Shown: piece after piece, positions 1 through 64,000 of the stretch | Layout of the letters: each line of letters begins with the position of its first letter | How positions within the stretch are numbered: position 1 is the stretch's first letter | Assembly: GCF_000374445.1 (NCBI RefSeq) | Contig: NZ_KB894424.1 | Coordinates: 62,001 to 126,000, forward strand | Length of the DNA stretch: 64,000 nucleotides | Reading direction: 5' to 3' | Source of the DNA: Actinokineospora enzanensis DSM 44649 | Lineage (GTDB): Bacteria > Actinomycetota > Actinomycetes > Mycobacteriales > Pseudonocardiaceae | Notes under the pieces: model-generated | Database searches by the model: none | What the model saw: only the letters and a program-made list of their open reading frames with translations | What the model was told of the DNA's origin: nothing | Position numbers and translations under genes: made by a program

Positions 1-1203
1 GAGGGCCACCGTCTCCACGTGGTGGGTCATCGGGAAGGTGTCGACGGCACGCAGGTCGGCGAGGCTGTAACCGTGGGTCGCGAAGGTGGCGATGTCCCGC
101 GCCAGGGCGGCGGGATCGCAGGCCACGTAGACGATCCGGCTCGGGCCTCGGGCGGCGATGGCGTCGACCACGGGGCGGCCCGCGCCCTTGCGGGGCGGGT
201 CGAGGACGACGACATCCGGCGCGGGCAGGTCCGACAGCAACACGTCCTCGACCTTGCCCGCGAACACCCGGACCTGCGGCAGGTCGGCCAGGTTCTCCGC
301 ACTGTCCTCGGCCGCCTGCCGCGAGGACTCCACCGCGATGACCGTCCCTTGTGGACCGACCTGCCCGGCCAGCACCGCGGCGAACAGCCCCACACCCGCG
401 TAAAGATCCCAGGCGACGCCACCATCAGGCACCGCCGCCCACTCGCCGACCACCTCCGCGAGCACGTCGGCCGCGTCCGGGTGGACCTGCCAGAAACCGT
501 GTGCCGCCAACCGCCATTCGCGGCGGGCGGCCTGTTCGACGGCGACCGACGAGCCGAGCACCCGGTGCGGGCGCAGCACCGGTTTGCCGCTGCGCAGCTT
601 CCCCCGGTCGGGCAGCAGCTCACTCGCGTGGGTGCGGCCGGTCGCGTCCACCGACACATCCAGCTCCGCGCCCGGCGTCCATTCCTTGTCCGCCAGCACA
701 TCCACCGTGCCGGGTGCCGCGATCACGCAATCGTCGACCGGCACAACCCGATGGCTTCGGTGTGCACGGAAACCGATATGCCCCGCCCGATCCACCGCCA
801 GCCGGGTTCGCGTGCGCCAATGCGACAGCCCGCCCGCGAGTTCCTCGACCTCGACATCCCACTGCACATCCGCCAGCCGGGACAGCTGCTCCTCGATCAC
901 GAAAGCCTTGAGCCGCCGCTGTTCCGCCGCCGACGCGTGCTGCCAGTCGCATCCCCCGCAACCGCCGGGACGGGCGAACACACACGGCGGTTCCACACGT
1001 TCCGGAGAAGCCGACAAGATCTCCACCGCGTCGCCGCGACAGAAAGACCCGCCTTTGTCCTCCGTGATCGAGACGACGACCCGCTCCCCCGGCAACGCGT
1101 GGCGGACGAACACCACGCGCCCCTCCGCGCGAGCGACGCAATGGCCGCCATGGGCGACCGCGCCGATCTCGACCTCCAGCCGTCGACCGTTCCAGTCCGT
1201 CAC
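1..1203 (-). CDS. TrmA/RlmD-family SAM-dependent RNA (uracil-5-)methyltransferase, C-terminus cut by window edge
   Basis: Predicted to methylate C5 of a uridine in tRNA or rRNA in the cytoplasm. About 401 residues are visible. The N-terminus (residues 5-65) looks like a TRAM RNA-binding domain. Cys74, Cys82 and Cys85 lie in a 'GGCGGCDW' segment that resembles the Fe-S cysteines of RlmD-type enzymes. The SAM motif 'DLYAGVGLFA' is near residue 264, 'VLDPPRKGAG' follows, and the catalytic Cys is in 'YVACDPAAL' near 360. The frame is still open at base 1, after 'MTHHVETVAL', which is normally within the last ten residues of the family, so only a few residues are missing. The GTG start at 1203 overlaps the stop of the upstream permease (GTGA), so translation is probably coupled. 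The family is certain; the target nucleotide is not. Confidence 0.93.
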   Translation of the reverse strand, partial: MTDWNGRRLEVEIGAVAHGGHCVARAEGRVVFVRHALPGERVVVSITEDKGGSFCRGDAVEILSASPERVEPPCVFARPGGCGGCDWQHASAAEQRRLKAFVIEEQLSRLADVQWDVEVEELAGGLSHWRTRTRLAVDRAGHIGFRAHRSHRVVPVDDCVIAAPGTVDVLADKEWTPGAELDVSVDATGRTHASELLPDRGKLRSGKPVLRPHRVLGSSVAVEQAARREWRLAAHGFWQVHPDAADVLAEVVGEWAAVPDGGVAWDLYAGVGLFAAVLAGQVGPQGTVIAVESSRQAAEDSAENLADLPQVRVFAGKVEDVLLSDLPAPDVVVLDPPRKGAGRPVVDAIAARGPSRIVYVACDPAALARDIATFATHGYSLADLRAVDTFPMTHHVETVAL

Positions 1204-3224
1204 GCGCCACCGTCCTTCTTGGCCCCGTAGGCGCCCTTACCGGTCAAACCACGACGAATCGCGCCCGGGGCCACGACCTCGCGCTCGGACACCTTCTCCG
1301 ACGACGCCAGCTGCCACGGCACGCTCGTCACCATCACGCCCGGCTGGAAGAGCAGCCTGCCCTTGAGCCGCAACGCGCTCTGGTTGTGCAGCACCTGTTC
1401 CCACCACCGGCCGACCACGTACTCCGGAATGAACACCGTCACCACGTCCCGCGGATTGTCGGAACGCACCCGCCGCACATACTCCAGCACCGGCTTGGTG
1501 ATTTCCCGATAGGGCGACTCGACCACCTTCAACGGCACCGAGAACCCTTCGGTGTCCCAGTCCGCGACCAGCCGCTTGGTGTCCACATCGTCCACGTTGA
1601 CCGTGATCGCCTCCAGCACGTCCGGCCGGGTCGCGCGCGCGTAGGCGAGGGCGCGCCGGGTCGGCAGGTGCAGCTTGGACACCAACACGATCGCGTGCAC
1701 CCGGGACGGCAGCACGAACGCGCCGTTGCCCTCCGCCTTGGCCAGTTCCTCGGCGACCCGGTCGTAGTGCTTGCGGATGCCCGTCATCACCAGGTAGATG
1801 CCCGCCATCGCGGCGATCGCGATCCACGCGCCGAGCAGGAACTTGGTGATCAGCACGACCACCAGCACCGCGCCGGTCATCGCCAGGCCGAACGCGTTGA
1901 TGGCCTGCGAGCGGCGCATCCGCCTGCGCTCGGCCGGGTCGGTCTCGTTGGCCAGGTGCCGGTTCCAGTGCCGGATCATGCCGGTCTGACTCATCGTGAA
2001 CGACACGAACACGCCCACGATGTAGAGCTGGATGAGCCGGGTGACCTCCGCGTCGAACGCGATCACCAGCACGATGGCGAACCCGGCCAGGCCGATGATG
2101 CCGTTGGAGAAGGCCAGCCGGTCGCCGCGGGTGTGCAGCTGGCGGGGCAGGTAGCGGTCCTGGGCGAGGATGGAGCCGAGCACCGGGAAGCCGTTGAACG
2201 CGGTGTTGGCGGCCAGCACCAGGATCAGCGCGGTGACGATGGTGATGAAGAAGAACCCGGGCGGGAACACGTCGAACACGGCCTCGGCGACCTGCGCGAC
2301 CATGGTCTTCTGCTCGTAGCCCGCGGGCGCGCCGACCAGCTGCCGCGCCGGGTCCTCGGCGATGTGGACCTTGGTCACCTGGGCCAGCACGATCAGGCCC
2401 ATCAGCATCACGACCGCGATGAGGCCCATCGCCAGCAGCGTGGTGGCGGCGTTCTTGGACTTGGGCTTGCGGAAGGCGGGCACGCCGTTGCTGATGGCCT
2501 CCACCCCGGTCAGCGCGGCGCAGCCGGAGGAGAAGGCGCGCAGCACCAGGAACACCATGGCCAGCCCGGCCATCTCACCGTGCTCGGCGTTGATCTGGAA
2601 GGTCGCGCTCTCGGCGGGCATGTCGTCGCCGAGGATGACCGCCCGGAACAGGCCGAAGAGGATCATCAGCACGATCCCGACCATGAACGCGTAGGTGGGG
2701 ACGGCGAACGCGGCCCCGGACTCGCGGATGCCGCGCAGGTTGATCGCGGTGAGCACCACGATGGCGACGACCGCGAACTCCATCTTGTGCGTGGCCACGA
2801 ACGGCACCGCGGAGCCGATGTTGGCCATCGCGGACGATATGGACACCGCGACGGTGAGGACATAGTCGACCAACAGCGCGCTGGCCACCGTGAGCCCCGC
2901 CTGTTTGCCCAGGTTGACGGTGGCGACCTCGTAGTCGCCGCCGCCGGACGGGTAGGCGCGGACGTTCTGCCGGTAGCTGGCGACCACGGTGAGCATGACC
3001 AGCACCACCACGACGCCCACCCACGGCGCGATGGTGTAGGCGGACAAGCCGGCTACCGAGAGGACCAGGAAGATCTCTTCGGGCGCGTAGGCCACCGAGG
3101 ACATCGCGTCGGAGGCGAAGACCGGCAGCGCGATGCGCTTGGGCAGCAGGGTGTGCGCCAGCCGGTCGCTGCGGAACGGCCGCCCGACCACCAGTCGTTT
3201 CGCCGCCGTGGAGAACTTGGACAC
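1200..3224 (-). CDS. APC-superfamily permease, KimA-like; predicted K+/H+ symporter
   Basis: A 674-residue protein with about twelve membrane segments (residues 35-470) and a roughly 180-residue cytoplasmic C-terminal domain of UspA-like type. Several stretches match what I recall of Bacillus subtilis KimA: 'SDAMSSVAYAPEEI' near residue 38, 'AYPSGGGDYEVA' in TM3, 'FSSGCAALTGVEAISN', 'LVLAANTAFNGFP', 'MSQTGMIRHW' and, in the tail, 'VLHNQSALRLKGRLLF'. KimA is a high-affinity potassium importer inhibited by c-di-AMP; potassium transport here is inferred from that similarity. The GTG start is at 3224. The gene is divergent from ceoB/ceoC, which encode TrkA-type regulatory proteins, and its stop overlaps the start of the methyltransferase gene. 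The usual automatic label would be amino acid permease. Confidence 0.85.
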   Translation of the reverse strand: MSKFSTAAKRLVVGRPFRSDRLAHTLLPKRIALPVFASDAMSSVAYAPEEIFLVLSVAGLSAYTIAPWVGVVVVLVMLTVVASYRQNVRAYPSGGGDYEVATVNLGKQAGLTVASALLVDYVLTVAVSISSAMANIGSAVPFVATHKMEFAVVAIVVLTAINLRGIRESGAAFAVPTYAFMVGIVLMILFGLFRAVILGDDMPAESATFQINAEHGEMAGLAMVFLVLRAFSSGCAALTGVEAISNGVPAFRKPKSKNAATTLLAMGLIAVVMLMGLIVLAQVTKVHIAEDPARQLVGAPAGYEQKTMVAQVAEAVFDVFPPGFFFITIVTALILVLAANTAFNGFPVLGSILAQDRYLPRQLHTRGDRLAFSNGIIGLAGFAIVLVIAFDAEVTRLIQLYIVGVFVSFTMSQTGMIRHWNRHLANETDPAERRRMRRSQAINAFGLAMTGAVLVVVLITKFLLGAWIAIAAMAGIYLVMTGIRKHYDRVAEELAKAEGNGAFVLPSRVHAIVLVSKLHLPTRRALAYARATRPDVLEAITVNVDDVDTKRLVADWDTEGFSVPLKVVESPYREITKPVLEYVRRVRSDNPRDVVTVFIPEYVVGRWWEQVLHNQSALRLKGRLLFQPGVMVTSVPWQLASSEKVSEREVVAPGAIRRGLTGKGAYGAKKDGGA

Positions 3225-3373
3225 GGACGCACAGCGTAGGCGGTCGCGTCACCGATCCGGAGCAGCCACCGGTAGGTTCACCGATGTCACACGCGGATCA
3301 GGCACCATCAGTGGCAGTTCGGTGCCCGAAGGGGGCACCCGATCCCGTGGAACCGGGAACGAGGAGGCTGGTC

Positions 3374-4039
3374 GTGCACGTGGTGATCATGGGCTGCGGC
3401 CGCGTCGGGGCCTCCATGGCCGCGGCGCTGGAGCGGCTCGACCACACCGTGGCCGTCATCGACAAGGACGCGCAGGCCTTCCGCAGGCTGGGTGCCGACT
3501 TCCACGGCCAGCAGGTCGTCGGCACCGGTTTCGACCGCCAGGTGATGGTGGAGGCGGGCATCGAGCGCGCTGGCGCGTTCGCGGCCGTCTCCAGCGGTGA
3601 CAACTCCAACATCATCTCCGCCCGGGTGGCTCGGGAGACCTTCGGCGTCGAGCACGTGGTGGCCCGCATCTACGACCCGAAGCGGGCCGAGGTCTACGAG
3701 CGGCTGGGCATCCCCACCGTGGCGACCGTGCCGTGGACCACCGACCGGCTGCTGCGCACGCTGCTGCCGGACGGGGTGGCCTCGGCCTGGCGGGACCCCA
3801 CGGGCAAGGTCGCGCTGCTGCAGGTGCCGGTGCACGAGGGCTGGATCGGGCACACGGTCAAGGAGTTCCAGGGCGCCACCGGCTGCCGGGTGGCGTACGT
3901 GATGCGCTTCGGTACCGGCGTGCTGCCCACGGCCAAGACCGTGATCCAGGCCGACGACCAGGTTTACGTCGCCGCCCTCTCGGGCACCGTCAGCGACGTC
4001 ACAGCGGCCGCCGCGCAGGCGCCGGAGGAGGGGCACTGA
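3374..4039 (+). CDS. ceoB: TrkA-type K+ uptake regulatory protein CeoB (RCK_N + RCK_C)
   Basis: Cytoplasmic regulatory subunit of a potassium transporter, 221 residues. It has one Rossmann-like RCK_N domain with the nucleotide-binding loop 'MGCGRVGASMA' at residues 5-15 and an acidic residue ending strand 2 ('AVIDKD'), followed by an RCK_C domain from about residue 135. The frame is open further upstream, but GTG 3374 is chosen because 'gaggagg' lies 6 bases before it and it leaves a normal TrkA N-terminus. Its stop TGA shares one base with the ATG of ceoC, so the two are translated as a pair. In M. tuberculosis the same pair is annotated ceoB/ceoC (trkA/trkB). No TrkH or TrkG membrane subunit is in the window; the nearest transporter is the divergent KimA-like permease. 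Confidence 0.93.
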   Translation: MHVVIMGCGRVGASMAAALERLDHTVAVIDKDAQAFRRLGADFHGQQVVGTGFDRQVMVEAGIERAGAFAAVSSGDNSNIISARVARETFGVEHVVARIYDPKRAEVYERLGIPTVATVPWTTDRLLRTLLPDGVASAWRDPTGKVALLQVPVHEGWIGHTVKEFQGATGCRVAYVMRFGTGVLPTAKTVIQADDQVYVAALSGTVSDVTAAAAQAPEEGH

Positions 4040-4695
4040 TGCGGGTCGCGATCGCCGGGGCGGGTGCCGTGGGCCGCTCCATCGCCGCCGAGCTGGTCGG
4101 CGGCGACCACCAGGTCATGCTGATCGAGCGGGACTCCCGCCAGTTCGAGCCGCACACCGTGGAGCAGGCCGAGTGGGTGCTGGCCGACGCCTGCGAGCTG
4201 GCCTCGCTGGAGGACGCCGGGCTGCAGCTGTGCGACTGCGTCATCGCCGCCACCGGCGATGACAAGGTCAACCTGGTGGTGTCGCTGCTGGCCAAGACCG
4301 TGTTCGCGGTGCGCCGGGTGGTGGCCAGGGTGAACGACCCGGCCAACGAGTGGCTGTTCACCGGCGCCTGGGGTGTGGACGTGGCGGTGTCGACGCCGCG
4401 GGTGCTGGCCGCCATGGTCGAGGAGGCGGTGAGCGTCGGCGGGCTGGTGCAGCTGCTGACGCTGCGGCAGGGCCAGGCGAACCTGGTGGAGATGACGCTG
4501 CCGGACGACACACCGTGGGCGGGGCGGCCGGTGCGCGAGGTGAAGCTGCCCCGGGACGCGGCGCTGGTGACGATCCTGCGCGGCGGCCGGGTGATCGTGC
4601 CGCAGCCGGACGACCCGCTGGAGCCCGGCGACGAGCTGCTCTTCGTGGCCTCGGCCGATGTGGAAGGCGAAATCCGCAACGCGCTCGGTCACTAG
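4039..4695 (+). CDS. ceoC: TrkA-type K+ uptake regulatory protein CeoC
   Basis: Second single-unit TrkA protein, 218 residues, with 'GAGAVGRSIA' at residues 6-15 for nucleotide binding, a short helix-strand RCK_N domain to about residue 135 and an RCK_C domain ('WAGRPVREVKLPRDA' onward). CeoB and CeoC probably form the equivalent of the two tandem RCK units joined in one chain in E. coli TrkA. The ATG overlaps the ceoB stop by one base. The last codon is CAC and the stop TAG (4693-4695) is the first part of a 168-bp palindromic repeat element, so the present stop may have been supplied by that element. Confidence 0.93.
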   Translation: MRVAIAGAGAVGRSIAAELVGGDHQVMLIERDSRQFEPHTVEQAEWVLADACELASLEDAGLQLCDCVIAATGDDKVNLVVSLLAKTVFAVRRVVARVNDPANEWLFTGAWGVDVAVSTPRVLAAMVEEAVSVGGLVQLLTLRQGQANLVEMTLPDDTPWAGRPVREVKLPRDAALVTILRGGRVIVPQPDDPLEPGDELLFVASADVEGEIRNALGH

Positions 4696-4859
4696 TGGTG
4701 CGACTCAGAACGTCGGCCGTGTATCGGCGGGTCCACGGCGTGGCCGGCGGTGCCGCCGGAACGGCCTCGTACTGGATGTACTTGGTCGTTTCCGGCGGTG
4801 CCGCCAGGCACGTCGTGGGCGGGTCGAGACATGGTCGACGTTCTGGGTCGCACCACTAG
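4692..4859. repeat. 168-bp palindromic (MITE-like) element, copy 1
   Basis: The element starts and ends with CTAG, and almost the whole length is one inverted repeat closing on a small loop 'tggat' between two 'gtac' arms. A second copy at 30941-31108 has the same length and differs at 6 positions, all transitions. In this copy one outer base pair is A-T where copy 2 has G-C, changed on both arms. No transposase is encoded. It could be a non-autonomous transposon remnant or a dispersed RNA hairpin acting as a 3' UTR or terminator. Open frames inside it are ignored. Confidence 0.9.
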
Positions 4860-4860
4860 G

Positions 4861-4899
4861 CCCCCTCATCCCCGCCCGGCATCGTCCCCGACCTGGCAG
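4861..4899 (+). repeat. 39-bp dispersed repeat, copy A
   Basis: This stretch directly after the palindromic element recurs as its reverse complement at 18735-18773 with 37 of 39 bases identical. Both copies are intergenic. The function is unknown. Confidence 0.75.
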
Positions 4900-4956
4900 C
4901 CGTATCGCTGCGACAGTCGATGAGATGTCCGGGGAACGGACCCGGATCAGCAGGGA

Positions 4957-5157
4957 TCAGTCGGACTCCGGGCCCGTCGGGTTCTCCACCGATGGGCCCG
5001 GACGGCGCATGGTCAGGTGGTCGAGCGCGGCGAGGCCCGCGGCCACGAGAAGCAGCAGCATGATCCGGTCGGACCGTTGGTCGCCGCTCAGGTCCGCCCA
5101 GGTCGACAGGGCGGCGATGGTGGCGGCGATGAGAAACAGCCAGGGAAGCGTGCGCAC
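4957..5157 (-). CDS. small two-helix membrane protein, unknown function
   Basis: A 66-residue protein read from GTG 5157. Two hydrophobic segments (residues 4-21 and 33-48) are separated by a short polar loop 'WADLSGDQRSDRI', followed by a charged, proline-containing tail. The codon third positions are strongly G/C, as in neighbouring genes. It lies just upstream, in transcription terms downstream, of the DUF3159 membrane protein gene on the same strand, with a 23-base gap, so it may be the last gene of that operon. I recognise no family. Confidence 0.6.
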   Translation of the reverse strand: MRTLPWLFLIAATIAALSTWADLSGDQRSDRIMLLLLVAAGLAALDHLTMRRPGPSVENPTGPESD

Positions 5158-5180
5158 CGGCGCAGCCTAGGGCGTCCGAG

Positions 5181-5984
5181 TCAGCTATCGCCGTACTTCG
5201 CGCGGAGGGCCTGTTCGACGGCTTCGTCGTCGGCCTGCTCGGCCTCTTCCAAGGCTCGCTGGCGCTGGCCTGCCCGGCGGACCGCCCAGACCGTGACGAT
5301 CAGGGCGAGCGCGAACAGCGGGTAGCCCATGGCCAGCCGGGCGAACGCGAGCCAGCCGGTCTGGTCCGCGTCGTAGAGCCACTTCTGCACCACGAACCGG
5401 GCCGCGAAGATCAGCACGAAGGCGCCGGTGGCCAGGTCGTAGCCCAGCCGGGCCTGCTTGTCCCCGCGCCAGCCCTGGCCGTGCCCGTTGAGCGCGGACC
5501 AGACCACGCCGACCAGCGGCCAGCGCACCAGGATGGACACCAGGAACGCGCCGCCGTAGACCAGGCTGGTCCAGATGCCGAAGAGGAAGAACCCCTTGGC
5601 CGACCCGGTCTGGTAGGCGATGAACGCGGCGACGGCGACGCCGAAGAACCCGGAGATGGCGGGCTGCAGCGGCTCCTTGCGGACCACCCGCAGCACGGTG
5701 ATCGCCACCGCGCTGCCCACCGCGCACCAGATGCCCGCCTGCAGCCCCCAGAACGCGTTGGCCAGCACGAACACCAGGACCGGCACCGAGGAGTAGATCA
5801 GGCCGCTGACGCCGCCCATCTGCTCCAGCAGCGTCTGCTCGGCCTTCTCCTCGGTGACTTCCGAGGCTTCCGAGGCATCCAGGGTGTCCGGCGCGTCCCG
5901 GTCGTCCGGTGTGACGGACTTCCTCGGCGTCGCGGCGGTCTCGGGCTCTTCTGGCTCGTGCACGTCAGCGGCCGGGTGGGTCAT
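5181..5984 (-). CDS. DUF3159 domain integral membrane protein (Rv2693c-like)
   Basis: A 267-residue protein. The first 50 residues are acidic and threonine-rich (cytoplasmic, disordered). Then come 'LEQMGGVSGLIYSSVP', typical of DUF3159, and about six membrane helices between residues 62 and 243, ending in a charged tail. The function is unknown; the family is actinobacterial. It follows the OB-fold protein gene by 13 bases on the same strand. This order (OB-fold, DUF3159) is that of Rv2694c-Rv2693c in M. tuberculosis, as I recall it. Confidence 0.88.
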   Translation of the reverse strand: MTHPAADVHEPEEPETAATPRKSVTPDDRDAPDTLDASEASEVTEEKAEQTLLEQMGGVSGLIYSSVPVLVFVLANAFWGLQAGIWCAVGSAVAITVLRVVRKEPLQPAISGFFGVAVAAFIAYQTGSAKGFFLFGIWTSLVYGGAFLVSILVRWPLVGVVWSALNGHGQGWRGDKQARLGYDLATGAFVLIFAARFVVQKWLYDADQTGWLAFARLAMGYPLFALALIVTVWAVRRAGQRQRALEEAEQADDEAVEQALRAKYGDS

Positions 5985-5997
5985 GGCACCGGTTTCG

Positions 5998-6378
5998 TCA
6001 GGGAGCCGCCTGCTGCAGCTCGTAGTACGGGTTGTACAGCACCTTGCGCCCGTCCCGTACCGCGATCCTTCCCTGGGCCTTGACGGTCCGGCCAGGTTCG
6101 ATGCCCGGGATACGGCGGCGCCCGAGCCACACTAGTGTCACGCCCTCGGTCCCGTCGAACAACTCGGCCTCCAGCGTCGCCGCCGCGTCCCGCGGACACA
6201 GTTCGACACTCCGTAAACGGCCGTAGACGGTCACTTCCTCACCGGAGCGGCAGTCGCAGGCGCGTCGGGCCCCCTGCGCCTCGGCGTGCGTGGACAGGTC
6301 GTCCGCGTCCAGCTGCGCCACGTCGGTGGTGAGCCGCTTGACGAGACGGTGCCAATAACCGTCCCCCTTGGTGCCCAT
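5998..6378 (-). CDS. OB-fold nucleic-acid-binding protein (Rv2694c-like)
   Basis: A 126-residue protein with an OB-fold tRNA/helicase-type anticodon-binding domain at residues 46-120. The pattern 'EEVTVYGRLRSVEL' opens the barrel, 'TVKAQGRIAVRDGRKVLYNP' closes it, and 'LVWLGRRRIPGI' lies between. It could bind single-stranded nucleic acid; a partner is not known. The gene is divergent from the hydrolase at 6475, with about 95 bases between starts, and is upstream of the DUF3159 gene in a likely operon. Confidence 0.85.
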   Translation of the reverse strand: MGTKGDGYWHRLVKRLTTDVAQLDADDLSTHAEAQGARRACDCRSGEEVTVYGRLRSVELCPRDAAATLEAELFDGTEGVTLVWLGRRRIPGIEPGRTVKAQGRIAVRDGRKVLYNPYYELQQAAP

Positions 6379-6474
6379 GTGCGGTCGTCTCCCGTGCTGG
6401 GGGCCGGCCCCGACTCACCGGCCCATCCGAGTCAGCGTAACCGCGCCGGGTGGCAACTGGACAAGGATCGAGCC

Positions 6475-7188
6475 GTGAGTGTGACCGAGCAAGCTGTCGC
6501 CGTTCTGCTGCCCGGAACGGGTTCGGACGAGGTATTCGTCCGGGATGTCTTCTCCCGCCCGCTTCGGGCCGTCGGACTGAGGCTGTGCGCGCCCCGTCCA
6601 CAACCCGGGAAAGACCTGGTCAAGGCATATCTGGCGGCGCTGGACGCGGCAGCGGCCGATGGGCAGGTGATCGTGGGTGGGATCTCGCTCGGGGCACATC
6701 TGGCGGCCGGGTGGGCGCTGCGCAATCCGGACCGTTGTGCGGGATTGCTGCTCGCCTTGCCTGCGTGGTCCGGGTGCCCGACGGCGGACACGCCTGCCGC
6801 GTTGGCAGCGCGGTACAGCGCGGCCGATGTACGTGCGCGGGGGACTGCGGCGGCGTTGGCATCGGCCACGGCCGGGGTGCCCGGGTGGCTGGCGGCCGAG
6901 TTGAGCCGGGCGTGGACGGGGTATGGGTCGGGGCTTGCCGACGCGCTGGAGATCGGCGCTGAACATCCCGCGCCTGCCCTGGCCGAGCTGGCGATGATCA
7001 TGGCTCCGGCCGGGGTGGCGGGATGTGTAGACGATCCTGTCCATCCGGTCGAGGTGGCCCGGTCTTGGACTGCTGCCCTGCCGAACGGTCGGCTGAACGA
7101 AACCCGGCTGGCGCTTGTCGGGGCCGATCCTGCCGCTCTGGGGCGCGCGGCTGTGCAGGCGTGGTTGCGCGCCCGCGATGACCACTGA
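6475..7188 (+). CDS. alpha/beta hydrolase fold protein (Rv2695-like)
   Basis: A 237-residue cytoplasmic protein. 'VAVLLPGTGSDEVFVRDVF' supplies the first strand and the oxyanion-type loop. The nucleophile elbow 'GGISLGAHLA' is near residue 68 (G-x-S-x-G, Ser70 predicted). A late Asp/His region includes 'DDPVHPVEVARSW'. The substrate is unknown. GTG 6475 is chosen because the hydrolase fold begins a few residues later and the region before it looks like promoter. It has the same place and orientation as Rv2695 in the syntenic block. Confidence 0.78.
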   Translation: MSVTEQAVAVLLPGTGSDEVFVRDVFSRPLRAVGLRLCAPRPQPGKDLVKAYLAALDAAAADGQVIVGGISLGAHLAAGWALRNPDRCAGLLLALPAWSGCPTADTPAALAARYSAADVRARGTAAALASATAGVPGWLAAELSRAWTGYGSGLADALEIGAEHPAPALAELAMIMAPAGVAGCVDDPVHPVEVARSWTAALPNGRLNETRLALVGADPAALGRAAVQAWLRARDDH

Positions 7189-7202
7189 TCAACAGCTGTT
7201 CG

Positions 7203-7228
7203 GGTTTGTCTACTTGTGTAGATAAACC
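7203..7228. other. inverted repeat after the hydrolase gene
   Basis: Eleven-base arms (7203-7213 and 7218-7228) with one mismatch are separated by 'ttgt', 15 bases after the hydrolase stop. The segment is AT-richer than its surroundings. It may be a weak terminator or an operator; the sequence does not decide. Confidence 0.45.
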
Positions 7229-7338
7229 TGTTTCGCGGCCTCGGCCGAGTGCCGGGTTGGACCGGAGCGTGCCGGAGGTCGAGGTTGTCCACAAGCACCG
7301 CAGTTCAGGGCAGAAACCCCGCTATCGACATCCCCAAA

Positions 7339-7369
7339 CGTCCCGACCCCCGAACAAGGGGTCGGGACG
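7339..7369. terminator. bidirectional hairpin terminator
   Basis: A perfect 12-bp stem (7339-7350 with 7358-7369) with a 7-base loop lies between the convergent hydrolase gene (+) and DUF3710 gene (-), 12 bases beyond the latter's stop. A U-tract is absent, as is common in actinomycetes. Confidence 0.75.
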
Positions 7370-7381
7370 GTCACAAGGTCA

Positions 7382-8035
7382 CTATTCCGGCTGGCCGGCG
7401 TTCTGCGCCGCGATGTGCTCAGCGATCGCCTGCGGCAGGTCGATCTGCAGCGGTGTACGCACCGGCATCGGCTGCGTCCCACGGACCACGACCGTGTTGC
7501 GCATGATCGTGCGCAGGGCGTCCACCGCCGGGTCGACCAGTTCCGGGCGGGTCGCGATGACGCCGCGCAGCATCCAGCGGGGGCCGTCGACGCCGACGAA
7601 GCGGAGGCTGGCGTCGCCGAGGGCGGCGCCGAGTTCCTGGCCCCAGTCGCCGACGTGGCTGCGGACCGAGGCGCCGTCGGAGCGCAGTTGGTCGGCGAGT
7701 TCGCCGCATACCTCGCGCCAGAGGCCGCCGGAGCGGGGGGCGGCGTAGGCGTTGAGGGTGACCCGGCCGATCGGGGTGACCACGTGCACCGCGCGCACCG
7801 GGCCCGCCGGGTCCATCTCCACCTGCAGCTGGGCGCCGTCGGGGACCGGGACGCGGATCGACCCCAGGTCCAGCCGGGGGAAGTCGTCGTCGGGCTCGTC
7901 GGCCTCGTCGTAGGGACCGTCCGGTGCCTCGATCGGCTCCGGGTGGTCCGCGTCATCCTCGGGAGTGCCCGCCGCCGCGCTCGCCGGGGCCTCGTCGGCC
8001 TCGTGCTTGCGTCTCCCCCGCCCGAACAGTGCCAC
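7382..8035 (-). CDS. DUF3710 domain-containing protein (Rv2696c-like)
   Basis: A 217-residue soluble protein. Residues 1-50 are acidic and low in complexity after a basic 'FGRGRRKHEAD' start. The DUF3710 domain follows ('LDLGSIRVPVPDGAQLQVEM' near residue 55, 'RWMLRGVIATRPEL' near 160). The function is unknown. The GTG start at 8035 shares one base with the dut stop, so it is translationally coupled to dut; the pair is conserved across actinobacteria, which suggests a link to nucleotide metabolism or DNA maintenance (inference only). Confidence 0.9.
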   Translation of the reverse strand: MALFGRGRRKHEADEAPASAAAGTPEDDADHPEPIEAPDGPYDEADEPDDDFPRLDLGSIRVPVPDGAQLQVEMDPAGPVRAVHVVTPIGRVTLNAYAAPRSGGLWREVCGELADQLRSDGASVRSHVGDWGQELGAALGDASLRFVGVDGPRWMLRGVIATRPELVDPAVDALRTIMRNTVVVRGTQPMPVRTPLQIDLPQAIAEHIAAQNAGQPE

Positions 8036-8523
8036 TAGTCCTCCGTCTTGTGTCCCGAGGCCGCCGAACCGGTGAGCACGCCGTGCCCGCCGGTCGACCC
8101 GTACCCGCCCGTGCCGCGCCGGGTCTCCCCGAGCTCGGTCACCTCGCGGAATACCGCGTGCTCGACCCGCTGGACCACCAGCTGCGCGATCCGGTCGCCC
8201 CGGCGCAGCTCGACGGGTTCCCGCGGGTCGTGGTTGATCAAACAGACTTTGATCTCGCCGCGGTAGCCCGCGTCGATGGTGCCCGGCGTGTTCACCACGC
8301 TCAGCCCGAGCCGGGCGGCCAGCCCGGACCGGGGGTGCACGAACCCGGCGTAGCCCTCCGGCAGCGCGATCGCGATCCCGGTGCCGACCAGGACCCGCTC
8401 CCCGGGGGCGATGGTGACGTCCGTGGTCGTCACCAGGTCCGCCCCGGCGTCGCCGGGCCGGGCGTAGGCGGGGATGGGGACACCGGGGTCCAATCGGGTG
8501 AGCAGGACCTCCACGCTGGGCAC
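8035..8523 (-). CDS. dut: deoxyuridine 5'-triphosphate nucleotidohydrolase (dUTPase)
   Basis: Hydrolyses dUTP to dUMP and pyrophosphate, keeping uracil out of DNA and feeding thymidylate synthesis. The 162-residue length is typical of the trimeric enzyme. All five motifs are visible: 'GDAGADL' (residue 23), 'PRSGLA' (63), '[13 protein letters not shown]' (77) with the catalytic Asp, 'RGDRIAQ' (105) and the C-terminal P-loop-like '[11 protein letters not shown]' (137). The gene is first in a two-gene operon with DUF3710 and divergent from the DUF3093 gene, whose start is 25 bases away, leaving very little room for two promoters. Confidence 0.97.
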
Positions 8524-8547
8524 GAGCCGCGAGACTACCCTGGACCC

Positions 8548-9030
8548 GTGACCGACACCTCAGGCCCGGCCCCGCGCTACCGGGAGCGGCTCTACGTCAC
8601 CTGGTACTGGTGGCCGCTGCCGCTGGTGGCCGCCGGACTGCTGGCCGCCGAGATCCACATGGGCTACCCGGGCGTGCGCGCCTGGCTGCCGTACGTCCTG
8701 CTGATCCCGCTGACGCTGCTGCTGCTGTGGCGCGCGGGCAGCACCAGGGTGCGGGTGGCGGACGGCGAGCTGTGGGTGGGCGACGCGCACCTGCCGCTGG
8801 CGTTCGCGGGCGAGGTGTCGGTGTTCGAGCTGCGCGACAAGCGGCGGGTGCTGGGCCCCAACCTGGACCCGGCCGCGTTCCTGGTGCACCGCGGCTGGGT
8901 GCGGCCGCTGGTGCGGGTCACCGTGACCGACCCGGACGACCCGACCCCGTACTGGGTGTTCAGCACCCGCGACCCGCACGGCCTGGTCGCGGCGCTGACC
9001 GCCGAGGCGGCCGCCACCGCGAGGGCCTGA
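8548..9030 (+). CDS. DUF3093 domain membrane protein (Rv2698-like)
   Basis: A 160-residue protein with two membrane helices near the N-terminus (about residues 17-35 and 42-58), then a soluble beta-rich domain typical of DUF3093 ('[19 protein letters not shown]', '[16 protein letters not shown]'). The function is unknown. GTG 8548 is taken because it gives the usual short polar N-terminus before helix 1; the frame extends further upstream only as antisense of dut. Confidence 0.88.
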
Positions 9031-9064
9031 CCCCGGGCGGTCCGCGACCGTCCCCGGGCACAGC

Positions 9065-9100
9065 AACAGCCGGGCGCCCACCCCGGGCCACCCGGCTGTT
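9065..9100. terminator. hairpin terminator between DUF3093 and DUF4193 genes
   Basis: A 10-bp stem (9065-9074 with 9091-9100) has a 16-base GC-rich loop and sits between two convergent genes. Run of C follows rather than T. Confidence 0.55.
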
Positions 9101-9148
9101 CCCCAGCCCCCAGCGCGGCTCGGCCGGGAGTCCCGGCCGAACTGGTCG

Positions 9149-9457
9149 TCAGGCGCAGTCGCGGCAGACGAGCACGCCCCCGTTGTCCTCGGCCAGCCTG
9201 CTGCGGTGGTGCACCAGGAAGCACTTGGAACAGGTGAACTCGTCGGCTTGCTTGGGCACCACGCGCACGGTGAGGTCCTCGCCGGACATAGCCGACAGGT
9301 CCGCTCCCGGAAGCTCGAAGCTCTCGGCGGTGTCCGTCTCATCTACGTCGACGACCCCGGACTGGTTCTCGTTGCGCCGGGCCTTGAGCTCCTCAAGGGA
9401 GTCCTCGGCCAGATCGTCGGCCTCGCTGCGCCGTGGTGCGTCGTAGTCGGTCGCCAT
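9149..9457 (-). CDS. DUF4193 zinc-ribbon-like protein (Rv2699c-like)
   Basis: A 102-residue acidic protein. The first 70 residues are charged and probably helical, with 'DDLAEDSLEELKARRNE' at residue 14. The C-terminus carries two CxxC knuckles, 'CSKC' (residue 76) and 'CRDC' at the very end, for one metal ion. The family is strongly conserved in actinobacteria and small enough to bind a partner such as RNA polymerase, but no function is established to my knowledge. It is convergent with DUF3093 and divergent from cei, with about 500 bases between starts. Confidence 0.9.
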   Translation of the reverse strand: MATDYDAPRRSEADDLAEDSLEELKARRNENQSGVVDVDETDTAESFELPGADLSAMSGEDLTVRVVPKQADEFTCSKCFLVHHRSRLAEDNGGVLVCRDCA

Positions 9458-9955
9458 CTATTTCACCCCTGCGGTCCTTCAGGATGTGGGTCGTGCCGCT
9501 GGACAACGTTCCAGCGCCCCGGTTTGTGCCCGCCGTTCGAGTGACGGAGGTCTCGCAGCCCGCTTCGGGTTGTCCTGCCCCACGGAATCGATTCCGCAGA
9601 CCCTCTTCGGTGACTGGAGCGGGCAGAGGGTAGCCCATGCCGCCCACTACCGCGCACAGCGTCACCCACCCGGGTGTGTCCGCCCCGGTCGCCCCGGCGC
9701 CCCCGGCGTGTCGCGGTCCCACCGGGGGAACTCCCTTGCCCCCGGTGGGTGTGCGTGGTGCGATGCCGGGGAAGTCCTGTCGCGTTCCGGGTGCCGGAAC
9801 GCGGTGCAGGACACACAGGTTCACCCAGTGGGTCATGTTCTGCACCCGAGCCCGAAACGAATAGGCTGAGCAGCGACGACACACGGGTCGGAAAACCGGC
9901 ACGGGTCGTGTTCACGGGGGTGGGGCCGCATGAGGTCCGTAGGGAGGGTCCGCGA
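9458..9955. promoter_or_regulatory. 498-base divergent regulatory region with a perfect inverted repeat
   Basis: No convincing gene is seen between the DUF4193 and cei starts. The main structure is a perfect 10-bp inverted repeat at 9781-9790 and 9794-9803 with a 3-base spacer, extended by 4-base arms 'cctg'/'cagg' further out. A -10-like 'taggct' lies near 9863. The hairpin is not downstream of any visible gene, so an operator or leader structure is more likely than a terminator. Confidence 0.5.
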
Positions 9956-10651
9956 GTGGCAACCGGCAACCTGAGGACCCGGCAGCAGTACCGCAGGCGC
10001 AGGCCGCTGCCCGCGATCATCCTGATGGCCGTCCTCGGCCTGGTCGCCGCGTTCGTCTGGATCCGCGTGATCGACGGCGACTCGACGACGGCGACCACCC
10101 AGTCGTGCAACCCGCCGGTGGCGGTGCCCGCGGTGGAGGGGAAGCCCGCGCCCGCCGCACCCGGACAGGCCTTGCCCGCCGACGCGTTGGATCGGACCGT
10201 GCCCGCGCCCGCCGCCGAGGGGCTGGTCCGTGTGGTGAACGCCAGTGGGCAGAATCGGCTTGCCGGATTGGTGACCGAGGAACTGCGGGCGTTGGGGTAT
10301 AGCCAGTTGGGGCAGCCGGATACCGATTCGGTTTATCCCAATGGGACGTTGACGTGTCGGGCGCAGATTCGGTTCGGGCAGGCCGGGATGTCGACCGCCC
10401 GGACGTTGAGTCTGGTCGAGCCGTGCGCGGAGCTGGTTCGGGATCAGCGGCCGGACGCCACGGTGGATCTGGCACTGGGGAAGAAGTTCGACCACGTGGA
10501 GCCTTCTTCGGAGGCTCGGCGGATTCTGGAGGACCTGGCGGACTGGGCTCAGGCCAATCCGGGGGCCAGTGGGGGGTTGCAGACCGATGGCGGGGCCGCG
10601 CCGCCGGTGGATGAGGCGCTGGTGAAGGCCGCCCGGGATACGCGCTGCTGA
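9956..10651 (+). CDS. cei: cell envelope integrity protein Cei (LytR_C domain)
   Basis: A 231-residue membrane-anchored extracytoplasmic protein. A basic N-terminus ('RQQYRRRRPLP') precedes one membrane helix at residues 19-39. A low-complexity Pro/Ala linker follows, then a LytR_C domain from about residue 90 ('GLVRVVNASGQNRLAGLV', with the pattern typical of the family). In M. tuberculosis the syntenic Rv2700 (cei) is needed for envelope integrity; the role here is inferred by synteny and domain. GTG 9956 is chosen because 'gggaggg' is 7 bases before it; GTG 9908 is an alternative that adds 16 residues. Codon third positions become less G/C-biased in the second half than in neighbours. Confidence 0.85.
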   Translation: MATGNLRTRQQYRRRRPLPAIILMAVLGLVAAFVWIRVIDGDSTTATTQSCNPPVAVPAVEGKPAPAAPGQALPADALDRTVPAPAAEGLVRVVNASGQNRLAGLVTEELRALGYSQLGQPDTDSVYPNGTLTCRAQIRFGQAGMSTARTLSLVEPCAELVRDQRPDATVDLALGKKFDHVEPSSEARRILEDLADWAQANPGASGGLQTDGGAAPPVDEALVKAARDTRC

Positions 10652-10719
10652 TTTCGGCTCTTCAATTTCCCAAGGCGCGGGTCCCATTTATCTTATTGTT
10701 CGACGGCTGCCGGTCGACG

Positions 10720-11529
10720 TCAGTCGAAAGCGCCCATGCCGCTGTCGATCAGGGCCGCGAGCAGTGGTTCCGCGATTGATGGGGCTGCGGCGAAGATTGC
10801 GTCATGCCCCAGGTCGGGGTTGCTGCCGGGGAGAGAAATGACCGCGCCTGCCTCCTCCGCGATCAACGATCCGGCCGCCCAGTCCCAACGCGACAGGCCG
10901 CGTTCGCAGTAGGCGTCCACCCAGCCTGCCGCCACCGCGCAGAGGTCCAATGCCGCCGAGCCGTTCCGGCGGATGTCCCGGACCTGGCCGAGCAGCTTCG
11001 CCACGGCCGCCGCCTGGGCGCGGCGGCGCTCCGGGGCGTAGGCGAAGCCGGTGGCCAGCAGGGTCAGGTCCAGGCCGACCGGGGACGACACCCGGAGGCG
11101 CTGGTCGCCGAGCCAGGCTCCGTGGTCTCGGGCGGCGTGCCAGACGCGGCCGGAGGCGGGTTCGACGACGGCTCCCGCCACCGAGATTCCATCGATCTGG
11201 GCGGCCACGGACACCGAGTACCACGGGTAGCCGTACAGGTAGTTCACGGTTCCGTCGATCGGGTCGACCACCCAGGTGACCCCGTCACCCGCCGTGCCGC
11301 CCTGCTCCTCCCCCAGCACCGCGTCCCCGGGACGCAGTTCCGCCAGGCGGGTCCGGATCAGCCGCTCCGCGGCCTGGTCGGCCGCGGTCACGACGTCGGT
11401 CGCGGTGGTCTTGGTGGTGATGTGGTGGATGGCGTTGCCCCGGGTGTCCCTGGCCAGGTCGGCGGCCTCGGTGGCGACCGCGGTGGCGATGGCGGCCAGG
11501 TCCTGTGTCGTGGTGCCCACGGGGGACAT
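10720..11529 (-). CDS. suhB: inositol monophosphatase family protein SuhB
   Basis: Dephosphorylates inositol-1-phosphate or a related sugar phosphate, supplying myo-inositol for phosphatidylinositol. The 269-residue length fits the family. The metal sites are present: 'GEEQGG' (residue 73), 'WVVDPIDGTVNYLYG' (85) and 'RWDWAAGSLIAEEAGA' (216). It is convergent with cei and divergent from ppgK, with 92 bases between starts. The same place in M. tuberculosis is Rv2701c, suhB. Confidence 0.95.
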   Translation of the reverse strand: MSPVGTTTQDLAAIATAVATEAADLARDTRGNAIHHITTKTTATDVVTAADQAAERLIRTRLAELRPGDAVLGEEQGGTAGDGVTWVVDPIDGTVNYLYGYPWYSVSVAAQIDGISVAGAVVEPASGRVWHAARDHGAWLGDQRLRVSSPVGLDLTLLATGFAYAPERRRAQAAAVAKLLGQVRDIRRNGSAALDLCAVAAGWVDAYCERGLSRWDWAAGSLIAEEAGAVISLPGSNPDLGHDAIFAAAPSIAEPLLAALIDSGMGAFD

Positions 11530-11621
11530 CCGATCACACCTGTGGTTGGCCCACCTGCGGGCCGTGGCGGCTAGTGTCTGGCGGGACGGCTGCTGAATCG
11601 AGTAGGAGAGGACCGTTGGGG

Positions 11622-12383
11622 ATGGGTGCTGCCCGCGGCTTCGGCGTGGACATCGGCGGTTCGGGGATCAAGGGGTGCGTGGTCGACCTCGACGCGGGGG
11701 TGCTGGTCGGGGACCGGGTCCGGATTCCCACCCCGGTTCCCTCCACGCCCGAGGCGGTGGCGGAGGTGGTGGCCGAGATCGTCGAGCGGTTCGAGTGGGC
11801 CGGGCCGGTCGGGGTGACGCTGCCCGCCGTGGTCAAGCGCGGGGTCGCGCACTCGGCGGCGAACATCCACAAGTCCTGGATCGGGACCGACGCGGCGGCG
11901 TTGTTCGCGAAGCGGCTGGGGCGGCCGGACGGGGAGGTCGTCGTGCTGAACGACGCCGACGCGGCCGGGATCGCCGAGATCCGGTACGGGCGGCCGGACG
12001 ACCAGGAGGGGGTCGTCGTGCTGCTGACCTTCGGGACCGGGATCGGCAGCGCGCTGTTCCTCGACGGGCGGCTGGTGCCGAACACCGAGTTCGGGCACCT
12101 GGAGATCGACGGACACGACGCCGAGACGAGGGCGGCCGCGTCGGTGAAGGAGGAGAAGGACCTGTCCTGGGACGAGTGGGCCCGGCGGGTCACCCGGTAC
12201 ATCTCCGGGCTGGAGAACCTGATCTGGCCGGACCTGGTCATCGCCGGTGGCGGGGTGTCCAAGAAGGCGGACAAGTGGCTGCCGCTGCTGGACGTCCGGA
12301 CCAGGGTGGTGGCCGCCCAGCTGCGCAACGACGCCGGGATCGTCGGCGCGGCGGTGGCCGCCCGGCAGGTCACGGGCGGATAG
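11622..12383 (+). CDS. ppgK: polyphosphate glucokinase
   Basis: Phosphorylates glucose to glucose-6-phosphate using inorganic polyphosphate or ATP. It has 253 residues, and the ROK-fold motifs are visible: phosphate loop 'DIGGSGIKG' (residue 9), 'VLNDADAAGIAE' (109) with the catalytic Asp, 'LTFGTGIGSALF' (137) and 'TEFGHLEIDGHDAE' (154). ATG 11622 is preferred; an in-frame TTG two codons earlier sits closer to 'taggagagg' and could be the real start. It lies immediately upstream of sigA on the same strand, as in M. tuberculosis (Rv2702-Rv2703). Confidence 0.95.
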   Translation: MGAARGFGVDIGGSGIKGCVVDLDAGVLVGDRVRIPTPVPSTPEAVAEVVAEIVERFEWAGPVGVTLPAVVKRGVAHSAANIHKSWIGTDAAALFAKRLGRPDGEVVVLNDADAAGIAEIRYGRPDDQEGVVVLLTFGTGIGSALFLDGRLVPNTEFGHLEIDGHDAETRAAASVKEEKDLSWDEWARRVTRYISGLENLIWPDLVIAGGGVSKKADKWLPLLDVRTRVVAAQLRNDAGIVGAAVAARQVTGG

Positions 12384-12576
12384 GCGACCCCGTACGGGGC
12401 ACCGCCACACATTTCGACCTTGGCGTTTCCCGGGGACACGCCGTACGTCGCTACAATGGAACACAGCCCGGCGGCGGAACCAGCCTCAGGGCACTCCCCC
12501 GAACTCCGGCAGCGGCCGGGCCGACCGCTCAGTGGTCCGGCCGAGGCCGTGATGGACCTGTTGTGAAAGGGCGTAC
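12384..12576 (+). promoter_or_regulatory. sigA upstream region with a TACAAT -10-like element
   Basis: The hexamer 'tacaat' at 12453-12458 is an excellent housekeeping -10 box, but no good -35 lies 17 bases before it. An open frame of 36 codons runs from ATG 12456 to TGA 12566, ten bases before the sigA start. If 'tacaat' is the promoter, that ATG lies upstream of the transcript start, so a leader peptide is doubtful. Confidence 0.5.
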
Positions 12577-13896
<1,320 letters not shown>

Positions 13897-13917
13897 GGAC
13901 AAGGACCAGCGGAACGG

Positions 13918-13967
13918 CGAACGGCCGTCCACTCCCAGCCGCGAGGCTGGCGGTGGACGGCCGTTCG
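13918..13967 (+). terminator. strong terminator after sigA
   Basis: A perfect 15-bp outer stem (13918-13932 with 13953-13967) contains a smaller inner hairpin 'cagcc'/'ggctg', followed by 'gctttcg'. It starts 21 bases after the sigA stop and also serves the convergent gene ending at 13975. Confidence 0.88.
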
Positions 13968-13974
13968 GCTTTCG

Positions 13975-14301
13975 TCAGTCCTGCTGTCGGGCGGCGGACT
14001 CCAGCAGCTCGGCGCCGCGGGTGAAGCCCGCGCCGAGCTCGCGGGCGGCCGCGGCGGTGAAGGTCTGGTCGCCCAGCGGGTCGCCGGTGTCCAGGCGGAT
14101 CTCCAGGAACGCGGGCTCGACCGCGCCGAGCGCGTCGCACCAGCGGGATACGTGGACGACCGCGGTCTTCTCCTCCACGCTGGCCACCACGGCCAGCGGG
14201 ACGTCGCAGTGGTGCCCGGAGGTGAGGGCGTCGGCCAGGTCACGGGCCCGGTTGGCGGCGTTGGCGCACCCGGGCAGGCAAGGAGGGGGTTCGGCGTGCA
14301 C
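13975..14301 (-). CDS. conserved hypothetical protein, cysteine-containing N-terminus
   Basis: A 108-residue soluble protein from GTG 14301. The N-terminus 'EPPPCLPGCANAANRARDL' has two cysteines four residues apart and a third follows at 'HHCDVP', so metal binding is possible. The rest alternates beta ('VPLAVVASVEEKTAVVHVS') and helix and ends with 'AARELGAGFTRGAELLESA'. It is convergent with sigA, sharing its terminator. I do not recognise the family; the coding bias fits a real gene. Confidence 0.6.
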   Translation of the reverse strand: MHAEPPPCLPGCANAANRARDLADALTSGHHCDVPLAVVASVEEKTAVVHVSRWCDALGAVEPAFLEIRLDTGDPLGDQTFTAAAARELGAGFTRGAELLESAARQQD

Positions 14302-14745
14302 GGCCCCAGTGTGCCGGTCCCGTCCGGAGCCCCCGGGTCGGGGGAGTCGATCAACTCCAGCGAGTGATCAGTCCGTCGAATGGCTACCCTCGGTAGTCAT
14401 CTCCGCACCGCTGTCCGACCCCGACACCCGGCAGAGCACGGATTCGACGGTTTGTCTACGACTCGGTAGCCGTTCGCCGATGGTGAACGACGTAAGCAAA
14501 GAACGGGTGTCCTACTCCTCCCGCAGCCGGACGAAGTCCAGCTCGGGGCCCGAATCGGCCCGATCCTCTGGGCCATCCGGGTTAATCGGCGGTGACGTAC
14601 TCGCGCAACAGGCGCGGGAACACTGCCGGAGGCCCGGACGTCTGTAAGAGTAGGTAGTGCGAACACGGCGGAGCGTTTCCCTCCGTGACCGCAGCCGACA
14701 AGGGCACCGGGCGAACACCGGTGCCGGGACGGAGGGAGAACTCCC
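14302..14745. promoter_or_regulatory. 444-base divergent intergenic region
   Basis: No supported gene is seen. An inverted repeat of 9-base arms with one mismatch and a 3-base spacer lies at 14380-14400 ('atggctacc' against 'ggtagtcat') and could be an operator for either divergent gene. A ribosome site 'ggagggag' at the right end belongs to the DUF7455 gene. Confidence 0.4.
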
Positions 14746-14928
14746 ATGACGACGACGACGCTCACCCGCCCCGAGCTGACCGCTGCCGACCGGTGCGACC
14801 GGTGCGGGGCGGCTGCTCAGGTCCGCGCCGTACTTCCCTCCGGAGGCGAGCTGCTGTTCTGCGGGCACCACGCCCGAGCCCACGAGGATCGGCTGCGCGA
14901 GCTCGCGGCGGAATTGCAGCGAGGCTGA
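14746..14928 (+). CDS. DUF7455 small zinc-ribbon protein
   Basis: A 60-residue protein with 'DRCDRCGAAAQVRAVLPSG' (CxxC at residues 17-20) and 'LLFCGHHARAHEDRL' (C-x-H-H near 45), giving four likely zinc ligands. It is well conserved in actinobacteria near sigA. No function is established; its size would suit a nucleic-acid or polymerase-binding accessory. The start ATG has 'ggagggag' 7 bases upstream. Confidence 0.85.
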   Translation: MTTTTLTRPELTAADRCDRCGAAAQVRAVLPSGGELLFCGHHARAHEDRLRELAAELQRG

Positions 14929-14953
14929 TTTCGCCCGGAACGACACCGACGAC

Positions 14954-14990
14954 CACAGCGGGCGGGCCCATTACGGGCCCGCCCGCTGTG
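14954..14990 (+). terminator. terminator after DUF7455 gene
   Basis: A perfect 16-bp GC-rich stem (14954-14969 with 14975-14990) with a 5-base loop lies 25 bases after the stop codon. Confidence 0.88.
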
Positions 14991-15279
14991 CTGTCCCCGG
15001 ACCGCTTTCCCGGCAGTCCGCCCGAGGGCCCCACGCAAAGTCGTTCCACCCGATCAAGCCGAGAACGAAACTCGCGAACCACCAAAGACACCGAAGCCCC
15101 GAACGCAACCCGCACAGCAAACCGACGGCCTTCACGCCGCTCGTCCATCCGTGTCTGAATCGAGCCAGTGTGCTTCCGGTCACCTAGAACCCGGGCATAT
15201 GTTGTGAGTCCCAACATACTCGACCGGACGCCCGCCCCAGGGCCCAGGTGGCGCGTCCCCCGCTTCGAGAGGGACTCCC
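14991..15279 (+). promoter_or_regulatory. sugar ABC operon promoter region with a 21-bp operator-like palindrome
   Basis: Perfect 7-base arms 'tatgttg' (15198-15204) and 'caacata' (15212-15218) are separated by 7 bases, 62 bases before the first gene. This is the most AT-rich part of the region. The ROK-family regulator at 18818 is the natural candidate to bind it; the sugar that would release it is inferred to be xylose. Confidence 0.65.
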
Positions 15280-16392
15280 ATGCGCGCCATCCACCGCACG
15301 TTAGCCCTGCTCGCAGCCCTGACCCTCACCGCATGCGGCGCCAACAAAGCCACCGAGGCACCCCAGGCACCCGCGGCCGAGACACCCACCGCCCCCGGCA
15401 TCAAGATCGGCGTCATCCTCCCCGAGACCGCCACCTCGGCCCGCTGGGAAAGCTTCGACAAACCCATGCTCGAAGCCGCCATGCGCGCCCAGGGCCTGGA
15501 CGCCGACATCCAGAACGCGCAAGGCGATGTCCAGAAGTTCAGCACCCTCGCCGACGGAATGCTCAGCCAGGGCGTCAAGGTCCTCGTGATAGCCGCCATC
15601 AACAGCGAGATCGGCAGTTCCGTCGCCGCCAAGGCGAAAGCGCGCGGGATTCCCACCATCGACTACGACCGCCTCAACCTCGGCGGCGGTTCCGACTACT
15701 ACGTCTCGTTCGACAACGTCAAAGTCGGTGAGCTGCAGGGCCGCGGCCTGGCCGACGCGCTCAAGGACAAACCCGGCGCGCAGGTCATCGAGATCGAGGG
15801 CGCGCCGACGGACAACAACGCCACCCTCTTCCACGAGGGCCAGGAGAAAGTCCTCAAGCCGCTCTACGACGCGGGCACCCTCCGCCTGGTCCGCTCGCAG
15901 CCCATCGACGGCTGGGACAACCAGCGCGGCGGCATCACCTTCGAGCAGATCCTCACCGGCAACGGCGGCAAGGTCGACGGCGTGGTGGCCGCCAACGACG
16001 GTCTCGCGGGCGCCGTGATCACCGTGCTGCGCAAGAACGGTCTCACCGGCAAGGTCCCGGTGACCGGCCAGGACGCGACCGCCGACGGGCTGATGTCGGT
16101 GCTGCGCGGCGACCAGTACATGACCGTGTTCAAGCCGATCCGCGAGGAGGCCGAGTCCGCGGCCAAGCTGGCCGCCGCGCTGGCCAAGGGGGACACGGCC
16201 ACCGCCGACAAGATCGCGACCGACAGCAGCGACGACCCCAAGGGCAACCGGACCGTCAAGTCCGTGCTGCTGCAACCCCGGCTGACCACCAAGGACAACG
16301 TCAAGGACGTGGTCACCCAGGGCTATGTCAAGGCAACCGACATCTGCGGCGGTGACCTGGCAGGTACCTGCTCCCGGCTCGGCATCGGCTGA
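15280..16392 (+). CDS. sugar ABC transporter substrate-binding lipoprotein (XylF-like)
   Basis: Binds a sugar outside the membrane and delivers it to the permease. It has 370 residues. A signal peptide with lipobox 'LTAC' (Cys at residue 20) anchors it to the membrane. The periplasmic-binding-protein type 1 fold starts at 'IKIGVILPETATSARWESF' (residue 46). 'VVAANDGLAGAVITVL' and 'VPVTGQDATADG' are typical of xylose-binding XylF; rhamnose or another pentose is possible. Its stop overlaps the ATPase ATG by one base. Confidence 0.9.
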   Translation: MRAIHRTLALLAALTLTACGANKATEAPQAPAAETPTAPGIKIGVILPETATSARWESFDKPMLEAAMRAQGLDADIQNAQGDVQKFSTLADGMLSQGVKVLVIAAINSEIGSSVAAKAKARGIPTIDYDRLNLGGGSDYYVSFDNVKVGELQGRGLADALKDKPGAQVIEIEGAPTDNNATLFHEGQEKVLKPLYDAGTLRLVRSQPIDGWDNQRGGITFEQILTGNGGKVDGVVAANDGLAGAVITVLRKNGLTGKVPVTGQDATADGLMSVLRGDQYMTVFKPIREEAESAAKLAAALAKGDTATADKIATDSSDDPKGNRTVKSVLLQPRLTTKDNVKDVVTQGYVKATDICGGDLAGTCSRLGIG

Positions 16393-17168
16393 TGAGCGGC
16401 GAACCGATCCTCGAACTCACCGGCGTGCGCAAGGGCTTCGGGCCGGTGCGGGTGCTGCACGACGTGGACTTCACGGTCCGCGCAGGCGAGGTGACCGCCC
16501 TGGTGGGCGACAACGGCGCGGGCAAGTCGACGCTGGTCAAGTGCGTGGCCGGGATCCACCCGATGGACGCGGGCACGGTCCGGTTCGCGGGTGAGCCGGT
16601 GCGGGTCGCCGGTCCGCGGGACGCCGCGCGGCTGGGTATCGAGATCGTCTACCAGGACCTGGCGCTGGCCGACAATCTCGACATCGTGGCCAACATGTTC
16701 CTCGGCCGGGAGCGCGGGCCCGGGGGGCTGCTGGACGAGGCCGCGATGGAACGGGCCGCGCGGGAGACGCTGGCGTCGCTCGGGGTGCGCACGGTGCGGT
16801 CCGTGCGCACCCCGGTGTCGGCGCTGTCCGGCGGGCAGCGGCAGACCGTGGCGATCGCCAAGGCGGTGCTGTGGGACAGCCGGGTCGTGCTGCTGGACGA
16901 GCCGACCGCGGCGCTCGGCGTGGCGCAGACCTGGCAGGTGCTGGACCTGGTGCGCAGGCTCGCCGACCAGGGCCTCGGCGTGGTGCTGATCAGCCACAAC
17001 ATGGCCGACGTGTTCGCCGTGGCGGACCGGATCGCGGTCCTCTACCTGGGTCGGATGGCGGCCGAGGTGGCGACCCGCGAGGTGACCCAGACCCAGGTGG
17101 TGGAGCTGATCACGGCCGGGCGGTCCGGCGAGCTGGGCCTGGCCCGACCAGAGACCGCAGTTGTGTGA
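16392..17168 (+). CDS. sugar ABC transporter ATP-binding protein (XylG-like, single domain)
   Basis: Powers sugar import. It has 258 residues with Walker A 'GDNGAGKST' (residue 38), Q-loop 'YQDLALADNLD' (87), signature 'LSGGQRQTVAIAKA' (143), Walker B 'RVVLLDEPTAALG' (163) and H-loop 'LISHN' (201). XylG of E. coli has two nucleotide-binding domains in one chain; here there is one, so two copies would be needed per transporter, as is usual in actinobacteria. Confidence 0.93.
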   Translation: MSGEPILELTGVRKGFGPVRVLHDVDFTVRAGEVTALVGDNGAGKSTLVKCVAGIHPMDAGTVRFAGEPVRVAGPRDAARLGIEIVYQDLALADNLDIVANMFLGRERGPGGLLDEAAMERAARETLASLGVRTVRSVRTPVSALSGGQRQTVAIAKAVLWDSRVVLLDEPTAALGVAQTWQVLDLVRRLADQGLGVVLISHNMADVFAVADRIAVLYLGRMAAEVATREVTQTQVVELITAGRSGELGLARPETAVV

Positions 17169-17178
17169 GGGGGACGGG

Positions 17179-18582
17179 ATGAGCACGAGGACCGAGAGCC
17201 CGGCCGCCGCCGACTTCGGCATCGACACGACCAGCCGGTCCACCGGCGAGGCGGTGCGCGACTACCTGGCCCGGCTGCGCGCGGGCGATCTCGGCTCGCT
17301 GCCCGCGGTGCTCGGGCTGGTCGCGCTGGTGGTGGTGTTCCGGGTGCTGTCCGACGGGTTCCTGACGCTGGACAACACGGCGAACCTGCTGGCCCAGGGC
17401 GCGGGCAAGATGATCATCGCGATGGGGCTGGTGTTCGTCCTGCTGCTGGGCGAGATCGACCTGTCCGCGGGCACCGCGTCCGGGGTGTGCGCGGCGGTGA
17501 TGGCGATGCACTACGTGCGCGCGGGCAACCTGCTGGGCGGCATGGGCACGACGGTGTTCCTGGTGTTCGCCTGCGGCCTGGCGGTGGCCGCGCTGCTGGC
17601 GGTGTTCCTGCGGATCTGGGCGGGCGCGGCGTTGTCGCTGCTCACGCTGGTGCTGGCGGTGGTCGGCGCGCCCGCGAATCCGTGGCTGGAGATGCTGCTG
17701 GCGCTGGGCGTCGGCGCGGCCATCGGGGTGATCACCGGGTTCCTGGTGTCCACGATCGGCATGCCGTCGTTCGTGGTGACGCTGGCGCTGTTCATCACCT
17801 GGCAGGGGGTCATCCTGCGGTTCATCGGCGAGGGCGGGGTGTTCGGCATCGGCACCGACCCGGTGCTGTTCGCGGTGGCCAACGGCAACATGTCCGTACT
17901 CGGCAGCTGGCTGCTGTGCGCGGTGGTGATCTGCGGCTACGCACTGGTCGTGCTGGGTGAACACTTGTCGAGGCTGCGGCGGGAGCTGGTGACGACACCG
18001 ACTCCGCTGGTGGTGACGAAGACCGTGTGTGTGGCGGTCGCATCGATCGCGGCCACGTATGCGTTGACGCGTAACCGGTCCACCAACGAGTACGCCGACA
18101 TCCGCGGCGTGCCGTATGTGGTGCCGATCGTGCTGGTGCTGCTCGCCGTGGGCACCTATGCGCTGAACCGGACCCGCTACGGCAGGCATGTCTACGCGGT
18201 GGGCGGCAACGCGGAAGCCGCGCGGCGCGCCGGGATCAACGTCAGCCGGATCCGGGCGAGCGTGTTCGTGGTCGGGTCGAGCACGGCGGCACTGGGCGCG
18301 ATCGTGTACTCGTCCAAGGTCGGCTCGGTCGACCCGCAGGCGGGCGGGCTGAACACGCTGCTGTTCGCGGTCGGCGCGGCGGTCATCGGCGGCACGTCGC
18401 TGTTCGGCGGCCGCGGCAAAGTACTGCACGCGGTGGTCGGCGGACTGGCCCTCGCGGTCGTGGAAAACGGCCTGGGCCTGCTCAAACAGCCCGCCGCGAT
18501 GGTCAACATCGTGACCGGCCTCGTCCTGCTGCTGGCCGCCACGGTCGACGCCCTCTCCCGACGCCGAGCAGCCCGGGGCTAG
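17179..18582 (+). CDS. sugar ABC transporter permease (XylH-like)
   Basis: Membrane channel of the importer, 467 residues with about 10-12 helices, longer than the usual 330-400 of RbsC/XylH. After a polar N-terminus, 'LLGEIDLSAGTASGVCAAV' (residue 92) and 'GGTSLFGGRGKVLHAVVGG' (405) are signatures of the BPD_transp_2 family. ATG 17179 is chosen, with 'gaggggg' 7 bases upstream and an 11-base gap from the ATPase stop; an in-frame TTG at 17161 would overlap that gene. Confidence 0.92.
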   Translation: MSTRTESPAAADFGIDTTSRSTGEAVRDYLARLRAGDLGSLPAVLGLVALVVVFRVLSDGFLTLDNTANLLAQGAGKMIIAMGLVFVLLLGEIDLSAGTASGVCAAVMAMHYVRAGNLLGGMGTTVFLVFACGLAVAALLAVFLRIWAGAALSLLTLVLAVVGAPANPWLEMLLALGVGAAIGVITGFLVSTIGMPSFVVTLALFITWQGVILRFIGEGGVFGIGTDPVLFAVANGNMSVLGSWLLCAVVICGYALVVLGEHLSRLRRELVTTPTPLVVTKTVCVAVASIAATYALTRNRSTNEYADIRGVPYVVPIVLVLLAVGTYALNRTRYGRHVYAVGGNAEAARRAGINVSRIRASVFVVGSSTAALGAIVYSSKVGSVDPQAGGLNTLLFAVGAAVIGGTSLFGGRGKVLHAVVGGLALAVVENGLGLLKQPAAMVNIVTGLVLLLAATVDALSRRRAARG

Positions 18583-18734
18583 GCCCAACCGCGCAAACCC
18601 ATGGCAGCATGTCCCAGCACGGCAACTCTCCACGACCTGCCCAACACCGCGCACCGGGGTCGCGACCACCAACACGTTCCTGCCGCGGTGCGGGCATGCC
18701 CGCCAAGTCGGGCACGAAACCGGCGACCGCCCAC

Positions 18735-18773
18735 CTGCCAAGTCGGGCACGATGCCGGGCGGGGATGAGGGGG
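18735..18773 (-). repeat. 39-bp dispersed repeat, copy B
   Basis: It is the reverse complement of 4861-4899 with 37 of 39 matches. Its start, 'gccaagtcgggcacga', also occurs as a direct repeat about 28 bases upstream (18701-18716). Confidence 0.75.
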
Positions 18774-18780
18774 CGGGCGG

Positions 18781-18826
18781 CGGGAGGGAATGACACAGCG
18801 GCGGGTGGCGGGAGGAAATGACACAG
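18781..18826 (+). other. duplicated ribosome site and ATG before the ROK gene
   Basis: An 18-base unit with ribosome site and start codon occurs at 18781-18798 and again at 18809-18826 with one mismatch. The first ATG (18790) is out of frame with the second (18818), the true start. Initiation at the first ATG would read a non-homologous frame. Confidence 0.7.
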
Positions 18827-19987
18827 ACCAGCACGCCTACGGCGGGTGCCCGGCCCGACGAGGTGCGCAGGCACAACCGGACCGCGGTGCTGCGCAGGCT
18901 GCACGTGGACGGCCCGTGCACGCGGGCCGCGCTGGCCACCGAACTGGGCCTCAACCGCAGCACGATCAAGGCGGTGGTCGACGGGCTGGCCGAGTCCGGG
19001 GTGGTGTCCGAGCACGTGCCCCGGGCCCGGACCGGCGCGGGCAGGCCGTCGCTGTTGGTGCTGCCGCGTCCACTGGCGGCGGTGGTGCTGGCGGTGGACA
19101 TCCGGGTCGAGCAGGTGGCGGTCGCGCTGGTCGGGCTTGGCGGCGAGGTGCTCGGCCGCAACAGCTGGATCCTGCGTGCAGGCGACCCCGCCGACGTGCT
19201 CACCGACGTGGTGGAGTCGGCCCGCCTGCTGACCGAGGACCTGGCCGCCCAGGTGGTCGGCGCGGGCGTCTCCATCCCCGGCGTCGTCCGCCGCCGCGAC
19301 GGGTTCGTGCACGAGGCCCCCAACCTCCGCTGGCGCGACGTCCCCCTGGGCGACCGCCTCACCGCGGTCCTGGGCGTGCCCACCCTGGTGGCCAACGATG
19401 CCGAGATCGCCGCCCGCGCCGAACACCTGCGCGGCGCCGCCCGCGGCACCCTGGACGCGGTCTACGTCTCGGCCGACGTCGGCGTGGGCGCGGGGGTGAT
19501 CTCCGACGGCAAGATCCTGCGCGGGACCGCCGGATACGTCGGCGAACTCGGCCACATGGCCATCAACCCCGCCGGTCTCGCCTGCTACTGCGGCAACCGG
19601 GGCTGCTGGGAGACCGAGGTCGGCGAACTTGCCCTCGGCCGCGCGCTGGACCTGCCCGAACACACTCCACGCGGGGTGATCATGGCCGCCCTGCGCGCCC
19701 TGCCGGAGCCCCGGATCGACGCGGTGCTCGGCGAGTTCACGGAATGGCTGGCCACCGGCCTGGTGACGATCGTCAACGCCTTCGCCCCGGAACTGGTCGT
19801 CCTGGGCGACTTGTTCACCGCCCTGCCCACCACCGTGGTCACGGCCGTGGGCAGGGCGGTCACCGAACGCAGCCTGGTCAGCCGGGCCATCGGCGGCACG
19901 AGGGTGTTGACGTCGACCATGGGCACCGACGCGAAACTGATCGGCGCCGCCGAACTCGCCTTCGAACCGGTCCTGGATACGGTCTGA
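18818..19987 (+). CDS. ROK-family transcriptional regulator (XylR-like)
   Basis: Predicted sugar-responsive repressor of the upstream ABC importer. It has 389 residues. The N-terminal winged helix-turn-helix (residues 12-70, 'RAALATELGLNRSTIKAVV') is followed by a ROK sugar-kinase-like domain with 'VANDAEIAARAEHL' (192), 'GVGAGVISDGKIL' (222) and the zinc motif 'CYCGNRGCWE' (256-265). The repressor branch carries the helix-turn-helix that ROK kinases lack. It is the same strand as the importer, 235 bases after it. Confidence 0.93.
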   Translation: MTQTSTPTAGARPDEVRRHNRTAVLRRLHVDGPCTRAALATELGLNRSTIKAVVDGLAESGVVSEHVPRARTGAGRPSLLVLPRPLAAVVLAVDIRVEQVAVALVGLGGEVLGRNSWILRAGDPADVLTDVVESARLLTEDLAAQVVGAGVSIPGVVRRRDGFVHEAPNLRWRDVPLGDRLTAVLGVPTLVANDAEIAARAEHLRGAARGTLDAVYVSADVGVGAGVISDGKILRGTAGYVGELGHMAINPAGLACYCGNRGCWETEVGELALGRALDLPEHTPRGVIMAALRALPEPRIDAVLGEFTEWLATGLVTIVNAFAPELVVLGDLFTALPTTVVTAVGRAVTERSLVSRAIGGTRVLTSTMGTDAKLIGAAELAFEPVLDTV

Positions 19988-19990
19988 CCG

Positions 19991-20176
19991 TCAGCCCCGC
20001 AGTCCTCGGGAAGCGACCAGGAACGCCTTGAACGAGGCGGCGGGCACCATCAGGCACGGCCCACCCTGGTTCTTGCTGTCCCGCACCGCACCCGCGTCGG
20101 GTAGACACGCGAGTTCTACACACTGAGGATCGTTGCCGCCGTTGGTCCGGCTGCTCTTGCGCCAACGCACATCCAT
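19991..20176 (-). CDS. DUF397 protein, second in tandem
   Basis: A 61-residue protein beginning 'MDVRWRKSSRTNGGND' and ending 'FKAFLVASRGLRG'. It contains the DUF397 core: 'WRKSSRTN', 'CVELA', 'AVRDSKN' and a hydrophobic C-terminal strand. ATG 20176 is chosen because 'aggag' is 8 bases upstream; GTG 20182 is too close to it. DUF397 proteins accompany WhiJ-like XRE regulators in actinomycetes and are thought to antagonise them. It is about 70% identical by eye to the neighbouring copy over the core. Confidence 0.9.
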   Translation of the reverse strand: MDVRWRKSSRTNGGNDPQCVELACLPDAGAVRDSKNQGGPCLMVPAASFKAFLVASRGLRG

Positions 20177-20187
20177 GGCCACGGCTC

Positions 20188-20412
20188 CTAGCGTTCGATG
20201 AGGTCCAGCGCTCCTTGACCGGACGCAGTAAGGAAGGCCCTGAACGAGGTGGTGGGAACGAACAAGCACGGACCAGCTTGGTTCTTGCTGTCGCGCACCG
20301 CACCCATCTCGGACAGACACGCCAGTTCAACGCACTGGGCGTTGTTGCCTGCGTTGGTCCGGCTGCTCTTGCGCCAACGCGCACCAACCAGAGCGGTGCC
20401 ATCAGTCAGCAT
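20188..20412 (-). CDS. DUF397 protein, first in tandem
   Basis: A 74-residue paralog of the protein at 19991-20176, with 'WRKSSRTNAGNNAQCVELA' and 'AVRDSKNQAGPCLFVP' and an added C-terminal 'GQGALDLIER'. It follows the XRE regulator gene by 11 bases and precedes the second copy by 11, so the three form one operon. Duplication of the partner is common in such loci, but two tandem copies with one regulator leave open which one pairs with it. Confidence 0.9.
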   Translation of the reverse strand: MLTDGTALVGARWRKSSRTNAGNNAQCVELACLSEMGAVRDSKNQAGPCLFVPTTSFRAFLTASGQGALDLIER

Positions 20413-20423
20413 GGCTGATACTC

Positions 20424-21254
20424 CTAACGATCATCGAGGTCAGTGATCCGAGCTTCCAGTATCGCCGCTGTCTCCTCCTCAGGGGAGGCGAGATTCCACG
20501 CCTGGTCGAACGCGGCCATGTACGGGCCGGTCGCCTTGATGTAGTCGGCGCGGGTGAGACCTGCCACGAAAACGATAGACCAGGTCGGCTCCACATGGAG
20601 CAAGGTGAAACCTGCACTCAAGGCAGGAACATTGCCCACCTCACGTGGGATGACACGGCAGCGGACGTTGGGCAGCTCCGCGATCGAACGGATGTGTTCA
20701 AGTTGCTGCCGCAGTACCCCCGGTGCCGCGCTGGACCGCTCCAGCGCCTCGATTCCGAGAACCACCCAGACATCGGGACCGTCGGGCCTGATCACCAACC
20801 GACCGCGCTCCGCGCGTTCCTCGGCGATGTCAAGCACATCGGCCGCAGCGACCACCGGAGATCTCGACAGAGCAGCGTGGGCATACGGCGTGATCTGCAG
20901 CAACCCGGGAATCTCGTTGTAGACCATGCGAATCTCGGAAGCCCGCCGCTCCAACGCTACATACTGTCGCGATTGGACATCGGTCTTGGCCGGTCGCGCC
21001 CGACGTCGTCCGTCGACAGCAAGCCGCGTCAACTCGGCGGCTTGGGCGGCGGTCGGCCGGTAGCGCTTGATCATCCACTCGATGTCGGCGGGTTGTGGCG
21101 CGATAGTGCCACTCTCGATCTTGGAGAGCTTGCTCGCGTAACCACCCATCTCGCGGTCGGCGACGCCGGGCTCGATGCCCGCCGCCTCCCGAAGTTGGCG
21201 GGTCAACTCACCGCACTGGAGACGGGCGATCACGGGATCGACGTCGTCGGTCAT
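20424..21254 (-). CDS. XRE-family regulator with DUF5753 (WhiJ-like)
   Basis: A 276-residue DNA-binding protein. A helix-turn-helix of Xre type covers residues 12-70 ('SKLSKIESGTIAPQPADIEW'). DUF5753 follows (about 95-270; 'EIPGLLQITPYAHAAL', 'VRCRVIPREVGNVPALSAGF'). In Streptomyces this family (WhiJ) represses development through partners of DUF397 type. ATG 21254 is chosen; the longer frame upstream lacks helix-turn-helix sequence. It is divergent from the small gene at 21488, with about 230 bases between. Confidence 0.92.
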   Translation of the reverse strand: MTDDVDPVIARLQCGELTRQLREAAGIEPGVADREMGGYASKLSKIESGTIAPQPADIEWMIKRYRPTAAQAAELTRLAVDGRRRARPAKTDVQSRQYVALERRASEIRMVYNEIPGLLQITPYAHAALSRSPVVAAADVLDIAEERAERGRLVIRPDGPDVWVVLGIEALERSSAAPGVLRQQLEHIRSIAELPNVRCRVIPREVGNVPALSAGFTLLHVEPTWSIVFVAGLTRADYIKATGPYMAAFDQAWNLASPEEETAAILEARITDLDDR

Positions 21255-21487
21255 GCCGGCAGTGTGCCGCATCCACGTCCAGCGGCGACGCGGGGCCCTG
21301 CTGTGCAAATTGCAATGCATCGATTCACCCGTTCGGCCCGTGCGGAGATTGCATTGCTCTCTTAGGCTGGACCAGCCGGGTCGACGTCAGTGATCCGAAT
21401 CAAGTCGCCCCGGCACCGGCGGGGTGCGGCAGGCGAGCACATATCGCGCCCCGCCGGTCCGTCCACTCACCAGCGAAAGGCGTGCCT

Positions 21488-21691
21488 GTGCACTCGACGA
21501 GGATCCTGGTCTCCACGGCCATCGACAAGGACCCGATCAACTACCGGGTCAGCGACGCTGACGATGTCGACTTCACCATCGGCGACGAGTCGACCACGGC
21601 CGTCGAGGTGTGCTTCAGTCGCGCCGGGTTGGCGAATCTCGTGCGACTGGGCGGTCAGGCGCTGGCGGAGATGGACACCCTGGCCGACTGA
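21488..21691 (+). CDS. small hypothetical protein divergent from the XRE regulator
   Basis: A 67-residue acidic protein 'MHSTRILVSTAIDKDPINYR...' ending 'VRLGGQALAEMDTLAD'. GTG 21488 fits 'gaaagg' 7 bases upstream; another GTG at 21482 is too close. It shows beta-rich sequence followed by a C-terminal helix. Small genes in this position are often controlled by the adjacent WhiJ-like protein. I recognise no family. Confidence 0.65.
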   Translation: MHSTRILVSTAIDKDPINYRVSDADDVDFTIGDESTTAVEVCFSRAGLANLVRLGGQALAEMDTLAD

Positions 21692-21730
21692 TCTCCGCGC
21701 CTTCGGCCCGGGACAGTCCACAAAGGAGTA

Positions 21731-23533
21731 TCACCACGAGCGGAGGGTGGCGATCCGTTCTTCCAGCTGTTCCACCGTCGCCAGCGCCGTGGGTGGGCCA
21801 CCACAGGATCGGCGGAGTTCGCCGTGGATCATGCCGTGCGGTTTCCCGGTGCGGTGGTGGGCCATGCCGACCAGGGCGTTGAGTTCCTTGCGCAGGGAGG
21901 CCAACCTCTCCTGGACGGACTGCGACACCCGTTCCTGCGGTTCCTCCGGCTTCTTCTCCGCCGCCCGTCTACTGCGGTCGTCGAGCTGCTGTTCCTGCCG
22001 CTGTCGCAGCAAGGCGCGGACCTGGTCCGGTTCCAGCAGACCCGGCAGTCCCAGGTATTCCTCTTCCTCGGCCGTGCCGGAGAACGCCGCCGTGCCGAAC
22101 GAGGAGCCGTCGAAGATCACCTGGTCGAGCTCGGCGGAGGCGCCCAGCGAGGTGAACGCCTTCTCCTCCTCGCCGAGCTCGTCCTTGGTCCGGTTGGCGT
22201 CCGCGAGAAGGTCGTCGTCCCAACCTTCCTTCTCCCGGTGCGGTTTCCCGAGTACGTGGTCGCGCTCGGCCTCCAGCTGGCTCGCCAGGTCGAGCAACAC
22301 CGGCACCGACGGCAGGAACACGCTCGCCGTCTCCCCCGGGCGGCGCGCGCGCACATAGCGACCGATCGCCTGGGCAAAGAACAGTGGTGTGGAAGCACTT
22401 GTGGCGTAGACGCCCACCGCGAGGCGCGGGACGTCGACGCCCTCGCTCACCATGCGGACCGCGACCAGCCAGCGACTGTCCGAGTCGGCGAACTCCTGGA
22501 TCCGGCCCGATGCCTTGGGATCGTCCGACAACACCAGCGTCGCCTGCTCGCCCGTGGTGCTCTCCAGGATCTTCGCGTACGCCTTGGCCGACTCGTGGTC
22601 GGACGCGATCACCAGGCCGCCCGCGTCCGGCACGTGTTGGCGGACCTGCGAGAGCCGCGTGTCCGCCGCCCCCAGCACCGACGGGATCCACTCGCCGGTC
22701 GGGTCCAGGGCCGTGCGCCACGCGCGGGCGGTCTGCTCGGCGGTCAGCGGCTCGCCCAGACGCGCGGTGAACTCCTCGCCCGCGCTCGTGCGCCAGCTCG
22801 CCTCGCCGGAGTAGGCGAGGAAGATCACGGGGCGCACCACGCCGTCACGCAGCGCGTCGGCATAGCCGTAGGTGTGGTCCGCGCGGCTACGCAGGAAACC
22901 CGCGCCGTCCGGTTCGTACTCGATGAACGGGATGGGGGAATCGTCACTGCGGAATGGGGTCCCGGTCAGCGACAGCCTGCGGACGGCCGGGGTGAACGAC
23001 TCGCGGACCGCGTCGCCCCAGCTCTTGGCGTCGCCGCCGTGGTGGATCTCGTCCAGGATGACCAGGGTCTTGCGCTGCTCGGTGCGCACCCGGTGCAGGC
23101 TCGGGTGCGCCGCGACCTGCGCGTACGTCACCGCGACGCCGCGGTAGTCGCGGGAGGTGGCGCCCATGGAGTTGGTGAAGTTGGGGTCGATGGGGATGCC
23201 CGCCGCGGACGCCGCCGACGCCCATTGGTGCTTGAGGTGCTCGGTGGGCGCGACGATGGTGATCGTCTCCACGGTGCGGTCGGCCAGCAGCTCGGCGGCC
23301 ACCCGCAGCCCGAAGACGGTCTTGCCCGCGCCCGGCGTGGCGACCGCCAGGAAGTCCTTCGGCCTGCTGGTGAGGTACTTGGTCAGCGCCCGGCGCTGCC
23401 AGTCCCGCAGCGGGCGCGCCGCGGGAGCGCTGCCTCGGGTGTCCGGTTCCACCTCGGCCCGGGTCACGGGATGCCCCAGCTCCTCTCCACCGCTCGTGTC
23501 CAACCCCAAGCGCAGGCGACCCGCGCCTGACAC
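21731..23533 (-). CDS. DEAD/DEAH-box superfamily 2 helicase
   Basis: ATP-dependent DNA or RNA helicase, about 600 residues. It has a Q-like 'RPLRDWQRRALTKYL' (residue 43), Walker A 'TPGAGKT' (65), motif II 'LVILDEIHH' (160), motif III 'LSLTGTPFR' (187), 'SEGVDVPRLAVGVYAT' (372; motif V) and 'QAIGRYVRARR' (389; motif VI). A charged, coiled-coil-prone C-terminus follows (residues 500-570). The start is uncertain: GTG 23533 has 'ggggg' 7 bases upstream, while GTG 23467 would remove 22 residues of low similarity. No nuclease or methylase is beside it, so a restriction role is unsupported. Confidence 0.85.
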   Translation of the reverse strand: MSGAGRLRLGLDTSGGEELGHPVTRAEVEPDTRGSAPAARPLRDWQRRALTKYLTSRPKDFLAVATPGAGKTVFGLRVAAELLADRTVETITIVAPTEHLKHQWASAASAAGIPIDPNFTNSMGATSRDYRGVAVTYAQVAAHPSLHRVRTEQRKTLVILDEIHHGGDAKSWGDAVRESFTPAVRRLSLTGTPFRSDDSPIPFIEYEPDGAGFLRSRADHTYGYADALRDGVVRPVIFLAYSGEASWRTSAGEEFTARLGEPLTAEQTARAWRTALDPTGEWIPSVLGAADTRLSQVRQHVPDAGGLVIASDHESAKAYAKILESTTGEQATLVLSDDPKASGRIQEFADSDSRWLVAVRMVSEGVDVPRLAVGVYATSASTPLFFAQAIGRYVRARRPGETASVFLPSVPVLLDLASQLEAERDHVLGKPHREKEGWDDDLLADANRTKDELGEEEKAFTSLGASAELDQVIFDGSSFGTAAFSGTAEEEEYLGLPGLLEPDQVRALLRQRQEQQLDDRSRRAAEKKPEEPQERVSQSVQERLASLRKELNALVGMAHHRTGKPHGMIHGELRRSCGGPPTALATVEQLEERIATLRSW

Positions 23534-23710
23534 ATCGAAGCCCCCGGCGGTCCCGCCCGCGAACGGTGCGCGGCGGAGGATGGACCCGGCGGAGGGCGTC
23601 GTCGAGGATACCGTCCGGCGACCCAAGATCGCCGACAACCGCGACACGCGGATGTGATCATCACCGAGTCCTGGGCCGAAGCACCCGGGATGGACCATGC
23701 TGGGGGAGGT

Positions 23711-24790
23711 ATGACCGCGCAGCCCGGACCCCAGCACGGCCGCGACGGCGCCACCGACCGCGCAGCGCGGCGCCGGGCCCCGTCCCGGCTGATCCTGCGC
23801 ACGCTGGCCAAGGCCTGGGACGGCAACGTCTTCTCCGAGGCGGCGGAGGCGGCGTTCTGGCAGGTCCTGTCGCTGCCGCCGCTGCTGCTCGGGCTGCTGG
23901 GCAGCCTCGGCTACGTGGCCGAGTGGTTCGGCCAGGACGTGGTCAAGGCGGTCGAGGCGGACATCATCGACCTGTCCCGCAAGGCGTTCAGCGGCAACGT
24001 GGTGACGCAGATCATCCAGCCGACGGTCGCCGACATCCTCACCGTCGGGCGCGGCGAGATCGTGTCCGTCGGCTTCCTCATCTCGCTGTGGGCCGGGTCC
24101 TCGGCGATGTCGTCGTTCGTGGACGCGATCACCGTCGCGCACGGGCAGTACGGGGTCCGACACGAGGTGTGGCAGCGGATCTTCGCGCTGCTGCTGTACA
24201 TGGCCAGCCTGGTGCTGCTGATCATCGGCCTGCCGGTGCTGGCGCTCGGCCCGGACCTGCTGCCCCGGCTGTTCCCGGTGTCCTGGCAGCCCACCGTCAC
24301 CACCTGGGTCGACATCGCCTACTACCCGGTGATCGCGCTGCTGCTGGTGCTGGCGCTGGCCACGCTCTACAAGCTGGCCCTGCCGCGCAAGCTGCCCTGG
24401 CACCGCGGCCTGCCCGGCGCGGTGCTGGCCATGGTCGTGTTCGTGCTGTCCAGCATCGGCCTGCGGTTGTACATCGGGTGGATCACCACCACCGGCTACA
24501 CCTACGGCGCGCTGGCGACCCCGATCGCGTTCCTGCTGTTCGCGTTCTTCATCGGCCTCGCGGTGGTGATCGGCGCCTACTTCAACGCCGCCATCCAGGA
24601 CATGTGGCCCGCGAAGATGACCAAGCGGCAGCGCAGGCGGTGGCAGCGGCTGGAGATGGAGCGGGCCGCCGGGATGATCAACTCCCGGAACCTGGCCAGG
24701 GCGAAGAAGTCCGCGGAACCCGCCGAACACTCCGGACTGTCGCCGGAGGACGACCGGGAGTCATCCCCCGAGGGGAACCCCACCGGCTGA
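23711..24790 (+). CDS. YihY/BrkB-family integral membrane protein
   Basis: A 359-residue protein with a basic N-terminus and six membrane helices (about residues 45-300). 'AFWQVLSLPPLLLGLLGSLG' (37), 'WAGSSAMSSFVDAITVAHG' (125) and 'LLFAFFIGLAVVIGAYFNA' (272) are typical of the family once labelled ribonuclease BN in error. The tail 'MTKRQRRRWQRLEMERA' is strongly basic. The function is unknown. ATG 23711 is chosen because of 'gggggaggt' directly before. It is divergent from the helicase. Confidence 0.88.
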   Translation: MTAQPGPQHGRDGATDRAARRRAPSRLILRTLAKAWDGNVFSEAAEAAFWQVLSLPPLLLGLLGSLGYVAEWFGQDVVKAVEADIIDLSRKAFSGNVVTQIIQPTVADILTVGRGEIVSVGFLISLWAGSSAMSSFVDAITVAHGQYGVRHEVWQRIFALLLYMASLVLLIIGLPVLALGPDLLPRLFPVSWQPTVTTWVDIAYYPVIALLLVLALATLYKLALPRKLPWHRGLPGAVLAMVVFVLSSIGLRLYIGWITTTGYTYGALATPIAFLLFAFFIGLAVVIGAYFNAAIQDMWPAKMTKRQRRRWQRLEMERAAGMINSRNLARAKKSAEPAEHSGLSPEDDRESSPEGNPTG

Positions 24791-24791
24791 G

Positions 24792-24807
24792 TCATACTTT
24801 TGTATGA
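24792..24807. promoter_or_regulatory. 16-bp palindrome upstream of the RND transporter
   Basis: Arms 'tcatac' and 'gtatga' flank 'tttt', starting 2 bases after the preceding stop codon and about 130 bases before the RND gene. It is AT-rich for this genome and looks like an operator for a TetR-type repressor, although no such gene is adjacent. Confidence 0.5.
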
Positions 24808-24939
24808 GTCGGATCGACCCTCTGGACTGAGTCGCGCCTCAGCATCGTCATGCCACAGTTCCCTGGAATCGCCGGTACCGGACCGCAGTACGCGGTCGGG
24901 GGGCCACCGGTGCGCCATGTATTCGAGGGGATATCCGCA

Positions 24940-27900
24940 ATGTCCGTGTTGACCAGGCTCAGCCTGAGCAACCGAGGTCTGGTGGGCCTGCTCGGCCTGC
25001 TCATCATCGGCTTCGGGGCCATCGCGCTGCCGTCGCTCAAGCAGCAGCTGCTGCCGTCCATCCAACTGCCCGGCGCGGTCGTCGTGGCCGCCTACCCGGG
25101 CGCCTCGCCCGACGTGGTCGACAACCAGCTCGCCGACCCGATCCAGTCGAGCCTGCGCGGCATCGCGGGCGTGGAGCAGATCACCACCCGCTCGGCCGAG
25201 GGCTCGGCCACGGTGCAGGTGCGCTTCGTGTACGGGACGAACGTCGACAACGCCGTCAGCCAGGTGCAGCAGGCGGTCAACCGGCTGCGGCCGCAGCTGC
25301 CGCAGAACGTCGAGCCGACGGTGCTGCAGGGCAGCACGGACGACATCCCGGTGGTGGTGCTCGCGGCCACCACGGGCGGTGACGAGTCGGCGGCGGCGCA
25401 GCGGCTGCGCGCCCAGGTCGTGCCGGAGCTGGAGGCGATCCAGGGGGTCCGGTCGGCCGAGGTGAGCGGGGCCCGCGCGCAGCAGGTGACGGTCACCGTC
25501 GACTACGCCAGGCTGGCCGCCGCCGGGATCGACCCGACCGCGCTGGCCGGTGCGTTGCAGTCGGCCGGGGCGACGCTGCCCGCGGGCGGGGTCACGCAGG
25601 ACGACAAGACGATGGCCGTGCAGGTCGGCGGGCCGCTCAAGAGCGTGGACGACCTACGTGCCCTGGTGCTGCCCGGACAGGGCAAGCCGGTGACGCTGGG
25701 CGACGTCGCGACGGTGGACGCCGGGCTGGCGCCCGCGACCGTGATCACCCGGACCGGTGGGGCGCCGACGCTCAGCGTGGGCGTCACGATGACCCGCGAC
25801 GGCAACGCCGTGGCCATCTCCAAGGCCGTACAGGACAAGCTCACCGACCTGGAGCGGTCCGCGCAGACCGACCTGACCGTGGTCTACTCGCAGGGCCCCG
25901 AGGTGGAGAAGTCGATCAGCGGCCTGACCACCGAGGGCATGCTCGGCCTCGGCTTCGCGGTGCTGGTCATCCTGCTGTTCCTGCTGTCCATCCGGTCCAC
26001 CATCGTGACCGCGGTGTCCATCCCGCTGTCGGTGCTGGTGGCGCTGCTGGTGATGTGGACCGGCGACCTGTCGCTGAACATGCTCACCCTGGGGGCGCTG
26101 ACCATCGCCATCGGCCGGGTCGTGGACGACTCGATCGTGGTGCTGGAGAACATCAAACGACACCTGGAGTACGGGGAGGACAAGCAGCACGCCATCCTCA
26201 CCGGCACCAGGGAGGTCGCGGGCGCGGTGACCGCGTCCACGCTGACCACGGTGGCGGTGTTCGCGCCGATCGCGTTCGTCGGCGGCATCGCGGGCGAGCT
26301 GTTCGTGCCGTTCTCGCTGACCGTGACGGTGGCGCTGATCGCGTCACTGATCGTGTCGCTGACCATCGTGCCGGTGCTGGCGTACTGGTTCCTCAAGCAG
26401 CCCAAGGCCGCGGCCGACCCGGTGGCGGCGCAGCGGCTGCTGGAGCGGGCGCTGGAGAAGGAGCGGCGAAGCCCGCTGCAGCGCGCCTACGTGCCGGTGC
26501 TGCGGTTCGCCACCAAGCGCCGCTGGCTGACGCTGGCGCTCGCGCTGCTGATCCTGGTCGGCACGTTCGCCCTGGGCGGCGGCCTGAAGACGAACTTCCT
26601 GGACGGCGACGAGGGCACCGCGGTGCGGATGACCCAGCAGGCGGCCCCGGGCACCAGCCTGGCCGCCCGGGACGCGGCCGCGAAGAAGATCGAGGCCGTG
26701 CTGGCCGCCACCCCGGAGGTGGCGGTCTACCAGGTCACCGTGGGCACCGACGACTCGCTGGCAGGCTTCGGCTTCGGCGGCGACGGCAGCACCACGGTCA
26801 CCGCCACGCTGAAGGAGGGCACCGACCGGGCCGCGGTGCTCAAGCGGATCACCGACCGGGTCGGCACCGCGGACGGCAAGCTGGAGACCGACCAGGACCA
26901 GCAGGCCGGGTCATCCGACCAGGTCGAGGTCGTGGTGACCGCCCCGGACTCGGCTGCGCTGACCGCGGCGGCCAAGACCGTCCAGGACACCATGGCGGCC
27001 ACCCCGGGCCTGACCGACGCGACCAGCGACCTGGCGAAGAGCTCGCCGCGCGTCGAGGTGCAGGTGGACCAGCAGAAGGCGGCCGCGCACGGGCTGTCGG
27101 CCCAACTGGTCGGCCAACTCGCGGCGCAGGCGCTGCGCGGCACCCAGGTCGCCGAGCTGCCGATCGGCGGCGTGCGACAGCAGATCGTGCTGCGCACCGG
27201 CGCGGCCCCGGCGGACGTGAACGCGCTCAAGGCGCTGCCGCTGCCGGGCCGGGTCACCCTGGGCGAGATCGCGGCGGTGTCGACCGTGGAAGGCCCGGTG
27301 CAGGTCTACCGCACCGACGGCGACCGCAGCACCACCATCACCGCCAAGTCCACCTCGGCCGACCTCGGCGCGGTCACCGCCGACATGAAGTCCCGGCTGG
27401 ACGCGCTCAAGCTCACCGACGGCGCCGAGTACAAGATCGGCGGCGCCTCGGCCGACCAGGCCGACTCGTTCGCCGACCTCGGCCTGGCCATGCTGGCCGC
27501 GATCGCCATCGTGTTCCTGATCATGGTGGGCACCTTCCGCAGCCTGGTCCAGCCGCTGATCCTGCTGGTCTCCATCCCGTTCGCGGCCACCGGCGCGATC
27601 GGCCTGCTGCGCGCCACCGACACCCCGCTCGGCGTGCCGTCGCTGATCGGCATGCTGATGCTGGTCGGCATCGTGGTCACCAACGCGATCGTGCTGATCG
27701 ACCTGATCAACCAGTACCGGGCGGACGGCATGAGCGTCCGCGACGCGGTCATCGAGGGCGGCCGCAGGCGCCTGCGGCCCATCCTGATGACCGCGGCCGC
27801 GACCATCTTCGCCCTGCTGCCGATGGCCCTGGGCATCACCGGCCACGGCGGCTTCATCGGCAAGCCACTGGCCCTGGTGGTGATCGGCGGCCTGATCAGC

Positions 27901-28035
27901 TCGACCCTGCTGACCCTGGTCCTGGTCCCGACCCTCTACACGATGGTCGAGAACTCCAAGGAGAAGCGCCGCGCCAAGCGGGCGGCCCGACACGCCCGGG
28001 GTGCGGAGGAGACCCGCCAGCTGGAACACGTGTAG
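24940..28035 (+). CDS. RND-family efflux transporter permease subunit
   Basis: Proton-driven multidrug or lipid exporter of the AcrB/HAE family, 1031 residues. Twelve helices are arranged as 1+5 twice around two large extracytoplasmic loops (about residues 32-330 and 555-850). 'GRVVDDSIVVLENIKRHLE' (395) in TM4 keeps the paired Asp of the proton relay. The C-terminus 'LTLVLVPTLYTMVEN' is typical. ATG 24940 has 'gagggg' 9 bases upstream. No membrane-fusion or outer-membrane partner is adjacent, as in Gram-positive SwrC-type exporters; the substrate is unknown. Confidence 0.95.
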   Translation: MSVLTRLSLSNRGLVGLLGLLIIGFGAIALPSLKQQLLPSIQLPGAVVVAAYPGASPDVVDNQLADPIQSSLRGIAGVEQITTRSAEGSATVQVRFVYGTNVDNAVSQVQQAVNRLRPQLPQNVEPTVLQGSTDDIPVVVLAATTGGDESAAAQRLRAQVVPELEAIQGVRSAEVSGARAQQVTVTVDYARLAAAGIDPTALAGALQSAGATLPAGGVTQDDKTMAVQVGGPLKSVDDLRALVLPGQGKPVTLGDVATVDAGLAPATVITRTGGAPTLSVGVTMTRDGNAVAISKAVQDKLTDLERSAQTDLTVVYSQGPEVEKSISGLTTEGMLGLGFAVLVILLFLLSIRSTIVTAVSIPLSVLVALLVMWTGDLSLNMLTLGALTIAIGRVVDDSIVVLENIKRHLEYGEDKQHAILTGTREVAGAVTASTLTTVAVFAPIAFVGGIAGELFVPFSLTVTVALIASLIVSLTIVPVLAYWFLKQPKAAADPVAAQRLLERALEKERRSPLQRAYVPVLRFATKRRWLTLALALLILVGTFALGGGLKTNFLDGDEGTAVRMTQQAAPGTSLAARDAAAKKIEAVLAATPEVAVYQVTVGTDDSLAGFGFGGDGSTTVTATLKEGTDRAAVLKRITDRVGTADGKLETDQDQQAGSSDQVEVVVTAPDSAALTAAAKTVQDTMAATPGLTDATSDLAKSSPRVEVQVDQQKAAAHGLSAQLVGQLAAQALRGTQVAELPIGGVRQQIVLRTGAAPADVNALKALPLPGRVTLGEIAAVSTVEGPVQVYRTDGDRSTTITAKSTSADLGAVTADMKSRLDALKLTDGAEYKIGGASADQADSFADLGLAMLAAIAIVFLIMVGTFRSLVQPLILLVSIPFAATGAIGLLRATDTPLGVPSLIGMLMLVGIVVTNAIVLIDLINQYRADGMSVRDAVIEGGRRRLRPILMTAAATIFALLPMALGITGHGGFIGKPLALVVIGGLISSTLLTLVLVPTLYTMVENSKEKRRAKRAARHARGAEETRQLEHV

Positions 28036-28051
28036 TCGGCGGAAACGCAGG

Positions 28052-28082
28052 AAGGGCCACCTCGTCCGACGAGGTGGCCCTT
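28052..28082 (+). terminator. terminator after the RND gene
   Basis: A perfect 14-bp stem (28052-28065 with 28069-28082) with a 3-base loop, followed by 'tc', lies 17 bases after the stop codon. Confidence 0.9.
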
Positions 28083-28165
28083 TCACGTCTCATCGCTCAG
28101 GGAGTCGCGGTGGCTACTGGATGTCAGAGCCCTGTGGCAAGGTATGCACCGCCGAGGGGAGCGAC

Positions 28166-28384
28166 ATGGACAGCGACACGGACTACGACGCGGCGATTGT
28201 CGAGATCGTCGAACTGTCCGCGGCGGAGGCGGCCGAGGCGTTCGACGCCCTCGCCCGCCGAGCGATGGGCCTGTCCGGCGCCGAGTTCCTCGCCCGCTGG
28301 GACTCGGGCGAGTGGGCAGACCGGGACCTGGACGAGGTGCCCGGCCTGGTGGATGTCTGGATGAGCCTGCCGATGCTGCGCTGA
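28166..28384 (+). CDS. small acidic hypothetical protein
   Basis: A 72-residue protein starting 'MDSDTDYDAAIVEIVEL' with a good 'gagggga' ribosome site 5 bases upstream. The pattern 'LARRAMGLSGAEFLARWDSG' and final 'VWMSLPMLR' is one I have seen in small actinobacterial proteins of unknown role. It is single-domain, mostly helical, cytoplasmic. It follows the RND terminator as an independent gene. Confidence 0.68.
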   Translation: MDSDTDYDAAIVEIVELSAAEAAEAFDALARRAMGLSGAEFLARWDSGEWADRDLDEVPGLVDVWMSLPMLR

Positions 28385-28559
28385 GCAGCCTGCCTGGCTC
28401 GCGCTACCGGCACGGAGCCGCATCGACGGCAGCCGCCCACGAACGGCTGGTCGGATGCGAGGCGCAACCGCCTGCTCTCCCGCACCCGATCGGACCGGGC
28501 CCGACCGGCGGATGTGCCGCCAGGCGGTCACGTCGCCGAAGCGAAACGCGGGCCACCGC

Positions 28560-28580
28560 CGCGCCGCCCGAAGCGGCGCG
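28560..28580. terminator. hairpin between convergent genes
   Basis: A perfect 8-bp GC stem (28560-28567 with 28573-28580), loop 'ccgaa', lies 18 bases beyond the DUF3039 stop on the minus strand and downstream of the small gene on the plus strand. Confidence 0.5.
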
Positions 28581-28598
28581 TGGGGCGGCGGTCCGGTG

Positions 28599-28841
28599 TC
28601 AAGCCTTCATGGACTCGTAGATCTTCTTGCAGTCCGGGCAGACCGGGGAGCCCGGCTTGGGGGACTTGGTCACCGGGAAGACCTCACCGCAGAGCGCGAC
28701 CACCATGCTGCCCGTGACGGCGCTCTCGACGATCTTGTTCTTCCGCACGTAGTGGAACATCTTCGGCGTGTCGTCGCCGGTGGTCTCGGTGCCCTCGGGC
28801 CGGGTGTCGACCTCCGGCAGGGTCTGTGTCGGTGCGCTCAC
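28599..28841 (-). CDS. DUF3039 protein (Rv2708c-like)
   Basis: An 80-residue protein. After a polar N-terminus, the DUF3039 core runs from 'MFHYVRKNKIVESAVTG' (residue 28) to 'CPDCKKIYESMKA' at the end. Cys51 together with the CxxC at 67-70 could bind zinc. The function is unknown; it is conserved near sigB in mycobacteria. The start is taken at GTG 28841, with only a weak ribosome site. Confidence 0.9.
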   Translation of the reverse strand: MSAPTQTLPEVDTRPEGTETTGDDTPKMFHYVRKNKIVESAVTGSMVVALCGEVFPVTKSPKPGSPVCPDCKKIYESMKA

Positions 28842-28899
28842 CTCACCATTGTGCAACAACGGGGTCCGCGGGCGTGCCCGGTGCCGGCAGGATGCGGCC

Positions 28900-29682
28900 A
28901 TGTTCCAGAAGGTCCTGGCCAGTTTCGGCGCGGGCGCGGCCAAGGTCGACGCCCGCCTGCTCGACCGGGCGGCGCGGCCCGGTGGTCCGCTGCGAGGTGA
29001 GGTGCTGCTCATCGGTGGGCAGGTCGACCAGGAGGTGGAGTCGCTCGGGGTGACGCTCCTGGCCCGGGTGCAGGATGGGGAGAACACCAAGGACCTGCCG
29101 TTCCAGGAGGTCAACCTGTCCGGCCGGGAGCTGGTGCGGGCGGGCGCGCAGATCCGGGTGCCGTTCGAGGTGCAGCTGCCCTGGGAGACCCCGATCACGT
29201 CGGTGTTCGGCAAGTACCTGACCGGGATGGCCGTGGGCCTGCAGACCACGCTGAAGCTCGCGGGCGCGGTGGTGGACCCGCACGACGTGGACGCGGTGTC
29301 GGTGGAGCCGCTGCCCGCCCAGCACCGGCTGCTCGACGCCCTCACCCACCTGGGGTTCCAGTTCCGCGGCGCGAACCTGGTGCACGACCGGCTGGACGGG
29401 GTGGAGCAGCAGCTGCCGTTCTTCCAGGAGATCACCTTCACCGCCCCGCCCGCGTTCCCCGCGGTCCGCGAGGTGTCGGCGACGTTCCTGGCCCGATCGC
29501 ACGACATGCGGGTCGTGCTGGACGTGCTGAAGCAGGTGCGGGTGACCAAGGGCCGGGGCAGGCTCCAGTCGTTCCCCGGCTCGTTCGCCGTCGACTACCC
29601 GGCGGTGGGCCGGACCAACTGGGAGCAGCAGGTCGAGGCCTGGTTGCGCCAGGCGGCCGCGCCGCGGGGGATCTTCGACTGA
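28900..29682 (+). CDS. Spo0M family sporulation-control protein
   Basis: A 260-residue soluble protein with an arrestin-like beta-sandwich fold. 'MFQKVLASFGAGAAKVDARL' starts the family pattern; 'RVPFEVQLPWETPIT' (residue 88) and 'DPHDVDAVSVEPLP' (127) are typical. In Bacillus Spo0M affects sporulation and in actinomycetes its role is open. ATG 28900 is chosen for this N-terminus. Its stop is 2 bases before the start of the toxin gene. Confidence 0.9.
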   Translation: MFQKVLASFGAGAAKVDARLLDRAARPGGPLRGEVLLIGGQVDQEVESLGVTLLARVQDGENTKDLPFQEVNLSGRELVRAGAQIRVPFEVQLPWETPITSVFGKYLTGMAVGLQTTLKLAGAVVDPHDVDAVSVEPLPAQHRLLDALTHLGFQFRGANLVHDRLDGVEQQLPFFQEITFTAPPAFPAVREVSATFLARSHDMRVVLDVLKQVRVTKGRGRLQSFPGSFAVDYPAVGRTNWEQQVEAWLRQAAAPRGIFD

Positions 29683-29684
29683 GC

Positions 29685-30125
29685 ATGGGCGCCGTCGAGG
29701 CCGTGGCCGCCGCCGGAGGCGGGACCTGGGAGTTCTACCGGGACGAGCGGGGCCGCGCGGTGGTCCGGATGGAGATCCACCGGGCCGGGGCGTCGGAGCA
29801 CGAGCGGGCGATGATCCTGGCCGAGCTCAAGCACCTGATGCGGGCCGCGCTGGACGGCGGCCTGGTGCCGCACCTGGACCTCAAGCACATCGCCCGCGAC
29901 CCGCTGATCTACGAACTGCGCCTCGACCTTGGCGCGGACGGCGTCACCCCGCGGCGGCTGTACCGGCTGTACTTCGCCTGGCACCGGCACGGCGGCCCGC
30001 TCCGCCTCGCCCTGAAGTTCGGCGGCAAACCGCTGGGCCCGGACGGCCACGACATCCAGAACACCCACATCGACGAGGCGAGTGCCCGATACCGGTCCTG
30101 GCTGGCGCGGCACGCGGCAGGCTAG
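29685..30125 (+). CDS. HigB/Gp49-like toxin of a type II toxin-antitoxin pair
   Basis: A 146-residue basic protein of the RelE-like Gp49 (HigB) fold, normally an mRNA interferase. 'WEFYRDERGRAVVRMEI' (residue 15), 'LKHIARDPLIYELRLDL' (65) and 'RRLYRLYFAWH' (89) are the family pattern. An added C-terminal segment 'DGHDIQNTHIDEASARYRSW' makes it longer than usual HigB (about 100-120). The ATG is 2 bases after the spo0M stop, so it is likely cotranscribed. The toxin comes before the antitoxin, the order typical of higBA. Confidence 0.75.
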   Translation: MGAVEAVAAAGGGTWEFYRDERGRAVVRMEIHRAGASEHERAMILAELKHLMRAALDGGLVPHLDLKHIARDPLIYELRLDLGADGVTPRRLYRLYFAWHRHGGPLRLALKFGGKPLGPDGHDIQNTHIDEASARYRSWLARHAAG

Positions 30126-30126
30126 T

Positions 30127-30142
30127 ATCAACTGCACTTGAT
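30127..30142. promoter_or_regulatory. operator-like palindrome between toxin and antitoxin genes
   Basis: Arms 'atcaa' and 'ttgat' flank a central 'tgca' with one free base on each side; 14 of 16 bases are symmetrical. It overlaps the space just after the toxin stop and the antitoxin ribosome site, and 'tagtat' before it could be a -10. Binding by the XRE antitoxin is the obvious hypothesis. Confidence 0.55.
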
Positions 30143-30153
30143 GGGAGGTGGAC

Positions 30154-30537
30154 ATGCGCGACGAGCTGGACGACCTGCTGGGCATCGATACCGAGGACCC
30201 CACGCAGCGGCTGGCCCTGGAGCTGGTCAGGTCCGACCGGCAGCTGCTGGCCGGTCTGGTCGCCCACCGGCGCGCCCGGGGCCTGAGCCAGAGCGAGGTC
30301 GGCAGGCGCATGGGCGTCACCCAGCCCGCCGTGGCCGCGTTCGAACGAGCCGACGCCGACCCCAAGCTGTCCACGATCCGCCGCTACGCCCTCGCCGTGG
30401 GCGCGGACGTCCGCCACCTCGTGCGCGACCACGCCGCCACCCCGCCGCTGGTCGCCTCCGGCCCCACCGGCTCCCGCTCGCAGACCGCGCACACCACGGT
30501 CACCTCCCCCAGCGTCCTCCTGAAAGTCACCCGATGA
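30154..30537 (+). CDS. XRE-family antitoxin (HigA-like)
   Basis: A 127-residue DNA-binding protein. The helix-turn-helix covers about residues 45-95 ('RGLSQSEVGRRMGVTQPAVA', then 'FERADADPKLSTIRRYALAV'). The C-terminus is Ser/Thr/Pro-rich and probably disordered, the usual toxin-neutralising tail. ATG 30154 has 'gggagg' 5 bases upstream. It overlaps the next gene by 4 bases (ATGA). Confidence 0.82.
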   Translation: MRDELDDLLGIDTEDPTQRLALELVRSDRQLLAGLVAHRRARGLSQSEVGRRMGVTQPAVAAFERADADPKLSTIRRYALAVGADVRHLVRDHAATPPLVASGPTGSRSQTAHTTVTSPSVLLKVTR

Positions 30538-30944
30538 ACCTGACAGTCCTGCTGGCCGACTTCGCCCAGGGCGGCGACGGCGCCAAGGTCAACGCCCTGG
30601 GTCTGGGCTGGAGCCGGATCGGCACCCCGCTCGGCCTGCACTCGGTCCTGCTGGTCATCGACCTGGAACCGGCCGAGCTGGGCACTCCGCACCACATCGC
30701 CCTGGAACTGGTCGACGTCACCGGCCGCACGGTGATCGACCCGGCGGGCCAACGCATCGAGGCCAGCGCCGAGGTCCTGGTCCACCTCGACGAGGGCGCC
30801 ACCGTCCCCGGCGTCCAGATGATCACCGTCAACCTGACCCAGGGCCTCCCCCTCGACCCCGGCGTCTACGCCTGGGAAGCCCACTCCCCCAGCGCCCCCG
30901 GCGCGGTGTGGCGACGCCCGTTCGAGGTCTTCGCGGCCGCCTAG
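30534..30944 (+). CDS. DUF6941-like protein, third gene of the toxin-antitoxin operon
   Basis: A 136-residue beta-rich soluble protein starting 'MNLTVLLADFAQGGDGAKVN', with 'LLVIDLEPAELGTPHHIALE' and the closing 'VYAWEAHSPSAPGAVWRRP'. The pattern matches the DUF6941 family. Its start overlaps the antitoxin stop (ATGA), so the three are translated together. The stop TAG comes from the palindromic element that begins at 30941. The function is unknown; being inside the operon suggests a role in toxin control or in what the pair senses. Confidence 0.7.
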   Translation: MNLTVLLADFAQGGDGAKVNALGLGWSRIGTPLGLHSVLLVIDLEPAELGTPHHIALELVDVTGRTVIDPAGQRIEASAEVLVHLDEGATVPGVQMITVNLTQGLPLDPGVYAWEAHSPSAPGAVWRRPFEVFAAA

Positions 30945-31108
30945 TGGTGCGACCCGGAACGTCGGCCGTGTATCGGCGGGTCCACGGCGTGGCTGGCGGT
31001 GCCGCCGGGACGGCCTCGTACTGGATGTACTTGGTCGTTTCCGGCGGTGCCGTCAGGCACGTCGTGGGCGGGTCGAGACATGGTCGACGTTCCGGGTCGC
31101 ACCACTAG
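30941..31108. repeat. 168-bp palindromic (MITE-like) element, copy 2
   Basis: CTAG at both ends and perfect 24-bp terminal inverted repeats, with the rest an imperfect stem containing many G-T wobbles that would be G-U pairs in RNA. It is 162/168 identical to 4692-4859. As in copy 1, it directly follows the last sense codon of the gene before it. Confidence 0.92.
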
Positions 31109-31172
31109 GAAACCAGGAAGGCCGAGCACGGAGCGGGAGCACGATCACGGACCCATCCGCCATGATGGCCGG

Positions 31173-32096
31173 GTGAGCGACCACCTATCCATCACCCCAG
31201 AGGTAGCCGACGCCCTCTCCGCTGGCCAGGGCGTGGTGGCCCTGGAAAGCACCCTCCTCGCCCACGGCCTCCCGCCGGGCCGCAACCGCGAGGTAGCCCA
31301 ACGCCTGGAGCACATCGTCCGCCAGGCAGGCGCCATCCCGGCCACCATCGCCGTCCTCGACGGCACCCCCCACATCGGCCTGACCGAGCCCGAGCTGGAC
31401 CGCCTCTGCGCCCCCGACGCGGGTTTCGCCAAGCTCTCCCGCCGCGACCTGGCCCCCGCCTACGCGCTCAAGCGAAACGGCGCCACCACCGTGGCCAGTA
31501 CCGCCACGCTCGCCCACCAGGCAGGCATCAAGATCTTCGCCACCGGCGGCCTGGGCGGCGTCCACCTGGCGGCCCCGGGCGAGACCTCCTGGGACGTCTC
31601 CGCCGACCTCGACGTCCTGGCCCACACCCCGGTCACCGTCGTCTGCTCCGGCGTGAAGTCGATCCTCGACATAGCCGCCACGGTCGAAGTGCTGGAAACC
31701 CGCTCGGTCCCCGTCGTCGGCTACGGCACAAACCACTTCCCCGGCTTCTACCTGCGAGAATCCGCTCACACCGTCCCCTGGCGGGTAGACACAGCAGCAG
31801 AAGCCGCAGCCATCGTGCACGCCCACGGATCGGTCCCCGGCGAGTCCGGCGTGCTGCTCGTCAACCCCGTGCCGGAGGCACACGAACTCGACCGCGACCT
31901 GCACGACCGCCTACTCGCCGAAGGCATGGCGATGCTGCGGCAGAAGGGGATCCGGGGCAAGGACATCACCCCCGCCCTGCTGGCCCACTTCCACGCGGGC
32001 AGCGGCGGCGCGAGCCTGTCGGCCAACACCGAACTCGTCGCGGACAACGCGCGCGTGGCGGCCGAGGTCGCGGTGGCGCTCGCTCAGCTGCGGTAG
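31173..32096 (+). CDS. psuG: pseudouridine-5'-phosphate glycosidase
   Basis: Cleaves pseudouridine 5'-phosphate to uracil and ribose-5-phosphate, salvaging modified RNA bases. It has 307 residues (E. coli PsuG 312). Catalytic positions are seen in 'VALESTLLAHGLPPGRN' (Glu near residue 26), 'FATGGLGGVHL' (126), 'WDVSADLDVL' (143; metal Asp) and 'CSGVKSILDIA' (158; Lys). GTG 31173 is chosen. Its 3' end overlaps the convergent ABC ATPase gene by 13 bases. A PfkB kinase, the usual partner, is 2.6 kb away. Confidence 0.95.
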   Translation: MSDHLSITPEVADALSAGQGVVALESTLLAHGLPPGRNREVAQRLEHIVRQAGAIPATIAVLDGTPHIGLTEPELDRLCAPDAGFAKLSRRDLAPAYALKRNGATTVASTATLAHQAGIKIFATGGLGGVHLAAPGETSWDVSADLDVLAHTPVTVVCSGVKSILDIAATVEVLETRSVPVVGYGTNHFPGFYLRESAHTVPWRVDTAAEAAAIVHAHGSVPGESGVLLVNPVPEAHELDRDLHDRLLAEGMAMLRQKGIRGKDITPALLAHFHAGSGGASLSANTELVADNARVAAEVAVALAQLR

Positions 32097-33034
32097 AGCT
32101 TCGCGATCACGTCCTCGATCTCCGGCTCCTGCACCGACAGGTCGCGCAGCGGCACGGCCCCGGCCAGCGCGGCGACGACCTCACCGGCGGTCGCCCCGTC
32201 GAGGGCAAGGGTCACCCGGTGTCCGTCGGCTGTCACCGAGGTGACGTCGGCGCCGGGCAGGGTGAGCCCGTCCGGCCAGGGCGTGTCCAGGTCGGCGACG
32301 ATCACGCGGCGGGAGCGGTAGCGGGCGTGCAGCTCGTCGACCGTGCCGTCGTGCACCACCCGTCCGTGGTCGATGACCACCAGACGTCGGCAGAGCTTCT
32401 CGATGTCGGCCAGGTCGTGCGTGGTGAGGACGACGGTGGTGTCGCCGCGCGTGGCCACGCCCGCGAGGAAGTCGCGCACGGCCTGTTTGCTGAGCACGTC
32501 CAGGCCGATGGTGGGTTCATCGAGGAACAGCACCTCCGGTCCGTGCAGGAGCGCGGCGGTGAGTTCCCCGCGCATGCGTTGTCCCAGAGAGAGTTGGCGC
32601 ACGGGAGTCTCGATGAACTCGTCCAGTGCGAGCAGCTGCGAGCACATCTTCAGGCGCGCGGCGTGGTCGCTGTCGGGGACGCGGTAGATGTGCCGTAGTA
32701 GGGAGAACGACTCGGCGAGCGGTAGGTCCCACCAGAGTTGGGAGCGCTGTCCGAACACGACTCCGATGCGTCGGGCGAGCGTGGTGCGTTTGGCGACCGG
32801 TGCAAGACCGCACACGGTCACCTCGCCGCCGCTGGGCGTGAGCACGCCCGTGAGCATCTTCAGCGTGGTGGACTTACCGGCGCCGTTGGGGCCGATGTAG
32901 CCGAGCATCTCCCCGCGCTCGACGGAGAGATCCACCCCGTCCACGGCGGACACCACGTGCCGCTCCCGGCGGAAGCGGCCGACCTTCCGGTTGACGGTGA
33001 AGTCCTTGCGCAGCCCGCGCGCCGAAATGATCAT
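32084..33034 (-). CDS. ABC-2 type exporter ATP-binding protein
   Basis: A 316-residue ATPase. Walker A 'GPNGAGKST' (residue 46), 'VFGQRSQLWWDLPLAESF' (90), signature 'LSLGQRMRGELTAAL' (145), Walker B 'VLFLDEPTIGLD' (166) and 'LTTHDLADIEKLC' (197) are visible; a 90-residue C-terminal extension follows. The LSLGQRMR signature and 'QRSQLWWDLP' are typical of the export ATPases paired with DUF990-type permeases. ATG 33034 overlaps the stop of the permease gene by 4 bases. Confidence 0.94.
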   Translation of the reverse strand: MIISARGLRKDFTVNRKVGRFRRERHVVSAVDGVDLSVERGEMLGYIGPNGAGKSTTLKMLTGVLTPSGGEVTVCGLAPVAKRTTLARRIGVVFGQRSQLWWDLPLAESFSLLRHIYRVPDSDHAARLKMCSQLLALDEFIETPVRQLSLGQRMRGELTAALLHGPEVLFLDEPTIGLDVLSKQAVRDFLAGVATRGDTTVVLTTHDLADIEKLCRRLVVIDHGRVVHDGTVDELHARYRSRRVIVADLDTPWPDGLTLPGADVTSVTADGHRVTLALDGATAGEVVAALAGAVPLRDLSVQEPEIEDVIAKLYRS

Positions 33035-33840
33035 GACCCCGTACTCCGGTAGTGCCGCACGCCAAAGCGCCAGAACACGGCGGCCAGGCACATCGCGGCG
33101 AGGGTGACCAACGGTGAACACCAGTGCAGCCAGCCCGGCACGCCCAACGGGTCCGGCTGACCGGTCAGTGCGAGCGCCGGGAAGTACGCGACGAAGCCGA
33201 AACCGAGACCCAGGGTGAACAGGTCGCGGAACCAGCCCCCGTACATGTTGCTGGGATAGGAGGTGAAGTCGCGCCCGCCGTAGGTGAACGCGTTGGCGAC
33301 CTCGCCGGACTCGATCCACCAGAACGCCACCGTCGCGCCCGCCACGAACAGGCTGCAGAAGAACGCCGCGCCGGTGAACGGGACCACGATGGCGAACAGG
33401 AGGCGTGGGATGTCCCAGTCGATGTCCGCGACGCAGAGCGCGACGGTATAGAGCGTCAGACCCAGTACCGCGCGCCCTACTCTGCGCAGGGCGAAGGTGA
33501 CCGCCATCAGTTGTCCGAGCGCGGAGAGCGGCCGCAGCAGCAGCGAGTCGAACACGCCTCTACGGATGTAGACGCGCAGGTTGTCGACATTGCCCATGGT
33601 CAGGTCGGCGGTGGCGAAACTCGCCGCCGACAACGCCGCCATCAGCAGTACCTCGCGGGCACCGAAACCGCCCAGGCCGCCGCCGACGGAGAACAGCACG
33701 AACACGGTGGCGATATCGAGAGCGTTGGTGAGCATGCTGGCGAACAGCTCGAACGCGAACGACAGTCGGTACTGCGCCTGACTGCGGATCTGTGCGCGCA
33801 GCACGCGCGTGTAGATGGTGAGCCTGCCCGGTTCAGCCAC
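33031..33840 (-). CDS. ABC-2 family transporter permease, second
   Basis: A 269-residue protein with six helices, of the DUF990 type ABC-2 permeases. 'SYPSNMYGGWFRDLFTLGLG' (residue 200) and 'FALRRVGRAVLGLTLYTV' are family features. GTG 33840 overlaps the upstream permease gene by 8 bases; its own stop overlaps the ATPase start. With its neighbours it forms an exporter with two different permease subunits; the substrate is unknown. Confidence 0.9.
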   Translation of the reverse strand: MAEPGRLTIYTRVLRAQIRSQAQYRLSFAFELFASMLTNALDIATVFVLFSVGGGLGGFGAREVLLMAALSAASFATADLTMGNVDNLRVYIRRGVFDSLLLRPLSALGQLMAVTFALRRVGRAVLGLTLYTVALCVADIDWDIPRLLFAIVVPFTGAAFFCSLFVAGATVAFWWIESGEVANAFTYGGRDFTSYPSNMYGGWFRDLFTLGLGFGFVAYFPALALTGQPDPLGVPGWLHWCSPLVTLAAMCLAAVFWRFGVRHYRSTGS

Positions 33841-34633
33841 CCTGCACCACCAGCTTCCGCACCGCGCGAGCCTGCGCCCACTTGCACACCAGCAGCAGAA
33901 TCCCCACCCACGCCACCTGCCCCACACACACGAGCAGCGCATTGCCGATACCGCCGCGCTCGACCATCACGTCCAGTGGCCCCTGCATCAGCCCCGGGAA
34001 CGGTGTGGCCACCCACAGCGCGGTGCTCAACCAGCCGGGCAGCACCGCCAGCGGGAAATACAGCCCACTGGCGAAACCGGACACGAACACCCAGAACACC
34101 GTCACGCCCCGGATGTCCAGCAGCCAGAACGCACTGAGCCCGATGAGGTAGCGGCAACAGAAGCTGATGAGCACAGCCGCCAGGGTGGACAACGCGAACA
34201 GTGCATAGGTCACCGCGTGCTGCGGCCGATAAAGACCGAAGGCGATGGCACCGATCAGCGTGGGGACCAGGAACCGGGTCAGCACCATGAAGCAGGCGCG
34301 GCCGAGCTCACCCCACAGATATGTCCACAGTGGATCGACCGGGCGCAGCAGGTCGGCCACCACGTCCCCGGAGCGCACCCGTTCGGCCAGGTCGAGCTGG
34401 TCCCAGCTGGCCACGACGGCCAGCAGGCCCTGCCCCATCCACACGTACGTGGCCAGCTCCGGCCCGCCGTACCCGGCGACCGTCCCGCCCGCGGTGGCGG
34501 CGACGGAGAGCAGGATGTAGCAACGGAGGAAGCCGAAGACGGTGTTGGTGAACGCGCCCGCGACCGTGGCCTGCCGGTAGGTCGCGTAGCGGCGGAACCC
34601 GGCCGAGGTCAGCGCGAGCTGCACACGCGGCAT
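33833..34633 (-). CDS. ABC-2 family transporter permease, first
   Basis: A 266-residue protein with six helices, starting 'MPRVQLALTSAGFRRYATYR'. 'YVWMGQGLLAVVASW' (residue 63), 'RSGDVVADLLRPVDPLW' (87) and 'FPGLMQGPLDVMVERGG' (218) fit the ABC-2 family permeases that work with the LSLGQRMR-type ATPase. First gene of the three-gene export operon, divergent from the PfkB kinase with 102 bases between starts. Confidence 0.9.
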   Translation of the reverse strand: MPRVQLALTSAGFRRYATYRQATVAGAFTNTVFGFLRCYILLSVAATAGGTVAGYGGPELATYVWMGQGLLAVVASWDQLDLAERVRSGDVVADLLRPVDPLWTYLWGELGRACFMVLTRFLVPTLIGAIAFGLYRPQHAVTYALFALSTLAAVLISFCCRYLIGLSAFWLLDIRGVTVFWVFVSGFASGLYFPLAVLPGWLSTALWVATPFPGLMQGPLDVMVERGGIGNALLVCVGQVAWVGILLLVCKWAQARAVRKLVVQGG

Positions 34634-34735
34634 TGCGACTCCTCGGCAGGGGGGCTTTGACCGCGGACGCGGCGATCAAGAGGAGTTTCTACCCTAGGCG
34701 GGCCGAACGCGCGAAGCCATTTCCGGGAGGGCGAG

Positions 34736-35572
34736 ATGCTGGTGGTCGTGGGGGACGCGGCGCTCGACGTCGTCGCCCGGCACACGGGACCGATCGCGGC
34801 CGGGGACGACACGCTCGCCCGCGTCACGCTCACCGCGGGCGGGGCGGGCGCGAACGCGGCGGCCTGGCTGGCCCACCTGGGCGCGGACGTGACCCTGGTG
34901 TCCCGCGTCGGCGCGGACGCGGCGGCGGCGCAGCTGCGGGAGGAGCTGACCGCGCGTGGCGTGCGGTGCGCGTTCACGGTCGACGCGGAGGCCACGACGG
35001 GATGCGTGGTGGTGTTGGTGGACGAGACGGGTCAGCGCACGATGCTGCCCGACCGGGGCGCGAACGGGCGGCTGCGGTCCGCGGACGTGGACCTGACCGG
35101 CGCGCGACACGTGCACCTGTCCGGATATGTCCTGTTGGAGAAGAGTTCCCGACAGGCCGGTGTGGAGATACTGGCGGCGGCGCGCGCGGCAGGCGCGACA
35201 ACATCCGTGGATCCACAATCCGCATCACTACTCGGCGACGGGTCGTCGTTCCTCGCTGCCGTACAGGGGGTGGATCTGTTGCTGCCCAACGCGGAAGAGC
35301 TCCGAGTGCTGGGTGATTCACACGTGCTGGACACGGTGGGAGCGGTCGCGGTGACCGATGGCGCGGCCGGTGCGCGGTGGATCGAACACTCGGGCACGGT
35401 GCGCGTACCGGCGCGCGCGGTCGAGTGCGTGGACACCACCGGCGCGGGTGACGCGTTCAACGCCGGACTGTTGCACGCGTGGCTGTCCGGCGAGTCCCGG
35501 GAATCGGCGCTGGCCGCGGGCGTCGCGGCGGGTACACGCGCGGTGTCGCAGGTGGGCGCGCAGCCGCGTTAG
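34736..35572 (+). CDS. PfkB-family carbohydrate kinase (possible pseudouridine kinase)
   Basis: Phosphorylates a sugar or nucleoside with ATP; 278 residues. 'GGAGANAAAWLAHLGADVTL' (residue 36) is PfkB signature 1 and 'DTTGAGDAFNAGLLHAW' (232) is signature 2 with the catalytic Asp. In many actinomycetes such a kinase lies beside psuG and makes its substrate; here an exporter operon separates the two. Ribokinase-type substrates cannot be ruled out. The stop overlaps the convergent DUF3099 gene by 4 bases. Confidence 0.88.
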   Translation: MLVVVGDAALDVVARHTGPIAAGDDTLARVTLTAGGAGANAAAWLAHLGADVTLVSRVGADAAAAQLREELTARGVRCAFTVDAEATTGCVVVLVDETGQRTMLPDRGANGRLRSADVDLTGARHVHLSGYVLLEKSSRQAGVEILAAARAAGATTSVDPQSASLLGDGSSFLAAVQGVDLLLPNAEELRVLGDSHVLDTVGAVAVTDGAAGARWIEHSGTVRVPARAVECVDTTGAGDAFNAGLLHAWLSGESRESALAAGVAAGTRAVSQVGAQPR

Positions 35573-35877
35573 CCGCCCTCGACGACCCGGCGGTTCTCGA
35601 TCGCGCGGGCGTCGCGCTGGTAGCGGTTGACCTTCTCCACCTTGCGCGGCGCCCGGTCGTTGGCGATGAGCACCGCCATCCAGGGCAGCGGGATGGACAG
35701 CGCCACGAACCCCAGCGCCAGCCACCAGGTGTGGTGGAACAGCCCGGCCAGCAGCAGACACGGCAGCCGCAGCCCCATCATGATCATGTACTTGCGCTTG
35801 CGCGCGGCGAACTGCTCCTCGTACGACGGCGCGGCCTCGGTGATCAGAACCGGGGTGTCGTCCCGCTCGGCGCCCAT
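35569..35877 (-). CDS. DUF3099 membrane protein
   Basis: A 102-residue protein: 'APSYEEQFAARKRKYMIMMG' (residue 16), then two membrane helices (about 34-52 and 54-72), then a basic tail 'NDRAPRKVEKVNRYQRDARA'. The DUF3099 pattern is clear; the function is unknown. The mycobacterial counterpart lies next to sigB. It is convergent with the PfkB gene with a 4-base overlap and divergent from the methyltransferase. Confidence 0.88.
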   Translation of the reverse strand: MGAERDDTPVLITEAAPSYEEQFAARKRKYMIMMGLRLPCLLLAGLFHHTWWLALGFVALSIPLPWMAVLIANDRAPRKVEKVNRYQRDARAIENRRVVEGG

Positions 35878-35982
35878 CACGACACCACCTCCGTCCCCCA
35901 TCCTCTCACCTCGGCGCGGCAACTGCGCCATACGGGTATTTGTCGGTCGAAATCCGTCGCACAGCCGGTACAAAGAGTGGCT

Positions 35983-36486
35983 ATGACGGGATTCGCGGTC
36001 GAGGGCTTCGGCGCACCTACCCGACACCGCATGGCCGAGGCCAACCTGGCCCGCCATCTGACCACCCCGGCCCGCGTCCTGGACGTCGCGGGCGGCCGCG
36101 GCGAGGACGGCGTGCCGCTGGCCGCGCTCGGCCACGAGGTCACCATCCTGGACCCGGCGGGCGCGGTCCTCACCGGCGCGCTCGCGCACGCCTATGCCCG
36201 CGGTGTGACCGTGCACGTGGTGCAGGCGGCCGCCGAGGACGCCCCGGACCTGTTCCGGGCCTGCGACTTCGACGTGGTCCTCTGCCACGACCTGCTGCAC
36301 TACGCCGAGGACCCGATCGGCCTGCTGCGCGCCGTGACCACCCCGCTGCGCCCCGGCGGCCTGCTGTCCGTGCTCGGCCCGCTCCTGTCCGCCCAGGAGG
36401 CCCGCGACGCGGTCCAGGCGATCGGCGCGGAGATCATCGCCCGCTACCGCCTCCCCGGCCACTACCACCTCCTGGCCCGCGTCTGA
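35983..36486 (+). CDS. small class I SAM-dependent methyltransferase
   Basis: A 167-residue protein. 'ARVLDVAGGRGEDGVPLAAL' (residue 29) is motif I with an Ala for the usual Gly/Cys; 'VTILDPAG' (54) gives the acidic residue of motif II; 'FDVVLCHDLLHYAEDP' (91) and 'LRPGGLLSVLG' (120) follow. It resembles the Methyltransf_11/SmtA-like group but is short, lacking the last strand pair and any substrate domain. The substrate is unknown. The gene ends 85 bases before hicB. Confidence 0.78.
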   Translation: MTGFAVEGFGAPTRHRMAEANLARHLTTPARVLDVAGGRGEDGVPLAALGHEVTILDPAGAVLTGALAHAYARGVTVHVVQAAAEDAPDLFRACDFDVVLCHDLLHYAEDPIGLLRAVTTPLRPGGLLSVLGPLLSAQEARDAVQAIGAEIIARYRLPGHYHLLARV

Positions 36487-36506
36487 CCAGCACCTTCCCC
36501 TGGCCT

Positions 36507-36575
36507 GTTGACTTGCCTAGCGGAACCGAGCGCAGCATCCTGAAGCAGGCTGGCATCGGCAGGAGGGCACCGTGA
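36507..36575 (+). pseudogene. hicA remnant (C-terminal codons only)
   Basis: In the frame ending at TGA 36573-36575 the residues 'VDLPSGTERSILKQAGI' match the conserved C-terminal end of HicA toxins ('..IPKGTLRSILKQAGL..'). The usual first part of HicA (GHHH-type motif and double-stranded RNA-binding fold) is absent; sequence before it is the end of the methyltransferase gene. The TGA overlaps the hicB GTG (GTGA), as in intact hicAB. A deletion probably removed the toxin and left this end. Confidence 0.65.
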
Positions 36576-36790
36576 CCAACTTCGTGATCATCATCGAGCG
36601 TGCCGAGGACGGCGGTTTCGGCGCGTGGTGCCCCGACCTGCCGGGCTGTGTCGCGCTCGCCGACACCTACGACGAGACGGTCGCGGAGATGCGGACGGCG
36701 ATCGAGTTCCACCTGCGCGGCATGCGGGAGAGCGGCGAGCCGGTCCCGGTGCCGACCGCGGTCGGTGCCGCGATGGTGGCGGCTGCCTGA
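36572..36790 (+). CDS. hicB: HicB-family antitoxin, orphan
   Basis: A 72-residue protein 'MTNFVIIIERAEDGGFGAWC' with 'PDLPGCVALADTYDETVAEM' and 'AIEFHLRGMRESGEPVP', the HicB partial-RNase-H fold. The C-terminal DNA-binding domain found in longer HicB is absent; the chain ends 'TAVGAAMVAAA'. GTG 36572 with 'ggaggg' upstream. HicB normally neutralises HicA, but only a remnant of hicA precedes it. Confidence 0.9.
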   Translation: MTNFVIIIERAEDGGFGAWCPDLPGCVALADTYDETVAEMRTAIEFHLRGMRESGEPVPVPTAVGAAMVAAA

Positions 36791-36825
36791 TCGGCCCCGC
36801 CCCCGGGGCGTGCGAGCATTCCGGG

Positions 36826-38322
36826 GTGCTTCCCCATTTCACGAACGAGTTCTGCGCCCGGCTGCGCGACACCCTGCGCGAGATCGGCTACGACGCCGAC
36901 GGTGTGGTGGCCGCGTTGGGCGACCAGGCGCACGCCGCGTTGGGCCGGGGTGAGCCCGAGCCCGCGCGGCGGGCCACCGCCGACGGGTCGTCGTTGGCGA
37001 CGCTCATCCGGTTGTTCCTGGTCGGGGACGCGGTCCCGGCCGACCGGGTGCGCCGGGCGCTGTCCGGGGCCGTGCTCGACGAGGCCGCCGCCATCGGGCT
37101 GGTCGCGCTCGACGGCGACACCGCGCGCGCCGGGCTCGACCTGCGCCCGTTCGGGGACGAGCAGGGCTCGTGGTGGGTGGTGGCCGATCTGGACGCCGAC
37201 CAGGCCGGGCGGCCGGTCGGGATGGACCACGTGCTGGGGATCGGGCACGCGTCGTTGAGCCTGGCGCGGGCGACGCTGCGCAGGCCGGTGGGGTCGCTGC
37301 TGGACCTGGGTACCGGGTGCGGGGTGCAGGCGCTGCAGGCGAGCAGGCATGCGGCGCGGATCACCGCGACCGACCTGTCCGAGCGGTGCCTGGCGCTGGC
37401 GTCGGCCACGTTCCGGCTCAACGAGATCGAGGTCGAGACCGCGCGCGGGTCGTGGTTCGAGCCGGTCGCGGGCAGGCGGTTCGACCAGGTGGTGTGCAAT
37501 CCGCCGTTCGTGGTGGGGCCGCCGCGGGTCGACTACGTGTACCGCGACTCCGGGCTGGCGGGCGACGACGCGAGCGCGCTGGTCGTGCGCGGACTGCCGG
37601 ACGTGCTCGCGCCGGGCGGGGTCGGGCAGCTGCTCGCGTCCTGGCTGCACCGGCGCGGCGAGGACTGGGCCGACCGGGTCGCGTCCTGGCTGCCGGACGA
37701 GGGCGTGGACGCCTGGTTCGTGCAGCGGGACGTGGCCGAGCCCGCCATGTACGTGGGCACCTGGCTGCGCGACGCCGGGATCGACCCGCGCTCGGCGGCG
37801 GGCTCGGCGCAGGCGTCGGCCTGGCTGGACTGGTTCGCCGAGCACGACGTGGTCGGCATCGGGTTCGGGTTCGTCACGCTGCGCACCACCGACACCGACA
37901 CCGAGCTGGCCTGCGAGGACCTGCGGCACGCGTTCGACGACCCGCTGGGCCCGGAGGCGGGCGGCTGGCTGGACCGGGTGGCCTGGCTGCGCGCGCACGC
38001 CGACCCGAAACGGCTGCTGTCCACGACGTTCGTGGTGCCCGACACGGTCGTGCTGGAGCAGGTGTCCGAGCCCGGCGACACCGGCTGGCGGGAGGTGGTG
38101 CGCAGGCTGCACCGCACCGACGGGCCGGGCTGGCAGCAGGAGACCGACGAGCTTGTCTCCGCGCTGCTGGCGGGCTGCCGCGGCCACCTGCCGCTGGCCG
38201 AGCTGCTGGCGCTGCTGGGCATCGCGCACGACCTGTCCGCGGACGCGGTGGTCGCGGCGGCGCTGCCGGTCGTGGCCGATCTGGTCACGCACGGCATGCT
38301 GCTGCCCAAGGAGCTCGCGTGA
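36826..38322 (+). CDS. HemK-like class I SAM methyltransferase (DUF7059/DUF7782 type)
   Basis: A 498-residue protein. The N-terminal 140 residues form a helical domain (DUF7059-like). The methyltransferase core has 'LLDLGTGCGVQALQASRHA' (residue 162; motif I), 'ITATDLSERCLALA' (183) and the catalytic 'VVCNPPFVVGPPR' (223), the N-P-P-F motif of enzymes that methylate amide or exocyclic amine nitrogens. A C-terminal winged-helix-like part follows (DUF7782-like; to 498). Target may be a protein glutamine, RNA or DNA base; unknown. The stop overlaps the dtd start (GTGA). Confidence 0.86.
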   Translation: MLPHFTNEFCARLRDTLREIGYDADGVVAALGDQAHAALGRGEPEPARRATADGSSLATLIRLFLVGDAVPADRVRRALSGAVLDEAAAIGLVALDGDTARAGLDLRPFGDEQGSWWVVADLDADQAGRPVGMDHVLGIGHASLSLARATLRRPVGSLLDLGTGCGVQALQASRHAARITATDLSERCLALASATFRLNEIEVETARGSWFEPVAGRRFDQVVCNPPFVVGPPRVDYVYRDSGLAGDDASALVVRGLPDVLAPGGVGQLLASWLHRRGEDWADRVASWLPDEGVDAWFVQRDVAEPAMYVGTWLRDAGIDPRSAAGSAQASAWLDWFAEHDVVGIGFGFVTLRTTDTDTELACEDLRHAFDDPLGPEAGGWLDRVAWLRAHADPKRLLSTTFVVPDTVVLEQVSEPGDTGWREVVRRLHRTDGPGWQQETDELVSALLAGCRGHLPLAELLALLGIAHDLSADAVVAAALPVVADLVTHGMLLPKELA

Positions 38323-38744
38323 GGGCGGTGGTGGCGCGGGTCACCCGGGCGTCCGTCACGGTCGGCGACGAGGTGGTCGGGCGGATCGACGAGCCCGGCC
38401 TGCTGGTACTGCTCGGCGTGCACATAGCGGATACACCGGACAAAGCGGTGACGATGGCCCGCAAGTTGCACGAGCTGCGCGTGCTGCGGGACGAGGAGTC
38501 CTGCGCCACCACCGGCGCACCCTTGCTCTTGGTGAGCCAATTCACACTGCACGGGGACACCCGCAAGGGTCGCCGCCCGTCGTGGACCGCGGCCGCCCGA
38601 CCGGAGCACGCGGAGCCGCTGGTCTCCGCCACGGTCGCCGAACTGCGGGCGCGCGGCGCCCGGGTGGCCACCGGCCGGTTCGGCGCGATGATGGCGGTGG
38701 AGAGCGTCAACGATGGGCCCTTCACCGTTTTGATTGACACCTGA
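38319..38744 (+). CDS. dtd: D-aminoacyl-tRNA deacylase
   Basis: Removes D-amino acids (and glycine from tRNA-Ala) mischarged onto tRNA. The 141-residue length is usual. Both family motifs are intact: '[17 protein letters not shown]' (residue 77; catalytic Thr) and '[19 protein letters not shown]' (122; Gly-Pro cross-subunit motif). GTG 38319 overlaps the preceding methyltransferase stop, so translation is coupled. Confidence 0.97.
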
Positions 38745-38951
38745 CCGGGGACACCGACAACACACCGTCGTCGTTGGACGGTCACCTCACCCGCAAGGCT
38801 GATACCGAAGTGCACCCGAAGGAGGATGTGACACCGCAATCTCCAATGCCACCGTGGGTTCCGATGACCAGTGCCGACTTCTCAGCGAAACCTCAGGTAA
38901 ACCTGAGCAACGCTCCGCTCGTCGGAGGCGTCATCACCAGTGGGGAAACGC

Positions 38952-38978
38952 GGGAACGATTCCACGCCCCGCGACGTT
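38952..38978 (+). promoter_or_regulatory. SigH/SigR/SigE-type promoter of sigB
   Basis: 'gggaac' at 38952-38957, an 18-base spacer and 'gtt' at 38976-38978 match the -35/-10 consensus of the redox and envelope-stress ECF sigma factors of actinobacteria (GGGAAY-N18-GTT). It lies 38 bases before the sigB ATG. M. tuberculosis sigB is known to be transcribed from SigE/SigH promoters of this form. Confidence 0.8.
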
Positions 38979-39016
38979 TCACAGGCAGAACCACCGTGAC
39001 AGGGGGAGGGAGCACC

Positions 39017-39991
<975 letters not shown>

Positions 39992-40567
39992 CGACGACGC
40001 AGGCTCACACCTGCACTGACTGACGACGGGTGACCGGGCACCGCGCGAACGGTCCCGGCACACCGGCGTCACTCTGATAGCGGCGTTGACATGTGACCCC
40101 AGTCACGGCAGCGTAGTCGGCACAGGACCACGCGGTGCGGAACAGCAACCAGAGTCCGCGACCGCTCACCACGGGAGGTCGGGACGGCCGGGGGCCGCCC
40201 CGGCCTTCCGGCCTGACCCCCCATGTTCGCGGAAATCGCTCACCTGGTGGCCTTCAGGTGTTGTCTCTGGGGGCCGAGCCCCCAGGCCCCCACGGTGCGA
40301 GCTTCGTACGTTGGCGGGCGCTGGGCGCGATGCCAGCGAACCAGCGGGCAGATCGCCGCAAGCTTCGTACGTTGACGGGCGCTAGGCACGATGCCAGCGA
40401 ACCAGCGGGCAGATCGCCGCAAGCTTCGTACGTTGACGGGCGCTAGGCACGATGCCAGCGAACCAGCGGGCGGATCGCTGCGCTCCCGAGGGGGCGGGTA
40501 ACGCGTGGTGGGGGTGCCCTCTTGATTGCGCTTGGGCGATTCTCTTTGTGGGATTTCCTTGGTGGAT
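39992..40567. other. 576-base intergenic region with GC-rich, non-coding character
   Basis: Between sigB and the minus-strand XRE gene there is no frame with coding bias. It contains the 61-base tandem repeat at 40301-40480 and, just before it, 'gggccgagcccccaggcccccac', which can fold. A 'gttgacatgtgac' near 40085 resembles a -35. Nothing else is seen. Confidence 0.6.
40301..40480. repeat. tandem repeat, about three units of 61 bp
   Basis: Units begin 'gcttcgtacgtt' at 40301, 40362 and 40423. Units 2 and 3 are nearly identical; unit 1 differs at a few positions; the end of unit 3 diverges. Each contains 'gatgccagcgaaccagcggg'. No frame with codon bias runs through it. Confidence 0.88.
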
Positions 40568-40990
40568 CTAGGAGGGTGGGGGTTTGGGGAAGTTTACTTC
40601 CACGGTGGATTGCAGGGTGTCCAGGCGGGTGTTCACCGAGGTGATGAACTCGTCCAGGCGGTGGGAGAGTTTGTCGAGGCTGTGGTGGATGGCGGCGAGG
40701 TTGCCGGGGATGTCCTCCGGCGCGCGGATCGGGGGCTCGTCCACGGGCTGAAGGCGGGTACCGGCGGCGAGCGAGCGCAGGTGTTCCGGGTGTAGTTCGA
40801 GGGCCTCGGAAACGGCGCGGAGAATGTGGTCGGCACGGTGACGTTGCCGTTTGTTGTACTGCAGTTCGGCGACGGTCGCCTTGGACACGCCGGAACGCTC
40901 GACCAGGGTGGCCTGGGTCATCCCGATCTCGGTCATGCGGGTCTGTATCGCGTCCGCGACCGCGGGCCAGTCCTCCGTCGCGGCTGCCAC
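40568..40990 (-). CDS. XRE-family DNA-binding protein with C-terminal coiled coil
   Basis: A 140-residue protein. The helix-turn-helix is at residues 10-65 ('MTQATLVERSGVSKATVAEL', then 'ILRAVSEALELHPEHL'). A proline-rich joint is followed by a heptad-like helix 'SLDKLSHRLDEFITSVNTRL' (residue 103), suggesting dimers through a coiled coil. GTG 40990 has 'aggag' 4 bases upstream. No signal for a partner toxin is beside it. Confidence 0.85.
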   Translation of the reverse strand: MAAATEDWPAVADAIQTRMTEIGMTQATLVERSGVSKATVAELQYNKRQRHRADHILRAVSEALELHPEHLRSLAAGTRLQPVDEPPIRAPEDIPGNLAAIHHSLDKLSHRLDEFITSVNTRLDTLQSTVEVNFPKPPPS

Positions 40991-41513
40991 AGAACTCCTT
41001 CGACTCCCGATGTCCGGTGGCCCGAGAATAGCGCTACCCATTTTTCGACATCGAGCGCCTTCGACATTCTTCCCACCCCCGGGAACCGTGGGATGAAATC
41101 ATCCCGATAAATAGCTTGAAATCATCTTCTCCTGTTGCGGTGGCGGTAAACCCGATGAGTGCGGCGGCTATTGCGCCGATGATCCGGATCAGCGTCGGAT
41201 GACGGCGCGTGAATCGGATTCGGGAGCCAGACGTGGGGTGTTCCGCCGACTGTTCGGCATGGTGGGAGTCGGAATGGCGGGTCGAGAGCGGTCGCTGCCC
41301 GGCGATGTGTCGGGCAGTGTGGGCGCGGCCTCGACCAGGACCGTGGGAGTACCGCGACAGCGAATGGGCGCTACGGGCGGCGCGCGGCCGGTGGCTGGGG
41401 CGGCACCGGGAGTGATCAGGGTGGTCAGGGCCACGTGTCGACCACCTGGCGCGGGCGGTTCGGCGGAGTACGTTTCAGGGAATCTCGGACGCGCGCAAGG
41501 GAGCCCGCACATC
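40991..41513. promoter_or_regulatory. 523-base divergent region between the XRE gene and fumarase
   Basis: No supported gene. 'gggatgaaatcatccc' (41090-41105) is a palindrome with 7-base arms, and 'tgaaatcatc' recurs at 41117-41126. The 41030-41130 stretch is the AT-richest in the neighbourhood ('gataaatag'), so promoters and an operator for the XRE protein probably lie here. The fumarase frame is open back to 41199, but the added 105 residues are Arg/Gly-rich without similarity to fumarase. Confidence 0.55.
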
Positions 41514-43175
41514 GTGACCGCCACCGCGAACTTCGACTACACCGACGTCCTGCCGCTCGGCCCGGACCGGACCACCGAGTACCGGCTGGTCAGCACCGAG
41601 GGGGTGCGGGTCGTGGAGGCCGCCGGGCGGCGCTTCCTTGAGGTCGACCCGACCGTCCTGACCGCGCTGGCCAAGGAGGCGGTCAAGGACATCCAGCACC
41701 TGCTGCGGTCCTCGCACCTGACCCAGCTCAAGGCCATCGTGGACGATCCGGAGGCGAGCGGCAACGACCGGTTCGTCGCGCTGGACCTGCTGCGCAACGC
41801 CTGCATCTCGGCGGGCGGCGTGCTGCCGATGTGCCAGGACACCGGCACCGCGATCGTCATGGGCAAGCGCACCGAGACCGTGCTGACCGGCGGCACCGAC
41901 GAGCAGGCGCTGGCACGCGGGATCTTCGAGGCGTACCAGGAGCTGAACCTGCGGTACTCGCAGATGGCCCCGGTGACCTTCTGGGACGAGAAGAACACCG
42001 GCACCAACCTGCCCGCGCAGATCGACATCCACACCAAGCCGGGCATCGACCCGGTGTACGAGCTGCTGTTCATGGCCAAGGGCGGCGGCTCGGCCAACAA
42101 GACCTTCCTGTACCAGGAGACGAAGGCGGTGCTGAACCCCAAGCGCCTCGCGTCGTTCCTCGACGAGAAGCTGCGCGGCCTGGGCACGGCGGCCTGCCCG
42201 CCGTACCACCTGGCCGTGGTGGTCGGCGGGTTGTCCGCGGAGCAGAACCTCAAGGTCGCCAAGCTGGCCTCGGCCCGCTACCTGGACACCCTGCCCACCG
42301 AGGGCTCCGCGCTCGGCCACGCGTTCCGCGACGTCGACCTGGAGCAGCAGGTGCTGGCGATGACCCGCGAGTTCGGCATCGGCGCCCAGTTCGGCGGCAA
42401 GTACTTCTGCCACGACGTCCGCGTCATCCGCCTCCCCCGGCACGGCGCGTCCTGCCCGGTCGGCATCGCGGTGTCCTGCTCGGCCGACCGCCAGGCCAAG
42501 GCCAAGATCACCCCGGACGGCGTCTTCCTGGAGCAGTTGGAACGCGACCCGGCCCGGTTCCTGCCCGACGTGCACGGCGAGGACCTGTCCGACGAGGTCG
42601 TCCGGATCGACCTGACCCGCCCGATGGACGAGATCCGCGCGACCCTGACCAAGCTGCCGGTGAAGACCCGCCTGTCGCTGACCGGCCCGCTGGTGGTGGC
42701 CCGCGACATCGCGCACGCCAAGATCAAGGAGCGGCTGGACGCGGGCGAGCCCATGCCCCAGTACCTGCGCGACCACCCGGTCTACTACGCGGGCCCGGCC
42801 AAGACCCCCGAGGGCTACGCGTCGGGTTCGTTCGGCCCCACCACCGCGGGCCGCATGGACTCCTACGTCGAACAGTTCCAGGCCGCGGGCGGCTCACTGG
42901 TCATGCTCGCCAAGGGCAACCGCTCCAAACAGGTCACCGACGCGTGCGCCACCCACGGCGGCTTCTACCTTGGCTCGATCGGCGGCCCGGCGGCCCGGCT
43001 GGCACAGGACTGCATCAAGAAGGTCGAGGTCCTGGAATACCCGGAGCTCGGCATGGAAGCGGTCTGGCGCATCGAGGTCGAGGACTTCCCGGCGTTCATC
43101 GTCGTGGACGACAAGGGCAACGACTTCTTCGCGGGCACCACGACGCCGACCCTCCAGATCTCCTTCCGTCGGTGA
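41514..43175 (+). CDS. fum: class I fumarate hydratase (Fe-S)
   Basis: Interconverts fumarate and malate in the TCA cycle using an oxygen-sensitive [4Fe-4S] cluster. It has 553 residues, as in E. coli FumA/FumB. Cluster cysteines are seen in '[15 protein letters not shown]' (residue 105) and '[18 protein letters not shown]' (311-322); the C-terminal beta domain has '[13 protein letters not shown]' and '[14 protein letters not shown]'. GTG 41514 is chosen as the N-terminus typical of the family; the ribosome site 'aaggga' is 13 bases upstream, a little far. Confidence 0.96.
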
Positions 43176-43415
43176 TTCCGCTGGTGGGGTCGCTCTTCTC
43201 GCGGCCCCACCCCAGTCCTTCCGACGGCAGAGGTCAGCTACGGATTCCGGGACAGGAATTGTCGGATAGGCGCCGGAATTGGAGAGCGGCAAGGTGAACC
43301 CATCCGTTCATCACGGCGCGGGCAAAAACGATATCGCCGGGCGCGACGAAAAACAGCCGGTGAATCCTGGAAATGGGCGTCACCGGCGGGAACCCGAGTG
43401 GGCGCTCGGGTCTGC

Positions 43416-43447
43416 GGCCGGGACAGGGCGCAGGGTCTGTCCCGGCC
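43416..43447. terminator. bidirectional hairpin after fumarase
   Basis: A perfect 11-bp stem (43416-43426 with 43437-43447) with a 10-base loop lies 14 bases from the stop of the convergent lipoprotein gene and 240 bases after the fumarase stop. Confidence 0.7.
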
Positions 43448-43461
43448 GGGCTTGCGGGGGA

Positions 43462-44007
43462 CTAGGAAACGGCCTCGGTGACGACCACCTTGCGGTCGCC
43501 GACGGGCTGGTCTAGCGGGATCTCCACGGCTCGGGGCGTGAGCACGGTGGCGCAGACCTTGCCGCCCTCGGGGCCGCCCTGGGGTGAGGTCTGTGGGGCG
43601 AGCACGACCGTCACCATGGCGTCGGTGGCCTGGGCGACCGAGGCGTCGATGCCCGCGCAGGCGTCCCGGGCGATGGCGATGAGCTGGAGGGACTTGCCGT
43701 CGGCCGAGGCCCAGACGCGGCGTTCCTGGTAGCTGTCCGGCAAGGCCTTGGCGTCGACCTGGGCGGCGGGCAGCTCGTGGAAGCCCTCGGGGGCGGTGAT
43801 CTTGCCATCCGGTTGGACGGACAGCTGTGGGGCGGGCGCCTTGGTCGGCACCGGACCCGTGGGCTGCCCGGCGGCGGGGGCGCCGGTGGTGGCGGCCGCG
43901 CCGGGCGAGGTGCCGCCCGGGGTGGGGGCCGGGTCGGCCGAGCCGCTGCAGCCCGCGAGGGCGAACAGGGCCAGGGCCGCGACGGCCGTGGACAGAGTGG
44001 TCTTCAT
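43462..44007 (-). CDS. lipoprotein of unknown function, paralog 1
   Basis: A 181-residue secreted lipoprotein: signal peptide with lipobox 'LAGC' (Cys20), then a Pro/Thr/Ala-rich linker to residue 70, then a compact domain with 'LPDSYQERRVWASADGK' (90), 'ARDACAGIDA' and 'KVCATVLTPRAVEIPL' (two cysteines that could pair), ending 'DRKVVVTEAVS'. It is a clear paralog of the next gene upstream (44112-44570), which shares the domain and both cysteines. No known family recognised. Confidence 0.78.
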   Translation of the reverse strand: MKTTLSTAVAALALFALAGCSGSADPAPTPGGTSPGAAATTGAPAAGQPTGPVPTKAPAPQLSVQPDGKITAPEGFHELPAAQVDAKALPDSYQERRVWASADGKSLQLIAIARDACAGIDASVAQATDAMVTVVLAPQTSPQGGPEGGKVCATVLTPRAVEIPLDQPVGDRKVVVTEAVS

Positions 44008-44111
44008 GAGCCCAGGACGGTAGCCGACCCCCACGTGGTTGCACGGTGAGCAACACAGGGTGGTGCCCCGGTCGGTGGGGCAATACCGACCGGGGCACGC
44101 GGGAGGAAGGT

Positions 44112-44570
44112 TCAGGTCGTGCGTTGCTCGCTCTTGAGCACGACCGTGCGCTCGCCGAGTGGTCGCGCGAGCTCCACGGTCAGCCTCGGGTAGCGGATAT
44201 CCATCGTGCACTGCATGGGCTTGGCCGGTTGCGTCTCCACCAGGGTGATCACGACAGCCCCTGCGGACTGGTCGCCGACCTCGGCGCTCGCCTTGCCGCA
44301 GCCGCCTTCCTGGGCGACCACGCCCACCGTGCCGCCGCCGTCCTCGGTCCACACGGTGACCGGGTAGTTCTCGGCCAGGCCCTGCGCGTCGACCTGACCG
44401 GTCGGGACGGCGGTGCCGTCGGACGGGGGGACGCGGGCGGGTTGGCGGTCGGGCTCAACAACCGTCGGATCCGATGGTGGCGCGGGCGCGGGTGTGGTAC
44501 CCGTGCCGGCGCAGGCGGACAGAGCCGCGAGAAGAACGCCCGCGCCAATGATGGTGTGAAGGCGTCTCAT
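44112..44570 (-). CDS. lipoprotein of unknown function, paralog 2
   Basis: A 152-residue lipoprotein with lipobox 'LSAC' (Cys20). Its domain 'VDAQGLAENYPVTVWTEDG' ... 'QEGGCGKASAEV' ... 'MQCTMDIRYPRLTVELARPL' ... 'ERTVVLKSE' aligns with paralog 1 in order and cysteine positions, with a shorter linker. 104 bases separate the two, same strand, so a duplication. Role unknown; surface-exposed. Confidence 0.78.
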   Translation of the reverse strand: MRRLHTIIGAGVLLAALSACAGTGTTPAPAPPSDPTVVEPDRQPARVPPSDGTAVPTGQVDAQGLAENYPVTVWTEDGGGTVGVVAQEGGCGKASAEVGDQSAGAVVITLVETQPAKPMQCTMDIRYPRLTVELARPLGERTVVLKSEQRTT

Positions 44571-44617
44571 GCCCCCAGGACGGATCCGCCCGCGCGCGGG
44601 GTTGCATTAGTGGCTCA

Positions 44618-45547
44618 CTAGTCGACCGGAACAGGCTCGATCGCATGGCCTGCCAGCGGTTTCGCACACGCCGAACACACCAACAGCGTCTCGTACGGGT
44701 GGCAGGCGCCGCGATGGGTGAGCAGCATGGCCGGGCCCTCGGGGGCGTGGAACCAGCGTTCGCCCCAGTCGAGGCCGGTCATCAGGACGGGGAAGAACGC
44801 GCGGCCCTTGTCGGTGAGCCGGTAGAGCGAGCGGTCCGACCGGTCGGGGTCGCCGGTCGCGGTGAGCACGCCGAGGGCGCGGAAGGTGCGCAGCCGGTCG
44901 GCGATCACCGTGGCGGGGGCGCCCAGCCTGCGCTGGAACTCGACGGCGCGGCGGGCGCCGAGGAAGGCGGCGCCGAGCACGGCGGCGGACCAGCGGTCGC
45001 CGATGAGGGCGCGGCTCTGCGGGAAGAACCCGGCGCCCAGGCTGGTGGAGCCGCTGGAGCGGCGGCGGAGCGTGGCGTTGGGCGCCGACCGCGGCCACGA
45101 GCCGCTGGGTCCGAACTCGGCGGCCACGTCGCGCGGGGCCACCGGGGCCAGGCACGTCCGGCACACCAGGGTCGGGGTGAAGTGCTCGCCGCAGCCCGCG
45201 TGCCGCATGGCGGGCAGCTCGGCGCCGTATCCCGCGGCCCAGACCGCCTCCCAGGCCCAGACGGTGACCATCAGCGGCCATAGTCCTATGCCACGCGGGC
45301 TGAGCAGATAGTCCTCACCGTCCTGGACGAGCACACCGGTGTCGCACAGGTGGCGCAGCCGGGCGGTGAGCACGGCGTTGGTGATCGGCAGCAGGTCCTG
45401 CCAGTCCTTGGCGCGCCGGGTGCCGCGTTGCAGGGCGTGGCGCAGGATCAGCAGCGCCCACTCGTCCGCGGCGGTCCCGATGGTGAGGGCGATGGCGTTG
45501 TCGCCACCCGCGCCGAGCTCGCTGGGTCGGTCCGGGGGGTGCGTCAT
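44618..45547 (-). CDS. HxlR-family regulator with two HxlR-like domains
   Basis: A 309-residue DNA-binding protein. Domain 1 (residues 20-100): 'EWALLILRHALQRGTRRAKD' and 'LPITNAVLTARLRHLCDTGV'. Domain 2 (190-275): 'GDRWSAAVLGAAFLGARRAV' and 'IADRLRTFRALGVLT'. Each is followed by a CxxC knuckle, 'LVCRTCLAPV' (136) and 'LVCSACAKPL' near the end, so zinc binding is likely. HxlR proteins are mostly repressors that sense small molecules or redox. It is divergent from the thiolase gene with 300 bases between; a perfect inverted repeat sits there. Confidence 0.9.
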   Translation of the reverse strand: MTHPPDRPSELGAGGDNAIALTIGTAADEWALLILRHALQRGTRRAKDWQDLLPITNAVLTARLRHLCDTGVLVQDGEDYLLSPRGIGLWPLMVTVWAWEAVWAAGYGAELPAMRHAGCGEHFTPTLVCRTCLAPVAPRDVAAEFGPSGSWPRSAPNATLRRRSSGSTSLGAGFFPQSRALIGDRWSAAVLGAAFLGARRAVEFQRRLGAPATVIADRLRTFRALGVLTATGDPDRSDRSLYRLTDKGRAFFPVLMTGLDWGERWFHAPEGPAMLLTHRGACHPYETLLVCSACAKPLAGHAIEPVPVD

Positions 45548-45850
45548 CGCCGACCCGGGGCACGGCGGGGGCACGGGTCAGTGGTCATCGCGTCAGACTT
45601 GTGGTCAGGGTGGCCGTCCTCATCGCGCTCCGGACGGCTGCGCAACGGTCGTGGGGACCCAGCATAGCGAGGCGGGACCGGCGACAAGGGCGAAACGGGA
45701 TCACTCGATCGACGCGTGCGGTGATCAACCGCACACGGACCGTCAACCTCACGTCTACGTCCACAGTGGACCGGACGGCCGCGGTGGTTGCCCGCGCGCC
45801 CGCCCCCGACTACAACTGCCCGTGACCAGGCGGTACGGAGGGGGTGCGCG
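45548..45850. promoter_or_regulatory. divergent region between HxlR gene and thiolase with inverted repeat
   Basis: No gene seen. Perfect 7-base arms 'gtgcggt' (45716-45722) and 'accgcac' (45728-45734) with spacer 'gatca' lie 117 bases before the thiolase start and could be the HxlR operator. 'ggaggggg' at 45836 is the thiolase ribosome site. Confidence 0.55.
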
Positions 45851-47044
45851 GTGGGCGGCGACGCGTACCTGCTCGACTACGTGCGCACCGCGCGCGGCCG
45901 CGGCTCGTCGGGCGGCGGACTGCGCCATCTGGGCCCGCTGGACCAGGTGACGCCGCTGCTGCACGCGCTCGTGGAGCGCAGTCCCGGCCTGGACCCGGGC
46001 ATGGTCGACGACCTGGTGCTCGGTTGCGCGACGCAGACGGGCGAGCAGGGCGGCAACCTCGCCCGCACCGCGACGCTGCTCGCCGACTGGGGCCACCGGG
46101 TGCCGGGGGCGACGGTCAACCGGTTCTGCGCCTCGGGCATCGACGCGGTGGCGCAGGTGGCGGCCCGGATCCGCGCGGGCGAGCTGGGACTGGCGGTGGC
46201 GGGCGGCGTGGAAAGCGCGTCCCGGGTGCCTGCCGGGGCCGACCATGCTCCCTTGTGGACGGACGTGGAGGTGGTGCGGCGCACCGGGTCCACCCATCCG
46301 GGGGTGGCGGCCGACCTCAACGCGACCATCGACGGGTTCACCCGGGAGGAGCTCGACGGCTACGCCCTGGAGTCGCACCACAAGGCGGCCGCAGCGGCCC
46401 GCGCGGGCGCCCTCGCCCGGTCGCTGGTGCCGGTCGGCGGTCTCGGGCACGACGAGCTTGTTCGCGCGGACCTTGGCAGGGCCGAGCTGGCCGCGTTGCC
46501 ACCCGCGTTCGCCGGTCTGGGCGCCGATGGCCAGGACGAGCTGGCGTTGACCGGTCGTACGTGGCCCGCGCGGATCGACCATCGGCACACCGCGGGCACC
46601 TCCCCGCCACCCGCCGACGGCGCGGCCCTGTTGCTGGTCGGCGACCTCGCCACGGCGGGACGGCTGGGCTTGGTGCCGCGGGCGCGGATCGTGGCCTCCG
46701 CCGTGGTCGCGCAGGATCCGGTGACGATGCTGACCGCGGGCCAGGAGGCTGTCGGCCGGGTGCTGCGCCGGGCGGGTGTGACGCCGGACGAGGTGGACGT
46801 GTTCGAGTTCGCGGAGGCGTTCGCCGCGCCCTGCCTGCGGTTCCGGCGCGCGTTCGACGCGGGACCGGACCGGCTCAACCCGGCGGGCGGCACTATCGCG
46901 GCCGGGCACGCGGCGGGCGCGACCGGCGCGATGCTGGTGGGCGGCTGCCTGGACGAGGTGGAGCGGCGGGCGGGCCGGTACGGGGTGGCCGGGGTCAGCG
47001 CGATCACCGGACTGGGCGTCGCACTGCTGTTGGACCGGGGTTGA
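45851..47044 (+). CDS. thiolase-family acyltransferase with altered active site
   Basis: Acetyl-CoA acetyltransferase/3-ketoacyl-CoA thiolase family, 397 residues. The acylated Cys is present ('VNRFCASGIDAVAQ', Cys93). The late motifs differ from the family: the usual 'NEAFA' reads 'FAEAFAAP' (317), 'GHPxGATG' reads 'GHAAGATG' with the His kept (352), and the second catalytic Cys of 'CIGGG' is replaced (the end reads 'SAITGLGVALLL'). It may have lost Claisen condensation or act on a different substrate. GTG 45851 has 'ggaggggg' 7 bases upstream. Confidence 0.85.
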   Translation: MGGDAYLLDYVRTARGRGSSGGGLRHLGPLDQVTPLLHALVERSPGLDPGMVDDLVLGCATQTGEQGGNLARTATLLADWGHRVPGATVNRFCASGIDAVAQVAARIRAGELGLAVAGGVESASRVPAGADHAPLWTDVEVVRRTGSTHPGVAADLNATIDGFTREELDGYALESHHKAAAAARAGALARSLVPVGGLGHDELVRADLGRAELAALPPAFAGLGADGQDELALTGRTWPARIDHRHTAGTSPPPADGAALLLVGDLATAGRLGLVPRARIVASAVVAQDPVTMLTAGQEAVGRVLRRAGVTPDEVDVFEFAEAFAAPCLRFRRAFDAGPDRLNPAGGTIAAGHAAGATGAMLVGGCLDEVERRAGRYGVAGVSAITGLGVALLLDRG

Positions 47045-47112
47045 TCATCGTGGCGCGTTCGGCGTAGGGGGTTCAGCCCGGCGCGGGCCGCTCGCTCGAT
47101 CGTGTTCACTGG

Positions 47113-47997
47113 ATGGCTGTGGCCCAGCACCTGGTTCGCCGTCTCTGCGTCCTCGTCGCCTGCACGGCCCTGGCCGCCTGTTCGGCACCGCCCGCGAACC
47201 GCGTCGACATCACCGCGGTGGCGCCGACGCCCGCCTCGACGGAACTCCCGACCGCAGCCACCGGCAGCTACACCGTCGACTGCGGGCGGGACGAGGAGAA
47301 CCACCGCAACAACGACAACCTGGTCGCCTCCCCCGGTGTCCACGACGGCGCGCACCACCTGCACGACTACGTGGGCAACCTGGCGACCGACGCGTTCAGC
47401 ACCGACGACGTGCTGGCCGCGGCCAAGACCACCTGCCGCGACGGCGACCAGTCGACCTACTACTGGCCCGCGCTGCGGCTGGGCGGCCACCACGCCGAGG
47501 TCCGCACCCCGGACTCGGTGCGGATCGTGTTCGAGGGCAGCCCGGTGAGCAAGGTCGTGGCCATGCCTCGCTTCCTGCGCACCGTCACCGGTGACGCGAA
47601 GGCAGGCCCCACTGGCCTGCCGACCTGGACGTGCGCGGGGTTCACGGATAGAGCTATCCGCGACTACCCGCGTTGCCCGGCCGGATCGCGAATGCTGCGT
47701 GTGTATGTGTTCCCGAGCTGTTGGGACGGCCGGAGCACGGACAGCCCGGACCACAAGGCGCACCTGCGTTTCCCCACCGCGAACGGTTCCTGCCCGCATG
47801 CCACGTTCCCGGTGCCGCGCCTCCGCATCGAGGTGGGCTACGACCTGCCACCGGACACGGAGTTCAGCATCGACAGCTTCCCGGACGTGGCCGACAGGGC
47901 TGCCGCGTCCGACCACGCGCACTTCATCGACGTGCGCACCGACCGCGCCATGGCGGACCTGGTGAGCTGTATCAACCAGGGCCGCGTCTGCCCGTGA
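47113..47997 (+). CDS. DUF1996 secreted lipoprotein
   Basis: A 294-residue lipoprotein with lipobox 'LAAC' (Cys23). The DUF1996 pattern is clear: 'DGAHHLHDYVGNLATDAF' (residue 77), 'TYYWPALRL' (116), 'FPSCWDGRSTDSPDHKAHLR' (200) and 'PRLRIEVGYDLPP' (236). Many Cys and His residues, including H-x-H patterns, suggest metal or carbohydrate binding outside the cell; the function is unknown. Start at ATG 47113 without a clear ribosome site. Confidence 0.87.
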   Translation: MAVAQHLVRRLCVLVACTALAACSAPPANRVDITAVAPTPASTELPTAATGSYTVDCGRDEENHRNNDNLVASPGVHDGAHHLHDYVGNLATDAFSTDDVLAAAKTTCRDGDQSTYYWPALRLGGHHAEVRTPDSVRIVFEGSPVSKVVAMPRFLRTVTGDAKAGPTGLPTWTCAGFTDRAIRDYPRCPAGSRMLRVYVFPSCWDGRSTDSPDHKAHLRFPTANGSCPHATFPVPRLRIEVGYDLPPDTEFSIDSFPDVADRAAASDHAHFIDVRTDRAMADLVSCINQGRVCP

Positions 47998-48071
47998 AGT
48001 CTGTTTCGAACCGAACCGGCCCGGCGGCCGTGTCAGCCGGGAAGCGCAACGCCGTTGGACAGGGAGTCGGC

Positions 48072-48623
48072 ATGGCGAGGCTGTTCGCCCGCGACCGGGC
48101 GACGTCGAGGGACGAGGCGCTGGTCCGCTCGCTCTACGAGGAACACGGCAGGGCCCTGCTGGCCTACGCCACCCGGCTCACCGGCGACCGCGCGGCGGCC
48201 GAGGACGTCGTCCAGGAGACCCTGGTGCGCGCGTGGCGGCACGCGGACAAACTCCTGAGCCGGGAGGGGTCGGTGCGCGCCTGGTTGTTCACCGTGGCGC
48301 GCAACCTGGTCGTGGACAAGATCCGGGCCAAGGCGGCCCGACCGGCCGAGGTGGCCGAGTCGCCCGTCTCGACCGCGGTCGCGGGCGACCACGCCCAGCG
48401 GGTAGTGGACTCGATGAGCGTGCTGGCGGCCATCGAGGGGTTGTCGGAGGACCATCGGAAGGTGCTGGTGGAGATCTACTTCCGGGACCGCAGCGTGGCC
48501 GAGACGGCACAGGAGCTGGGCATCGCGCCCGGCACGGTGAAGTCCCGCTCGCACTACGCCCTCCAGGCCCTCCGCACCGCGATGACCGGCAGGCGCGCCA
48601 AGCTGGAAGGGACGCCCGCATGA
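48072..48623 (+). CDS. ECF sigma factor
   Basis: An extracytoplasmic-function RNA polymerase sigma factor, 183 residues. Region 2 'GRALLAYATRLTGDRAAAED' and 'ETLVRAWRHADKLL' (residue 26-65), linker, then region 4 'SEDHRKVLVEIYFRDRSVAE' and 'LGIAPGTVKSRSHYALQALR' (125-172). It controls a regulon unknown from this sequence and is usually self-regulated. ATG 48072 has 'agggag' 5 bases upstream. Overlaps the anti-sigma gene by 4 bases (ATGA). Confidence 0.93.
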   Translation: MARLFARDRATSRDEALVRSLYEEHGRALLAYATRLTGDRAAAEDVVQETLVRAWRHADKLLSREGSVRAWLFTVARNLVVDKIRAKAARPAEVAESPVSTAVAGDHAQRVVDSMSVLAAIEGLSEDHRKVLVEIYFRDRSVAETAQELGIAPGTVKSRSHYALQALRTAMTGRRAKLEGTPA

Positions 48624-49324
48624 ACCCCACGCACGAGTCCCCCCTACTCGGCGCCTACACCCTGGGCGCGCTGGACCACGACGAACGACGAACCGTCGAG
48701 GAACACCTGGCGGGCTGCCCCGACTGCCGCGCCGAACTGGCGGAACTGGAGGAGGTGCGCGACATGGCCGGAGAACTCCCGGCGGAGGCCCTGCTGCACG
48801 GCCCCCCGGACGACGGCGATCTTCTGCTGGCCCGCACCCTCCGCCAGGTCCGCACCGAGGCCACCACCAAACGCACCCGCACACTGGCGATCACGGGCGT
48901 GGCGGCCGCGGTGGTGATCGCGGCCGTTCTCGGCACGGGCGTGTTGATCGGCCGCTCGACCCGGCAGGTCGCGGAACCGCTGCCGACGACTGCGTCGCCG
49001 ACCGAGACGCAGGACCCGGCTACCCGGTATGTCTCCGGCATTGATCCACGCACGCACACCCGGCTCACGGCGGCTATCACGCCTGCGGCGGGGTGGGTGC
49101 GGGTCAATGCGTCGATCACGGGGATTCCGGCGGGGGAACGGTGTCGGGTGATCGTGGTCGCCAAGGACGGGACGCGGGAGACCGCCGGTGGGTGGTTGGT
49201 GTCGGCCAAGGGGGCGGTGGAGGGGACGAACCTGGACGGGGCGGCGTTGGTGGCGCCGGATCAGGTGGCGTCCATCGAGGTGGTCGACACGGAGGGGAAG
49301 AGATTCGTGTCCGTGTCGGTCTGA
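48620..49324 (+). CDS. anti-sigma factor (zinc-binding, membrane-anchored)
   Basis: A 234-residue membrane protein that should hold the ECF factor inactive. The N-terminal ZAS domain has 'HLAGCPDCRAEL' (His29-x3-Cys-x2-Cys), one membrane helix is at residues 93-113, and an extracytoplasmic RskA-like domain (residues 140-234, 'GWVRVNASITGIPAGERCRV') is the sensor. Translationally coupled to the sigma factor. Confidence 0.92.
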   Translation: MNPTHESPLLGAYTLGALDHDERRTVEEHLAGCPDCRAELAELEEVRDMAGELPAEALLHGPPDDGDLLLARTLRQVRTEATTKRTRTLAITGVAAAVVIAAVLGTGVLIGRSTRQVAEPLPTTASPTETQDPATRYVSGIDPRTHTRLTAAITPAAGWVRVNASITGIPAGERCRVIVVAKDGTRETAGGWLVSAKGAVEGTNLDGAALVAPDQVASIEVVDTEGKRFVSVSV

Positions 49325-49332
49325 GCCTGTGT

Positions 49333-49364
49333 TCCGGGGCTTCCGTTCGGTCGGAAGCCCCGGA
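49333..49364. terminator. terminator after anti-sigma gene
   Basis: A perfect 13-bp stem (49333-49345 with 49352-49364) with a 6-base loop 'ttcggt', starting 8 bases after the stop. Confidence 0.9.
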
Positions 49365-49545
49365 TACCGACGCGGACGTACCGGTATTCGACGCCGACCG
49401 CCATGATCCACAACTCGGTCGCGGCGCACACCCCGCCCTCCCTAGGGGTTTCGGGTCCCTTGTCAAGCGTACGAAATGTGGATCGTTGTCAATAGGGGCG
49501 GCGCGGGGTTGGGGATGGGTTCGAGGGGATGTGGATAAGTCGGGG

Positions 49546-52215
49546 TCAGCGGATGGGGCGGAGGCGGCGGGGGCCGGTGTCGGGGCGGGATGGGGGTGGG
49601 CCAAGGGTGGCGCGCGCGCCGGTTACGTAGGCGCCTGCGGCGGAGGCGAGGATGGGTTCCAGGGTGAGAGTGCGGATTTCGGGGATGTCCTCGGCCAGGG
49701 CGGCGACACGCAGGACCAAGCGTTCCAGGGCGGGTAGGTCTGCCGGTTCGCTGCCCGCGTAGCCGGCCAGTAGTGGGGCGGAGCGGGGGGCTCGGACCAA
49801 GCCTGCGGCGTCGGTGTCGGTGAGGGGGAGGGCTCGGTAGGCGCGGTCGCCGACCAGGTCGCTCAGGAGTCCTGCCAGGCCGAAGGACACGACGGTGCCG
49901 AACGACGGGTCGTCGTGCAGGCCGATGGAGCAGGAGGTTCCCTTGGGGGCCATGCGTTGCACGTGCACCTCGGGGCTGGCCGCGACGGCGCTCAGGTCGG
50001 CGTAGGCGTTGCGGATGGCGTCCTCCGTGGTCAGGTCCAGACGAACGCCGACGAGGTCGCTGCGGTGCCGGAGGCGTTCGCTGGTGGTCTTGAGAACGAC
50101 CGGCAGGCCCAGTTCCAGGCCGACCGCGACGGCCGTGTCGGCGTCGGTGACCGTGCGGAACGGGAGGATGTCGATGCCGTAGGCGGCCAGCAGGGCGATC
50201 ACCCGGTCGTCCGGCAGCGGTCCGTCCTGTTCGGACAGTGCGACCACGGCCGCGGCGGCCGCCGGGACCAGGCCGTCGGGGGTGACGGTGCGGCCGACCG
50301 GGGCCGAGCGCCAGCGGGCGTAGTCGGTGGCGCGGGCGAGGGCGGTGACGGCGCGCTCCGGGCTCGGGTAGGACGGGATCGAGCCGCGGCCGGGTGCGCC
50401 GTCCGGGCCGGGGACCGCGAGTTCGGCCGGGATTCCCTCGGCGGCGAGGAAAGTCGACACGATCGGTTTGCTGTCGGCCTCGGCGAGCCCCTCGGCCAGC
50501 TCCCGCAGCGCGCGGGCGTAGGCGGTGCCGGGGATCGCGAGGGGTGGCACGAAGACCACGATCAGGGAGTCCACGTCCGAGCGACGCACGGCGGCCGCGA
50601 CGGCGGCGGCGAACTCGTCCGGGCCCGCCTGCGCGCCGACGTCGACCGGGGCGTCCGCCAAGGCCAGGCCCTGCGCCAGCGCGGCGTCGGCGGCGAGTAC
50701 GCCGATCGCGGACGAGTTGCCGACGACCGCGACGCGTTCACCCGGTGGGAGTGGTTGGTGCGCAAGGAGAAGCGCCGTGTCGAAGAGTTGCGCGATCGAC
50801 TCGACCCGGATAACGCCCGCCTGCTCGAACAACGCCTGCACGCTCGCCTCGTCGACCGCCACCCCCGTCGCCGCGAGCGCGGGCAGCACCGTGTTGCGGC
50901 CGGACTTGACCACCACCACCGGCTTCGTACGACCCAACCTCCGCGCGAGCCGTGCGAACTTGCGCGGGTTGCCGAACGACTCCAGATACAACAACACGAC
51001 GTCGGTAGCGGGGTCGGTTTCCCAGTACTGCAACAGGTCATTGCCGGAGACATCCGCGCGGTTGCCTGCGGAGACGAAGGTGGACAACCCCAACCCGCGC
51101 GCGGCGGCGTCCGCGAGAATCGCCGTCCCCAGCGCGCCGGACTGGCAGAAGAACCCCGTGCGCCCAGGCCCCGGCAGGGTCGGCGCGAGTGTCGCGTTGA
51201 GACGCACGGACGGGTCCAGGTTCACCACACCGAGCGCGTTCGGCCCCACCACGCGCATGCCGTGCGCGCGGGCCTCGTCGACCAGTCGCCGTTCCGCGCC
51301 GCGGCCGTCCGGGCCGGTCTCGCCGAAGCCGGAACTGACCACCACCAGCGTCTTCACGCCCTTGGCCAGGCAGGCGTCCATGACCTCGTCGACCCCCGCC
51401 GCCGGGACCGCGACCACGGCCAGGTCCACCGGATCGGGGATGTCCAACACGGTCGGGTAGGCGCGGACGCCGCGCACGGAGCGGTGTTCGGCGTTGACCG
51501 GGAACACCGGCCCGGCGAAGTTCGCCGCCAGCAGGTTGCCCAGCACCGCGTTGCCCACCTTCGCGGGGTCGGTGGACGCGCCGATCACCGCCACCGACCG
51601 CGGGTGGAGCAGGTTGTGCACGCTGCGCGCCTCGGCCGCCTGCTCGCGTGCGTGCGCGACCTCGACCGACGCCTCGGTGGGGTCGATGGCGAACTCCAGG
51701 TGCAGCGCACCCTCGTCGAACACGCGGCTGACCTGGTAGCCCGCGTCGCGGAAGACGCGCACCATCCGGACGTTCTCGGCGAGCACCTCGGCCTCGAACC
51801 GGGCCAGGCCGCGTTCGCGCGCGGCGGCGGCGAGGTGTTCGAGCAGGATCGAGCCGAAGCCGCGGCCCTGGTGGGCGTCCTCGACGACGAAGGCCACCTC
51901 GGCGGAGTCGGTGCCGGGCACGCGTTCGTAGCGGCCGACGGCGACGATGTCATCACCCAGCAGGGCCACGAACGCGACCCGGTCGCGGTGGTCGACCGTG
52001 GTGAACCGGTGCAGGTCCTTGTCCGGGATCTGCGGGTACGGGCCGAAGTAGCGGAAGTAGCGGGTGCGTTCGGACAGCCTGGTGTGGAAGGCGAGTAAGG
52101 CGTCCGCGTCAGTGGGCACTATCGGCCGCAGGTGGGCCGTGCCGCCGTCGGACAGGACGATGTCGGCCTCCCAGAGCGGCGGGTAGGCGAACGGATCCGG
52201 TTGCGGGGTGGGCAC
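49546..52215 (-). CDS. GNAT/acyl-CoA-synthetase fusion, Pat-like lysine acetyltransferase
   Basis: An 889-residue protein. Residues 18-180 are a GNAT acetyltransferase with the acetyl-CoA loop 'VVEDAHQGRGFGSILLEHLA'. The rest resembles ADP-forming acyl-CoA synthetase: CoA-binding 'LLHPRSVAVIGASTDPAKVG' (199), ligase domains, and a C-terminal ATP-grasp part (690-870). The phosphorylated His, normally in a 'SHTGALAG' loop after 'KSGR', is missing; the loop reads 'ALAATGVAVDEASVQAL'. That suggests the synthetase half senses rather than catalyses, as in Pat, which acetylates acetyl-CoA synthetase. GTG 52215, one base after the acuC stop. Confidence 0.9.
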   Translation of the reverse strand: MPTPQPDPFAYPPLWEADIVLSDGGTAHLRPIVPTDADALLAFHTRLSERTRYFRYFGPYPQIPDKDLHRFTTVDHRDRVAFVALLGDDIVAVGRYERVPGTDSAEVAFVVEDAHQGRGFGSILLEHLAAAARERGLARFEAEVLAENVRMVRVFRDAGYQVSRVFDEGALHLEFAIDPTEASVEVAHAREQAAEARSVHNLLHPRSVAVIGASTDPAKVGNAVLGNLLAANFAGPVFPVNAEHRSVRGVRAYPTVLDIPDPVDLAVVAVPAAGVDEVMDACLAKGVKTLVVVSSGFGETGPDGRGAERRLVDEARAHGMRVVGPNALGVVNLDPSVRLNATLAPTLPGPGRTGFFCQSGALGTAILADAAARGLGLSTFVSAGNRADVSGNDLLQYWETDPATDVVLLYLESFGNPRKFARLARRLGRTKPVVVVKSGRNTVLPALAATGVAVDEASVQALFEQAGVIRVESIAQLFDTALLLAHQPLPPGERVAVVGNSSAIGVLAADAALAQGLALADAPVDVGAQAGPDEFAAAVAAAVRRSDVDSLIVVFVPPLAIPGTAYARALRELAEGLAEADSKPIVSTFLAAEGIPAELAVPGPDGAPGRGSIPSYPSPERAVTALARATDYARWRSAPVGRTVTPDGLVPAAAAAVVALSEQDGPLPDDRVIALLAAYGIDILPFRTVTDADTAVAVGLELGLPVVLKTTSERLRHRSDLVGVRLDLTTEDAIRNAYADLSAVAASPEVHVQRMAPKGTSCSIGLHDDPSFGTVVSFGLAGLLSDLVGDRAYRALPLTDTDAAGLVRAPRSAPLLAGYAGSEPADLPALERLVLRVAALAEDIPEIRTLTLEPILASAAGAYVTGARATLGPPPSRPDTGPRRLRPIR

Positions 52216-52216
52216 G

Positions 52217-53398
52217 TCAGTCCCTCGGGTCGTCCGGGTCGAGGCCGTGCAGCGGGAACACCGCCGCGCGCACGTCCCGGATCACCGCGTCGACCGCCTG
52301 GTCGCGGCCGCCGCCCCACGGCTCGAACGCGGGGTCGCGGCCGTCGCCCATGGTCGCGGGCAGCGGCGTGTTCGGGGCGAGGCCGCGCACCGAGGTGGTC
52401 CAGTCGACCGGGAGCGGGGTGTCGACCGGGATGTCCCGGTCGAGGACGATCGCCAGCAGGTGTGCCCACGATCGAGGGACGACCCGCACCAGCTGGTAGC
52501 CACCGCCGCCGGTGACGAGCCACCGCCCGCCGCAGTGGCGGTCGGCGAGGTCGCGCAGCACGCGGAAGATCTCGCGCTGGCCGTCCACGGAGAGGCCGAG
52601 GTCGGCGAGCGGGTCCTCCTCATGGGTGTCCACACCGCACTGGGTGACCAGAACCTGGGGGCGGAACGCGGCGAGCAGCGACGGTACGGTCGCGTGGAAG
52701 GCGCGCAGCCACTCTGGGTCCTTGGTGCCGGGCAGGAACGGGACGTTCACCGACAGTCCCTGCGCCGCCGGGCCGCCCAGCTCGGTGACCGAGCCCGTGC
52801 CCGGCCACAGCGTCGCCGGGTGCTGGTGCAACGAGACGGTGAGCACGCGCGGGTCGTCGTGGAAGGCGGTCTGCACGCCGTCGCCGTGGTGGACGTCGAC
52901 GTCCACATAGGCGACGCGGTCGAAACCGTGGTCCAGCAGCCAGGAGATGGCCACGGCGCAGTCGTTGTACACGCAGAACCCGGCGGCCCGGTCGGGCATG
53001 GCGTGGTGCAGGCCGCCCGCGATGTTGACCGCCCGCCGCGCCGCGCCGCTCGCGATCCGCTCGGCCGCCAGCAGCGAACCGCCGACGACGAGCGCGGACG
53101 CGGCGTGCATGTCGGCGAACACCGGGTTGTCGGCGGTGCCCAGGCCGTGCCCGACACCCCACGACGCGTCCGGCGCGGCGCGCACGGCGGCGATGTACTC
53201 GGCGGTGTGCACCCGCGCGAGATCGGCGTCCGCGGCGGGCTCGGGCGCCAGGAACCCGACATCGTCGAGCACACCGAGCGACCGGGCCAGCCGCAGCGTC
53301 AGCTCCAGCCGGATCGGGTTGAACGGGTGGTCGTCGCCCATGTCGTAGCCGAGGAGCGCGGGATCCCAGACCACCGCCGCGTCCACTCCGTCACCCAT
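52217..53398 (-). CDS. acuC: AcuC-type protein deacetylase (class I histone deacetylase family)
   Basis: A zinc hydrolase that removes acetyl groups from lysine, in Bacillus reactivating acetyl-CoA synthetase. It has 393 residues. 'GGLHHAMPDRAAGFCVYND' (residue 125) carries the paired catalytic His, 'YVDVDVHHGDGVQTAF' (161) the metal Asp and His, and 'VLVTQCGVDTHEEDPLADL' (241) the second metal Asp. The gene is directly upstream of the Pat-like acetyltransferase, giving both arms of one lysine modification switch. ATG 53398. Confidence 0.94.
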   Translation of the reverse strand: MGDGVDAAVVWDPALLGYDMGDDHPFNPIRLELTLRLARSLGVLDDVGFLAPEPAADADLARVHTAEYIAAVRAAPDASWGVGHGLGTADNPVFADMHAASALVVGGSLLAAERIASGAARRAVNIAGGLHHAMPDRAAGFCVYNDCAVAISWLLDHGFDRVAYVDVDVHHGDGVQTAFHDDPRVLTVSLHQHPATLWPGTGSVTELGGPAAQGLSVNVPFLPGTKDPEWLRAFHATVPSLLAAFRPQVLVTQCGVDTHEEDPLADLGLSVDGQREIFRVLRDLADRHCGGRWLVTGGGGYQLVRVVPRSWAHLLAIVLDRDIPVDTPLPVDWTTSVRGLAPNTPLPATMGDGRDPAFEPWGGGRDQAVDAVIRDVRAAVFPLHGLDPDDPRD

Positions 53399-53444
53399 GC
53401 CAGCACCCTAATCCCCGGACTTGTGCCTGGCACAGGGCCGACGA

Positions 53445-54299
53445 CTACCGGTCGCCGGTGGCCACCGGGCGCTCGGGGTCGCGGCTCCAGTGCGACCAGG
53501 AGCCCGTGTAGAGGGCGGCGGGGCGCCCGGTCGGGGTGACCCCGGCCAGTTCGAGGGCGAGCACCACCGAGGCGGCGGAGACGCCGGACCCGCAGTAGGT
53601 GCCGACGCGGTCGCCGGTGACGCCGAGTTCGACGAACCGGGCGGCCAGCGCCTCGGGGGCCAGCCAGCGGCCGTCCGCGCCGAGATGGCCCGCGAACGGG
53701 GCGTTGACCGCGCCCGGCACGTGCCCGGCCTGCGGGTCGACCGGCTCCACATCGCCGCGGTAGCGCTCCGGGGCGCGGGCGTCGAGCAGCACGCCGTCGC
53801 GGGCGAGCGCGGCGGCCTCGTCGGCGTCGAGCACCGGCATGGCGCCGGGGTGGACCTCGATGTCGCCGGGTTCCGGGGCGGGCACGTCGGTGGTCACCGG
53901 GCGGCCCTCGGCCACCCACGCGGCGTAGCCGCCGTCGAGCACGGCCACCTCGCGGTGCCCGGCCCAGCGCAGCAGCCACCACGCCCGCGCGGCCACCGAC
54001 CCGTTGTCGCCGTCGTAGGCCACGACCGGGCTGTCCGCGCGCACGCCCGCCGCGCGCAGCACGCGCTGGAGATCCTCGGGCGCGGGCAGCGGGTGCCTGC
54101 CGCCGTCGCCGGGCGGCGCGGCCAGGTCGGCGTCGAGGTCGAGGAAGACCGCGCCGGGCAGGTGGCCAGCGGCGTACTCCTCGCGGCCGGGCGGACCGCC
54201 CAGCCGCCAGCGGATGTCCAGCAGTACGGGTGGTCGGGCACCGTCGAGAAACGACACCAGTTCGGCGGTGGACACCAGGGGCGCTGAGGTCTCGTGCAC
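53445..54299 (-). CDS. sulfurtransferase (two rhodanese domains)
   Basis: Transfers sulfur from thiosulfate or 3-mercaptopyruvate to a thiophilic acceptor. It has 284 residues in two rhodanese domains: the N-terminal, inactive one (residues 5-130) and the C-terminal (150-280) with the catalytic loop 'YCGSGVSAA' (Cys235). 'DIRWRLGGPPGREEYAAGHL' (26) is typical. GTG 54299 is chosen; GTG 54332 is an alternative adding 11 residues, with no better ribosome site. Divergent from ideR. Confidence 0.92.
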   Translation of the reverse strand: MHETSAPLVSTAELVSFLDGARPPVLLDIRWRLGGPPGREEYAAGHLPGAVFLDLDADLAAPPGDGGRHPLPAPEDLQRVLRAAGVRADSPVVAYDGDNGSVAARAWWLLRWAGHREVAVLDGGYAAWVAEGRPVTTDVPAPEPGDIEVHPGAMPVLDADEAAALARDGVLLDARAPERYRGDVEPVDPQAGHVPGAVNAPFAGHLGADGRWLAPEALAARFVELGVTGDRVGTYCGSGVSAASVVLALELAGVTPTGRPAALYTGSWSHWSRDPERPVATGDR

Positions 54300-54400
54300 C
54301 GGCCCATCTTGCCGGCCCGGGTACTTGGTCACTGCCAGCTACTACCGCGCTGCTCTGTCGGAGCGAGCGACTAACATGGAGGTGACGAAGGGGAACCGGC

Positions 54401-55096
54401 GTGAACGAGCTCATCGACACCACCGAGATGTACCTCCGGACCATCTACGAACTCGAAGAGGAGGGCGTCGTCCCCCTGCGCGCCCGGATCGCCGAACGGC
54501 TGGGCCAGAGCGGCCCGACGGTGAGCCAGACGGTGGGCCGCATGGAACGGGACGGGCTCGTGGTCGTCGCGGGCGACCGGCACCTCGAACTCACCGACCA
54601 CGGCCGCTCACTGGCCGTGGCGGTCATGCGCAAGCACCGGCTGGCCGAGCGGCTGCTGGTGGACGTGATCGGCCTGGAGTGGGAGCACGTGCACGCCGAG
54701 GCCTGCCGCTGGGAGCACGTGATGAGCGAGGCGGTGGAGCGCAAGCTGGTGCGGCTGCTCAACCACCCCACCACCTCGCCGTACGGCAACCCGATCCCGG
54801 GCCTGGACAAGCTCGGCGAGGGCGAGCCCGCGCCGCCGGTGGAGGCCGGTCTGGTCCGGGTGGACGATGTGGCCAGGCGCGGCGGCGGCACGGTGGAGAT
54901 CCGCCGCATCGCCGAGCACGTGCAGCTCGACCCGGACCTGATGGCCGACCTGAAGGCGGTCGGCGTGCTGCCCGGCAACACCGTCGCGGTCGGCGCGGTC
55001 AAGCCGGACGGCAGCGCGATCGCGATCACCGGCGCGGGCAACACGGCCGAGCTGAGCCCCACGGTGCTGCACGCGGTGCTGGCCCGCCTCCCGTGA
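54401..55096 (+). CDS. ideR: iron-dependent regulator IdeR (DtxR family)
   Basis: Fe2+-activated repressor of iron acquisition, 231 residues (M. tuberculosis IdeR 230). A winged helix at residues 5-65 ('RIAERLGQSGPTVSQTVGRM') binds DNA. Metal ligands are in 'RKHRLAERLL' (His79, Glu83) and 'EACRWEHVMSEAVE' (Cys102, Glu105, His106). An SH3-like domain ends the chain. GTG 54401; the end overlaps galK by 4 bases (GTGA), joining the iron regulator and galactose genes in one operon. Confidence 0.96.
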   Translation: MNELIDTTEMYLRTIYELEEEGVVPLRARIAERLGQSGPTVSQTVGRMERDGLVVVAGDRHLELTDHGRSLAVAVMRKHRLAERLLVDVIGLEWEHVHAEACRWEHVMSEAVERKLVRLLNHPTTSPYGNPIPGLDKLGEGEPAPPVEAGLVRVDDVARRGGGTVEIRRIAEHVQLDPDLMADLKAVGVLPGNTVAVGAVKPDGSAIAITGAGNTAELSPTVLHAVLARLP

Positions 55097-56271
55097 CGCC
55101 TGCCGACCGGGCCGCCGAGCAGTTCCGGCGGCTGCACGGCCGCGCCCCGGTCGGGGTGTGGTCGGCCCCCGGCCGGGTGAACCTGATCGGTGAGCACACC
55201 GACTACAACGACGGCTTCGTGCTGCCCTTCGCGCTGCCCTTCCGGGTGGCGGTGGCCGCGTCGCCGCGCGCCGACGGACGGCTCGCGGTGACCACGATCG
55301 GCGACGACACGGTCCCGCAGCGCGCCGAACCGGTGCCGGTCGCCGAGCTGGCGCCGGGCCGGGTGACCGGCTGGGCCGCCTATCCGGCAGGCGTGGCCTG
55401 GGCGCTGCGCGACGAGGGCCACCTGGGCGGCGCCGACCTGGTCATCGTCGGCGACGTGCCCGCGGGCGCCGGGCTGTCGTCCTCGCACGCCCTGCAGTGC
55501 GCGACCGCGCTGGCCCTGCTCGGCCTGGCCGGGGTGACCCCGGAGCAGGACGGCGGGCCCGCGTTGACCGAGGTCGCCCGGTGGGTGCAGCGGTCGGAGA
55601 ACGACTTCGTCGGCGCCCCCACCGGACTGCTCGACCAGACCGCGTCGCTGTGCTGCGTCGAGTCGCACGCGCTGTTCCTGGACGTGCGTTCCGGCGCCCG
55701 TGAGCAGGTGCCGTTCGACGCGACGGCGACCGGCTTCGAGGTGCTGGTGATCGACACCCGGGCACGGCACTCGTTGGCCACCAACGGTTCCGGCTACGCC
55801 GACCGCCGCCGCGGCTGCGAGCGGGCGGCCGCGCTGCTGGGCGTGCCCGCGCTGCGCGACGTCACCCTGGACGGGTTGGACGACGCGCTGGGCGCGCTCC
55901 CGGACGAGCTGCGGCCGTTGGTACGGCACGTGGTCACGGAGAACGACCGCGTGCTGCGCACCGTCGCCGCACTGCGCGCGGGCGAGCCCGACGACATCGG
56001 CCCGCTGCTGACCGCCTCGCACGCCAGCCTGCGCGACGACTACCGGGTGTCCTGCGCGGAACTGGACCTCGCGGTGGACGCGGCCGTCGGCGCGGGCGCG
56101 GCGGGTGCCAGGATGACCGGCGGCGGCTTCGGCGGCTCGGCGATCGCCCTCGTGCCCGCGGGCGCGCGCGGCATCCGCCCGGCGGTGTCGGCCGCCTTCG
56201 CGCGGCGCGCCCTGCCCGCGCCACGGCTGTTCCCGGCCGTGCCGTCGGCGGGCGCGCACCGCGACCAGTGA
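55093..56271 (+). CDS. galK: galactokinase
   Basis: Phosphorylates galactose to galactose-1-phosphate. It has 392 residues of the GHMP kinase family: '[19 protein letters not shown]' (residue 27; substrate), '[18 protein letters not shown]' (118; phosphate loop), '[17 protein letters not shown]' (177; catalytic Asp) and '[16 protein letters not shown]' (337). Start GTG 55093 overlaps the ideR stop. galE follows by 28 bases; no galT is in the window. Confidence 0.96.
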
Positions 56272-56299
56272 CAACACGAACCGGACCAGGAGGACCACG

Positions 56300-57250
56300 G
56301 TGAAGCTGCTCGTGACGGGCGGGGCGGGATATGTCGGCAGCGTGTGCGCGGCCAGGCTGGTCGAGACCGGCCACCGGGTGACCGTGGTCGACGACCTGTC
56401 GACCGGCCACGCCGACGCCGTGCCGGACGGCGCCCGCTTCGTCCAGGCGGACATCGCCGAGGCCGCCCCCGGCCTGCTCGCCGAGGGCTTCGACGGCGTA
56501 CTGCACTTCGCGGCGAAGTCGCTCGTCGCGGAGTCCATGTCGGACCCGGCCAAGTACTGGCAGGGCAACGTTCTCACCTCCATCGGTCTGCTGAACGCGA
56601 TGCGCGACCACGGCACACCGCGACTCGTCTTCTCCTCCACCGCCGCCACCTACGGCGAACCCGACCAGGTCCCGATCGTCGAGACCGCCCCGACCCGCCC
56701 CACCAACACCTACGGCGCGTCCAAGCTGGCCATCGACCACGCGATCACCTCCTACGCGAAGGCGCACGGCCTGGCCGCCGTCAGCCTCCGCTACTTCAAC
56801 GTCGCGGGTGCCTACGGCCCCTACGGCGAGCGGCACACCACCGAGACCCACCTCATCCCGATCGTTCTCCAGGTGGCCGCCGGGACCCGGGAGTCGATCT
56901 CCCTCTACGGGGACGACTACCCGACCCCGGACGGCACCTGCGTCCGCGACTACATCCACGTCCTCGACCTCGCCGAGGCCCACCTGCTCGCCCTCGACCA
57001 CGCCACCGCGGGCGAGCACCGCGTCTACAACCTGGGCTCCGGCACCGGTTTCTCCAACCTGCAGGTCGTGCAGACCTGCCGGGAGGTCACCGGCCACCCG
57101 ATCCCCGCCGCCTTCGCCCCGCGGCGCCCCGGCGACCCGGCGACCCTGGTGGCCTCCGCGGCGGCGGCGCAGGAGAACATGGGCTGGAAGCCCGAGCGCA
57201 CGGACCTGCACACCATCATCACCGACGCCTGGAACTTCACCCAGCGCTGA
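56300..57250 (+). CDS. galE: UDP-glucose 4-epimerase
   Basis: Interconverts UDP-glucose and UDP-galactose, with tight-bound NAD+. The 316-residue length is usual for GalE. '[19 protein letters not shown]' (residue 6) binds NAD, '[10 protein letters not shown]' (115) and '[12 protein letters not shown]' (136) carry the Ser-Tyr-Lys triad. Start GTG 56300 with 'aggagg' 7 bases upstream. The product supplies galactose for cell-wall arabinogalactan and other polymers. Confidence 0.96.
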
Positions 57251-57361
57251 CCTCCGCTCGGCACCGCTCCCTCACGACAGTGTTGAGGCGTACCAAAGCA
57301 ACCTCACGCCGTCCCCACCTTCGACCCGTGAGCACGCGGGCCGAACGCGGCGCGGATGCAT

Positions 57362-57444
57362 CACCTACGCCACAGGGCCTGTGGGCAAATGCCACTTCCC
57401 CCTAGGCGGGAATTGCCTGTGCCCGCAAGCCAGTGGCGTAGGTG
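57362..57444. terminator. large hairpin between galE and DUF4192 genes
   Basis: Perfect 12-base arms 'cacctacgccac' (57362-57373) and 'gtggcgtaggtg' (57433-57444) enclose 59 bases with their own small inverted repeats. It ends 3 bases before the convergent gene's stop. It could be a bidirectional terminator or a structured RNA. Confidence 0.55.
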
Positions 57445-57447
57445 GTG

Positions 57448-58569
57448 TCAGTCGGGTACTTCCTCGGTCTTCTCTTCCTCCTTCTGTTCCTCGGTTTCCC
57501 GCGCCGCCTGTTCCAGCATGCCGCGTAGCTCCTCAGGGCGTAGTCCCCGCTGTGCCGCTTTCGCCAACAGCAGAGCCATCGCGTGCGACGGGTCCGCCGC
57601 CAACGCGTTCTCCACCGCGATCCGCGCCAGAACCCCGTGGCCCTCCAGGTAGGACGTGATCGCCAGCAGGCACGCGGGTTCGGCCCGTTCCGGCGCGGGT
57701 GTCGCCCGCACCAGCCTCGTCCACAGCCGCTGCGCCGCCTCCGCGCGGTTTGTCAGCAGGGTTGCCAGCAGCTCGTCGCGTACCTCCGACTGGCAGAGGG
57801 CGACGGCGAGCCGGGCGATCTGTTCGTCGCTCAGTGGCGGGTCGTTCGGGGGTGGGATGGCGGTCCGACGGGCGCGTCTGCGGGGTGCTGGGCGGGACGA
57901 GATCGGCGGTATTCCGTCCAAGGAGGACACCGCGATGCGGTCGTGGAACTGGGAGATGACGGCGTGCACGTATGCCACCTCCTGCTCGACCGAGGGCGTC
58001 GACTCCTCGCGCAGCCGCTTCTCCAGCAACGCGTCGATCAGGTCGGAGCGTCGTTCGAGCCGCGAGTCGGGGTCCGGGCCGAGCGAGTCCGCCATGGCCT
58101 GGCGGGTGGGGTACTTGATCACGCCCTGGACGGTGAGCCGGGCCGCGAGCGCGGTCGAGTCGGGATCGGCGATCGTCCCGGCGCAGTCCGGATGGTCGTA
58201 GCACTGCCAGGGTGCCGCCTTCGCGATGTCCGGTGTCCACAGGGCGTGCTCGACCGACACTCCCGAGTCGGTGAACGCACTGGTCAGGCGGTTCACGAAA
58301 CCCCGATACGGCAAGGCATCGGGCCCGCCGACCACCACGAACACGGCGGATTGCACCTCGTGCACGCCGACGATGCCGGTGACGTGCTCGGCCATCACCT
58401 CGTGCTCGCCGGGTACCGGCAGGTCGGCGCGCACTATCGGGCCGGTGGTCAGGTCGGTGTCGGTCGGGCGGACGGTGAGCACGACCAGCGAGTCGACGGG
58501 GTGGAAGCCGAGCAGGTACGGGATCGCCGCAAGCAGCTCGTCGGTGCGGCGGGCGTCGGTGGTTGTCAT
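57448..58569 (-). CDS. DUF4192 domain-containing protein
   Basis: A 373-residue soluble protein. 'LLAAIPYLLGFHPVDSLVVL' (residue 13) is the DUF4192 start. The C-terminal half has Ala-rich TPR-like helices ('TSYLEGHGVLARIAVENAL', 'SHAMALLLAKAAQRGLRPEE') and ends in an acidic tail. The family is actinobacterial with no established function. ATG 58569, convergent with galE. Confidence 0.88.
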   Translation of the reverse strand: MTTTDARRTDELLAAIPYLLGFHPVDSLVVLTVRPTDTDLTTGPIVRADLPVPGEHEVMAEHVTGIVGVHEVQSAVFVVVGGPDALPYRGFVNRLTSAFTDSGVSVEHALWTPDIAKAAPWQCYDHPDCAGTIADPDSTALAARLTVQGVIKYPTRQAMADSLGPDPDSRLERRSDLIDALLEKRLREESTPSVEQEVAYVHAVISQFHDRIAVSSLDGIPPISSRPAPRRRARRTAIPPPNDPPLSDEQIARLAVALCQSEVRDELLATLLTNRAEAAQRLWTRLVRATPAPERAEPACLLAITSYLEGHGVLARIAVENALAADPSHAMALLLAKAAQRGLRPEELRGMLEQAARETEEQKEEEKTEEVPD

Positions 58570-58669
58570 GGGTCCACTGTGCGGCCGGGGACCCGGTGGG
58601 CACAGCGGCGGCTCGCTGCCTGTGGATGAATCCGGGGGCATGTGGACAACTCGGGGTCCCGGAACGAGA

Positions 58670-58701
58670 ACGGCGGCCCCTTCCGGAGAAGGGACCGCCG
58701 T
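58670..58701 (-). terminator. terminator of the PepX-like gene
   Basis: A 14-base arm pair (58670-58683 with 58688-58701) with one mismatch and loop 'cgga', 15 bases past the stop on the minus strand. Confidence 0.8.
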
Positions 58702-58715
58702 CGGGCACGGGATGA

Positions 58716-60521
58716 TCAGCCGACCGCGGTCTTCAGCGCGGCCAGGCCGCCGACCACCGGCAGCGTCAGGTTGCTGCTCTTGAGGTCGATCGACACACCG
58801 GTGCCGGGGGCCGGGCGCAGCGTGAACTCGTTGTCGCTGGAGAGCACGACGAGTCCGAGCTGGTGCCCGGCGGGCAGCACGTAGTCGTCCGGCACCAGGT
58901 CGACCCGCAGGTCGTAGGACTTGCCGGGCTGGATCCGGTCGGTACGGCTGATGTTGGCCCGGTTCTGCGGGTCGGTCCAACCGCGGGTGATGATGTCGGT
59001 CTTGCCGTCGGGCGCGCGGTCCACCAACAGCGCGGTCAGGTTGGCCGCCGGGCGGTCGAACGAGGTGCGCAGGTAGACGCCGCCCTTGCCGCTGATCCGC
59101 AGCGACGTGCTCGCGGGCCGGGTCAGGTAGGTGAGGCGGTTGGGCGAGGTGGCCGCGTTCGCCAGGGTGTCGGCGAGCTTGGTCGCGTCGTCCGTCAGCG
59201 ACTCCACGACGCGGCGGTCCGGGCGCCAGATCGTGAGACCACCGGAGGTGACACCGCCCGCGCCCGGGTAGAGCGTGGCCTGCGCGGCACTCGGGGCGGG
59301 CCAATCGGCCTCATCGGTCCAGGACTTGTCCTCGCGCTGGATCGTGAGCTTGGGCTCGTTCTGGATGCCGTTGTCGACGCCGTAGAGGTAGTGCGACATC
59401 CATTTGTTGAGCGTGATCATCCACTCGGTGGGGCGCAACGAGCGCGGGTCCGCGTGACCGGACTGGTGCAGCCAGATCTTGTGCTCGACACCCTGCTTCT
59501 TCAACGCGTCGTACCACTGCGCCACGTTGGTCATCTTGACGTTCCAGTCGTTGAGACCGTGCACCGCGAGCACGGACGCGCGCACGTTGCCGACGTCCTT
59601 GAGGTAGTCGCGCTCGTCCCAGAACTGGCTGAAGTCACCGGTTACGCGGTCCTGCTTCGCGGTCAGCTCCGCGATCACCGGCTTGCAGATCTCCTGGTCC
59701 TTGCGCGTGTACACGTACTCGGCGAGGACATCGAGGTCCTCGCCCTGGTAGGTGCCGGGAGCAACGACAGCGCCATCGGCGCGGTAGTAGTCGTACCAGC
59801 TGGAGATCGCCGCGATGGGGACGATGGTCTCCAGGCCGCGCACACCGGTGGTGGCCACGGCGTTGGGCAGGGTCCCGTTGTAGGACACGCCCATCATGCC
59901 GACCTTGCCGGTGGTCCAGCCCGCGGTGACGCGCGCGCCTGCGGCGTCACGTGCGGGGGCGCGGCCGTTCAACCAGTCGATGACCGAGCGCGCGCCGATG
60001 GTCTCGTTCTGACCGCCGGTGGTGGGGCAGCCGGTGGACTGACCGGAGCCGAGGGACTCGCCGTAGACGACAGCGAACCCGCGCGCGGTGAAGTACTTCT
60101 CGTAGCTCCAGGTGATGGGCGCCGCGTTGGGGCCCGCGAGACCGGGACGCGCGAGCTTCGGTCCCGGCTTGCCGTCGGGCACGTGTAACTCGACGTCGAC
60201 GTTGTGGTTCTCGATGGGGTTGCCGCCCGCGTAGTACGGGCTGGCCTGGTAGACGACGGGGACCTTCATGCCCTGCTCGGTGGCGCGCGGGCGGACGATC
60301 TCCACGTGCACCAGGTCGTCGACGCCGTCGTGGTCGCTGTCGACCGGGGCGGTGACCCACAGCGACTCGCGGACCACGTCGGCGGGGTCGAACACCGGCT
60401 GGGCCTGTCCGTCGACGAATAACGGCGCCGGTGGCTCCGGCGCGGCGACCGCGGGCATGGCGAGCACGGGGGTGGCAAGTAAGGCTGCGAGCACGGCGAC
60501 GGCGGATCGCGCACGTCTCAT
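58716..60521 (-). CDS. secreted Xaa-Pro dipeptidyl-peptidase (CocE/NonD, PepX-like)
   Basis: Serine peptidase that releases Xaa-Pro dipeptides from peptides outside the cell, 601 residues. The signal peptide is residues 1-27 (cleavage near 'AVAAPEPP'). The alpha/beta hydrolase has 'GESLGSGQSTGCPTTGG' (residue 152), nucleophile 'GMMGVSYNGTLPNA' (Ser near 211), acid 'HGLNDWNVK' (323) and His 'HQSGHADP' (354). A C-terminal jelly-roll beta domain (about 400-590, 'FTLRPAPGTGVSIDL') closes the chain. An acylase function in the same superfamily is possible. Confidence 0.92.
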   Translation of the reverse strand: MRRARSAVAVLAALLATPVLAMPAVAAPEPPAPLFVDGQAQPVFDPADVVRESLWVTAPVDSDHDGVDDLVHVEIVRPRATEQGMKVPVVYQASPYYAGGNPIENHNVDVELHVPDGKPGPKLARPGLAGPNAAPITWSYEKYFTARGFAVVYGESLGSGQSTGCPTTGGQNETIGARSVIDWLNGRAPARDAAGARVTAGWTTGKVGMMGVSYNGTLPNAVATTGVRGLETIVPIAAISSWYDYYRADGAVVAPGTYQGEDLDVLAEYVYTRKDQEICKPVIAELTAKQDRVTGDFSQFWDERDYLKDVGNVRASVLAVHGLNDWNVKMTNVAQWYDALKKQGVEHKIWLHQSGHADPRSLRPTEWMITLNKWMSHYLYGVDNGIQNEPKLTIQREDKSWTDEADWPAPSAAQATLYPGAGGVTSGGLTIWRPDRRVVESLTDDATKLADTLANAATSPNRLTYLTRPASTSLRISGKGGVYLRTSFDRPAANLTALLVDRAPDGKTDIITRGWTDPQNRANISRTDRIQPGKSYDLRVDLVPDDYVLPAGHQLGLVVLSSDNEFTLRPAPGTGVSIDLKSSNLTLPVVGGLAALKTAVG

Positions 60522-60768
60522 CGGCTTCTCCAAGGGCTGGGGCGGGGCACCTGTGTGCGCACCCTTGCCCGCGCCCGGGACCGTGTCAAGGGCCATCCGA
60601 TCCGTCCACATGGGATGGACGAGGCCGTGATGGCCAGGTGTTATAGGGATTGCGCCATCGGGCGCAGCGCGGCTTGCGGCAGCGGTACGAGCGGCCTGCG
60701 CCCACCGGCCCGGGACACCTGTGGACAACTCCCGCCCGACACCCGCCCGGCATGGGTAACCTCGCGGC

Positions 60769-62331
60769 GTGACCAGTCGAGTGGAAGCCGAGATCGTCGC
60801 CGTGACCGTCTACCCGGGACAGGCCCGGGTCACCCGGCGCGGCGTGCTGAGCGCGTCCGAGGGCGAGCAGCGGGTGGTGGTCGGCGGGCTGCCCGCGTTC
60901 CTGCATGCCGACTCCGTGCGGGTCAGCGGGCGCGGCCCGGCGACCGTGCTGGGCGTGGACGTGCGCCAGGAACGCAACCCGCGCACGACCGACGCCGCCA
61001 CCGTCGAGCTGCGCGCCCGCCGCGACGCGCTGCGCACGGCCCTGCAGGAGCTCGCCGACCGGAACGCCGTCCTGGACGCCCGCGCCGAGCTGCTGGCCAC
61101 CCTCGCCCGGCGCGCGGGCGGCACGTTCGCCCAGGCCCTGGCCAAGGACGAGACCGACCCGGCCCGGGTGGCCGCGGTCGGCGACGCCCTGTCCGACCAG
61201 CTCGCCGAGGTCTACCGGCGGCGGCGCGGGCTGACCGACGAGGTGCGCGCCACCCAGGAGGAGCTCGGCGAGGTGGAGCGGCGGCTGGCCGACCGGGAAC
61301 AGACCGGGGAGCCGGACAACACGGCCATCGACGTGGAGCTGGCGGTCGGCGCGGCGGCGGACATCGAGCTGGAGGTGTCGTACCTGGTCGACGCGGCCAG
61401 CTGGGAGTCCCGCTACGACATCCGGCTGACCGGCTCGACCCTGACGCTCACCTGGTACGGCCTGGTCGCCCAGCACAGCGGCGAGGACTGGCCGGAGTGC
61501 GACCTGCGGCTGTCCACCGCCCGGCCGGCGACCAGCGTGGCGGTGCCCGAGCTGGCACCGTGGTACCTGGACGTGTTCAAGCCGGTCCCGCCGCCCGCGC
61601 CGCGCAGCATGGCCCCGGACGGCGCGGGCTTCGGCGCGGGCGTCCCGCTGGCGGCCGCCGCCCCCGGCGGCTACTCCCCCATGGTCGAGTCCTTCGCCAC
61701 GGCCGAACACGGGGTCGCGGCGACGACGTACCGGCCCAGCCGACCGGTCGCCGTACCGGCCGACGGGACCTCGCACCGCACGACGGTCGCGACGGTGGAG
61801 CTGCCCGCCGACGTGGACTACGTGACGGTGCCCCTGCGCGGGGCGGAGGCGTACCTGCGGGCGACGGTCACGAACACCTCCGACCACACACTCCGGCCGG
61901 GGCGGGCCTCGATCTTCCACGACGCGGAGTTCGTCGGCGTGACGGAGCTCGACGCGTGGGCGCCCGGGGAGGAGGTCGAGCTGGCGTTGGGCATCGACGA
62001 CCGGATCCGGGTGGAGCGGGAGCTGGTGCGCCGGTCCACGAGCAAGGCGGTGCTGGGCGGCACGCGGAAGCAGGAGGCGGCGTACCGGATCGAGATCGGC
62101 AACTACGGTCCACGCCCGGCGAAGATCACCGTGGTCGACCAGGTACCCGTCTCCCGCAGCGAGTCGGTGGAGGTGCGCGACGTGACACTGAAGCCGGAGC
62201 CCGCCGAGCGCACCGACCTGGGCGAGGTCACGTGGAAGCTGGACGTCGCGGCGGGGAAGACCGCCGAGATCACCATCGCTTTCCGTGTCACCGTGGCGAA
62301 GGGGGCCAACCTGGCCGGTTGGCGCGACTGA
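60769..62331 (+). CDS. DUF4139 domain protein (mucoidy inhibitor MuiA-like)
   Basis: A 520-residue protein. The N-terminal DUF4140 domain ('VTVYPGQARVTRRGVLSASE', residue 11) leads to a long coiled coil (residues 75-180), then the DUF4139 beta domain with 'SYLVDAASWESRYDIRLTG' (204), 'WYGLVAQHSGEDWPECDLRL' (227) and 'SKAVLGGTRKQEAAYRIEI' (425). No signal peptide. The function is unknown; related proteins are said to inhibit mucoidy. GTG 60769, divergent from the peptidase. Confidence 0.9.
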   Translation: MTSRVEAEIVAVTVYPGQARVTRRGVLSASEGEQRVVVGGLPAFLHADSVRVSGRGPATVLGVDVRQERNPRTTDAATVELRARRDALRTALQELADRNAVLDARAELLATLARRAGGTFAQALAKDETDPARVAAVGDALSDQLAEVYRRRRGLTDEVRATQEELGEVERRLADREQTGEPDNTAIDVELAVGAAADIELEVSYLVDAASWESRYDIRLTGSTLTLTWYGLVAQHSGEDWPECDLRLSTARPATSVAVPELAPWYLDVFKPVPPPAPRSMAPDGAGFGAGVPLAAAAPGGYSPMVESFATAEHGVAATTYRPSRPVAVPADGTSHRTTVATVELPADVDYVTVPLRGAEAYLRATVTNTSDHTLRPGRASIFHDAEFVGVTELDAWAPGEEVELALGIDDRIRVERELVRRSTSKAVLGGTRKQEAAYRIEIGNYGPRPAKITVVDQVPVSRSESVEVRDVTLKPEPAERTDLGEVTWKLDVAAGKTAEITIAFRVTVAKGANLAGWRD

Positions 62332-62544
62332 CTCCACAGCGTCACAACACATTCACCCCGTCAGGCACCGCGAACGCGGAACCATGCCTGACGTGTCGTT
62401 CGTTGCAAGGCCGTGCGTGTGCGCGGACCGGCCTTCCCGGGGCTTCCGGCCGGGGGCGGCTGCCGACGTAAGTCGACAGCCGGCGACGAACGCGGTGCGT
62501 CGGCCACGCGTGTCGCCGGGCAGTCGCCTGCCTGGCGGGGGCGA

Positions 62545-63456
62545 TCAGGGTTTGAAGGTCTCCAGGACCGTCTCCGCGTGGTCGAGCGAGCGGGCCGGGT
62601 CGGCGTCCGGGCTGCCGATCCCGGGGTCGAAGTTGAGGTCGATGAACACCTCCGTGACGCCCTGGTCCGCCAGCCGCCCCAGGTCGTCGCGGATCTGTTC
62701 GGCGGTGCCGGTCAGCGGGCGGCGGTCGGGGCCGGTCGAGCCACCGGGGCGGAGCAGGACGACACCGCGGGAGATCACCCGCAAGGTGTCCGGGTCGCGG
62801 CCTGCGGACTCGGCGGCGGCGCGGATGATCCGGATCGAGTCGCCGATGGTGGTGAGGTCGGCCCGGCTGCTGCTGATCCAGCCGTCGGCGAGGCGGCCGA
62901 CGCGGCGGAGGGCGGGTGCGGCGGTGGCGCCCAGCAGGATCGGCGGGCCGCCGGGCTGGACCGGTTTCGGGTCCATGCGCGCGGGCGGGACCCGGTAGAA
63001 CTCCCCGTCATGGTCGATGATCTCGTCAGTCCACAAGCGGCGGAGCAGGGGGATGTACTCCTCGGCGCGGCGGCCGCGGCTGGACTTGTCCGCGCCGACG
63101 GCCGCGTACTCCTCCGCCGACCAGCCGATGCCCAGGCCGGCGTCGAGCCTGCCGCCGGAGAGCAGGTCGATGGTGGCCAACTGCTTGGCCAGCAGGGCAG
63201 GGGCGAGGAACGGCAGGTTAACCACGGCTACGCCGAGCCGGACGCGGCTGGTGTGCGCGGCCAGGAACGGCAGAGTGGCGATCGGGTCGAGGACGGCGCG
63301 GTAGGCCTCGCCCCAGTTCTCGTCCGGTGGGTAGAGAAGTCGTTGCATCGTCCACAACGACCGGTAGCCCAGTTCCTCGGCCCGGGTGGCCACCCGCACG
63401 AGATTGTCGACAGTGGCCCATGACCCCGCGACCGGGGCGCCGAATCCGATCTCCAC
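62545..63456 (-). CDS. LLM-class F420-dependent oxidoreductase
   Basis: Flavin- or F420-dependent oxidoreductase of the luciferase-like TIM-barrel family, 303 residues. 'TRAEELGYRSLWTMQRLLYP' (residue 24), 'VRLGVAVVNLPFLAPALLAK' (72), 'GGRLDAGLGIGWSAEEYAA' (99) and 'ILLGATAAPALRRVGRLADG' (174) fit the F420 branch common in actinobacteria. The substrate is unknown. ATG 63456, 38 bases from the divergent peptidase start. Confidence 0.92.
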   Translation of the reverse strand: MEIGFGAPVAGSWATVDNLVRVATRAEELGYRSLWTMQRLLYPPDENWGEAYRAVLDPIATLPFLAAHTSRVRLGVAVVNLPFLAPALLAKQLATIDLLSGGRLDAGLGIGWSAEEYAAVGADKSSRGRRAEEYIPLLRRLWTDEIIDHDGEFYRVPPARMDPKPVQPGGPPILLGATAAPALRRVGRLADGWISSSRADLTTIGDSIRIIRAAAESAGRDPDTLRVISRGVVLLRPGGSTGPDRRPLTGTAEQIRDDLGRLADQGVTEVFIDLNFDPGIGSPDADPARSLDHAETVLETFKP

Positions 63457-63494
63457 ACCGCCACGCTAGCCCAATCGCCGGCAGACTGGCGCGC

Positions 63495-64000
63495 ATGACC
63501 GACGACGCTGCCGACGACCCGTACCTCTGGCTCGAAGACGTGACCGGTGACGCGGCGCTGGACTGGGTCCGCGCGCGCAACGCCGAGACCGAGGCGGTGC
63601 TGACCGGCGGCGAGCGGTTCGAGCGGACCAAGGCGGCGGTGCTGGAGGTGCTCGACGCCGACGACCGGATCCCGTACCCGAAGCGGCGCGGCGAGTTCCT
63701 CTACAACTACTGGCAGGACGGCGCGCACCCGCGCGGTGTGTGGCGGCGCACCACGCTGGCCGAGTACCGCACGGGCGACCCGGACTGGTCGGTGCTGCTG
63801 GACGTCGACGCGCTGGCCGAGCGCGAGGGCGAGAACTGGGTGTGGAAGAGCGCGTCGGTGCTCAAGCCCGACTACCACCTGGCGCTGGTGGAGCTGTCCC
63901 GCGGCGGCGCGGACGCGGCCGTGGTGCGCGAGTTCGACCTGCGCACCGGCGAGTTCGTGCCGGACGGGTTCACGCTGCCGGAGGCGAAGAGCCGGGTGAG
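63495..64000 (+). CDS. prolyl oligopeptidase family peptidase, N-terminal part (cut by window edge)
   Basis: The first 168 residues of a family S9A serine peptidase. 'DDPYLWLEDVTGDAALDWVR' (residue 7) is the typical start; 'GEFLYNYWQDGAHPRGVWRR' (58) opens the beta-propeller that covers the active site. The catalytic domain lies beyond the window. The start ATG 63495 follows the divergent LLM gene. Confidence 0.9.
   Translation, partial: MTDDAADDPYLWLEDVTGDAALDWVRARNAETEAVLTGGERFERTKAAVLEVLDADDRIPYPKRRGEFLYNYWQDGAHPRGVWRRTTLAEYRTGDPDWSVLLDVDALAEREGENWVWKSASVLKPDYHLALVELSRGGADAAVVREFDLRTGEFVPDGFTLPEAKSRV

Follow-up and report, generated by a model that had tools for sequence, protein, structure and literature searches.

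What kind of genetic element leaves two copies of a 168-bp hairpin within one stretch of an actinomycete genome, and what keeps it folded? In the window, by which we mean the whole 64,000-nucleotide stretch of Actinokineospora enzanensis DSM 44649 analysed here, the two copies lie at 4692-4859 and 30941-31108, as the original prediction had it, each with CTAG on both sides; both were recovered by BLAST and by a covariance model. The terminal inverted repeats of copy 1 occupy 4692-4715 (+) and 4836-4859 (-), with one of 24 positions off perfect DNA pairing (element position 14, a G.T wobble), and those of copy 2, at 30941-30964 (+) and 31085-31108 (-), form the predicted perfect 24-bp repeat, of the TAGTGGTGCGACCC type. 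On folding, the + strand of each copy, on which the fold includes G.U pairs, closes end to end on the 5-base loop that had been proposed, with the apical hairpin motif CGTACYGGRYGTACTYGG at 4768-4785 (+) in copy 1 and at 31017-31034 (+) in copy 2. The GTATCGGC side of a conserved internal motif is found in copy 2 at 30970-30977 (+), where an unpaired A at 30972 lies opposite an unpaired G at 31077. The description of the repeat as a full-length palindrome holds for the + strand, whose pairing is nearly complete, but as double-stranded DNA the palindrome is imperfect. All six differences between the copies are transitions (element positions 14, 16, 54, 69, 113 and 153) and fall as first described: 16/153 is a compensatory pair (A-T vs G-C), positions 14, 69 and 113 exchange a Watson-Crick pair and a G.U, and position 54 breaks a pair. 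The + strand folds at -151.7 kcal/mol in copy 2 and -145.7 kcal/mol in copy 1, none of 200 dinucleotide shuffles folds as well as the element (z about -15.8), and the - strand reaches -109.5 kcal/mol. On the - strand pairing is less complete, since most of the mismatches read as G.U on + and as A.C on -.

The two copies belong to a large family. In the draft host genome (8.1 Mb in 87 contigs), BLAST places the element at at least 40 sites (40 of 180 first-look candidates were scored); 31 of these share 94-100% identity over at least 165 bases, two are full-length at 81-83%, and the remaining places are shortened or gapped, several of them at contig ends. With a covariance model trained on 46 elements, including some of the host's own, the search gave at least 34 full-length matches at E<1e-32 (150 of 14778 candidates scored), together with five short forms of 78 bp (76 bp counted ends-to-ends) and a second set of hairpins at six places. 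The exact apical motif occurs 42 times in the genome and its reversed control not once. Chance is excluded because further copies exist, and with them in the host and in its relatives the objection that the pair might stand alone falls away.

Matches were found by BLAST in 13 of 16 genomes of the genus, the host included, the weakest of which (in G006) resembles coding sequence, and of the 74 genus loci located by BLAST, 53 carry the exact apical motif. The motif also marks hairpins in Streptomyces, Kitasatospora, Pseudonocardia and Kibdelosporangium. Searched across the class, a 21-base form of the motif turned up in 12 of 394 genomes, which belong to two genera, and its controls gave no match. 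Within the family, an 18-base form was present in 20 of 150 genomes, representing 11 of 46 genera, against one control match; inspection of 17 loci with this form identified 14 as hairpins, one of them truncated at a contig end, and three as chance matches in coding sequence. A wider contig collection holds at least 115 stretches with the motif, mostly from Streptomyces. Outside the genus, elements were gathered by the apical motif (116 sites, with inspection by eye covering those among the matches listed), so that the invariance of the motif there is by construction. Plasmid records gave no match to the host's own element, and a Streptomyces relative matched 29 of them. Virus contigs yielded 36 motif matches, of which three passed a threshold of 35 pairs around the apex; these resemble coding sequence and were rejected, and L171 (Rhodoferax) and L408-L410 were dismissed as chance motif matches.

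Reduced forms of the element were seen as well. Short forms of about 76 bp in the host genome (L115, L116, L117, C2:11327 and C20:103776) have no apical part; what they retain is both ends together with a portion of the GTATCGG/GTCGAGAC region. In addition, near locus position 1001 of L118, L121, L122, L123 and L127, remnants of 19-25 bp such as CTAGTGGTGCGACCACTAG consist of both element ends adjoining, as would follow from deletion of most of the palindrome. A 14-base end allowing up to two mismatches was unspecific as a probe (424 and 355 control matches vs 83 and 107), and exact 14-base ends alone were followed, in part (L115-L127).

The family is a MITE, and it is mobile. The element is short, at 168 bp too short for a transposase, and is dispersed in many near-identical copies, with a target-site duplication and an empty site. 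The gene preceding copy 1 has matches in all 15 relatives from the genus, and the apical motif is absent up to 300 bases behind the orthologous gene in each of them; in four (L361, L362, L371 and L373) the gene ends in CACTAG with a single CTAG, which is the empty site. By eye, the element at L007 splits a short tandem repeat at CTAG. Among 103 elements with TA at both ends, 88 carry CTAG at both, 15 are off CTAG on one side and none on both, where TA at both ends was demanded by the script and some one-sided departures may be later mutations. A 4-bp duplication yields matching departures, and a duplication of TA flanking an element that runs from G to C yields one-sided ones. Because the departures are one-sided and never on both sides, a 4-bp CTAG duplication was dropped, and the duplicated sequence is probably the TA inside CTAG. 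Outside the elements, CTAG is found 20 times in the window vs 168 expected from base composition, about eight times rarer, and these 20 sites comprise six stop codons, 11 intergenic positions and three within genes. We also observed two insertion sequences, one of the IS5 type (L343, 670-1859) and one of the IS630 type (L312, 1367-2779), that abut a hairpin copy and have a CTAG in common with it; insertion sequences may also target the element's own CTAG ends.

The ends of the hairpins point to the enzymes that might move them. Five of 21 IS630-type loci in the genus carry CTAG-bounded terminal repeats (L312, L314, L316, L319 and L325), and another, L309, has other ends; of 30 IS5-type loci with DUF4096, nine have repeats, seven of them CTAG-bounded and mostly beginning TAGGNNNTGT, and L340 and L358 differ in their ends. 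The 370-aa protein of L325 matches NF033545 (IS630), and two overlapping frames of L332 match DUF4096, DDE_Tnp_1 and NF033580 (IS5). Over the terminal 22 bases, the hairpin L057 agrees with the IS630 element L325 at 21, the hairpin L051 with the IS5-type L332 of the same genome at 19, and the Streptomyces type L193 with L345 at 19. The search for a full-length transposon with the same ends thus gave close matches for these related hairpins (21/22 and 19/22); for the host's own 168-bp family the best match, taken with the family form of the end, is L318, an IS630-family element of another species, at 17/22, and an IS630 element with near-identical ends was not found in the host assembly. The end type of L113 and L047 likewise had no matching helper among the transposon ends compared (11/22). 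In ten of 11 hairpin end types, the opening bases of the end already pointed to the class of the best-matching transposon, a comparison that is partly circular. The 168-bp family, with its similar but not near-identical IS630-like ends and a probable TA duplication, can be classed as an IS630-type MITE; the IS5-ended hairpins cannot.

By end pattern, the 103 two-ended elements divide into 66 IS630-like and 37 IS5-like (30 and 0, respectively, in the host, 27 and 3 in the genus, and 9 and 34 in the wider contig collection). An end of the TAGTGCCGCGGC type matched 66 records of Streptomyces and Rhodococcus plasmids and, among the matches listed, lay under annotated IS630 transposase genes in eight of 40. 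The exact apical motif is absent from the transposon bodies; it occurs once in 51 transposon loci, in a hairpin copy beside the L343 transposon. In one genome (G012), the cores of L046 and L113 are identical in 105 of 111 alignment columns, and their left and right ends in only 61% and 53%, with gaps. The second set of hairpins in the host (L411-L416) has IS5-like ends beginning TAGGCGCTGTCC, some with one variant base, and the architecture of the 168-bp element; several lie near contig ends, and L414 and L415, whose flanks are the same, may represent a single copy. Between the two own types, local similarity scores 46, as compared with a maximum of 34 in 300 single-base shuffles. Taken at the level of sequence, these alignments indicate that related hairpin cores are combined with the terminal repeats of either of two transposon families, IS630 and IS5, which are unrelated to each other.

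The fold itself is strongly asymmetric between strands. When the two arms were aligned from the apex at equal cost for every mismatch, favouring neither strand, 188 distinct elements gave 9732 Watson-Crick pairs, 1634 G.T, 229 A.C and 1275 other mismatches, with G.T exceeding A.C in 181 elements, A.C exceeding G.T in two and equality in five. This set comprises exact apical motifs with 130 bases on either side, free of N and with identical ones taken once; gaps (320) are excluded from the count, some alignments overrun the ends, and related elements are not independent. After gappy sequences were dropped (five of 84 and two of 107), G.T stood against A.C at 771 vs 26 in 79 aligned elements and at 128 vs 14 in 105 others. 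For the 79 aligned relatives, the consensus folds of the + and - strands score -94.0 and -24.6, respectively, and for the mixed 105 from other genera, in which only 15 apical pairs are recovered, -24.1 and -10.1. Nine elements taken from several genera fold 11 to 44 kcal/mol more stably on the + strand, which also folds better at the six places of the second own set; the exception is a diverged own copy, L417, in which the - strand is slightly better (-79.4 vs -73.5). This pattern of mismatches and folds argues that one strand of the hairpin, the + strand, is selected for folding.

Several local structures accompany this fold. A GUAC-YGGRY-GUAC apical hairpin and an A.G mismatch motif are both conserved. 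Hairpins of Streptomyces (L158, L165, L185, L189 and others) carry a small palindrome, GGGGGTCCCCCCGGCCGAAGGCTGGGGGAG or variants, nested in their arms at apparently recurring positions. In addition, many hairpins outside the genus show by eye a second conserved motif, GGATCCAGG-like opposite CCTGGGCC with a bulged A (the region of L394, L396, L397, L403 and L404, and also L232, L261 and L265).

A covariation test of the family fold, as had been suggested, found pairing kept above shuffled controls. In 46 elements, 98.2% of 3033 cells are paired (93.1 in shuffles and 34-40 in slid controls), 27 of 66 pairs have changed on both sides (11.2 in shuffles, 5-7 in slides), and the covariation score is 0.217 vs 0.122 in shuffles; none of 500 shuffles reached any of the three values, and the structure was derived from the same 46-element alignment, which is an advantage over the slid controls. 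To obtain the 46, the 79 were first thinned to 55, from which nine elements that are truncated or of a different build were then removed (L034, L049, L050, L051, L059, L060, L067, L099 and L102). Some of the two-sided exchanges are transversional, for example C-G to G-C at columns 22/154. The possibility that differences between copies break pairing as often as they keep it, on which the prediction could have foundered, did not materialise, as the changes mostly keep + strand pairs.

The same tendency is seen among the 31 near-identical copies of the host. Eleven polymorphic sites turn a Watson-Crick pair into G.U (five by A>G and six by C>T), one of which, site 167, lies in the terminal CTAG, and at six sites, which belong to five pairs, a G>A or T>C change converts G.U to Watson-Crick. 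At four sites the Watson-Crick pair becomes A.C: two of these, 2 and 168, are part of the terminal CTAG, and the others are 54, changed in five copies, and 153, changed in one. Further pair breaks are two transversions (50 and 60) and the A.C of L018 at 56/113 and 68. Restored pairs are found in L001 (16/153), in L031 (23/146, with both changes private) and in L025, where a private change at 155 lies opposite the common T at 14. A strand-biased C-to-T mutation was ruled out as the source of the asymmetry, since G>A and T>C changes also land on G.U pairs.

The strand could be selected as RNA or as single-stranded DNA, for example in replication or transposition, where G.T would be tolerated and A.C not, and either form would give rise to the bias. 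DNA folding parameters still favour the + strand (-81.9 vs -63.9), and the short scars with adjoining ends suggest that the palindrome misbehaves as DNA. The tandem wobbles speak against this reading: 224 of 287 are of the type 5'-UG-3'/3'-GU-5', with 25 GU/UG and 38 GG/UU, an excess that is partly one inherited module (20 vs 13 and 14 distinct contexts) in a tally of 30 own copies (of the 31, L005 lacks a row). By nearest-neighbour rules, 5'-UG-3'/3'-GU-5' wobbles are favoured in RNA and less so in DNA. In addition, the transposases of IS630 and IS5 are DDE enzymes acting on double-stranded DNA, which also counts against a single-stranded DNA form. We thus regard single-stranded DNA as an unlikely explanation of the fold, and consider the selected molecule to be, with good probability, RNA.

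A second alternative is that the hairpin is useful to the host at the 3' ends of genes, where it would terminate transcription or stabilise the mRNA of the preceding gene, and that the host keeps the fold. Both window copies lie on stop codons: the TAG of the upstream ORF (putative ceoC in the first reading) at 4693-4695 (+) is inside the left CTAG of copy 1, and that of the ORF at 30138-30944, at 30942-30944 (+), inside the left CTAG of copy 2. Across the family, the position of the copy coincides exactly with a TAG stop codon in 50 of 98 classified cases (the host contributing 18 of 32 and the genus 32 of 66), where the 98 leave aside L005, L032-L037, L039 and matches below 60 bits, and where neighbouring genes come from a simple, home-made codon-usage caller rather than from annotation. 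In favour of such a role, pairing is largely kept even in private changes, and copies placed sense to a close gene fold slightly better than antisense ones (mean + strand fold -150.2 vs -145.2 kcal/mol; 12 and 8 copies, from the same 30 own copies). However, CTAG is rare and often a stop codon (6 of 20 in the window), and the stop-codon position therefore largely follows from the target. Left genes read toward the + strand in 60 copies and right genes toward the - strand in 59, so that many copies, with no orientation bias to their neighbours, are probably read as the less stable - strand. Antisense copies are paired much like sense copies, with on average 0.5 (8 copies) and 0.33 (12 copies) unpaired + strand pairs, respectively, and the copy 1 site is shared by none of the 15 relatives. 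An orientation-dependent host function is unsupported by these counts, and there is no clear sign that selection for folding tracks the gene next to a copy. A host-serving 3'-end role seems to us rather doubtful. By eye, neither window copy is followed by the T run typical of an intrinsic terminator.

That the hairpins are ordinary MITEs, whose asymmetry is a mutational bias or a frozen founder feature with no function, is very improbable: although the cores seem related by descent, so that mismatches are inherited and element counts are not independent, two-sided changes including transversions exceed those of the shuffled and slid controls, both A>G and C>T yield G.U among the host's young copies, the six G>A or T>C sites on G.U pairs keep pairing as one mutational bias would not, and the asymmetry recurs with unrelated ends.

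The choice initially posed, between a MITE and a dispersed structured RNA, is thus best answered by both, as the element combines transposon-type ends with pairing conserved on one strand. From the copies, the ends, the target, the empty site, the two transposon-like end types, the covariation and the strand bias, we consider it likely that the hairpins constitute a satellite MITE superfamily around a structured RNA whose helper transposases have changed. Under this satellite model, the element would be a non-autonomous MITE moved in trans, most likely by an IS630-family (Tc1/mariner-type) transposase, and insertion at the TA inside CTAG would duplicate TA and often fall on a TAG stop codon, restoring the stop. 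The interior would be a conserved hairpin and not leftover transposon, its + strand kept folded by G.U and compensatory changes, and the core would have swapped helper transposases by exchanging terminal repeats between the IS630 and the IS5 (DUF4096) types; a new end gained on one side of the palindrome could be copied to the other. Read-through in the + direction from a neighbouring gene would give an RNA that folds, and we speculate that this RNA, with a putative protein recognising the apical and internal motifs, acts in the spread of the element or in its tolerance. The fold probably serves the element, and not the regulation of the gene in front of each copy, because its conservation shows no clear dependence on the adjacent gene and extends across different ends. 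A further-reaching version, in which the class extends over the actinomycetes and is defined by one structured RNA and not by a transposase, its ends being repeatedly replaced by whichever CTAG-targeting type is available and the + RNA being needed for spread, is a tentative suggestion.

Among known systems, RUP of Streptococcus pneumoniae, a MITE of IS630-Spn1, is similar in being short and intergenic with a TA target and IS630-shared ends, but is 107 bp long with, in the part of the source drawn on here (PMC2229807), one proposed helper and no other signature of structure or function; the element described here has a conserved folded core and a second, unrelated end type. Correia/NEMIS of Neisseria is likewise a small mobile inverted repeat with a conserved core, whose RNA stem-loop is a proposed RNase III target, but it belongs to another host group and, compared by description from parts of the two sources, without a G.U strand bias or a change of helper (PMC2649163, PMC2229807). 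The bacterial stem-loop repeat families that include YPAL are similarly dispersed, predicted RNA stem-loops, and the main text of that survey, compared by description and in part, names neither Streptomyces nor 'transpos' (PMC2267715). REP elements, described in the part used of PMC3733652 as palindromes of 20-40 bp tagged GTAG or CGTC, were ruled out by the 168 bp and the CTAG ends. The IS630 and IS5 (DUF4096) insertion sequences of Actinokineospora and Streptomyces have similar terminal repeats and the CTAG target, but encode a transposase and have bodies without the exact apical motif. Rfam gave no match above the gathering score in the window, the best weak match being mir-598 in copy 2 (26.6 bits vs 69), and in eight relative loci a tRNA and nothing else. 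In open-licence PMC, the core sequence returned no papers and the MITE literature on Streptomyces and Actinokineospora, among the matches listed, no description of the element; the main text of PMC10969869 contains no word beginning Streptomyces or Actino.

MITEs are usually viewed as shrunken transposons that retain their ends, and here it is the ends that vary, while the interior fold is conserved and one strand appears to be selected. If true, the satellite model would offer a tractable case in the harmless Streptomyces for asking why a transposon satellite needs a folded strand, as well as for how satellites switch helpers, and it would add to Rfam 15 a family that is absent from it and present in several actinomycete genera.
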